In this document: positions 1 to 33,698 of the stretch, piece after piece
Layout: each line of letters opens with the position of its first letter
Position numbering within the stretch: position 1 is the stretch's first letter
Origin: Fibrobacter sp.
GTDB taxonomy: Bacteria > Fibrobacterota > Fibrobacteria > Fibrobacterales > Fibrobacteraceae
Assembly (NCBI GenBank): GCA_024689485.1
Contig: JAILDK010000047.1
Location: 1 to 33,698, forward strand
Length of the DNA stretch: 33,698 nucleotides
Direction: 5' to 3'
The notes under the pieces: model-generated
Database searches by the model: none
What the model was told of the DNA's origin: nothing
What the model saw: only the letters and a program-made list of their open reading frames with translations
Made by a program: the position numbers and the translations under genes

Positions 1-67
1 AGAATACATGATTCTCTCCCAGCTTATCTATAGCAGCCTGTTGTCCTGCAAAGTCTGTAGTTCCATG

Positions 68-111
68 CCGAGTGGAGAGGCGGATGCCGTGCGCACCCTG
101 TGCAGTAACAG
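68..111. repeat. Degenerate direct repeat, copy A
   Basis: This 44-bp segment matches 247-290 at 37 of 44 positions without gaps. The first 22 bases differ at one position and the last block, tgtgcagtaa, is identical. The variable middle contains the palindrome GTGCGCAC in this copy. No coding frame is convincing here. It may be a dispersed intergenic repeat of this genome, but only two copies are visible in the window. Confidence 0.6.
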
Positions 112-246
112 CTCGTGCCGAGCAAGAGCCTTTCCTGGCGCGACCGGCGCCCAACGAGATCTAGTCCCGTTCTCTAGCGGCGCTCTGCCGATCGCGAATG
201 CAAGCCGACAGGCCTATGCTTTTGATCGCTGAGCGAGCAAAGCGAG

Positions 247-290
247 CCGAGTGGAGAAGCGGATGCCGCACGCGGCTTGTGCAGTAAGAG
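247..290. repeat. Degenerate direct repeat, copy B
   Basis: Second copy of the 44-bp repeat at 68-111. It is preceded by a run of gag/gcgag-rich sequence (about 229-249). The variable middle forms the inverted repeat GCCGC-AC-GCGGC, so a dyad is kept at this place although its bases differ from copy A. The rest of 1-322 shows no supportable gene. Confidence 0.6.
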
Positions 291-318
291 TTTCGTTTTG
301 GAAAGGAACCTTTTATGC

Positions 319-354
319 AAAAAAAGAGCCTCTCCACACGGAGAAGCTCTTTTC
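319..354 (-). terminator. Rho-independent terminator of the mannanase gene
   Basis: A 13-bp stem (323-335 with 340-352) encloses the loop acac. On the minus strand it is followed by seven T. The single non-Watson-Crick position (330/345) is G-U in the minus-strand RNA but C-A in the plus-strand RNA, so the hairpin is best formed by the transcript of the gene ending at 375. Confidence 0.85.
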
Positions 355-374
355 AAAAGCTCAGCGGTTAAGCC

Positions 375-2333
375 TTACTTGATGCGGATCGCCTTTGCAG
401 AAGAGAAGCCTGCACCCTTCACCTGAAGGATGTAGTTGCCTTGCGGAACGCCCGAAAGATTGAACTGGTGCACGCCAGCAGAGAGAGAACCTTGGTTGAA
501 GTTCTTCACCTGATGACCCGTCACGTCGAAGAGGGCGATGTTCGCCTTGCCAGCCTTCGGAACGGAAATCGAAAGCGTGCGGTTCTGAACGCTCATCTTC
601 ACCGCATTTGCAACAGAAGCAATCTTTTCAATTGCCAAACCATTACCTAAACCGATGATTTGCACGGAGAGATTTTGAGCCTGTTCCACTTCAATTTCTT
701 CCGTCGGATCATCGAAGGCGTTGAGAACAACGCCCGTATTGGTCTTCACTGCGTCATAATAAACGTCGCCATTGAAGCCGGTTGCAAAGATTTCGATATA
801 GACCTTGAAGATGTTGCTCATGAAGGTCGTGTAATCCGTACCGGTCAAAACAACCTGATCCTTGGCGGTCGTCGAAAGGTCAATCGTGCAAGTCGTCGAG
901 TCGCCTGCATTGACCCAGCAACCTTCCGGCTGTGCCCATGCCCAGCTGGTGCTTCCGTTGCCGAGGAATGCGATGGTGAACCAAATGCCGGAAAGCTTGT
1001 TCGTGTTGTAAACGTTGAAGGTAATTGTGCTGGCCGTCGAAAGATCGATAGCGCTTGCGCTCTGGATAATCACGTTACCCTTGGCGGTATCGCTTGTGGC
1101 AGAAGTCGAAATCGAAGCGCGGAGCCAGCCGTTCGTTGCGGTATCGCCCGGAACGACGACTTCAATAGTGCGAGCGGTGTCGAGATCGCCGAGAGCATAA
1201 CCGGCTTCACAGGCAGCCACTTTAGAAGTGCTGAGCGTATAGCTATTCCAACCCGGCATTTCGTCCAAAGTGATGACACAGTCGGAACCCATATTGGCTT
1301 TCCAAACGGCGTCCACCGTCTGATCCAGGAAGAGACCGCCCCAACTCTGGTACCACGGCATCCACCAGGACCAAGCAACGTTGTTTGCATTCATCACGGA
1401 AATATCCGGAATGGAACCATTTTCGGAAACGGCAAACATCTTGTCCGTACCGAAGTTGGTGGTGAGTTCCGAGTAAGCGGTGATGAACTTGGAGGAATAG
1501 TCCCAAGCATCGTATATGTCCAAGCTGATGACGTCATACTTCGATGCGCCCGGGTTCCAGTCGGTATCGCTCGAATATTCCGGGTTCCAGACCCAGACCA
1601 GGTTGTTCACGCCCTTGACCGTCACCATTTCATCGTAGATGAGGTTGTAAAGAGCCTGGAATGCGGCACCACCCTTGGTGCCCCACCAGAACCATCCGCC
1701 GCTCGCTTCGTGAATCGGGCGGAAAACAGCGGCGACGCCAGCAGTCTGCAAGCCGAGGAACATATCGGCGATTTCGTCGATATCGCTCACGAGTTGCTTA
1801 TAGGTGTCGGATTCCGTATTCCAGGTGCAGCTTGCCGTGCAAGACGGGTCGGTAAAGCCCTGGGTGAAGTCGAATTCGGTATAGGTGGTTGCGTTGCCGG
1901 ACTTGGTATAGAATGCATCGACCTGATCGCTCGGGTCCTTCCAGTGCCAGGTGAATGCCGGAATGCCGCCTTTGTTCCACAGGTCGGTCGCCAAGGCGAG
2001 TGTCTTTTCCGTATAAGCCTTGTACCAATCAGGCTCCGTCTGTAAACCGGTAGCGAACAAAAAGTCAAAACCGACAAGAGCTGGCGCTTTTCCGCTTCTC
2101 TCGGTAAGAATCTTTACGTCAATGCTGTTTTCAATTTCTCCCGTGTAAAGGGTGTCTACGTTACCCGTCATGACACCGGAAACGGTCTTGACGCCGTAAT
2201 TCACCGCGAGGAAGTTGTAAAGTTTTTGGGCGCCTTCGGTTGCGTTGGCGTTGACCGGGGAATAACTGACGTCAGCCTGTGCTGTGAGGGCACAGAAACC
2301 TGCCGCGAGAAGAGATTTTTTGAGAATATTCAT
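375..2333 (-). CDS. Secreted GH26 beta-mannanase with C-terminal sorting-type domain
   Basis: Predicted 652-aa mannan endo-1,4-beta-mannosidase that hydrolyses internal beta-1,4-mannosyl bonds of plant mannans outside the cell. Residues 1-20 form a signal peptide ending LTAQA. The GH26 domain covers about 27-345. It has the acid/base motif FRPIHEASGGWFWWG (Glu209) and the nucleophile in AVSENGS (Glu304). Residues about 381-535 look like a beta-sandwich carbohydrate-binding module. The last 70 residues (about 580-652) resemble the C-terminal domains used for sorting or surface attachment in the FCB group (type IX-like), ending in a basic tail. The ATG at 2333 is preferred because AGGAG (2341-2345) lies 7 nt upstream; GTG at 2339 would leave almost no spacing. 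A promoter-like TTTC-N20-TATTTTTC lies upstream. The gene is monocistronic and followed by its own terminator. The mannanase call is firm; the export route is inferred. Confidence 0.93.
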   Translation of the reverse strand: MNILKKSLLAAGFCALTAQADVSYSPVNANATEGAQKLYNFLAVNYGVKTVSGVMTGNVDTLYTGEIENSIDVKILTERSGKAPALVGFDFLFATGLQTEPDWYKAYTEKTLALATDLWNKGGIPAFTWHWKDPSDQVDAFYTKSGNATTYTEFDFTQGFTDPSCTASCTWNTESDTYKQLVSDIDEIADMFLGLQTAGVAAVFRPIHEASGGWFWWGTKGGAAFQALYNLIYDEMVTVKGVNNLVWVWNPEYSSDTDWNPGASKYDVISLDIYDAWDYSSKFITAYSELTTNFGTDKMFAVSENGSIPDISVMNANNVAWSWWMPWYQSWGGLFLDQTVDAVWKANMGSDCVITLDEMPGWNSYTLSTSKVAACEAGYALGDLDTARTIEVVVPGDTATNGWLRASISTSATSDTAKGNVIIQSASAIDLSTASTITFNVYNTNKLSGIWFTIAFLGNGSTSWAWAQPEGCWVNAGDSTTCTIDLSTTAKDQVVLTGTDYTTFMSNIFKVYIEIFATGFNGDVYYDAVKTNTGVVLNAFDDPTEEIEVEQAQNLSVQIIGLGNGLAIEKIASVANAVKMSVQNRTLSISVPKAGKANIALFDVTGHQVKNFNQGSLSAGVHQFNLSGVPQGNYILQVKGAGFSSAKAIRIK

Positions 2334-2360
2334 CAACACACTCCTAAAAAAATATCAAGG

Positions 2361-2392
2361 GAAAAATAAACTTTTATCTCGATATGCGGAAA
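2361..2392 (-). promoter_or_regulatory. Candidate promoter of the mannanase gene
   Basis: Reading the minus strand, TTTC (2392-2389), 20 bp, then TATTTTTC (2368-2361) resembles the Bacteroidota pattern TTTG-N19-21-TAnnTTTG with one mismatch in each box. Transcription would start near 2357, leaving a leader of about 24 nt that includes AGGAG. Confidence 0.45.
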
Positions 2393-2464
2393 TGAAAAAA
2401 TCCTTGCATTGGATGTTTTACAAAACCCGTGTAACTAGAAATTTTCAATAGGGACTTTTGAAGC

Positions 2465-2495
2465 AAAAAACCCCGCCAGAAGGCAGGGCTTTTAA
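2465..2495 (-). terminator. Rho-independent terminator of ychF
   Basis: In the minus-strand RNA, CCCUGCC pairs with GGCGGGG (one U-G pair) around a short UUCU loop, extended by flanking A-U pairs and followed by a T tract. It lies just past the stop at 2514. Confidence 0.8.
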
Positions 2496-2513
2496 AGTCA
2501 ACTGGGTAAAAAT

Positions 2514-3617
2514 TTACACGTTGAAGAGGTAGTACATGATGTCGCCGTCCTTCACCACGTATTCCTTACCTTCGGTGCGGACAACGCCCGCTTCCTTTGC
2601 CGCGTTCCAGGAACCGTACTTGCGGAAGTCTTCAAAGGCGAGAGTTTCTGCGCGGATGAAGCCCTTTTCGAAGTCGGAGTGGATAACGCCAGCGCACTGC
2701 GGAGCCTTGGAACCCTTTTCGAATGTCCAGGCGCGGCATTCCTTTTCGCCAGCAGTAAAGAAGGTTTGCAGACCGAGGATGCGGTAACCTTCGCGGACAA
2801 CAGAGTCGAGTCCGGATTCTTCCATGCCGTAGTCCTTCAAAAGTTCCGCCTTGTCTTCCGGTTCCATCGTGGAAAGTTCTTCTTCGATCTTGCCGCTGAT
2901 CACGACAACGGATGCGCCCTGCTTTGCGGCGAATTCCTTCAGCTGGTCCACATAGGCGTTGCCCTTCTTTTCGAGGTCATCTTCGCGGATGTTGGCGCAG
3001 TAGAAGAGAGGCTTTGCGGTGAGGAGGGCGAGGTCCTGAATGATCGCGTCGAGAGCGTCGCCGTTCTTGCCGATGTATTCACGGGCGCTGTGGCCTTCTT
3101 CGAGGCCCTTCTTCAACAGTTCGCAGGCTTCGAGATTTTCCTTTGCCTTGGCGTTGCCCGTGCGAGCGGACTTTGCTTCGGTGTTCAAACGTTTTTCAAC
3201 GGAGTCCAAGTCCTTGAGAATGAGTTCCGTTTCGATGATGTCGACGTCGCGGACCGGGTCAACGGAACCGAGGACGTGCGTGATGTCGTCATCTTCAAAG
3301 CAGCGGACCACTTCCATGATGGCGTTGCATTCGCGGATGTGGGTCAGGAACTGGTTGCCGAGACCTTCACCCTTGCTTGCGCCCTTCACAAGGCCAGCGA
3401 TGTCGACGAATTCCGTCACAGCTGGCACAATGGACTTCGGATTGTAGACCTTGACGAGTTCGTCGAGACGGCTGTCGGGAACGCTCACCATACCCACGTT
3501 CGGTTCGATGGTGCAGAACGGATAGTTTGCCGCTTCTGCGCCTGCGTTCGTGATGGCATTGAAAATGGTGCTTTTGCCGACGTTCGGAAGACCGACGATA
3601 CCGCATTTAAGACTCAT
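2514..3617 (-). CDS. ychF: Redox-regulated ATPase/GTPase YchF (Obg-like)
   Basis: A 367-aa cytoplasmic P-loop NTPase of the Obg/YchF family, ribosome-associated and usually ATP-preferring. The P-loop GLPNVGKST (residues 9-17) follows the characteristic start MSLKCGIVG. The G3-type motif is DIAGLVKGASKGEGLGN, followed by the helical insertion. The C-terminal TGS-type region contains TFFTAGEKECRAW and ends in DGDIMYYLFNV, as in E. coli YchF (363 aa). The open frame continues far upstream, but ATG 3617 has AAGGAG (3624-3629) six bases before it and gives the usual family length. It is divergent from the lipoprotein gene at 3663. Confidence 0.96.
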   Translation of the reverse strand: MSLKCGIVGLPNVGKSTIFNAITNAGAEAANYPFCTIEPNVGMVSVPDSRLDELVKVYNPKSIVPAVTEFVDIAGLVKGASKGEGLGNQFLTHIRECNAIMEVVRCFEDDDITHVLGSVDPVRDVDIIETELILKDLDSVEKRLNTEAKSARTGNAKAKENLEACELLKKGLEEGHSAREYIGKNGDALDAIIQDLALLTAKPLFYCANIREDDLEKKGNAYVDQLKEFAAKQGASVVVISGKIEEELSTMEPEDKAELLKDYGMEESGLDSVVREGYRILGLQTFFTAGEKECRAWTFEKGSKAPQCAGVIHSDFEKGFIRAETLAFEDFRKYGSWNAAKEAGVVRTEGKEYVVKDGDIMYYLFNV

Positions 3618-3641
3618 GATGAACTCCTTGCTATTCGCGGT

Positions 3642-3649
3642 CAAATTTA
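3642..3649 (-). promoter_or_regulatory. -7 box of ychF promoter (TAAATTTG)
   Basis: The minus strand reads TAAATTTG, an exact match to the Bacteroidota -7 consensus TAnnTTTG. It is preceded by GC, which also makes it resemble an extended -10. The predicted start is near 3638, giving a 21-nt leader that contains the AAGGAG of ychF. No matching TTTG is seen at -33. Confidence 0.45.
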
Positions 3650-3662
3650 GCATTTTTGTAGT

Positions 3663-4499
3663 ATGAAGTCTGCGAAAGTTCTCAAATATTCCGCTTTGTT
3701 TCTGACCTTTTTCCTCGCTTCCTGCGCCGGGAACCGCGCTGCCGAAAATCCGATGGGAGATTCGGGCTGTGCCGAGTGCGGCGAACAGGGGGAACTTGAA
3801 CTGGAAATTTTCGACGAAAAAGGCTTTGTCGAAATCAACCCGGAACTTTTGAAAACGCTCGACCCTAAGGCGACTCTCGGCAGTTTCCCTGCGCAAAGAA
3901 TTGTCGCCGACTGCCCGGAAGACGAAAAGATCTGCCACAGCTTTAGCGAAGACGCGGTAGACTTTGACCTGGCGCATTTTGAAGATTCCCTGCTCGAAAA
4001 GCGCTTTCCGCAGATGGTCCATGAGCAGATGCTCGAAGGACTTCGCATTCCGGAAGCGGATTCGGCAAAAATCAAAACCGAAATGGAAAACCTGTTAAAG
4101 CTCTCCTTTGCAGACGGGGAACCTTTGAATTCGCTTTCGCCCTGGGAATCCCGCGCCGATTTTCCGATTGCCTATTCCGCATTCAACAGAGCTGTTCCTG
4201 CGAATCTGAAAAAAGCGCTTTCCCAAATCGGAAAAAAATACAATGTCCGCTACCTGTCGATTCCGGTGACGGTACAGGTTCAGATCCTTCCGGACCTCGG
4301 CCGTAGCGGAGGCTTTACGTGGAAGTCTCTGTGGACACTGTGGGACGCTCGCCAGGGAGAACTCTTGCTTTTGAGCTATAACCGCTTTACAGCCAAAACG
4401 ACGAGCCGCATCGCACCGGAGCGAGGCTGGGCAAAACCGTTTGCCGACCGCTTGGACAGCGCCTTAAACCGCGATCCGTCCACAATCGAAAATCATTAA
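3663..4499 (+). CDS. Predicted lipoprotein of unknown function
   Basis: A 278-aa protein that I do not recognise. Residues 1-20 form a lipoprotein signal peptide with lipobox LASC (Cys21), so it is probably membrane-anchored in the envelope. The mature start is followed by a short linker with two nearby cysteines (CAEC, about 38-41), then an acidic mixed alpha/beta region without known motifs. A segment around residues 195-245 (KYNVRYLSIPVTVQVQILP to WDARQGELLLLS) has alternating hydrophobic strands like a small beta-domain. No Shine-Dalgarno precedes ATG 3663. Its stop is only 12 bp from the stop of the convergent GH8 gene, with no terminator hairpin between them. Confidence 0.8.
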   Translation: MKSAKVLKYSALFLTFFLASCAGNRAAENPMGDSGCAECGEQGELELEIFDEKGFVEINPELLKTLDPKATLGSFPAQRIVADCPEDEKICHSFSEDAVDFDLAHFEDSLLEKRFPQMVHEQMLEGLRIPEADSAKIKTEMENLLKLSFADGEPLNSLSPWESRADFPIAYSAFNRAVPANLKKALSQIGKKYNVRYLSIPVTVQVQILPDLGRSGGFTWKSLWTLWDARQGELLLLSYNRFTAKTTSRIAPERGWAKPFADRLDSALNRDPSTIENH

Positions 4500-4511
4500 A
4501 ATTATAAAAGC

Positions 4512-5651
4512 TTAATCGACTAAAGCGAGATACCCTAAAAGGTACAGAAGCCCGTCGTAATAGCGCCACGTTCCCGTGGGAACCGGCGTATTCCAAAGGG
4601 TGAAAAGGAAGGGCTTTGCGAGCGCGATGTCGCTTGCATTGGAAAGGTCCAAAGCGCTTGTCGCCGCCGCATTCATCGCAATCAGTCCCGTCGTCTGGGA
4701 ACGTGCTTCTTTCGGAAAATCGGAACCGTCTACGGCGTAGTCGGCAAGATAGGGCTGATTCGCGGTAAAAAATTTCAACAACCGACGAATCGCTTCGCGT
4801 TCAAAATGCTTTGCGTCTTCACGCACGTCTTCGCAGACTCCCGGAATTTCCCAGTTGTAATCGAGGGCAAGGTTCAGGGCAACGCGCCAAGCGTCTCCGC
4901 TAAAGCATTCGCTCGTCGGGAAAAAGTCCGTATGCTTCGGAGTTCCGTCGTATTCCGAATAATCCGACGTAAGACCGGTCAGGGGGTGAACCGCCTTTTT
5001 CAAATAGGCAAGGCTTTCTTTGTAAACGCGTTCCCAAAAAGCGTCGCCGGTTGCTTCCGCATAAAGGCGGTAGAAGGCGAGCGTGTGATAGCTCGGGTCG
5101 GTATAGTCGTTGCCTTCCATCGGGGAAAATCTCACCAGGGCGCGTTCCCTGTCGAACATGGAACGGACTTTGCCCTGTGTATCCTTGTAAAGCATCTGCT
5201 TTAAAAGTGCAACGGCTTCTTCTTTGTATTCGGGCTTGTTAAAGTTTTTGGCCGCTATCAAAAGGGCTGCGGCAATGTATTCTTCGCCATCGGGAGCGGC
5301 GCCGCGATCCATTTTGTAAAAGCTCTCATGGGAGCTGTCGGGAAGGCCGACTTGCCAGGCGAAATAAGGCGCATAGTCGCCGGTGTCGTTTCTTAAATAT
5401 TTTTTGGTGAAATTCCAAAGTGCGTCAAAGTCTTCTTCTTGGCCGAGCCTTGCCGAAATGTACATGCCGTAGCTCATGCCTTCGCTGCGCACGTCGGAGT
5501 GTCCGATGTCGACAATGTACTTGAGAGCCTGGTGGTTAAAACAAATGCGTTCTTTTTCCGCGTCACCGAAAAAAAGCTGGTTGTAGGCTTTTTCAATTTG
5601 TGCGCGAACGCTCGGGTCTGGTTTTCCGATGAGCTTCAAAGGACTGTTCAT
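4512..5651 (-). CDS. GH8 reducing-end xylose-releasing exo-oligoxylanase
   Basis: A 379-aa protein matching the Rex group of glycoside hydrolase family 8, which removes xylose from the reducing end of xylo-oligosaccharides by inversion. DVRSEGMSYGMYIS holds the general acid (Glu57), APDGEEYIAAAL follows, then FSPMEGNDYTDPSYHTLAFY, and SGDAWRVALNLALDYNW holds the probable base (Asp253). The length agrees with known Rex enzymes (about 380-390 aa). There is no signal peptide, so it should act in the cytoplasm on imported oligosaccharides. It is the last gene of a five-gene operon and starts 3 nt after the HAD gene stops. Another GH8 specificity is possible, but the SEGMSYGM block and the lack of export favour Rex. 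Confidence 0.88.
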   Translation of the reverse strand: MNSPLKLIGKPDPSVRAQIEKAYNQLFFGDAEKERICFNHQALKYIVDIGHSDVRSEGMSYGMYISARLGQEEDFDALWNFTKKYLRNDTGDYAPYFAWQVGLPDSSHESFYKMDRGAAPDGEEYIAAALLIAAKNFNKPEYKEEAVALLKQMLYKDTQGKVRSMFDRERALVRFSPMEGNDYTDPSYHTLAFYRLYAEATGDAFWERVYKESLAYLKKAVHPLTGLTSDYSEYDGTPKHTDFFPTSECFSGDAWRVALNLALDYNWEIPGVCEDVREDAKHFEREAIRRLLKFFTANQPYLADYAVDGSDFPKEARSQTTGLIAMNAAATSALDLSNASDIALAKPFLFTLWNTPVPTGTWRYYDGLLYLLGYLALVD

Positions 5652-5654
5652 TTT

Positions 5655-6311
5655 TTAACCGTTTTTAAAGATGTCAAAAAGGGAGGAACCGTTTTGGAAA
5701 AGGCGAGTCTGCATACCGACCGAGGCGGCTCCGCGAATGTCGCGTTCCGGATCGTCGCCGACAAAAAGCGTTTCTTCTGCCTGGGTGCCTAAACGTTCGA
5801 GAGCGATTTTGAAAATTTCGGGATCGGGCTTGCGCACATGGACTTCGCCCGAGATAACGACCGCATCCAGAATCTTTAAGAGACCGTGTTTGCGCAACAC
5901 TTTGCGCACATGCGGTGCGTGCTGAAAATTGGAAATGACGCCGATTTTAACGCCCTGTTCCTTGAGCTTTTTCAAGAGCGGGATCGTTTGCGGATGGATG
6001 GGCACGAGTCTTTGCCAGCGGTTCATCGAAATGGCGGCGGTGTGCTTGATCCAGTTGTAATCGGGTTTCGCACCGAAAAATTCGGCGAGTTTTTTGAGAC
6101 GGAGTTCGTATTGCGTGTACTGGTCCGTATCAGGTACCGTTTCCGTAAAAAAGTGCTTGCACTGTTTGGAAACCTGCGAAACGGAAACGGAAACGCCGAG
6201 TTCTTTTAACGCACGAGTGACATCCTCGTGCCAGAGCCCAAAAGCCTTGGACATATTGCCATAGGTATAGAGGGTTCCGTAAAGATCGAAAAGAACGCCG
6301 GCGATTTCCAT
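5655..6311 (-). CDS. HAD-superfamily hydrolase
   Basis: A 218-aa cytoplasmic HAD hydrolase. Motif I is LFDLYGTLYTY: the nucleophile Asp9 is present, but the usual second Asp (DxD) is Tyr, as in the haloacid-dehalogenase/FDxYGTL branch. A helical cap follows (about 17-90). Motif II is GVISNFQ, motif III is around VRKPDPEIF, and motif IV is FVGDDPERDIRGA. The substrate cannot be read from sequence; a small phosphorylated metabolite or sugar phosphate would fit the carbohydrate neighbours but is a guess. It lies between the Dabb gene (9-nt gap) and GH8 (3-nt gap), in the same operon. There is no strong Shine-Dalgarno, so coupling to the upstream gene is likely. Confidence 0.88.
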   Translation of the reverse strand: MEIAGVLFDLYGTLYTYGNMSKAFGLWHEDVTRALKELGVSVSVSQVSKQCKHFFTETVPDTDQYTQYELRLKKLAEFFGAKPDYNWIKHTAAISMNRWQRLVPIHPQTIPLLKKLKEQGVKIGVISNFQHAPHVRKVLRKHGLLKILDAVVISGEVHVRKPDPEIFKIALERLGTQAEETLFVGDDPERDIRGAASVGMQTRLFQNGSSLFDIFKNG

Positions 6312-6320
6312 TGCGAAGTC

Positions 6321-6623
6321 TTAGACCTCGTAATCGATGACGCAACGGTCAGAAGCGACCTTGGCCATGAAGTGCTTGATTTCGACGTGAGCCGGGAAGT
6401 CCTGGTAGAAGTCGAGATCTGCCTTGGTGTTGAAAGAAGTCAAAAGACCGACGTCCCAAGCGGCAGCGCTGCGGTTAAAGTCCACACCGGATTCGATCGA
6501 AACGAGACCCGGAACCTTGCCTTCGAGCGCCTTGAACTTTTCCACAATCTTCTTGCCGTTTTCGGCTGCGGTTGCGCCTTCTGCTTCTGCCTTCAACTTC
6601 CAGAGAACGATATGCTTGATCAT
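6321..6623 (-). CDS. Dabb (stress-responsive alpha/beta barrel) domain protein
   Basis: A 100-aa single-domain protein of the Dabb family, ferredoxin-like dimers of mostly unknown function. Family features are the start MIKHIVLWKLK, the central VPGLVSIESGVDF, and the C-terminal block DLDFYQDFPAHVEIKHF. An AAAGG sequence six nt before ATG 6623 supports the start. It begins 3 nt after the GT4 gene stops and is third in the five-gene operon. Nothing in sequence gives a substrate. Confidence 0.88.
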   Translation of the reverse strand: MIKHIVLWKLKAEAEGATAAENGKKIVEKFKALEGKVPGLVSIESGVDFNRSAAAWDVGLLTSFNTKADLDFYQDFPAHVEIKHFMAKVASDRCVIDYEV

Positions 6624-6626
6624 AGA

Positions 6627-7814
6627 TCACCTTTGTACGAGCTTTTGATACATGGCGAATTGCCGCTCAAAGCAACTTTGCCAACTGAATTTTTTCGCGT
6701 ATTCCACAGATTTCTGCTTCAACTGCGCCATATCCATTTTAGAAATTTTCACAATGGCCTGAGCCAGAGCTTGCGGAGTGCGTTCTTCCAGAAGCACTCC
6801 GGCGCCCGATTCGCGCAGATGTTCGCCCGCGGCGCCGGTCGATGCGGCGACAAGCGCATCGCCGCAAGCGAGACTTTCGAGGATCGAAAGCCCAAAGGTT
6901 TCCCAGCCCGAAAGCGCAAGTCCCATGTCGACGCTCGCATAATGGCGAGCCATTTCAGCAGTACTTTTGATAAAGCCTTCGTAGCGGATATGCTTGTACT
7001 TTTTGGCCGCTTCTTCGACAAGCGGAAGGTCCGGGCCTGTGCCTGCAAAAAGGACGGCCGGTTCGCTGTCGAGTTCCTTGCAAAGAATCGGATACGCTTC
7101 GAGGAAAAGACGCAGACCCTTTTCGTCGCAAAAACGATGCGGGAAGAAAATCGTCAAACGGTTCGGATCGCCGTCTTTGAGTTCTTGCACCAGGGCTTCG
7201 TCACGGACTTCGGGGCGGAAGGTTTCGAGGTCCACACCGAGCGGAATCCATTCAAGCTGTTCCGGCTTAAAACCGTTGGCCTGGATGCGGTCCATCACTT
7301 CATGGGAACTCGCTTCGATTTTCGCATATTTTTTAAAGCTCGAACGGGCATAGGCAAAAGCTATCGACTGCGCCTTTTTGGCAAAGCGGGGGAATCCCCA
7401 TTTTTCAAAAAAGCGGCGCACGTACGTCACCGGAAAATCGGCATGCCAGAATGCGGTGAGGATCGGCTTTTTGGGGCAGCCTGCGCAAGCCTTTTCAATC
7501 GCCTTCGGCAAAATGTACGGGGAACCGACTTCGATAATATCGGGCTTGTACTTGGCGATTGTCGGCTTCAAATCGATCTGCTTCCACAGAAAGCGGTATT
7601 CCCAGTTTCCCGGAAAACGAAACGCCTTGGTATGCTCAATGATCAGCGAATCGGAAACTTTTTCGGTATAGGTTTTTCCGTCGTTCTGCACAAAGACGAG
7701 CAAGGCGTCGGGATGATTCTTGTAATACTTCATCCTTTCCAGATGGTAGCGGCGAACACCGCCTCCGGAAGGGCTCCAGAAGTTGTTGTAATCGACAATA
7801 ACGAGTCGGCTCAT
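6627..7814 (-). CDS. GT4-family glycosyltransferase
   Basis: A 395-aa GT-B fold glycosyltransferase (family GT4), probably transferring a sugar from a nucleotide-sugar donor in the cytoplasm. The N-terminal domain has the glycine-rich acceptor loop SPSGGGVRRYHLERM. The C-terminal domain has RLTIFFPHRF, the hinge LFAGTGPDLP, and the EX7E donor-site motif in WETFGLSILESLACGDALV (Glu305 and Glu313). There is no signal peptide or clear membrane segment. Its ATG overlaps the stop of the upstream primase-like gene by four bases (ATGA, 7811-7814), indicating translational coupling. Acceptor and product are not deducible. Confidence 0.9.
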   Translation of the reverse strand: MSRLVIVDYNNFWSPSGGGVRRYHLERMKYYKNHPDALLVFVQNDGKTYTEKVSDSLIIEHTKAFRFPGNWEYRFLWKQIDLKPTIAKYKPDIIEVGSPYILPKAIEKACAGCPKKPILTAFWHADFPVTYVRRFFEKWGFPRFAKKAQSIAFAYARSSFKKYAKIEASSHEVMDRIQANGFKPEQLEWIPLGVDLETFRPEVRDEALVQELKDGDPNRLTIFFPHRFCDEKGLRLFLEAYPILCKELDSEPAVLFAGTGPDLPLVEEAAKKYKHIRYEGFIKSTAEMARHYASVDMGLALSGWETFGLSILESLACGDALVAASTGAAGEHLRESGAGVLLEERTPQALAQAIVKISKMDMAQLKQKSVEYAKKFSWQSCFERQFAMYQKLVQR

Positions 7815-9706
7815 GGCTCTTTTTCTTTCATGCGGTAAGATTTGTCCGAGAACAAAAGATTTGCTTCGTACAAAGTCGAACCGGAATTTTTAAGGTTCAC
7901 GGTCAGCCAAAGGGCTCCATCTTCCTTGCGTTCAATCCAGAACGTCGCATCGGCATCGCGCAAGTACGGACGTGGACCGATCAGCTTTTCGCCGTCCTTT
8001 GTCACCGATCCGCTGATGAATACCGGAATATCGAGTTCCTTGTAAAGGTCAAGGGCTGCAGAAGATCTGCGTTCGTTCAAATCCGGAATGTCTCCGCGAT
8101 CCGAAATTCTCAAATGGTCTATGCCGTCGACGATCAGAATCAGTTTCTGCTTTTCGGAAAGCTCGGTCTGGAGTTCCTTCAGCAGAAGGCTGAACTTGAA
8201 GGTTTCCGTATCTTCCCAGATTTCCAAACGGTCCGACTTCACAAAACCGATGAGTTCCTGCGTTGCCGCGTGGATCTTTTCGTTGATTGCGTCGTCCTTG
8301 TTCTGCTTGCGCACGTCGGCTTCCGAAACGCCGGCGATCATCGCAACCAGGCGGTCAAAGGCTTGGCGACGTGGACTATCGAGCGCCACGTAAATCACCT
8401 TGGCGTCGGGATTCCCTTCGACAAGGTCCAGCGCAAAAGAAGAAAGCGCATAGCTCTTGAAGCCAAACGGATCCGAAGAAAGGAAGTAATAACCCGGCTG
8501 AATACCGTCGAGGGCGTGCGTCAAAGCGGGGAAGTTCGAAAGCTGGAATCCGACATCGGAATCGGCGTCGCGGCTCATCGCCGTGTTGAAGTTTTCGCGG
8601 ATATCCTGCAATAGCACGGACTTGCGGTGCGTGCGCATCGTATCTTCTTCCGTTCCGCGGATCATGTTCAAAAGGAAGTCGCCGCCTTCCGCTCGCACGA
8701 TTGTGTCGACGGTTTCGCCCGCCGGCAAAATGATCGATTTGAACTTGAGACCTTCCGATTCGGCAAGTTCCAAGCACTTGCGCACGTGAAGTTCCTGATT
8801 GCGACGGTTCGCTTCTTTGCGCAGCACAAGCGTAATGCCTTCTGCACCGCAGGACTTTAACTTGTAAAGGTGGCTGCGGCTAAAAGGCTGGTACATGGTC
8901 GAGACGACGCCCGGAATACCGGCGAGGTCTGCGGTCAAAGCGTCAAAAAGGCCTTCGACAACAATCGGATTGTCAATATCCTGCTGAATATTGAACGGAA
9001 TGTCGAGAGGTCCCGATGCGTAAGAAATGTAAGGTTCTTCTCCAGAATTCGGCGTGCCCGCATTGTCCAAAAGGCGACCGTAAACGGAGTGGATAATTCC
9101 CTTGGAATTGCGCGCCGGAATCGTGAGACGCGGCTCGTGGGAAATGTCCAGATTGTCCAGGTAAAAACTGACTTCGTGACGTTCAAGCCCCGAAAGCAGA
9201 CAGTAGCTGTAGAACGGTTCCGGATCACCGCTGTAATAGCCTAAGCCGTAAATCTGGGCCTGCGCCAGGTCCCAACCGCGAGCCTTCAAAAATTCGGCGG
9301 TGGATTCGCTCTTGCTCGCTGCCCAGTGGCAGTAGCGGACAAAACATTCGAGGACGCGAGCCTTTGCCCCGCCGATTTCCTTTTCGTGCAGGTTTTCTTC
9401 TTCGCTCTTCAAATCCGCTTCGGAAGCGCCCCAAAAGTCCAGGGCTTCTTTCCGGGCTGTCTTTTCATCTAGGCCGTTAAAACGGCTGCGCATCAAAAAT
9501 TCAACAAGATCCCCGTCGTTACCGCACTGCAGGCAACGATAGCGCCAGTATCCCAAAGAATCGTAGAAGAATAACGAAGATTCTTCCGGGGCATGGAACG
9601 GACATTGAGAAATCAGATTACGTCCCCAACGTCTTAAAGGTATCCCCAATCTTTTCGGATGGGTCTTGATGCGTGATAAACCGATTTTGTCTTCTTCGAT
9701 GAGCAT
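7811..9706 (-). CDS. Degenerate primase-helicase-like protein (CHC2 zinc finger, TOPRIM, RecA-like)
   Basis: A 631-aa protein arranged like a T7 gp4/Twinkle-type primase-helicase. A CHC2 zinc finger has Cys35, His38, Cys58 and Cys61 (CPFH to CLQC). A DnaG-like core follows. A TOPRIM domain keeps the glutamate in VVEGLFDAL (Glu251), but the place of the DGDxAG metal motif reads LVLRKEANRR (about 293-302), with no DxD. The C-terminal DnaB/RecA-like domain (about 395-620) has a Walker A remnant SSDPFGFKSY, where the glycine before Lys417 is Phe, and a Walker B LILIVDGIDHL. It could therefore be a nucleic-acid-binding or regulatory protein rather than an active primase; a separate true DnaG would be expected elsewhere. 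ATG 9706 is chosen because AGAGGTGG lies 5 nt upstream; ATG 9730 has none. It is first gene of the five-gene operon and divergent from ruvC. Confidence 0.8.
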   Translation of the reverse strand: MLIEEDKIGLSRIKTHPKRLGIPLRRWGRNLISQCPFHAPEESSLFFYDSLGYWRYRCLQCGNDGDLVEFLMRSRFNGLDEKTARKEALDFWGASEADLKSEEENLHEKEIGGAKARVLECFVRYCHWAASKSESTAEFLKARGWDLAQAQIYGLGYYSGDPEPFYSYCLLSGLERHEVSFYLDNLDISHEPRLTIPARNSKGIIHSVYGRLLDNAGTPNSGEEPYISYASGPLDIPFNIQQDIDNPIVVEGLFDALTADLAGIPGVVSTMYQPFSRSHLYKLKSCGAEGITLVLRKEANRRNQELHVRKCLELAESEGLKFKSIILPAGETVDTIVRAEGGDFLLNMIRGTEEDTMRTHRKSVLLQDIRENFNTAMSRDADSDVGFQLSNFPALTHALDGIQPGYYFLSSDPFGFKSYALSSFALDLVEGNPDAKVIYVALDSPRRQAFDRLVAMIAGVSEADVRKQNKDDAINEKIHAATQELIGFVKSDRLEIWEDTETFKFSLLLKELQTELSEKQKLILIVDGIDHLRISDRGDIPDLNERRSSAALDLYKELDIPVFISGSVTKDGEKLIGPRPYLRDADATFWIERKEDGALWLTVNLKNSGSTLYEANLLFSDKSYRMKEKEP

Positions 9707-9736
9707 AGTGGCCACCTCTCTCTTTAACATAGAAAA

Positions 9737-9768
9737 TTTGGAATCTAAGGGGTTCTTTATTAGTTTTT
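9737..9768 (+). promoter_or_regulatory. Candidate ruvC promoter
   Basis: TTTG (9737-9740), exactly 20 bp, then TAGTTTTT (9761-9768), one mismatch from TAnnTTTG. The predicted transcription start would fall about at the ATG (9773), implying a leaderless mRNA. Confidence 0.4.
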
Positions 9769-9772
9769 GGGT

Positions 9773-10345
9773 ATGATTATTTTAGGTGTTGACCCGGGTT
9801 CCCGAACCACAGGCTATGCGTTCTTAGAAAAACGGGATGACGATTCGATCCGCGTATTGGAATATGGGACTGTATCGGCGAAGGCGACGGATGATTTTCC
9901 CGATCGTTTGGTCAAAATCGTTACAGATCTAGAAGAACTCGTGGATCATTACAAGCCGCAGGCGTTGAGCATGGAAGGCGTCTTTTTTGCAAAGAATGTC
10001 CACAGCTCGCTTGTGCTCGGGCATATCCGTGGCGCAATCCTTGTGATGTGTCGCCGCCGCGGCATGGAATTCTTTGAATACAGCCCCCGATCGGTCAAGC
10101 TCGCCGTTACAGGCGACGGCGGCGCTTCCAAAGAAAAGGTCGCCCTGTTGGTCCGTACAAGGCTTGGCATGAAGCAAGCGGACGATGTCAAGCTCGACGC
10201 GACAGACGCTCTGGCGATTGCCTGCACACACCTCTTTCCGCAAAATGAATTTGTACGCAAAACGCCTTCCCGCAAAACGTCCAAGAAAAAGACGGACCAG
10301 TGGAAGGATCTGATTTTGAAGATGGGAGGAAAACTGCCCGCATGA
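9773..10345 (+). CDS. ruvC: Crossover junction endodeoxyribonuclease RuvC
   Basis: A 190-aa Holliday-junction resolvase that works with RuvAB in recombinational repair. Catalytic acids are visible at the expected places: Asp7 (ILGVDPGS), Glu68 (SMEGVFF), and Asp142 and Asp145 (KLDATDALAIA). The length fits the family (about 160-190 aa) with a basic C-terminal tail. ATG 9773 gives the standard MIILGVDPGS start; TTG 9767 adds two residues. No well-placed Shine-Dalgarno is present. The stop overlaps the next gene start (ATGA), so ruvC and the peptidase genes form one operon. Confidence 0.96.
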   Translation: MIILGVDPGSRTTGYAFLEKRDDDSIRVLEYGTVSAKATDDFPDRLVKIVTDLEELVDHYKPQALSMEGVFFAKNVHSSLVLGHIRGAILVMCRRRGMEFFEYSPRSVKLAVTGDGGASKEKVALLVRTRLGMKQADDVKLDATDALAIACTHLFPQNEFVRKTPSRKTSKKKTDQWKDLILKMGGKLPA

Positions 10346-11022
10346 CAACCTTTGCCGCTTTTGGACTTGAAGAAGAAGGCCTTATACTGATTCCCGGAAC
10401 GGAATACCGTGTACGGGAAGGCGCTCTCGCCCCGTTCCTTGAACTTTCAGAAAAAGCGAAGTCCGCAGGCTTTGAACTGCGCGTCGAAAGCGCTTACCGC
10501 TCCTTTGACCGCCAACTTTCCATTTGGAACCGCAAAGCGACGGGAAAGTTAAAACTTCTCGATGCAAACGGAGTGCCTTTCAAAGAACTTCCGAAAGACG
10601 AAGAAGTGCTCATGCGCGCGATCCTTTTGTGGTCGGCACTCCCCGGAGGCTCTAGGCATCACTTTGGCACGGAACTCGATGTCGTCGACGGCAAGAGCGT
10701 TCCCGAAGGCTATGAAGTGGAGCTGACGGAACAGGAATGCGACGGCATGTTCGCCCCCTTCCACGCGTGGCTTTCCAAACAAATCGAAACCGGAAATTCC
10801 TGCGGCTTTGAACGGGTCTTTGTTCCGGGACGTGGAAAAATCCAGCCCGAACGTTGGCACATTTCGCACCGTCCTTCTGCCTTAGAGCTGGAAAAACTCT
10901 TTGATCCGAAGGAACTGCGCAAGGTTTACGAGAAAGCGGATCTTGAACTCAAAAGTGCGATTCTCGACAATTTTGACGAACTGATGCGCGATTACGTTTA
11001 CCCGTATTTTGCCGAAAAGTGA
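10342..11022 (+). CDS. M15 (VanY-like) D-alanyl-D-alanine carboxypeptidase family protein
   Basis: A 226-aa zinc metallopeptidase of family M15. The SxHxxGxxxD motif is SRHHFGTELD (zinc ligands His106 and Asp113). The ExxH motif is PERWHIS (catalytic Glu170, ligand His173). VESAYRSF is the usual VanY substrate-binding block. These enzymes trim D-Ala or related residues from peptidoglycan peptides. There is no signal peptide, so a cytoplasmic role in murein-peptide recycling is inferred. GGGAGGA (10324-10330) precedes ATG 10342, which overlaps the ruvC stop. The downstream MpaA-like amidase supports the pathway. D,D- versus L,D-specificity is not resolved by sequence. Confidence 0.88.
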   Translation: MTTFAAFGLEEEGLILIPGTEYRVREGALAPFLELSEKAKSAGFELRVESAYRSFDRQLSIWNRKATGKLKLLDANGVPFKELPKDEEVLMRAILLWSALPGGSRHHFGTELDVVDGKSVPEGYEVELTEQECDGMFAPFHAWLSKQIETGNSCGFERVFVPGRGKIQPERWHISHRPSALELEKLFDPKELRKVYEKADLELKSAILDNFDELMRDYVYPYFAEK

Positions 11023-11028
11023 GACTGC

Positions 11029-11736
11029 ATGGCTGCGGATTGCACATTTCGTTCTGGCGCGGAACAGGGAATTTTTCCGTTTGAACTCGTCGAATATGGA
11101 CGTTCTGTCGAAGGCGTTCCGCTGCGCTATTTGCCAGCAAAAAAAGAGGCGCACCTGCTCGTCTTTGCCGCGATCCATGGTGAAGAACCGGAAACGACAT
11201 TTTTGCTTTCCCGAGCCCTGCGAAAGCTCCTTTCGGCTCCCGATTACGTCGCCTGCGTTTTAACGGCAAACCCCGACGGAATGCTTCGTGGAACGCGCTG
11301 TAACGCAAATGGCGTGGACTTAAACCGCAATTTTCCGACGCAAAACTGGAAAGCGGAAAAGACGCTTTCGAGGCTCGTTCTGGAAGCTCCCCGTGAAACG
11401 GAACTTTCGACGGGAACTTCACCGGGAAGTGAACCCGAAACCCAGGCGCTGATCGCTCTTATTCAAAAGCTCGGGGTTCAAAAGACCGTGTCGCTGCATG
11501 CGCCCTTTGGACTTGTCGATTCCGATTTTCACACGGAACTCGCCGTGCAAATGGAAAACGTCTTTTCGTTGCCGTGGCAGTCGGGCGTCGGCTATCCGAC
11601 GCCGGGAAGCTTTGGCACTTATGCTGCGGAAAAGAACCTCGAATGTGTGACGGTGGAACTTCCACGCGAAGCGCCCGAAATTTTGGCGATTCGGTATGCA
11701 GAAAAGTTCGCGGAATTTTTGCAAAGTTACCGCTGA
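11029..11736 (+). CDS. mpaA: M14 murein peptide amidase (MpaA-like)
   Basis: A 235-aa zinc carboxypeptidase of family M14, closest in pattern to MpaA. MpaA cleaves the gamma-D-Glu-meso-diaminopimelate bond of murein peptides in the cytoplasm. The zinc-binding motif is IHGEEPET (His50, Glu53). NPDGMLRGTRCNANG and VDLNRNFP are hallmark blocks of MpaA-type enzymes. The third ligand is in SLHAPFGLVD (His157) and the catalytic Glu210 is in VTVELPRE. There is no signal peptide. It starts 6 nt after the M15 gene stops and ends at a bidirectional terminator. The meso-DAP substrate agrees with the dapL gene in this window. Confidence 0.88.
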   Translation: MAADCTFRSGAEQGIFPFELVEYGRSVEGVPLRYLPAKKEAHLLVFAAIHGEEPETTFLLSRALRKLLSAPDYVACVLTANPDGMLRGTRCNANGVDLNRNFPTQNWKAEKTLSRLVLEAPRETELSTGTSPGSEPETQALIALIQKLGVQKTVSLHAPFGLVDSDFHTELAVQMENVFSLPWQSGVGYPTPGSFGTYAAEKNLECVTVELPREAPEILAIRYAEKFAEFLQSYR

Positions 11737-11775
11737 TCCCGCTGTCTTTTGTTCTCTCTCAGTTTGTCGTTAACA

Positions 11776-11810
11776 GCAAAAAAGCGCCGCAATCGCGACG
11801 CTGTTTTTTT
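11776..11810. terminator. Bidirectional terminator between mpaA and pssA
   Basis: An 8-bp stem, agcgccgc / gcgacgct (11783-11790 and 11795-11802), has an aatc loop with A and T tracts on both sides. The one mismatch in the plus-strand RNA (C-A) becomes a G-U pair in the minus-strand RNA. It serves two convergent genes. Confidence 0.8.
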
Positions 11811-11841
11811 GAAATTCAAAAGCTATGGAAGTTTGGGAAGC

Positions 11842-12663
11842 TTAGGCGGCTTCTTTCTGCTTCTTTTCGGCTTCCGCTTCGGCAATAATCTTCGAACGCT
11901 GAATGAATCCGAGAGTAAAGCCGATTACCACGTAGCTGCCGCAAAGGATCATCAAGTAGGTGAGGATGATGTTCTGCAGAAGAACGTTGGAAGTGATGTA
12001 GAAGAATCCGCTCAGATAAGTGATCACGACGAGCACGATCTGGAACGCGGCGAGAGCCTTGTTCTTGTGCGGCTGGAGCTTCGGGAGGAAGCACGGCGCA
12101 ACCATCATCAGGCCCGTCACGAGGAGCACGAGAATCGGGAGGAACAGAAGGTTTTCGTTTCCCGGGTTGAAGAGACCGTGCAAGGTCATGTAGCTGAGGA
12201 AGATCATGTTGATGGCGCCTGCAAAGGTGCTCGGCAAACCGGAGAAGTGATGGTGGTAAGTATCGCCGTCCATCGCATTGTATTTGGCAAGGCGCATGGC
12301 TGCGCAAAGGACGTAGATCGCAAAGACGATCACCACGAGAACCAGGTTCTGGCCGAGCCATTCCGCGGCGTTGGCCTTATAACTGAAGAAAACGCAGAAT
12401 GCAGGAGCAAGACCGAAACCGACGAGGTCGCCCAGACTGTCGAATTGAGCTCCGAATTCAGAGCTTGCGTCCACTAAGCGGGCCGCAAAACCGTCGAGCT
12501 TGTCGCAGAGGACGGAAAGAAGAACAAAGTAGGCGCCCATGCGGAATGGGTCGAGAGTCGAATAACCGTTGAACATGCCGGCAGACCAGCAGATCGAAAA
12601 TGCGCCCAGCAAAAAGTTCAAGCTGGTAAAAGCATTCGGCAAAATAAAACGAGCTCTTTTCAT
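11842..12663 (-). CDS. pssA: CDP-diacylglycerol-serine O-phosphatidyltransferase
   Basis: A 273-aa integral membrane enzyme that makes phosphatidylserine from CDP-diacylglycerol and serine, the precursor of phosphatidylethanolamine. The CDP-alcohol phosphotransferase signature is complete: Asp54, Asp57-Gly58, Ala61-Arg62, Gly71, Asp75 and Asp79 in a span from CDKLDGFAAR to FDSLGDL. About eight hydrophobic helices follow the family pattern, and the C-terminus is short and charged (EAEKKQKEAA). ATG 12663 has GGAG 8 nt upstream and gives the typical start MKRARFILPNAFT. Assignment as PssA rather than another CDP-alcohol transferase rests on the N-terminal block and length. Confidence 0.92.
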   Translation of the reverse strand: MKRARFILPNAFTSLNFLLGAFSICWSAGMFNGYSTLDPFRMGAYFVLLSVLCDKLDGFAARLVDASSEFGAQFDSLGDLVGFGLAPAFCVFFSYKANAAEWLGQNLVLVVIVFAIYVLCAAMRLAKYNAMDGDTYHHHFSGLPSTFAGAINMIFLSYMTLHGLFNPGNENLLFLPILVLLVTGLMMVAPCFLPKLQPHKNKALAAFQIVLVVITYLSGFFYITSNVLLQNIILTYLMILCGSYVVIGFTLGFIQRSKIIAEAEAEKKQKEAA

Positions 12664-12696
12664 CGTAAGATCTCCAAATCGTGGTAACAATCTAAT

Positions 12697-12727
12697 AAAA
12701 AAAGCCCGTTCAAGAACGGGCTTTTTA
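12697..12727 (-). terminator. Terminator of the solute-binding protein gene
   Basis: A perfect 9-bp stem, agcccgttc / gaacgggct, surrounds an aa loop (12702-12721), with an A tract on the left and a T tract on the right. It can work on both strands and separates the gene ending at 12749 from pssA. Confidence 0.85.
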
Positions 12728-12748
12728 CAGAAATGTGACTCTTTCAGA

Positions 12749-14527
12749 TTACTGAACCGGTTTGATTTCCCAGAGTGCCTTGATACCTGCTCCGACGATC
12801 AAACCCTGAGGCGGTGCATACGGATTTTCTTCGGTCGGGAAGTTTGTCCAATGCTTGGTCGAGAACTGGTAATACTGCGTCGGACGGTACATCAGCGGCA
12901 GAACCGGGACCTTTTCCATAAAGATGCGGTTCAGGGCTCTGTAGGCGTTTTTGAGCGCATTCGAGTCGGTGAGCGACGGAATCAGTTCGAGAAGGCTGTC
13001 TGCCGCCGGATCGCTAAAGCGTCCGAGGTTGGCAAAGGCTTCTTCGCCCACAGGCTTAGTGCTCTTGCTGTTCATCACCTGGTCAAAACGGGTCCACGGG
13101 GTGGCGGCAGAAAGGTCTGCGGTCTGCGTCTTCATGGCGAGATCGAACTTGCCGTAGCGCAGGTCCTTATCCCATTCCGCGTATTCGACAAAGCGCTGGT
13201 TCGTAGAAACGCCGATCTGCTTGAAGGATTCCGCGACCACCTTGATCGCATCTTCCCAGTCGGTCCAACCGTTCGGACATTCGATGCTCAGCGGGCGAAC
13301 CGGCATGCCTTCCTTGTTCAAAAGAAGACCGTCGTTATCCCAAGAATAGCCTGCATCGCTCAAAATCTTCTTCGCCTTTTCGATGTCGTAGGTGTAACCG
13401 TACTTTTCGGCATCTTCTTCGTTGAAGTATTTGGATTCCTGGCCGAATGGAAGGATAAAGCCCGGACGTACCGGATCCGTGTAGTTGGAAACGGCAACGG
13501 CCTTGATCTTTTCAAAGTTGATGGCGTGGGCCAAGGCTCTGCGGAAGGCGACGTCGTTGAACGGAGTCGTGGTCGTCGCAATGAAGAGCGTCGGAATCGA
13601 ACCCGGATAATGATACGGTTCCTTGAGGCTCCAAGAGCGGATGTCGTCGCGCTTCTTTTCCCAGATGCGCGGCATGAAGATCGAGGAAACGTCCAGGTTT
13701 CCCTTGGTCATCGCGTTGTTGAAGTGGTTGTTGCCCGGGTAAAGCGTGTGAATCACGTAGAGCGGAGCCGGAGCCTTGCCACCGTGCTTCACGTTGCCCC
13801 AGTAATTTTCGACGCGCTTCAAAACGATCTTGTCCGGATAGTAGGAATCCAGATTGTACGGACCGGAAACGACCGGCGTGGAATCGTTCTTAAAGGTCAG
13901 CACGTTCGCATAGTTGTAACGGCCGCCTTTTTTGGAAGCTTCGACGATCGGCTGGAAAACGCTCTTCGGCAGAATGGACGTTTCCGAAAGCAGATTCAAA
14001 AGGACGAGCGGATTCTTTTCCGACTTGTTCATCAAAAATTCAATCTGGTTGCCGTTTGCAGAAATCTTGTCCAGATACTGCCAACCAGCGTGACGCGGGG
14101 TCGGGAAAATCGAATCGAGATAGAAGGTGTAAAGAACGTCTTCGACAGTGATCTTTTCGCCGTTGCTCCAATGGGCGCGTTCATCGAGTTCGACGGTAAT
14201 CGATGAATCCGTTTGCACGTAACTCTTGGCGAGCATCGGCTCGGTTGTACCGTCTAAAAGATTGTAGGCGAAAAGCGATTCATACATCAAACGGATATTG
14301 CCGTCGATGGGGAAGTTCGGATCGCCGTCTAGAGGGTTGAAAGACGTGGGGGGCGCCCAGTCGTAACCGCCGATGTAAAGGGTTTGAGATCTTGGATAAA
14401 GAGATTCTTCCGCAGAAGGTTGCGTCTCTTCTGCTTTGTCTTTGCACGCGGTGAAAGCGGCGCAGACAATCATGCCTGTGAGAAGGACGTTCGCGAATCG
14501 ACCATACTGCAAACATTTTTTGAGCAA
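12749..14527 (-). CDS. Family-5 (oligopeptide/dipeptide-type) solute-binding lipoprotein
   Basis: A 592-aa extracytoplasmic binding protein of the SBP_bac_5 family, which captures peptides, and in some bacteria oligosaccharides, for an ABC importer. The lipoprotein signal ends at CAAFTAC (Cys28). Family blocks include the MLAKSYVQ segment, WSNGEKITVEDVLYTF, VAFRRALAHAINFEKI and the C-terminal VPVLPLMYRPTQYY. The start appears to be TTG at 14527, supported by AAGGCGGA about 8 nt upstream; a downstream ATG would shorten the signal peptide too far. No permease or ATPase gene is adjacent, so its partner lies elsewhere. The ligand is unknown. Confidence 0.85.
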   Translation of the reverse strand: MLKKCLQYGRFANVLLTGMIVCAAFTACKDKAEETQPSAEESLYPRSQTLYIGGYDWAPPTSFNPLDGDPNFPIDGNIRLMYESLFAYNLLDGTTEPMLAKSYVQTDSSITVELDERAHWSNGEKITVEDVLYTFYLDSIFPTPRHAGWQYLDKISANGNQIEFLMNKSEKNPLVLLNLLSETSILPKSVFQPIVEASKKGGRYNYANVLTFKNDSTPVVSGPYNLDSYYPDKIVLKRVENYWGNVKHGGKAPAPLYVIHTLYPGNNHFNNAMTKGNLDVSSIFMPRIWEKKRDDIRSWSLKEPYHYPGSIPTLFIATTTTPFNDVAFRRALAHAINFEKIKAVAVSNYTDPVRPGFILPFGQESKYFNEEDAEKYGYTYDIEKAKKILSDAGYSWDNDGLLLNKEGMPVRPLSIECPNGWTDWEDAIKVVAESFKQIGVSTNQRFVEYAEWDKDLRYGKFDLAMKTQTADLSAATPWTRFDQVMNSKSTKPVGEEAFANLGRFSDPAADSLLELIPSLTDSNALKNAYRALNRIFMEKVPVLPLMYRPTQYYQFSTKHWTNFPTEENPYAPPQGLIVGAGIKALWEIKPVQ

Positions 14528-14674
14528 AGAACTATCCGCCTTTTGAATAGCTGTTCAATGAAATAGGTATACCTTCTCTAAATCTAAAGAATCTTTGCTC
14601 TATGGGGAGCTTTATTTGCGTAAAAAAAAGGTAATCGTAAGTTTTTGTTTTAGAAAAATCGGGGTAATTTCTCT

Positions 14675-17185
14675 TTATTTCGCGAGCGGGAAGGCGTATA
14701 GGAGCCTTTTTGGCGAAGTGCAGAAAAGCGTATTGTCTAAAATGAAAGGAGTTCCGGCTCCGCCTGGGGTCGGATAACGTTTTTCCAGGGTACCCTTGGA
14801 AAGTGAAACCTGCGCAATGTAGGATTTCTGATCAATGAACAGGCTGTTTCCGCTGACGATTGGATTCGTGTAAATCGAGCTTTGCCCGTCAAATGTCCAA
14901 AGCGGATCCTGCGAAGTCAAAGCGTAAAGGCAAATCTTTTGGTCCGCAAGCCCTGCGAGAAGATACTTGGAATTTCCCAAAGTGACCCATTTGAGGGAAA
15001 CGATTCCGGAGCTTGTCGGAAGCGTGTACTTGGGACCGCGGGAATTTTGATCGTAAATGCGAATTTCCGAGCGGTCCGTGGCGACAGCAAGTAGGCTGTC
15101 AGAAACTTCCATCACGGAAATATTCGTCCCAATCGACTTCATCGGTAGGGAACTTTGCCCGGTCGCTTCCTGGACAAAGCCGATAGAGCCTTCGAGGCTT
15201 GCCACGGCGATCGAAGACTTGGAAATGTCAAAGTAGAACGGCAAATTAAAGAGCTTTCTCGCCCAGGCGATGCGGTAGTTCGGCGCGAGCAGTTTAATAA
15301 AGTAACCGTTCCAGGTCGAAACGAAAATTGCATCGTTCGAAAAGGCAATCTGGAAAGGCTTGCCCGGAAGTTCGGTGGAACGGCTCTTGCCGTTTTGAGT
15401 CAAGTCCAGAATGTCGACGCGGAACCCACTTGCGATGGCGAGGTGCGAAGCGTCATTTGAAAGGGCGGGGCTGGTTTCGAGCGTACCGAGTTTTTTGCTC
15501 CAGCGAATGTCGCCGTTTGTCGGGTCCAAAGAGAGGAGTGCTTGGGCGGCGGGGTCCACGGTAAAGAGCTTGCTCCCTGCGTTGAACAGGTTCGGGTAAA
15601 GGGTGCGCGGCGAAAGCGGTAAAAATTGCACGTAAGAAGCGCCGATGATCTTTGCATAGTGCGAAAGGATGCTCGACGAAGCTTTTTTATCGCCAAAGGA
15701 ATAGCGGACGGCGTTTGCCCAGGCGGTGGCGCGTTTCTTTTCATCGGCTCCAGTCTGTTCCAGGTGAACGGCTCGGAGGTAGCTAGCCGTTGGATTTCCC
15801 GGCTCAAGGACTGCGGCAGAATCGACGAGGGGCAGAATGGAATTCCAGTCGGCAGAAGGCAATTTGGCGGCGGCGCGAGAGGCGTACTGCTGCGAAAGAA
15901 TCGGCTTCTTTCCGTAATGCAGAGCCGTAATCGTCATCATTTCGCTGTTTTCAAAAGGCAAAAAGATTTGACCTTGGCTCTTAAGAGGTTTTGCTGTCAA
16001 AGGCCTTCCGAAATGGTAATGCCAAAGAGGGCGGAGCAGTGTATCGACAACCGTCAAAGCGCCTTCTTGGGAAAAGATTCCCAGCGCGCCTTTTGCCATT
16101 TCAAAAAGAACTTCTCCGTCCACGGACGCCGAGGCGGTTTGATGCCCCGTTTCGGGGTCGAGCAGTTTAATGTTTCCACCGCTTTCGAGGACTGCGAGGT
16201 ATTTGCCAAAGAAGGTTGCGTCTTCGATCGGATTCCCGGAATTTTCCCAGCGGTAAGAAGGTTTTGTTTGCGGGCGGTAGAACCAGAAGGCATTTGAAGA
16301 AGAAGCGTAGATGCCGTCATCGGTTAGAATCGCCTGACGAATCGGATCGATGAGCGAAATTGTCTGCAGTTCGTTGCCGTTTTCGGCGTCGAGCAAATGC
16401 AGAGCGTTATCTGGGCAGTTTAAAACCAGTTCGTTTCGCGGCGTGTAACGCCCGACCGGAGTGCATCCGCGGTAACGGTTTTCAATGGTAAAACGAATGC
16501 CTTCGTTCCCTGCCAAAGCGAAGTCTTTGGATGTCATCACCATGGCGCCGAGGCTTGGAATCGGCAGCACATCTTCAATCGGCGAATCAAAGCGGTAGGT
16601 GTGAATCGGCTGCTTGGAATCTTTGGGCTGGAAGTTCAAGGAACTTCCTTGATCGGTGCTGTACCAAACGCCTTGGCAAGTGATGGCGAAAATCTTGGAT
16701 TCCGGAGGAATCACCATGGGAACGGAGATGAATTTTTCTCCGTGCAAGGTGTAAATCTGATTGTTGGCAAGAAGAATAGACGGGGAAGTTCCGGCAAAGG
16801 TCTTGCGGATCGGAGCGGGGAATCGGGTGCGGCTTAAAACGATCTGTTCCGGAGTCGGGTCGAATTCGGCGATACGGCTCGCGAGGAAGTAGGCTTCAGG
16901 AATGTTGAGCGGGTTTGCAAGCGCCTGGCGGTAATAGAAAGCGGCGGTTTGCGGATTCTCGGAAACTTCCTGAATTTTACCGAGCAAGAAGAACGCTTTG
17001 CTCTTGTCTTCTTCATCGCCTTCGAGAGAAACGCGCGACAGAAGATCGAGAGCGTCGGCAAAGTTCCCTTTGATTTCAAACTGGTAAACGGCTTCGTAAA
17101 GTTCCTTGTCCATGCGCGAACAGAACGCCGCTGTTGAAAGCGCGCCCACGCAAAAACAAAGAAGGGAAAGCCGTAACCGTTTCAT
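14675..17185 (-). CDS. Secreted TPR-like and PQQ-type beta-propeller protein
   Basis: An 836-aa exported protein of unknown function. The signal peptide is residues 1 to about 22. Residues about 27-105 look like TPR helices (FADALDLLSRV, SKAFFLLGKIQE, TAAFYYRQALANP). The rest holds repeated propeller blades, for example LLDAENGNELQTISL, LLDPETGHQTASASV, SLDPTNGDIRWSKKL and ALTSQDPLWTFDG. Each has the D-x-x-T/N-G-x-x-x-W-like turn of PQQ/WD40-type propellers. A short TPR-like stretch around 440-500 splits the blades into two groups. It starts 2 nt after the response-regulator stop, so it belongs to the kinase operon and may be its sensory or scaffold partner in the envelope. No catalytic motif was found. 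Confidence 0.8.
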   Translation of the reverse strand: MKRLRLSLLCFCVGALSTAAFCSRMDKELYEAVYQFEIKGNFADALDLLSRVSLEGDEEDKSKAFFLLGKIQEVSENPQTAAFYYRQALANPLNIPEAYFLASRIAEFDPTPEQIVLSRTRFPAPIRKTFAGTSPSILLANNQIYTLHGEKFISVPMVIPPESKIFAITCQGVWYSTDQGSSLNFQPKDSKQPIHTYRFDSPIEDVLPIPSLGAMVMTSKDFALAGNEGIRFTIENRYRGCTPVGRYTPRNELVLNCPDNALHLLDAENGNELQTISLIDPIRQAILTDDGIYASSSNAFWFYRPQTKPSYRWENSGNPIEDATFFGKYLAVLESGGNIKLLDPETGHQTASASVDGEVLFEMAKGALGIFSQEGALTVVDTLLRPLWHYHFGRPLTAKPLKSQGQIFLPFENSEMMTITALHYGKKPILSQQYASRAAAKLPSADWNSILPLVDSAAVLEPGNPTASYLRAVHLEQTGADEKKRATAWANAVRYSFGDKKASSSILSHYAKIIGASYVQFLPLSPRTLYPNLFNAGSKLFTVDPAAQALLSLDPTNGDIRWSKKLGTLETSPALSNDASHLAIASGFRVDILDLTQNGKSRSTELPGKPFQIAFSNDAIFVSTWNGYFIKLLAPNYRIAWARKLFNLPFYFDISKSSIAVASLEGSIGFVQEATGQSSLPMKSIGTNISVMEVSDSLLAVATDRSEIRIYDQNSRGPKYTLPTSSGIVSLKWVTLGNSKYLLAGLADQKICLYALTSQDPLWTFDGQSSIYTNPIVSGNSLFIDQKSYIAQVSLSKGTLEKRYPTPGGAGTPFILDNTLFCTSPKRLLYAFPLAK

Positions 17186-17187
17186 CT

Positions 17188-17910
17188 TTACACGTCGAAT
17201 TTGTAACCGGCGCCGCGGATCGAAAGGATAATCTTCGGATTCGCCTGGTCGTCTTCCAACTTTTTACGCAGGTTCACAATGTGATTGTCAATCGTACGCG
17301 TGGACGGCATGTTTTCCGGAGTATAGCCCCAGATTTCTTGCAGCAGGTCTTCTCGCAGAACGACTTCTCCGCGCTTGTTCCAGAAGTACTTGAGAATCTG
17401 AAATTCGCGAGCGGACATTTCGAGGGCAACGCCGTTCTTGCTCGCTTCGTACTTTTTGAAGTCGAGATGGATTCCCTTGAAGTCCACAATGTCCTGGTTT
17501 GCAGGTTCTGCCGAAGCAGCATTCGAAGATCCGCCGGTACGCGGACCGCGGCGCAGGAATGCCTTGACGCGGGCGAGCAGTTCCAAAATGGAGAACGGCT
17601 TCGTCACATAGTCGTCTGCACCCATTTCAAGACCCGTCACCTTGGAGGTTTCTTCGGTCTTCGCGGTCAGCATGATGATGAACGTATCCGGGTGCTTTTT
17701 GCGAATGTAACGGCAAACTTCAAAACCGCTCTTCTTCGGAATCATCAAGTCGAGAATCACAAGATCCGGAATGAACGAGTCCGCTTTTTCAATGGCTTCG
17801 TCACCGTCGCCTGCGGTTTCCACGATGTAGTTTTCAAGCTCAAAGTTGTCCTTGAGCCCGAGCCGGATGATCTCTTCATCTTCGACAATCAAAATCTTGT
17901 TGTTTTCCAT
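17188..17910 (-). CDS. OmpR/PhoB-family response regulator
   Basis: A 240-aa transcription factor. The receiver domain (1 to about 120) has the acidic pocket VEDEE, phospho-acceptor Asp54 (VILDLMIPKKSG), Thr82 (MLTAKTEE) and Lys104 (YVTKPFS). The C-terminal winged helix (about 140-238) has ALEMSAREFQILKYF and TIDNHIVNLRKKLE, typical of OmpR/PhoB DNA-binding domains. AGGCGG lies 9 nt before ATG 17908-17910, inside the end of the kinase gene. It should be phosphorylated by the kinase encoded immediately upstream. Target genes are unknown, but the co-operonic propeller protein is a likely functional associate. Confidence 0.95.
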   Translation of the reverse strand: MENNKILIVEDEEIIRLGLKDNFELENYIVETAGDGDEAIEKADSFIPDLVILDLMIPKKSGFEVCRYIRKKHPDTFIIMLTAKTEETSKVTGLEMGADDYVTKPFSILELLARVKAFLRRGPRTGGSSNAASAEPANQDIVDFKGIHLDFKKYEASKNGVALEMSAREFQILKYFWNKRGEVVLREDLLQEIWGYTPENMPSTRTIDNHIVNLRKKLEDDQANPKIILSIRGAGYKFDV

Positions 17911-17913
17911 GAT

Positions 17914-19962
17914 CTATTCCGCCTTTTTGAGTCTTACCGTGAAAGTCGAACCCTTGCCTGGATGACTTTGCACAGAAATACTCGCTTTGTGAGCTTCTGC
18001 CACGCGTTTGACGATCGCAAGCCCAAGTCCTGAGCCTTTGGTGCTGCGCGTCATTTCGTCGCCGACGCGGTAGAAGTCGTTAAAGATATTCTTTTGCTCG
18101 GAAGGTTTGATTCCAATGCCCGTATCTGTTACCGAAAATACGATTTTTTCATTTTCTTCGGCAACTCGGACGGTCACTTTTCCCGGTGGATTCGTGTACT
18201 TAATCGCGTTTTCGATCAAGCCTTGTGCGAGACTGTAGAGGGCTGTATTGTCGCCCATAATGTAAGATCCCGGAGCGAGATCCTTGATCATGGTGATGCC
18301 GCGGTTGTCGGCGATGTCCATGGTCGCTTCAAAAACTCGGTTCACGCATTGCGACAGGTCGAGCTTTTCCCAATGGAAAACCTGTTTTCCGGTTTCCATG
18401 CGGGTGTAGTCCAAAATCGCTGCGATCAAATTCTCTAAACGGGTCGATTCCTTGCCGATGAGCTTGGAGTATTCCTGGCACTTTTCAATCTTTTGAACGC
18501 GCCCGTTGGAAATCATTTCGGCAAACATCTTGATCGATGTCAGCGGAGTCTTGAGTTCATGCGACACAGACGAAAGGAAGTTCGTCTTCATCATAATGAG
18601 CTTGCGTTCCTGCGAAATGGATTTTAAGATGAAGAAGGAACCGAGCAGAACAGTGAGAAGCGAGAAGGCGACAAGGCCCGAAAGCAGGAACATCTTGTGG
18701 CGCGCTTCGCTGTAAATTTCTTCTGTATCGCGCTGGTAAAGGGTCAGCGACCAGCCGAGTCCTTCGCCCAAGTCCATCTGCTTGGAAATCACCGCTTCCT
18801 TTCCCGGCGTTTTGCCAAGGATCACGGAATCGCGACTGTCCGTAATGGAAAAGAGAACATTCTTCCATTCACGGGAAACATCGGAAAGCTGATCGCGCAA
18901 GCGCTTTTGGTAAGACTCCGCATCGACCATTCCAATCAAGACCTGATCGCCGGAAAGCCAAGGATAGGCCATGCGGAAGAAAAGGGTCGAACCGTCTTTC
19001 TTGTAAACGATTCCGCTTTTCGTCGGAATTTCTTCGGTGGCAAAGCGCTGTAAAAATTCTTGGTGCGCGGCAAAGGCTTCGGCGTGTTCCAGCTGACGGT
19101 TCAGGTTTTCACGCAGGTTCCAGAAAGCGTCACGCTTTTGCTGGGAAAGTTCTTCGAATGAAAGAATTTGGCTCAGAGCATTGTCAAAGAAGAACTTGGC
19201 ACTGCCGATGTCCTGCATCGAATGGCCTTCCAAGAAATCCGAGAAGAGCTTTAAGCAGTAATCCTCGGCAACGGCGTGCTTCTTTTGCTCCACGAAAATT
19301 TCAAACTTGAGATAGCGCAGCGATTCGGTTAAGTTGTTTGAAAGATAACCGTGGACGTTCGGGATGCGCTCTAAAATGTCGATGATGTGGATGGCTTCGT
19401 CGTAATGCTTGTGACGGTAATGCAAGCGCAATAGACCGAGCAGGTTTAGAATCTGGTCTTGTGGCAAAAACCGAGTCGGCTGCATCAGAATCTTGTTTCG
19501 GATTTCCTCGATTCCTTGCTCGTTGGCTCCGGTCACTTCAAAATGGAGCATGTCCCTTTCGAGGCTTCCTGGGATGGTGGTCGGCGGATCGAGCTTAGAC
19601 GGTTCCCGGTGAATGGAAATGCTCGGGAAGACAAGAGCGTTTTCGTTAAAAACGAATGTCGCAGCGACGCCTTTGACCTGTCTAAAGGAAGGCGCTTTGT
19701 CGAATTCGAGAAGCTTTTGAGGCTGTTCGTAAAGGTAAATCGACGCCGTTTTCGTTTCGTTCAGAATGGTGTACTGCTCTTCTTGAACGGCTTGAATTGC
19801 CTGCTTGGAAAAAGAGGCTTGGGCGTTTTCGAAATTCTTTTCAGCGAGAAGACGTTCGTTTTGAACGTTGCGAAAACTGAGAAAAGCAAGGATAGCCGTC
19901 GGAATGATGATTCCGCAGAAAAAAAGCGCAATGAAGATGCGATTGTTCTTCGGAAGTTTCAC
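17914..19962 (-). CDS. Membrane sensor histidine kinase with large extracytoplasmic domain
   Basis: A 682-aa sensor kinase. Transmembrane segments at about 8-30 and 424-446 bracket an extracytoplasmic region of about 390 residues. That region includes a helical TPR-like part (about 168-245) and a PAS/Cache-like part (about 315-410). The HisKA dimerisation domain has the phospho-acceptor His468 (SSVSHELKTPLTS). The ATPase domain has the N-box GLIENAIKYT (Asn585), G1 VTDTGIGI and G2 GSGLGLAIVKRV. The start is GTG 19962, supported by AAGGAT a few bases upstream. It is cotranscribed with the response regulator (3-nt gap) and preceded by a 54-aa membrane protein. The signal is unknown; the domain layout suggests an envelope cue. 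Confidence 0.93.
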   Translation of the reverse strand: MKLPKNNRIFIALFFCGIIIPTAILAFLSFRNVQNERLLAEKNFENAQASFSKQAIQAVQEEQYTILNETKTASIYLYEQPQKLLEFDKAPSFRQVKGVAATFVFNENALVFPSISIHREPSKLDPPTTIPGSLERDMLHFEVTGANEQGIEEIRNKILMQPTRFLPQDQILNLLGLLRLHYRHKHYDEAIHIIDILERIPNVHGYLSNNLTESLRYLKFEIFVEQKKHAVAEDYCLKLFSDFLEGHSMQDIGSAKFFFDNALSQILSFEELSQQKRDAFWNLRENLNRQLEHAEAFAAHQEFLQRFATEEIPTKSGIVYKKDGSTLFFRMAYPWLSGDQVLIGMVDAESYQKRLRDQLSDVSREWKNVLFSITDSRDSVILGKTPGKEAVISKQMDLGEGLGWSLTLYQRDTEEIYSEARHKMFLLSGLVAFSLLTVLLGSFFILKSISQERKLIMMKTNFLSSVSHELKTPLTSIKMFAEMISNGRVQKIEKCQEYSKLIGKESTRLENLIAAILDYTRMETGKQVFHWEKLDLSQCVNRVFEATMDIADNRGITMIKDLAPGSYIMGDNTALYSLAQGLIENAIKYTNPPGKVTVRVAEENEKIVFSVTDTGIGIKPSEQKNIFNDFYRVGDEMTRSTKGSGLGLAIVKRVAEAHKASISVQSHPGKGSTFTVRLKKAE

Positions 19963-19978
19963 GGTATCCTTTTTTCAG

Positions 19979-20143
19979 TTAGTACAAGATTCGAACAAGC
20001 GAAGAAAGCTTGCCCGGACCCAGGGCTTCTGCAATCTGATCGGCAAGCGAAGGGTTTACCATCAAGACGATTGCAAAAGCGAGAAGCACCGCGACGAGGA
20101 TGGCGAACACCCAGGCGCAGTACATCAATATCCGAAACTTCAT
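19979..20143 (-). CDS. Small single-pass membrane protein (54 aa), unknown
   Basis: A short gene with ATG at 20143 and TAA at 19979-19981. Its start overlaps the stop of the LysM gene as ATGA (20140-20143), a strong sign of translational coupling, and it stops 16 nt before the kinase start. The product begins MKFRILMYCAWVFAI, has one hydrophobic helix (about 5-29), then a short amphipathic tail containing DQIAEALGPGKLSSL. I know no family for it. Its position suggests an accessory subunit of the kinase or of the LysM protein, which is an inference. Confidence 0.72.
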   Translation of the reverse strand: MKFRILMYCAWVFAILVAVLLAFAIVLMVNPSLADQIAEALGPGKLSSLVRILY

Positions 20144-21312
20144 TTGACGAGACTAGCCTTGTGCGTAATGGAAACGAGACTGCCGAAGTCAATTCGACGG
20201 TCACCGTAGTAAGATTCACGCACGAGGATCACGGCATGCTTCTTGTTCAAGGTCGTCACGATACCGCGAGCGAGAAGACGCGGCGGAATCAGAGCGTCGG
20301 AACGGTCCTTTTCCCAAATGGCGACACCGTCGCCGAGAGCGTAACCGTTTTCAGATCCCTGATCGATCATCACATAACCGTATGGTCCAACGACCTGGCT
20401 CTTTTCCAAGGAGTAGCGGACAATCGCCATTTCATCGACCTTAGCGGTTTTAACTGTGTCATAACCGCCGACGTTGATCGCTTCAAACGGCTTTTGAATG
20501 CGAGCCTTGGCCGTTTCCATCTTGATTTCGTACATGCTCTGCAAAATGACAGCACGGGAAAGCGTATCGCCGACGTCCGTGATGCGGGCAAGACCCGTAT
20601 AGCGGAGAATGGCGCCCTTTTCATCCTTGCGGATCTTGGTCGCAGGCAAGTTGGCACGGCGTGCGTCCCAAATTTCGACCATGTCGCCGACGTGGGCCTT
20701 CTGTTCGGTATTCATACCGATGCCGATGACCACTTCCTTTTCGGCGGTGTGGAGGAGCGGTTCTCGCTTTTCGCCGGAGCGGATCGAGAGCCAGTTCTTG
20801 TCATCCTTGATTTCCTTCGGGGTCGTCACGATCGGAGCGAGCACCTGATAGAAACCGTTGAAGGTCTTTGGCTGTGGGCGCTGGGAATAGTAGTAAGACG
20901 TTCCCTTGGCTTTGCTTGGCTTCTTTTTCTGGTGAGCGGTATCGTTCGCAAGCTTGCCGAGCATCTTTTCGAAGTTCGAATTTTCGTTTCCGGCACATCC
21001 GCTAGGAACGGACACGCCCTTTGGAAGAGTCGAATCCGGTTTTGCGGTCGCGCACGGAGCGGACTTTTTCGGAGCAGGCTTTGCCGAAGTGTCTTGTGCT
21101 TCACCCAAATAGATGGAGTCGCCCGGATAAATCCAGTGCGGATCCTGGATGTGCTGGTTGTTTTCCCAAAGGTCGGGCCAAGCAAACGGATCCTGCAGGT
21201 ATTCATCGGAAATATCCCAGAGGGTATCCCCTTCCTTGACGAAATAGGCGCTTGCGGCAAGGGCTGCAAGGCCAAGAGCAATAGAAATGCTTTTAATGTG
21301 CCTCATATTCAT
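20140..21312 (-). CDS. LysM-domain envelope protein
   Basis: A 390-aa exported protein. Signal peptide is about 1-22, followed at once by a LysM-type domain (about 23-70: FVKEGDTLWDISDEYL to IYPGDSIYLGE) expected to bind peptidoglycan or chitin-like glycans. A Pro/Lys-rich linker with Cys residues follows. The C-terminal half (about 140-390) is beta-rich, with several VGD-type turns (VGDMVEIWDAR, VGDTLSRAVIL, LGDGVAIWEKD). The start is taken at ATG 21312 with AAGG 8 nt upstream; TTG 21315 and ATG 21306 are alternatives. It is the first of a compact set with the small membrane protein, kinase, regulator and propeller protein, which suggests cell-wall monitoring. Confidence 0.86.
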   Translation of the reverse strand: MNMRHIKSISIALGLAALAASAYFVKEGDTLWDISDEYLQDPFAWPDLWENNQHIQDPHWIYPGDSIYLGEAQDTSAKPAPKKSAPCATAKPDSTLPKGVSVPSGCAGNENSNFEKMLGKLANDTAHQKKKPSKAKGTSYYYSQRPQPKTFNGFYQVLAPIVTTPKEIKDDKNWLSIRSGEKREPLLHTAEKEVVIGIGMNTEQKAHVGDMVEIWDARRANLPATKIRKDEKGAILRYTGLARITDVGDTLSRAVILQSMYEIKMETAKARIQKPFEAINVGGYDTVKTAKVDEMAIVRYSLEKSQVVGPYGYVMIDQGSENGYALGDGVAIWEKDRSDALIPPRLLARGIVTTLNKKHAVILVRESYYGDRRIDFGSLVSITHKASLVK

Positions 21313-21344
21313 CAATTTAACCTTTTTATAAGCAATAGGTATTT

Positions 21345-22604
21345 TTAACGACGGCGCTTTTGGGTAAAATGCACCATTTCTGAGGGTTCTTCTGCGTGGA
21401 AACTTTGATTTTCGCGGTGCTTGATGACCTTTGCCGAGCGTTCTTCATGGCGTCCCAGCAGACCTGCGCGGTCCGGAACAAACAGGAAGAGAACCTGGAA
21501 AAAGTCCTTGCCCGGTTCGATGTCGAGCGGGATAATCTTGCGGAGCATATAGCCTTCACGGCGGAAACGCTTGATTTCCATGGCGGCGACGGTCAAGTTC
21601 GAAGAATTCAAAAGAATGCGTTCAGGACCTTGGGCGGCGAGCACCGGAATCACGTTACCGGCAAGAGCCTTGCCTTCTGGCGGATCGAGGTAGACAGTCC
21701 ATTTGCCTTCCTTGGATTTTCCGCTAAAGAATTTGGGGAAGAATTCCTTGTCGACGGCGGATTGAATGAAGCGCACGTTCGGCGTCTGGCGGGAAACCTT
21801 GCGGGCGTCCACGGCGAAGGTTGCTGCGAAATGCGGGGCGAGCGATTCTGCGATGTAGCCCGTACCGGCGTAGCATTCGAGGAACTTGTCGTCTTTGGAC
21901 GGGTGGATCGCTTCGCGGATACGCTTGGGAAGTCCGATCCAAGGTTCCTTGGCAAGCGGTGTCCAATCGATGATGTTGAACGTTTTACCGGTTCCGGCGA
22001 TCGGAAGGTAGTCGCTGCCGAATCCCTTGTGCAAAGTGATGTGGGTGCCGGGAGCTGGATGCGACGGGTCAAAAACCTGGACCGGGCGAACCTGCATCTG
22101 GTGGCAGCAGAGAATTTCCTTGGAATGTTCGTGCTGCAGATAGTTGAGGAACGTTTTGAACTCGCGGGCTGCTTCTGCGGTGTGGAGAATGTTCTGCACC
22201 GCAATGCCGTAACGGCCATCGCCTGTCGCGCGGAACCAGATCTGCAGAATGGACTTGCGGAATTTTTGCAGGTGCAGCTTGCGGATCTGCGCATCGATGT
22301 CGAGGACGATCTTCGGCGGTTTTGCGCCTTTGTACGGACCTTCCAAAGAAAGGACGCGGTTCGTCTTCGTCAGGTTCTGGGTGCGGATTCGCCAGTCGCT
22401 CGTTTCGGACTTGGACGGTACGCTGTACCAGCTTTGAATTTTTCCTGGGATGCGATTATCGAGAGCCCACTGTTCGAGGTAAGCTTTTTTTGCTTCGAGG
22501 TCAGAAGGGACTGGGCCGAGAGACTTCTTCTCCGGTTCTTCTTCTTGGACCTTTTCCGGTTTGCGGCTCCAAGTGCCGCGGTTTTCCAATTTTTTTCTTT
22601 GCAT
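21345..22604 (-). CDS. TrmA/RlmD-like SAM methyltransferase lacking the catalytic cysteine
   Basis: A 419-aa protein with a class I SAM-dependent methyltransferase domain. Motif I is FLECYAGTGYIAESLA (241-256), the acidic motif is FAVDAR, and motif IV is YLDPPEG (305-311). The order and spacing resemble uracil-C5 RNA methyltransferases of the TrmA/RlmD group. In these, DPP is followed by a catalytic Cys in an SCNP block. Here the block reads LLNSSNLTVA (331-340), with Ser in that place, and the terminal His-Glu base motif is replaced by GKDFFQ. No TRAM domain or iron-sulphur Cys cluster is visible. The N-terminus is basic. A different reaction or loss of activity is likely. It starts 12 nt after the primase/RepA-like gene stops. 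Confidence 0.68.
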   Translation of the reverse strand: MQRKKLENRGTWSRKPEKVQEEEPEKKSLGPVPSDLEAKKAYLEQWALDNRIPGKIQSWYSVPSKSETSDWRIRTQNLTKTNRVLSLEGPYKGAKPPKIVLDIDAQIRKLHLQKFRKSILQIWFRATGDGRYGIAVQNILHTAEAAREFKTFLNYLQHEHSKEILCCHQMQVRPVQVFDPSHPAPGTHITLHKGFGSDYLPIAGTGKTFNIIDWTPLAKEPWIGLPKRIREAIHPSKDDKFLECYAGTGYIAESLAPHFAATFAVDARKVSRQTPNVRFIQSAVDKEFFPKFFSGKSKEGKWTVYLDPPEGKALAGNVIPVLAAQGPERILLNSSNLTVAAMEIKRFRREGYMLRKIIPLDIEPGKDFFQVLFLFVPDRAGLLGRHEERSAKVIKHRENQSFHAEEPSEMVHFTQKRRR

Positions 22605-22616
22605 ACGATGATGGGG

Positions 22617-24353
22617 TTAGACGATAAATCGCGGATAGCGCCAGGTGCAATCCCTTGAGGGAAGCGTGGGGAATTCGCGGAACGAGCCTTTGAGGTTGTA
22701 CATGTTCGGACAACCGTCCACAGGCGAAAGGGAAATCAGGGAGTCCGCATGGTCGGCGAGCTCCGTATATTCATCCGGGTTCATCGCCGTGATGACAGCG
22801 GAACCGGTGAGAGCGATGATCGTATCGATCATGAGCAAGAGCGACTGCTGCGGAGGCATGCTGTTACGGACCGCCTTCGGGTTGTGCAGAATTGCGGAAA
22901 TCGGATCGATGATAATCGCACCGTAATCGTGATCTTCGAGCTTTTTTGCACCTTTGACGCGCTTCGCGATATACTGCGCCATTTCGAGCGGAGACTGCGC
23001 AAGGCCGCGAAGGTTCAAGAAGCCAAAGCCCGGAATCGAAGGATTCAAACCGCGGGAAGCCGCCACGGTAAAGAGACGGTTCAAAAATGCGGAACGGGTA
23101 CTTTCAAAATTCACAAAGAGAACATCGGTCTTGTGCGTCACAAGGCCCATCCAGTCTTCGCCATGGGAAAGCGAAAGGGCAAGGTCCATCAATGCAAAAG
23201 ATTTGCCCGCCTTGGAAGGTGCCGTAAAGAGCATCATCTCACCGGCCTGCAGAACATCGTCGATCAGCAGACGGTCCTTTTTCGGAGCGTCGTCGCTGTC
23301 GCTTGCCAGTTCAATCAAAGGCTTGCCGTCCAAGCAGAATTCGACCCAGGTCTGCCAATCTTCAAAAGTCTTGGCGCCTTGTTCAAGGCCGATCAGATAC
23401 TGCTGCTTTCCGTTGCGGAGAACGCCCGGCAAACGTACCATCTGCGACGGATTCGGACCGTTCGAATTGACGTGGAAACCCTGTTCTTCCAAAGTCTTGA
23501 AAAGGTATTCGACGCGTTCGTCGTATTCTTCGCGCGTTTTCGCATTGACCTTGATCCAAGCCTGTACGGAGTTCGCACCGGTGCTGACGAGGGCGGCGCA
23601 CGGCAGGTTCAGAGCCTTGTAATAGGCGAGCTGCTTTGCAAGGCTGATCTTTGGATTGTCGATGACCGCGTAACGGTAGCGGAAGGATTCGTCTTCGCCT
23701 TCAGGACCCTTGGTCGCGTTGATCGAAACGAGGGCGCCGTCCGGGCCGTCCAACGCCTTCATGATCTTTTTGATGCCGTCAGCCTGGGCGAGGAAGTCCG
23801 AAATCAGGACCTGTGTCGCGTCCGGGGTGTTGGACATTTTGTAGTCGATGGATTCTTCCGGCTTAAAAAGCGCGTTTAAAAGCTTGGCAAGGTCTAAGCG
23901 CCAGTCCGGAGTCGGCCAAGGAATGTTCAAGGCTTCTGGATCGATGCGGTGATTTTGCAAAAGTTCCAGAGCTTGGGCGTCGAGGCCCATGGCGAGAACC
24001 TGTTCTAAGGAAATCGCTCCGGCGATAATCGGCTGACCGGCGACGCCTTGGGCAGGAATCGCAGGCATGGCCTGGGTCGCTTGCTGTTGCGGTGCGGCTG
24101 GCGCTTGTTCGGTAGAGACTTCGCGTTCACGCGCACGCTTGTCGGCTGCATAGGCGCGTCGGATGGTCGCGTCGGACTCTTCTTCCGCAAGGCCTTCGTC
24201 CTTCGCGTGTTCGCCGAGCTGGAAGGTCGCTTCCATGTAGGTCATGCCGACTTGTTCGGCCGCTTCTGCAGCACGGAAAAGCGCACTCTTGAGCTCTTCC
24301 GGTTTGTGCTTGCTGCTTAAAAACAAATTGATTATCTGACGAGGATTTTCCAT
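22617..24353 (-). CDS. Primase-like and RepA-type ATPase fusion protein
   Basis: A 578-aa protein. Residues 1-78 are helical and charged, followed by a Gln/Ala/Pro linker. Residues about 150-345 resemble archaeo-eukaryotic-type (RepB-like) primase domains: SFRYRYAVIDNP, then LPCAALVSTGANSVQAWIKV, then NPSQMVRLPGVLRNGKQQ. The usual acidic pair appears reduced to IDN, and the conserved His of the SGxxxxHxW block is Gln264, judged from memory of the family. Residues about 362-560 form a RecA/RepA-like (AAA_25) ATPase with intact Walker A APSKAGKS (Lys384) and Walker B GAIIIDPISAIL. Such fusions are known from plasmids and phages, but here the neighbours are ordinary chromosomal genes. ATG 24353 has no Shine-Dalgarno. 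Confidence 0.75.
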   Translation of the reverse strand: MENPRQIINLFLSSKHKPEELKSALFRAAEAAEQVGMTYMEATFQLGEHAKDEGLAEEESDATIRRAYAADKRAREREVSTEQAPAAPQQQATQAMPAIPAQGVAGQPIIAGAISLEQVLAMGLDAQALELLQNHRIDPEALNIPWPTPDWRLDLAKLLNALFKPEESIDYKMSNTPDATQVLISDFLAQADGIKKIMKALDGPDGALVSINATKGPEGEDESFRYRYAVIDNPKISLAKQLAYYKALNLPCAALVSTGANSVQAWIKVNAKTREEYDERVEYLFKTLEEQGFHVNSNGPNPSQMVRLPGVLRNGKQQYLIGLEQGAKTFEDWQTWVEFCLDGKPLIELASDSDDAPKKDRLLIDDVLQAGEMMLFTAPSKAGKSFALMDLALSLSHGEDWMGLVTHKTDVLFVNFESTRSAFLNRLFTVAASRGLNPSIPGFGFLNLRGLAQSPLEMAQYIAKRVKGAKKLEDHDYGAIIIDPISAILHNPKAVRNSMPPQQSLLLMIDTIIALTGSAVITAMNPDEYTELADHADSLISLSPVDGCPNMYNLKGSFREFPTLPSRDCTWRYPRFIV

Positions 24354-24359
24354 ACTGAT

Positions 24360-24367
24360 GAAATATA
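24360..24367 (-). promoter_or_regulatory. -7-like box before the primase/RepA-like gene (TATATTTC)
   Basis: The minus strand reads TATATTTC, one mismatch from TAnnTTTG. It lies in the 49-bp gap after the MATE gene. Transcription would start near 24356, three bases before the ATG, implying a nearly leaderless internal transcript. No -33 TTTG is evident. Confidence 0.35.
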
Positions 24368-24402
24368 ATTTTATTCGACTTTGCGGAATTCTGCGGCGAT
24401 TT

Positions 24403-25767
24403 TTAGCGCGTTACATTCCGAATCCAGCCCTTTTTCTCGACCCGCCAGACCAAAATGGGGAATTTGACGATCTCATCCAGTCGAAGCATCAGGAAAATCA
24501 TCGCGTAGGAGAGCCCCCATTCAAAGCCGGCGAGGTAGCCGAATGGAATGGAAAAGACCCAGAGCGTTCCGATGTCGAGGACCGATGTGAACGTGGTATC
24601 GCCTCCGGCTCGAAGAATTCCAACGACCGCGGGCGACGTGTAAGATTGCAGCAAAATCATGATGCACTGGATGCCGATAAAAGTCTTGGCGAGTTCGATC
24701 GTTCCCGGGGGAATCGCGTAGAGCGAGAGAATCGGATCCTTGAAAATAAAGAGGCTTCCCGCCATCAAAGCTCCCACGAAGAAACCGGCGAGAATCAGCG
24801 TATTCGCATAGCGTTTTGCGTCTTGCAAATTTTTGCCCGAACCGAGAAGGTTCCCGATAATCGGGGCGGAGGCTCCGGCGACGCCGAAGATAAAGACAAG
24901 GGCCATCTGCTGCAAGGTTCCGACGATGCTTGCCGCGGCGACGATTGTCGAATTCAAATGTCCAAGGATCACAGACTGCATGGCGACGCCGATGGACCAG
25001 CCCGTTTCGTTGATGACGACCGGGATGCTGTACTGCAAAAAGTCCTTGAAAAGGACGCCGTCAAAGTGGAACATTTTTTTGAAGCGGAAATGCAGATGGC
25101 GCTCCATAAAACGCACGTACACCAGGAGTGCAAAACATTCCGCCGCACGGGCGATCACTGTTCCAATGGCAGCGCCTTTGACGCCCAGAGCGGGAATTCC
25201 AAAATGCCCAAAGATCAAAGTCCAGTTCAGGAATACGTTCAGCACAAAGGCGCTCAGGTTCACAATCAAGCCCGCCTTGACTTCGCGCGTGCTGCGCATC
25301 AGCATAATCATCGTATTGCTGAAACCATAGAAGAAATACGCAAACCCCTGAATCCGCAAATACTCGGCACCGATATCGATCAGCTCCGGAACATTCGTAA
25401 AGAGCCGCATCACCTGCCGCGGAAAGAGCGTTGTCCCCAGCCCAAAAAGGAATGAAAAAAGAACGCCGATGCTGATGGTAATTGAAACGATTTTCTGAAT
25501 GCTTACTGCGTCGTGTTTCCCGTAATACTGCGCCACGAGAACGCCGCCACCGCTTGCAATTCCAAACGAAAGCATCGAGAAAATAAAGAACGGCTGACTG
25601 GCGAGCGTCACTGCTCCCAGGGCCGATTCCGAAAGACTGCCGACCATGATGTTGTCGGCGAGTGAAAGAGAAAACTTGATGAGGTCCTGCAGGGCAATCG
25701 GCAAAGCGAGCCCGGCGAGGACCGCAAAAAAGTGAGGCTCTAAAATGAATTTTTTAGAGAGCTTCAA
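24403..25767 (-). CDS. MATE-family multidrug/Na+ (H+) antiporter
   Basis: A 454-aa inner-membrane protein with about 12 hydrophobic helices in two similar halves, typical of MATE exporters (usually about 450 aa). The first half has GLALPIALQDLIKFSLSLAD and NIMVGSLSESALGAV. The second half has NETGWSIGVAMQSVILGHL and GASAPIIGNLLGSG. The substrate is not predictable. The start is TTG 25767, supported by GGAG 8 nt upstream and by lying 3 nt after the XPB stop (25771). It is probably cotranscribed with the helicase gene, although no functional link is known. Confidence 0.92.
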   Translation of the reverse strand: MKLSKKFILEPHFFAVLAGLALPIALQDLIKFSLSLADNIMVGSLSESALGAVTLASQPFFIFSMLSFGIASGGGVLVAQYYGKHDAVSIQKIVSITISIGVLFSFLFGLGTTLFPRQVMRLFTNVPELIDIGAEYLRIQGFAYFFYGFSNTMIMLMRSTREVKAGLIVNLSAFVLNVFLNWTLIFGHFGIPALGVKGAAIGTVIARAAECFALLVYVRFMERHLHFRFKKMFHFDGVLFKDFLQYSIPVVINETGWSIGVAMQSVILGHLNSTIVAAASIVGTLQQMALVFIFGVAGASAPIIGNLLGSGKNLQDAKRYANTLILAGFFVGALMAGSLFIFKDPILSLYAIPPGTIELAKTFIGIQCIMILLQSYTSPAVVGILRAGGDTTFTSVLDIGTLWVFSIPFGYLAGFEWGLSYAMIFLMLRLDEIVKFPILVWRVEKKGWIRNVTR

Positions 25768-25770
25768 CAG

Positions 25771-27519
25771 TTACACTCCAGCAGCGACAATGTCTCCGCC
25801 AGAATAGTGCATGATCTTGTACGCGTAACCTTGTTCGGTCAGGAACAACTGACGGTTCATGGCGAATTCCTGCTCCTTCGAATCCTTGGTTACGAGGGAG
25901 AAGAAGTGTGCCGGGCGACCGTCTTCCTTGGGACGGAGAACGCGGCCAAGACGCTGGGCTTCTTCCTGACGGCTGCCGAACGTTCCCGATATCTGAATCA
26001 GGATGCTTGCGTCCGGAAGGTCAATGGCGAAGTTACCGACTTTCGAAACCATCAGGTTGCGAAGTTCGCCGCGGCGGAAGGCGAGGTAAAGCTTGTCGCG
26101 TTCCTTGTTCGGCGTCTTACCGGTAATCAGAGGAATGTTCAGCTTTTCGGAAAGTTTCGTCAGCTGTTCAATGTACTGGCCGATGATCAGGATGCGGTCT
26201 TCCGGCTCGTTGTACTGGGCGATCAGCTTTTCGACGACGTCGTCCTTCTGCTCGTTGGTACTTGCGATATTGATCTTGTCGCGGTTCTGAGCGAGGGCGT
26301 ACTTCATCTTGAGTTCCGGATTCATCGTAACGCGGATTTCGCTACAGTCGGCGGTGGCGATCCAACCCTGGGATTCGAGAACCTTCCACGGAAGATCGAA
26401 CTTTTTCGGGCCGATGAGGGAGAACACTTCGGTTTCCTTGCCGTCTTCACGCACGAGGGTTGCCGTAAGGCCAAGGCGGCGAGTCGCCTGCATTTCGGCG
26501 CTAAAGCGGAAAACCGGAGCCGGGAGCAAGTGGACTTCATCGTAAATCATGAGGCCCCACTTGTGTTCGCTAAAGAGCGGGAAGTTGACGAGCGGCTTAT
26601 CGATATCGCTCTTGTTTTCTTCCGCTTCTTCGATTTCCTCGTCGGTCTTTTTCAAGCGCTTGCGCTGCGTCAAAATCTGGTAAGTGGCAACGGTCACCGG
26701 ACCGATTTCCTTGATGTCGCCCGAGTATTCCTTCACCTGGTCTGCGGTGAGGGTCGTCTTGTCGAGGATTTCGCGAATCCACTGACGGGCGGCGGAAATG
26801 TTCGGGGTCAGGATGAGCGTACGGGTCTTCATGAGGACCATCGTCGCCATGCCGATCACGGTCTTACCCGAACCGCAGGGGAGAACGATCACGCCCGAAC
26901 CGCCCTTTTCAGAGCCGGAGGCGTAGAATATTTCAGAAGCTTCCTTCTGGTAGCTGCGGAGGGCGAGCTTTTTACCTGCCAACGTTTCCTTGCGAAAATC
27001 GACGTCCAGCGGGTCGCCGGCAACGTAACCGGCGATATCTTCGACCGGGAAGCCGTTCAGCGTGAGCGACATCTTGAGAACGCCGCGCTTGTTCGGGTCG
27101 ACGTAAGCCTTGTCTTCACCTTCGAATTCAATGAGGCAATCGGCCACGTTCGGAAGCTTGGTGATTTCTTTGAAAAGAGCCACGTCGGTCGATTCGAGGC
27201 AAAGGCCCTTGTCGTTCTTCACGAGTTTGAGCATGCCGTAACGGCTCATATAATCTTGGACTTCCGTGACGACGGTTTCCGGAATCGGATACTTGCTCTG
27301 GGCTTCAAGACGGGCGAGCACATCTTCGGCGGTAAGTCCTGTCGAAGCGGCATTCCACAAAGAAAGATGAGAAATACGATAAGTGTGCAAATGTTCCGGA
27401 CTCTTCACGAGTTCGGTAAATGGAGCAATGGCATCTCTGGCTTCGATGTAGTGCGGATTGTGCACTTCAACGAGAATTTCCAGGTTGCTCTGAACAATAA
27501 TAGCGCCTTCGAGATTCAT
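25771..27519 (-). CDS. XPB/Rad25-type DNA helicase (superfamily 2)
   Basis: A 582-aa ATP-dependent 3'-5' DNA helicase of the XPB family, which in some bacteria stands alone and is thought to act in DNA repair. The N-terminal helicase_C_3-like domain (1 to about 130) precedes the core. Walker A is LPCGSGKTV (213-221), the DEAH-box variant is YDEVHLL (326-332), motif III is LTATL, and the XPB-specific RED motif is VREDGKE (356-362). Domain 2 has ILIIGQYIEQL, LMVSKVGNFAIDLPDA and the arginine-finger region RQEEAQRLGRVLRPK. ATG 27519 is used; TTG 27528 would add three residues, and neither has a clear Shine-Dalgarno. It is the first gene of the long minus-strand run. Confidence 0.94.
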   Translation of the reverse strand: MNLEGAIIVQSNLEILVEVHNPHYIEARDAIAPFTELVKSPEHLHTYRISHLSLWNAASTGLTAEDVLARLEAQSKYPIPETVVTEVQDYMSRYGMLKLVKNDKGLCLESTDVALFKEITKLPNVADCLIEFEGEDKAYVDPNKRGVLKMSLTLNGFPVEDIAGYVAGDPLDVDFRKETLAGKKLALRSYQKEASEIFYASGSEKGGSGVIVLPCGSGKTVIGMATMVLMKTRTLILTPNISAARQWIREILDKTTLTADQVKEYSGDIKEIGPVTVATYQILTQRKRLKKTDEEIEEAEENKSDIDKPLVNFPLFSEHKWGLMIYDEVHLLPAPVFRFSAEMQATRRLGLTATLVREDGKETEVFSLIGPKKFDLPWKVLESQGWIATADCSEIRVTMNPELKMKYALAQNRDKINIASTNEQKDDVVEKLIAQYNEPEDRILIIGQYIEQLTKLSEKLNIPLITGKTPNKERDKLYLAFRRGELRNLMVSKVGNFAIDLPDASILIQISGTFGSRQEEAQRLGRVLRPKEDGRPAHFFSLVTKDSKEQEFAMNRQLFLTEQGYAYKIMHYSGGDIVAAGV

Positions 27520-27525
27520 AGGCGC

Positions 27526-27558
27526 CAATTTTAGAAAATTATGGTGAGATTGGCGAAA
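27526..27558 (-). promoter_or_regulatory. Candidate promoter of the XPB helicase gene
   Basis: The minus strand reads TTTC (27558-27555), 21 bp, then TAAAATTG (27533-27526), one mismatch in each box from TTTG/TAnnTTTG. The predicted start is near 27522, three bases before ATG 27519, so the mRNA would be nearly leaderless, which agrees with the missing Shine-Dalgarno. Confidence 0.35.
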
Positions 27559-27617
27559 AGGGGTGGTCGCGTACTAAAAAAAATAGTTCCTGCAAAAAAA
27601 AACTACCTTATTTGCGT

Positions 27618-28394
27618 ATGGAGTTTTTACGTATAGCCAATTTCTCTTTCTTGGCCTTCGCCGCCTTGATGACGACGGGGTGCATCACGACAACGATCCG
27701 CAACTTCAGCATGACCGCATCTGAAGCGCCGGAAGTCCACGGGGCAAATACCGAGCAGGAACCTTTTTCCGCATTGTGGCGTTTTAGCGGAAAGGTCCAT
27801 TATAACTTTCAAGAGGATGTGGATATTACCGATGACACCTATAAGGATGGTTCTCTCGAAGACCTCTTCAGTGAGGATCGGGTGAAGTTTGAACATGCGA
27901 CTTATAGGATGGGCGGTGTGGATTTCAGCGGGAAAATCGATTTCTTGTACAAAGTCGGCTGGTTTATGTGTGGGGGCGGACTCGGCTATAAAGACGGAGC
28001 TTTTTTGCATACGACGCTCGGTGCCAATTTTTCGCATTTTGAATTAGGCGCGTTCCTTGGAGTGTACAACCAATATAGTGAGATGAGTTACGAGATCGAA
28101 AAGGATGATGAAACCGATTGGGGATATGATTCTGATTTTAATGCCTCTCTCTTTGGAGGCGGCTATGCCGGATTTTATTTGGAAAAACTCTTTTTCAATC
28201 TCAGCGTGAGTGCATACGCTCCAAATCCCAAAGTCGAGAACATTCGGTTGGATGTTCCCACCATTACCACAGGATATCTGACGGCTGGGTACCGAATCAA
28301 TCGCTGGGTAGAATTCAGCGTCGGGGGAATTGTGACTTACAGCTCCGATGAATTCAATGGGGGCGTGACGAGCGGGGTAAGCCTTTACCTGTAG
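27618..28394 (+). CDS. Predicted lipoprotein with beta-barrel-like sequence
   Basis: A 258-aa protein of no recognised family. The signal peptide ends in the lipobox-like MTTGC (Cys22), followed by TTTIRN. The remainder alternates hydrophobic and polar residues in short strands with glycine and aromatic ends (GGGLGYKDGAFLHTTLGANF, SLFGGGYAGFYLEKLFFN, TGYLTAGYRINRWVEFSVGG), like an outer-membrane beta-barrel. The combination of lipobox and barrel is unusual, so the cysteine may not be lipidated. ATG 27618 is chosen; TTG 27612 would add two residues. There is no Shine-Dalgarno. Codons are more AT-rich than in neighbours. It ends at the terminator shared with the tRNA gene. Confidence 0.72.
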   Translation: MEFLRIANFSFLAFAALMTTGCITTTIRNFSMTASEAPEVHGANTEQEPFSALWRFSGKVHYNFQEDVDITDDTYKDGSLEDLFSEDRVKFEHATYRMGGVDFSGKIDFLYKVGWFMCGGGLGYKDGAFLHTTLGANFSHFELGAFLGVYNQYSEMSYEIEKDDETDWGYDSDFNASLFGGGYAGFYLEKLFFNLSVSAYAPNPKVENIRLDVPTITTGYLTAGYRINRWVEFSVGGIVTYSSDEFNGGVTSGVSLYL

Positions 28395-28455
28395 TCGGGG
28401 CGTCACTGATGGATTGTCACTCGCAAAAGGCGAAGCCTTGAAGCAAACCGCAAAT

Positions 28456-28493
28456 AAAAAGAACCGGACCCTTTCGGATCCGGTTCTTTTTTT
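28456..28493. terminator. Bidirectional terminator between the lipoprotein gene and tRNA-Thr
   Basis: A stem of about 12 bp, agaaccggaccc / ggatccggttct, has one mismatch, a short loop and T tracts on both strands. It lies downstream of both convergent transcription units. Confidence 0.85.
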
Positions 28494-28496
28494 GAG

Positions 28497-28569
28497 AGCC
28501 ACCCAGCAGATTTGAACTGCCGACCTGCTGATTACGAATCAGCTGCTCTACCAGCTGAGCTAGAGTGGC
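28497..28569 (-). tRNA. tRNA-Thr (anticodon CGT)
   Basis: A 73-nt cloverleaf on the minus strand. The acceptor stem GCCACTC/GGGTGGC has one wobble pair. The D arm is GCTC-AGCTGGTA-GAGC. The anticodon arm GCTGA-TTCGTAA-TCAGC places CGT at positions 34-36, reading ACG threonine codons. The variable loop is AGGTC and the T arm is GGCAG-TTCAAAT-CTGCT. The discriminator base is T. CCA is not encoded and must be added after transcription. Confidence 0.95.
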
Positions 28570-28579
28570 ATGACGCGCA

Positions 28580-28587
28580 CAAATGTA
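28580..28587 (-). promoter_or_regulatory. -7 box of tRNA-Thr promoter (TACATTTG)
   Basis: The minus strand reads TACATTTG, an exact TAnnTTTG match. Transcription would start about 7 nt before the mature tRNA 5' end (28569). No clear TTTG is present 19-21 bp further upstream. Confidence 0.5.
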
Positions 28588-28608
28588 ACAAACTTTTTGA
28601 AAAAATGC

Positions 28609-28616
28609 TATATTTA
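28609..28616 (+). promoter_or_regulatory. -7-like box of the YfgM-like gene (TATATTTA)
   Basis: TATATTTA differs from TAnnTTTG at one base and follows TGC, so it also reads as an extended -10 (TGCTATATT). The predicted leader of about 25 nt holds AAGGA (28633-28637) ahead of ATG 28646. Confidence 0.4.
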
Positions 28617-28645
28617 TTTCAAAATTTTTTTCAAGGACCTAAAAC

Positions 28646-29359
28646 ATGGCCAACAATATGCCGAATAATATGCCGAATGCGGGCACTTCCGCCTCCGGAT
28701 CTGATATGAAGGAATTTTTTATCCAGCACGGAGTGAAGGTCGGGGCTATTCTCCTCGTCGTCATTATCGTTGTGATTGCGATCATTCATTTCCAGGGTTC
28801 CAAGAACAAGGCTGATGCCGCTCAGGCAGAACTTCTGGGTCCGGCTCTTGCCTATGAATATACGGGTAAGAAGGATAGTGCTCTTGCCGCATACGAAGAA
28901 CTCATCGTTTCGAAGCAGCTGAAGGGTGAAACCCTTGCCAAGGCTGCTCTCCTCGCTGGCAACATCCGCTTCCAGAACGGCGAATTCGACAACGCAGCCA
29001 TCCTTTACCAGAAGGCGATGGACAATGCGGGCTCGCTTCCGCTGATCCGTGGCGGTGCCCTCCATGGTCAGGCCGCTGTTGCAATCGAAAAGAAGGATTA
29101 CGCTGCAGCCGTGAACCTCCTCGAAAAGTTCATCTCGGAATTCGGCAAGCGCACGGGCGATCTCGAAGACCGCTACGAAAAGCTTGAACCGGCAGATCAG
29201 GTCCCGACTGTGGCGGACGCTCTTTGGAAGCTCGCCCTCGTTTACAACCAGATGGGTTATCCGGATAAGGCAAAGACCGCCGCAGAAAAGATTCTCAAGA
29301 ATTACGGCGACAACCAGGTCTACAGCGACCGCGCAAAGAAGCTCATCGCGACGCTCTAA
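28646..29359 (+). CDS. Membrane-anchored TPR protein (YfgM-like)
   Basis: A 237-aa protein. A short Asn/Met-rich cytoplasmic N-terminus is followed by one transmembrane helix (about 32-48), then TPR-like helical hairpins (about 58-235), for example ALAYEYTGKKDSALAAYEEL, ALLAGNIRFQNGEFDNAAIL and ALWKLALVYNQMGYPDKAKT. This is the layout of YfgM-type proteins, which associate with the Sec translocon and periplasmic chaperones; that role is inferred from architecture only. AAGGA 8 nt upstream supports ATG 28646. It is monocistronic with its own terminator. Confidence 0.82.
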   Translation: MANNMPNNMPNAGTSASGSDMKEFFIQHGVKVGAILLVVIIVVIAIIHFQGSKNKADAAQAELLGPALAYEYTGKKDSALAAYEELIVSKQLKGETLAKAALLAGNIRFQNGEFDNAAILYQKAMDNAGSLPLIRGGALHGQAAVAIEKKDYAAAVNLLEKFISEFGKRTGDLEDRYEKLEPADQVPTVADALWKLALVYNQMGYPDKAKTAAEKILKNYGDNQVYSDRAKKLIATL

Positions 29360-29379
29360 TTCTTTTTCCAGTTGAAATT

Positions 29380-29417
29380 CAAAAGCTCGCCCGTGTAACG
29401 CCGGCGGGCTTTTTTTG
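29380..29417 (+). terminator. Terminator of the YfgM-like gene
   Basis: An 8-bp stem AGCTCGCC / GGCGGGCT (29384-29391 and 29403-29410, one U-G pair) is followed by seven T. Confidence 0.8.
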
Positions 29418-29459
29418 ATGCCTCGTCCCAGCGAAATTTCACTTTATAACAAATATGTT

Positions 29460-29471
29460 GCAAAATTTTGC
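29460..29471. promoter_or_regulatory. 12-bp palindrome upstream of dapL
   Basis: GCAAAATTTTGC is a perfect 12-bp palindrome 111 nt before the dapL start, in a 165-bp gap that holds no gene. It could be an operator, but chance is possible in AT-rich sequence. Confidence 0.25.
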
Positions 29472-29582
29472 CTCAAAGCGAAAAATGACCCCGCTACGGC
29501 AAAAAATCGGGCGCAGAAAAATGGGGCGAAAAAAGGTCGACTTCTAAATTTCTTCTCGAAAATTTTAACACTGGAGAAAAAG

Positions 29583-30818
29583 ATGTCCGACTACATTCAA
29601 AATCTGTTTGCAGACCGCATCGGTGGCAGTTCCTTTGGAAAGGGAACCGTCCTGTACAAGTTCGAAAAAATCAAGCGCGCCCGTCGTCAGGCGGAAAAGG
29701 ATCACCCGGAAACGCCGATCATCGACATGGGCGTCGGGGAACCGGACTGGATGGCGGACAAGGTCGTCGTCGAACGCCTTTACGCCGAAGCGCAGAAGCG
29801 CGAAAACCGCGGTTACTCGGACAACGGCATTCTGCCGTTCCAGGAAGCGGCTGCTCATTACATGGATCAGGTCTTTGGCGTCAAGGACCTCGACCCGCAG
29901 AACGAAATTTGCCACAGCATCGGTTCAAAGCCGGCTCTCGCCATGATTCCGCAGGCATTCATCAATCCGGGTGACGTTGCGATTGTGACCGTTCCTGGGT
30001 ACGGAGTCCTCGCTACGATGACGCGTTTCCTCGGTGGTGAAGTCTATAACCTTCCGCTGAAGAAAGAAAACAACTTCCTTCCGGACTTGGATTCGATTCC
30101 GGCAGATATCGCAAAGCGTGCCAAGCTTCTTTACATCAACTACCCGAACAATCCGACGGGTGCGGTCGCCTCTGTGGAATTCTTCAAGAAGGTAATCGAC
30201 TTTGCAAAGAAGAACGAAGTCATCGTGATTTCGGATGCGGCCTATGCGGCTCTCACCTTCGACGGCTATGCGCCGCTCAGCTTCCTTTCCGTTCCGGGTG
30301 CGAAGGAAGTCGGTGTGGAAATCCAGTCTCTTTCGAAGGCTTTCAACATGACCGGTTGGCGCATGGGCTTTGTCGCTGGCAATGAAAAGGTCGTGAAGGG
30401 ATTTGCCTGCATCAAGGATAACAACGACTCCGGCCAGTTCAAGGCGATTCAGCTTGCCGGCGCGGAAGCTCTTGCCACGCCGTCGATCACGGAAAAGACG
30501 GTCGAAAAATATTCCCGTCGCCACGGTCTGCTGGTGAAGGCTCTTTCCGAAGTCGGTTTTAAAGTCACAAAGCCGAAGGGAAGCTTCTACTTGTACACGC
30601 AGGCGCCGAAGGGAATCGAAGGCGGTGAAACTTTCAATACCGCAGAAGATTTCTCGCAGTGGCTCATCCGCGAAAAGCAGATTTCGACTGTGCCTTGGGA
30701 CGATGCGGGTCACTTCATCCGTTTCAGCGTCACGTTCATGGCAGACACGGAAGCTGAAGAAGTCGCTTTGATGGAAGAAATCAAGCGTCGCCTTTCTGGC
30801 TCGAAGTTCATCTGGTAA
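29583..30818 (+). CDS. dapL: LL-diaminopimelate aminotransferase
   Basis: A 411-aa PLP-dependent class I/II aminotransferase that makes LL-diaminopimelate directly from tetrahydrodipicolinate, for lysine and peptidoglycan. PLP binding and catalysis are seen in SLSKAFNMTGWR (Lys252), YPNNPTGA (Asn190), SDAAYAAL and the phosphate-binding GSKPALAM. The N-terminal part (FADRIGGSSF, YKFEKIKRA, IDMGVGEPDW) follows the DapL pattern and the length fits. GGAG 8 nt upstream supports ATG 29583; the frame is open further upstream but without features. A TAAATTTC box (29545-29552) may be its -7 element. Other aminotransferases of the same fold cannot be fully excluded. Confidence 0.88.
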   Translation: MSDYIQNLFADRIGGSSFGKGTVLYKFEKIKRARRQAEKDHPETPIIDMGVGEPDWMADKVVVERLYAEAQKRENRGYSDNGILPFQEAAAHYMDQVFGVKDLDPQNEICHSIGSKPALAMIPQAFINPGDVAIVTVPGYGVLATMTRFLGGEVYNLPLKKENNFLPDLDSIPADIAKRAKLLYINYPNNPTGAVASVEFFKKVIDFAKKNEVIVISDAAYAALTFDGYAPLSFLSVPGAKEVGVEIQSLSKAFNMTGWRMGFVAGNEKVVKGFACIKDNNDSGQFKAIQLAGAEALATPSITEKTVEKYSRRHGLLVKALSEVGFKVTKPKGSFYLYTQAPKGIEGGETFNTAEDFSQWLIREKQISTVPWDDAGHFIRFSVTFMADTEAEEVALMEEIKRRLSGSKFIW

Positions 30819-30833
30819 ATGTTTTGATAAAAC

Positions 30834-30870
30834 GAAGAAGCGCGACTCTTTCGAGCCGCGCTTTCTTTTT
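30834..30870. terminator. Bidirectional terminator between dapL and the thioredoxin-like gene
   Basis: AAGCGCG (30838-30844) pairs with CGCGCTT (30857-30863). One internal A-C mismatch is followed by the inner pairs CTC/GAG and a tttc loop. T-rich on the right and A-rich on the left. Confidence 0.75.
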
Positions 30871-30885
30871 AGAAGGAGAAATTTT

Positions 30886-31422
30886 TTACGGGAACATCTT
30901 GTTCAAAATTTCTTGCAGCTGTTCCAAGCTTTTCTTGGAAGTATCGCTAAAGCGGTAGAACGAGCCGTCCTTGTTCACCAAGAAGACGACCGGGACGTAG
31001 CCCGTTCCGTAACGCGGACCGAACTTTGCGTTTACATCTTGGAAAATCGGGAGCGAAGCGTTGAACTGGTCGATGAACAGGCGCACATCGTTCTTTTTGA
31101 TGCCGCTGCCGACAGAGATGCCGATTCCGTTCAAACCTTTTTCTTCGTACTGCTTGATCAAGGTTTGCATGTGCGGAAAGTTCGCCTGGCAATGCGGGCA
31201 CTTGGGGCTAAAGTAGAAGATTAGGAGAGGCTTGTTCGAAAAATGGGAAAACAACATTCCCGGGTCGCTGATACCGGCGAGAGGAATGGTGAAATCGATT
31301 TTCATCGTGGTGCCGGAAGAATCTTTCATCAGTTCTGGCGCGTTCTGCTTGACTTCTACCTGTGCGAATGCGGTTGCTGCCAAAAGAGCAATCAAGGAAA
31401 AAGCTTTTCCCACAAATCTCAT
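30886..31422 (-). CDS. Exported TlpA/AhpC-like thioredoxin-fold protein
   Basis: A 178-aa thiol-disulphide oxidoreductase of the TlpA/ResA type. Signal peptide is residues 1-20 (ending TAFA). The thioredoxin fold has the active site SPKCPHCQA (Cys75 and Cys78) and the cis-proline segment TGYVPVVFLV. It should act in the periplasm, reducing or oxidising cysteines of exported proteins; direction and partner are unknown. AGGAG 8 nt before ATG 31422 is a strong Shine-Dalgarno but lies inside a hairpin (31431-31449), so translation may be controlled. It is a single gene, convergent with dapL and divergent from the outer-membrane-like protein. Confidence 0.88.
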   Translation of the reverse strand: MRFVGKAFSLIALLAATAFAQVEVKQNAPELMKDSSGTTMKIDFTIPLAGISDPGMLFSHFSNKPLLIFYFSPKCPHCQANFPHMQTLIKQYEEKGLNGIGISVGSGIKKNDVRLFIDQFNASLPIFQDVNAKFGPRYGTGYVPVVFLVNKDGSFYRFSDTSKKSLEQLQEILNKMFP

Positions 31423-31430
31423 TCAAAAAA

Positions 31431-31449
31431 CTCCTGTGATAACAGGGAG
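31431..31449 (-). promoter_or_regulatory. Hairpin covering the Shine-Dalgarno of the thioredoxin-like gene
   Basis: In the minus-strand RNA, CUCC-C-UGU pairs with ACAGGAG around a UAUC loop: seven base pairs with one bulged C. The 3' arm is the Shine-Dalgarno itself (AGGAG). Whether it forms depends on the transcription start; a start near 31445 would leave only four pairs. Confidence 0.4.
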
Positions 31450-31505
31450 TAAAATACAAAAGAAATCGCGAAAAAAAAGAGTTTTCTTCACGTTTTAAAT
31501 TTTCC

Positions 31506-31513
31506 TACATTTT
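31506..31513 (+). promoter_or_regulatory. -7-like box of the outer-membrane-like gene (TACATTTT)
   Basis: TACATTTT is one mismatch from TAnnTTTG, with TTTT 20 bp upstream (31482-31485). The predicted start is near 31517, four bases before ATG 31521, which has no Shine-Dalgarno. Confidence 0.35.
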
Positions 31514-31520
31514 AAATCAC

Positions 31521-32309
31521 ATGGCACGATTTCTCAAAATTTGGACGGTCCTGCTTTTGACGCTCGGCTCGATGCTGTTGGCGGATGAGGGGAATACTGT
31601 GCAAACAGCGGGAAAAAAACTCGTTGACGGGGGAATCCTCCTTCCGCGGGAAGCCAGTTACCAGGGAAAGGGCTTTGGCGTGGGCATTGGCGGTGGGGCA
31701 CTTTTTCCCAGTGGAAAGAATTGCAAGGTGCTTGCCCAGTGGCAGGGAACCGGGGAATATGCTTATTCGCCGCATGTAAGCGCGGGCGTTTCTGTGCGCA
31801 TGTATGGCGGAAATATCGACGATAAAATTTCGATGATTTATCAGCGCTACCATAGCCATGTGCGCTTGCATTACCTGGTGAACCCGAACTGGGTCCTTTT
31901 TGCAGAACCCGCCTTTGGCTTTGAATCGACGTCTTTGGATAAAATCCGGGACGAAAGCTCGACGGCGACCTCTTTGGCAACGGAAGACGAGGTGAACGAG
32001 GCGGTCGGTTGCGACAATGAATATTCCTTAGATGGCGCATCGGGCGCGTTGAGCTTGGGTTCGGGCTTTGCGCTCAGCGAAAGCTGGTCTGTAAACGGGG
32101 CTGTGGGCTACGAACACAGCTGGTCGGGGGTTGGTCAGCTGTCGATTAACCTTGGGTTCGGATTTAATCTGCGTAATAACGTGGATTATCTTAAAAGGAA
32201 CGTCCTCGGAGCGTGGATCGCCTTCGAAATGGTCGCTAAGCGCTATTTTTCGAACGAAACGGGCGACTGGGGCGTCGCCAATATGATCGCCTTTATTCTG
32301 AACATTTGA
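31521..32309 (+). CDS. Predicted outer-membrane beta-barrel protein
   Basis: A 262-aa exported protein without a recognised family. The signal peptide ends at LGSMLLA (about residue 21). The mature part has alternating strands rich in Gly and aromatics (GKGFGVGIGGGALF, SPHVSAGVSVRMYGG, SHVRLHYLVNPNWVLFAEPAFGFE, SLGSGFALSESWSVNGAVGYEHSW, GQLSINLGFGFNL), as in small outer-membrane barrels. Two Cys (about 71 and 174) could form a disulphide. The last strand ends MIAFILNI. Its stop codon overlaps the -33 box of the rpsF promoter. Confidence 0.75.
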   Translation: MARFLKIWTVLLLTLGSMLLADEGNTVQTAGKKLVDGGILLPREASYQGKGFGVGIGGGALFPSGKNCKVLAQWQGTGEYAYSPHVSAGVSVRMYGGNIDDKISMIYQRYHSHVRLHYLVNPNWVLFAEPAFGFESTSLDKIRDESSTATSLATEDEVNEAVGCDNEYSLDGASGALSLGSGFALSESWSVNGAVGYEHSWSGVGQLSINLGFGFNLRNNVDYLKRNVLGAWIAFEMVAKRYFSNETGDWGVANMIAFILNI

Positions 32310-32336
32310 CGATTTTTTAGCCTTTTGCTATATTTG
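32305..32336 (+). promoter_or_regulatory. rpsF operon promoter
   Basis: TTTG (32305-32308), 20 bp, TATATTTG (32329-32336): a complete match to the Bacteroidota promoter pattern TTTG-N19-21-TAnnTTTG. It also reads as TTGACG-N17-TATATT of the sigma-70 type. Transcription should start near 32340, right at the first leader hairpin. Confidence 0.65.
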
Positions 32337-32339
32337 GGT

Positions 32340-32404
32340 TCCCCATGTACAGTGGGGCCCTCCTGTATCCATGGTGGATATGGGCTGAAGTCCAAAGGGA
32401 TTTT
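32340..32404 (+). promoter_or_regulatory. Structured 5' leader of rpsF (candidate S6:S18 autoregulatory RNA)
   Basis: Hairpin 1 is CCCCA (32341-32345) with TGGGG (32353-32357). Hairpin 2 is TATCCA (32366-32371) with TGGATA (32375-32380), possibly closed below by GCCC (32357-32360) with GGGC (32382-32385). The Shine-Dalgarno AAAGGGA (32394-32400) follows. rpsF leaders of many bacteria bind the S6:S18 complex; this one is a candidate by position and structure only. Confidence 0.45.
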
Positions 32405-32770
32405 ATGAAACAGTACGAAACAATGGTGCTTCTCGACGCCATGCTCTCTGACGACGTGATCGCGTCTGAAGTTCAGAGCTTCGCCGACAAGATTACCGCA
32501 GCAGGCGAAATCCTTCGCCGCGACGATTGGGGCAAGCGCAAGCTCGCTTACGAAATCAAGCACAAGACTCACGGCTACTATGTGATCTTCTACTACAAGG
32601 CAGAAGCTTCCGTGGTTGCAGAACTTGAAAACATCTTCAAGCTCGACGAAAACGTTCTCCGTTGGATCACCCTCGTGGATTATCCGATGTCTGAAGTCGT
32701 CTATGACAAGAACTTGAGCCAGACCGAAGATGTGACTCCGATCGACGCTGAAGAAGGAGATGCTGAATAA
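32405..32770 (+). CDS. rpsF: 30S ribosomal protein S6
   Basis: A 121-aa small-subunit protein that binds 16S rRNA together with S18. [17 protein letters not shown] and [22 protein letters not shown] are the classic S6 blocks, followed by NVLRWITLV and an acidic C-terminal tail (DAEEGDAE). AAAGGGA 4 nt upstream supports ATG 32405; the in-frame ATG at 32345 lies inside the leader hairpin and is not used. First gene of rpsF-rpsR-rplI. No ssb or priB lies between rpsF and rpsR. Confidence 0.97.
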
Positions 32771-33021
32771 TGGCTTTCGAAGATAAGAAGAACAATTCTC
32801 GCGTTCGTCGCAAGAAGACCTGCTGGTTCACCGAAAATAAGGTCCAGTACATCGATTATAAGGACGAAAAGGTTCTCCGTCGCTTCATCTCTGAACGCGG
32901 CAAGATCATTCCTCGTCGTATTTCCGGCACGAGTGCCAAGTATCAGCGCATGCTCGTCGAAGCTATCAAGCGCGCACGTCACATGGCTATTTTGCCGTTC
33001 GTCGCAGACACTCTGCGCTAA
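32770..33021 (+). CDS. rpsR: 30S ribosomal protein S18
   Basis: An 83-aa basic small-subunit protein that pairs with S6 on the platform. Family blocks include [35 protein letters not shown] and the C-terminal [13 protein letters not shown] CxxC pair is not present; a single Cys18 remains in KKTCWF. Its start codon overlaps the rpsF stop (TAATG), ensuring coupled, equimolar synthesis with its partner. Confidence 0.97.
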
Positions 33022-33030
33022 GGAGCAAAA

Positions 33031-33477
33031 ATGGAAGTTATTCTTAAAGCCAATGTGCCGAACCTCGGCAGCATGATGGACGTGGTGAAGGTAAAGAACG
33101 GCTATGCCATGAACTACCTTTTCCCGAACAAGCTCGCTATCCGTGCTACGGAAGAAGCTAAGAAGAAGATTGCAGAAAACCGCGAAGCGATGGAAGCTCT
33201 CTTCAATAAGGAACTCGGCGCTGCACGCGAAGTCGCTGCTAAGCTCGCTGAAGTTACCGTCAACCTTTCTCGTCGCGTTGTCGAAGGCGAACGCCTTTAC
33301 GGTTCCGTGACGGCTGCAGATATCGCTGACGAAATCACCAAGCAGGGTATCAAGATCACCCGTGCTCAGGTGGATCTCGCTGAACCGATCAAGCAGCTCG
33401 GTGTCTATCCGGTGACCATCAAGGTCTTCGGTGACGTCTCCGCTGAAGTGAAGGTTTGGGTCGTTAAGGCTGACTAA
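33031..33477 (+). CDS. rplI: 50S ribosomal protein L9
   Basis: A 148-aa large-subunit protein. The N-terminal rRNA-binding domain has MEVILKANVPNLGSMMDVV and VKNGYAMNYLFPNKLAI. The long connecting helix (about 40-75) is Ala/Lys/Glu-rich, and the C-terminal domain has RLYGSVTAADIADEI and LGVYPVTIKVFGDVSAEVKV. An AAGGAG sequence precedes the ATG by 5 nt. Last gene of the ribosomal operon, followed by a terminator. Confidence 0.97.
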   Translation: MEVILKANVPNLGSMMDVVKVKNGYAMNYLFPNKLAIRATEEAKKKIAENREAMEALFNKELGAAREVAAKLAEVTVNLSRRVVEGERLYGSVTAADIADEITKQGIKITRAQVDLAEPIKQLGVYPVTIKVFGDVSAEVKVWVVKAD

Positions 33478-33507
33478 GCTGAAACGTTCCTTTTCAAGCT
33501 TTGAAAA

Positions 33508-33539
33508 GAAAAGCCGTCCCATTGGGGCGGCTTTTTTGT
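33508..33539 (+). terminator. Terminator of the rpsF-rpsR-rplI operon
   Basis: A 10-bp stem, AAGCCGTCCC (33511-33520) with GGGGCGGCTT (33524-33533), one U-G pair, att loop and a T tract. Confidence 0.88.
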
Positions 33540-33566
33540 TTGCAGTCCTATTTTTTGCTATTTTAC
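33535..33566 (+). promoter_or_regulatory. Candidate promoter of the last gene
   Basis: TTTG (33535-33538), 20 bp, TATTTTAC (33559-33566), two mismatches from TAnnTTTG. The start would be near 33570, three bases before ATG 33573. The TTTG box overlaps the T tract of the preceding terminator. Confidence 0.4.
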
Positions 33567-33572
33567 AAGCAA

Positions 33573-33698
33573 ATGCACAAGTTTGCCCTTTTATCTTTAT
33601 TTGCAGGACTGTTGTTCGCTTCGACGGCGAATGCGCAGGTCCGTGATTTGTTTGCTGAATTTGAAGAAGAAACCAAGGCAGCGGATTCTGTCGCCGTG
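33573..33698 (+). CDS. Exported protein, 5' part only
   Basis: Only the first 42 codons are in the window. The product starts MHKFALLSLFAGLLFAS and has a signal peptide cleaved probably after TANA (residue 21), then the acidic stretch VRDLFAEFEEETKAAD. There is no Shine-Dalgarno. Function cannot be judged. The good promoter and signal peptide make it a real gene rather than a chance frame. Confidence 0.75.
   Translation, partial: MHKFALLSLFAGLLFASTANAQVRDLFAEFEEETKAADSVAV

Follow-up and report, generated by a model that had tools for sequence, protein, structure and literature searches.

The window analysed here, a stretch of 33,698 nucleotides from a Fibrobacter genome, carries on its minus strand a gene at 7811-9706 that translates to a 631-residue protein, P0001. 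The gene, its parts and its neighbours are as follows.

6627..7814, minus strand: GT4 glycosyltransferase, its start overlapping the P0001 stop (ATGA, 7811-7814); the next gene at 71/71 loci
7811..9706, minus strand: P0001, 631 aa, a Twinkle/gp4-like protein without TOPRIM DxD or classical P-loop
7877..8545, minus strand: RecA/DnaB-like domain, aa 388-610
8117..8137, minus strand: Walker B-like strand with the invariant Asp527-Gly528
8453..8479, minus strand: aa 410-418, the altered P-loop (SSDPFGFKS), in which Lys and Ser/Thr are each kept in 71/72 and the Gly ahead of Lys in 0/72
8576..8638, minus strand: aa 357-377, a helix predicted to link the primase-like part to the RecA-like part
8672..8968, minus strand: TOPRIM-type domain, aa 247-345
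8804..8821, minus strand: R296-K-E-A-N-R301 at the position of DnaG's DGDxAG (DxD absent 72/72)
9017..9370, minus strand: aa 113-230, N-terminal portion of the RNA-polymerase-like core known from DnaG; only the zinc ribbon is better conserved
9485..9643, minus strand: aa 22-74, zinc ribbon of CHC2 type, with its ligands in 72/72 and conservation higher than anywhere else in P0001
9715..9719, minus strand: AGAGG, read from upstream sequences, which probably serves as ribosome-binding site of the start codon at 9706
9767..10345, plus strand: ruvC, divergent neighbour at most loci, not in G015 or G011

The start at ATG 9706 is backed by homologues and by the AGAGG ahead of it, and purine-rich stretches of this kind are found ahead of most P0001 homologues; a longer reading frame from 9730 also exists. 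The protein contains the zinc-ligand residues Cys35, His38, Cys58 and Cys61 and the motifs VVEGLFDAL (249-257), LVLRKEANRR (293-302) and SSDPFGFKSY (410-419). Translation and alignments thus bear out the description of an intact zinc finger and of these three motifs given in an earlier sequence-only reading of this DNA.

Pfam recognizes the CHC2 zinc ribbon (PF01807, 4.6e-8, above cutoff) and gives a weak TOPRIM match, while PF03796 (DnaB_C) scores 20.9 bits against a cutoff of 27, which the homologues in G015 and G009 exceed. The NCBIfam dnaG model TIGR01391 matches residues 22-357 at 3e-21, its 75.7 bits lying below the cutoff of 283.6. In hhalign comparisons the N-terminal half aligns with DnaG at 6e-24 and the C-terminal half with DnaB at 8e-7, with the RecA-like core aligned over residues 392-594; no match to the DnaB N-terminal domain was found in P0001. 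A ColabFold model built from 21 homologues has a mean pLDDT of 73.8 and a pTM of 0.48, the RecA-like part being good and the zinc ribbon poor. Foldseek places human Twinkle (3.1e-15) and T7 gp4 (about 1e-13) at the top of the PDB matches, over 535-628 columns with low TM-scores (0.30-0.43), followed by DnaB and DnaG, in agreement with the earlier claim that a primase-helicase fold is kept. Judged from these matches, P0001 is a zinc/primase core, a linker and a RecA-like domain in one chain, in the Twinkle/gp4 layout. This layout is backed, while the three-dimensional arrangement of the domains is unsure because the model is of moderate quality, its zinc ribbon is poor and the TM-scores are low. 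P0001 differs from Twinkle and T7 gp4 in that its zinc ligands are fully kept, its P-loop is altered too, identity is only 12-16%, and it is encoded on a bacterial chromosome alongside a complete DnaG/DnaB set. A weak local match to RadA/Sms (TIGR00416, 9e-4) covers residues 490-599; membership of that family is unsupported, as no convincing profile-profile match was obtained.

We aligned P0001 with 71 homologues (n=72) and compared them with two control sets, 15 DnaGs and 12 DnaBs, drawn from this and related genomes and including the copies of the window genome itself. The zinc ligands are invariant in all 72 aligned sequences. Profile alignment to the DnaGs places LVLRKEANRR on LVFDGDEAGR, and the TOPRIM DxD is present in 0/72 members of the P0001 family compared to 15/15 control DnaGs. 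The DGDxAGR site is instead occupied by R296 (69/72), R/K297 (72/72), E/D298 (67/72) and R301 (71/72), so that the usual family replacement for DxD is R-[RK]-[ED]. The TOPRIM Glu251 is retained in 61/72 sequences and Asp255 in 72/72. In the most divergent homologues, L177 and L179, Glu251 is lost and position 296 is Glu or Asp, which indicates that the TOPRIM site differs among deep lineages. A DxD pair elsewhere in the TOPRIM domain, which would have spoken against the earlier reading, was looked for in the 72-sequence alignment and the DnaG profile alignment and was not found. P0001 thus resembles DnaG (TIGR01391) in the alignment of zinc ribbon and core over residues 22-357 but differs from it in the sub-cutoff score, the family-wide absence of DxD and the RecA-like domain that follows the core. 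On this sequence comparison the loss of primer synthesis in the P0001 family, already proposed from the single sequence, is well supported, and primase activity would be no more expected here than in animal Twinkle.

The nucleotide-binding site of the RecA-like domain has changed in a less clear-cut way. Profile alignment to the DnaBs places LSSDPFGFKS on LAGRPGMGKS; the Gly before the P-loop Lys is present in 0/72 family members compared to 12/12 control DnaBs, and both P-loop glycines are replaced in 72/72, position 410 being mostly Ser and 416 mostly Leu, with P413 retained in 71/72. The H3 Gln position is Gly566 in 71/72 and Ala in 1/72, where the control DnaBs carry LxQLxR, and the Lys of KxRNG is mostly replaced by Ser605. 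The controls are intact for DxD (DnaG) and for GK[ST], SLEM, H3 Gln and KxRNG (DnaB). Other elements persist in the P0001 family: P-loop Lys417 (71/72), Ser/Thr418 (71/72), Walker B Asp527 (72/72), Glu (66/72) or Asp (5/72) at position 443, and Arg607 (65/72). The positions of Lys417, Ser/Thr418 and Asp527 are commonly tied to nucleotide binding. Likeness to DnaB (PF03796) accordingly lies in the RecA-like core, the Walker B Asp and, in most members, the Glu and Arg-finger positions, whereas the P-loop glycines, the H3 Gln, the KxRNG Lys position and the N-terminal domain set P0001 apart. The window's genus is the most changed at 443 and 607 (Glu443 to Asp, Arg607 to Asn). One homologue (L024:1501-3372 in G007; L172 is the same record) is the sole one without the P-loop Lys (SSQPMSLSS). 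In all other respects it is intact and of full length, an indication that this Lys is not indispensable. Since DxD and the Gly before the P-loop Lys are found in none of the 72 sequences and in all 15 control DnaGs and 12 control DnaBs, respectively, the substitutions are features of the family and not sequencing errors or the marks of a single decaying copy. Loss of ATP hydrolysis is plausible on these grounds. The earlier suggestion to this effect holds for the P-loop Gly and is less certain for ATP handling as a whole, because Lys417, Ser/Thr418 and Asp527 are still in place, as are Glu443 and Arg607 in most members.

The same residues bear on whether P0001 could be a primase-dead but motor-active protein, that is, an ATP-driven helicase or translocase like animal Twinkle working with a non-classical P-loop, S-S-x-P-F-G-L-K-T. 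The near-invariant Lys, Ser/Thr and Walker B Asp, the acidic residue at 443, the common Arg607 and the position of Twinkle as best structural match all argue for such a motor, and a passage of one published account describes animal Twinkle as having helicase activity only, owing to changes in its primase domain (PMC3610141). Against it stand the replacement of both glycines in every sequence, the lost H3 Gln, the mostly Ser605 at the KxRNG Lys position, the homologue without the P-loop Lys, and the Asp443 and Asn607 of the window's own genus. We regard an atypical motor as a serious but rather doubtful candidate.

A full-length P0001 homologue is present in 97/168 Fibrobacterota genomes and 9/41 genera, all Fibrobacteraceae, where many of the phylum's genomes are incomplete metagenome bins and some absences may be assembly gaps (e.g. 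G022, 71% complete), and where species counts are non-independent events dominated by genus g2. Every Fibrobacteraceae genus examined but two carries P0001, fibre-degrading rumen Fibrobacter species included. When 84,980 species genomes were scanned, 71 P0001 loci emerged, all in Fibrobacter or Fibrobacteres/Fibrobacteraceae entries, and a search of viral contigs found no relatives. Pairwise dN/dS of P0001 is 0.017-0.069, similar to or below that of GT4 in most pairs, and by this measure the gene is under strong purifying selection. Mean entropy is 0.33 in the zinc ribbon compared to 0.82 overall, and the C-terminal tail is least conserved. The absence of internal stops from every full-length match, together with a dN/dS of about 0.02-0.07, excludes a decaying pseudogene. 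To call the motifs "eroded", as had been done, is therefore misleading: the replacements at R296, R/K297, R301 and P413, like K417, are themselves conserved under strong purifying selection. In a quick GT4 tree with some long branches, the P0001-lacking g6/g9 group is nested among the P0001-bearing members of the family, in keeping with a single gain and a single loss of P0001. The gene is thus, as judged from its distribution, a Fibrobacteraceae-specific, vertically inherited, family-wide core gene. We found no description of the P0001 family in the open-licence literature.

This history speaks against P0001 being a defence or mobile-element protein, a role that had been entertained earlier. 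Phage primases do show weak similarity to the N-terminal half (21-26% identity), and PADLOC gives an RT_UG29 match over residues 18-159 (3.9e-10), but the phage and PADLOC matches are confined to the shared primase region, and vertical inheritance across the family, a conserved neighbour, the lack of a viral-contig relative and a GT4 tree with one gain and one loss all point the other way. We consider such a role very improbable. A viral origin was likewise rejected, the phage matches being half-length and no relative having been found on viral contigs.

The window genome holds separate canonical dnaG and dnaB genes, so the claim of a non-priming protein also survives the possibility that no other dnaG existed there. 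P0001 coexists with canonical DnaG, DnaB and mostly DciA. Replacement of the helicase loader by P0001 is unsupported, since DciA occurs in 23/24 genomes with or without P0001. An extra short dnaG-like frame of 356 aa lies outside the window in the same genome (G000:C44:8500-9423; TIGR01391 1.4e-23, below cutoff) and is possibly a mobile-element primase.

The ATGA overlap between P0001 and GT4, noted earlier, is real. Over 71 loci the distance from P0001 stop to GT4 start is estimated at -19 to +26 nt, always on the same strand. In a comparison of 21 loci, ruvC and the genes that lie past it recur often, and G015 and G011, which differ, still retain the P0001-GT4 pair. Pfam confirms the assignments of Dabb, HAD and GH8, but these genes lie near P0001 in only part of the compared loci and are not conserved neighbours, so that of the proposed carbohydrate operon headed by P0001 only the GT4 part stands. 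The conserved adjacency and overlap suggest that P0001 and GT4 are co-expressed. In the sampled family genomes P0001 always occurs with GT4 (26/26), and GT4 is present in 6/11 genomes lacking P0001 (Fisher p 0.001, the genomes not being independent). GT4 without P0001 is found in genus g6, G013 and three outgroup genomes, beside other genes. In several of the P0001-lacking genus g6 genomes and in G013 (L101:5206-5838, L102-L105, L109) a viroplasmin-type RNase HI-like gene, recognized by eye, lies directly upstream of GT4; its interpretation as a replacement for P0001 was rejected, as P0001-bearing genomes hold an RNase HI homologue elsewhere.

P0001 might have abandoned nucleic-acid work and become a functional partner of GT4 in surface-glycan production, for example as a sensor or scaffold. 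The constancy of the pair, which holds even where, as in G015 and G011, the rest of the neighbourhood is different, and the absence of P0001 without GT4 would be explained in this way. However, GT4 occurs without P0001 and hence does not need it, overlapping genes may remain paired without a common function, and no part of the protein is better conserved than the zinc ribbon; we think this partnership improbable. A longer shot still is a family-wide pseudo-primase-helicase in which both catalytic centres have been re-populated by new conserved residues and whose new job would be tied to GT4 expression or function, for example by linking surface-glycan synthesis to replication state or to the sensing of nucleic acid.

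The architecture, the loss of DxD, the altered P-loop, the purifying selection and the GT4 linkage are read directly from the sequences. We favour over an atypical motor the explanation that P0001 is a Fibrobacteraceae-specific, non-priming Twinkle-like protein that acts as a nucleic-acid-binding oligomer with altered or no ATPase, and would give this explanation an even chance of being right. The ancestor would have combined a primase of the DnaG type with a RecA domain resembling that of DnaB, and the present P0001, no longer priming, would descend from it. From architecture and conservation, the zinc ribbon and DnaG-like core may bind single-stranded nucleic acid, and the RecA-like domain may assemble P0001 into a ring or filament in which nucleotide binding could remain. 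The complex, presumably co-expressed with GT4, would serve as a non-priming scaffold or regulator and not as a motor. Counting against this scaffold is the retention of Lys417, Ser/Thr418, Asp527 and usually Glu443 and Arg607, which would be unusual for an empty site; nor does it account for the conserved GT4 link.

On the strength of their domain matches, primase-helicase fusions are usually taken for enzymes, and annotation of P0001 as "DNA primase" on that basis alone would be wrong. Nearly a whole bacterial family retains this protein without the primase metal site or a classical P-loop, beside canonical DnaG/DnaB genes. Because the sites are altered in all species, the gene is strongly preserved and GT4 is adjacent, P0001 probably acts on nucleic acid in a novel manner. 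As an example of a replication enzyme that has become a non-priming protein it is open to experimental test, and its role bears on an important group that includes fibre-degrading rumen Fibrobacter.

Elsewhere in the window, plus-strand reading frames of 536, 545 and 629 aa (6228-7838, 12569-14206 and 19459-21348) run antisense to or across likely genes and are probably composition-driven shadow frames. A tRNA-Thr (CGT) at 28496-28569 on the minus strand is the sole RNA gene detected in the window.
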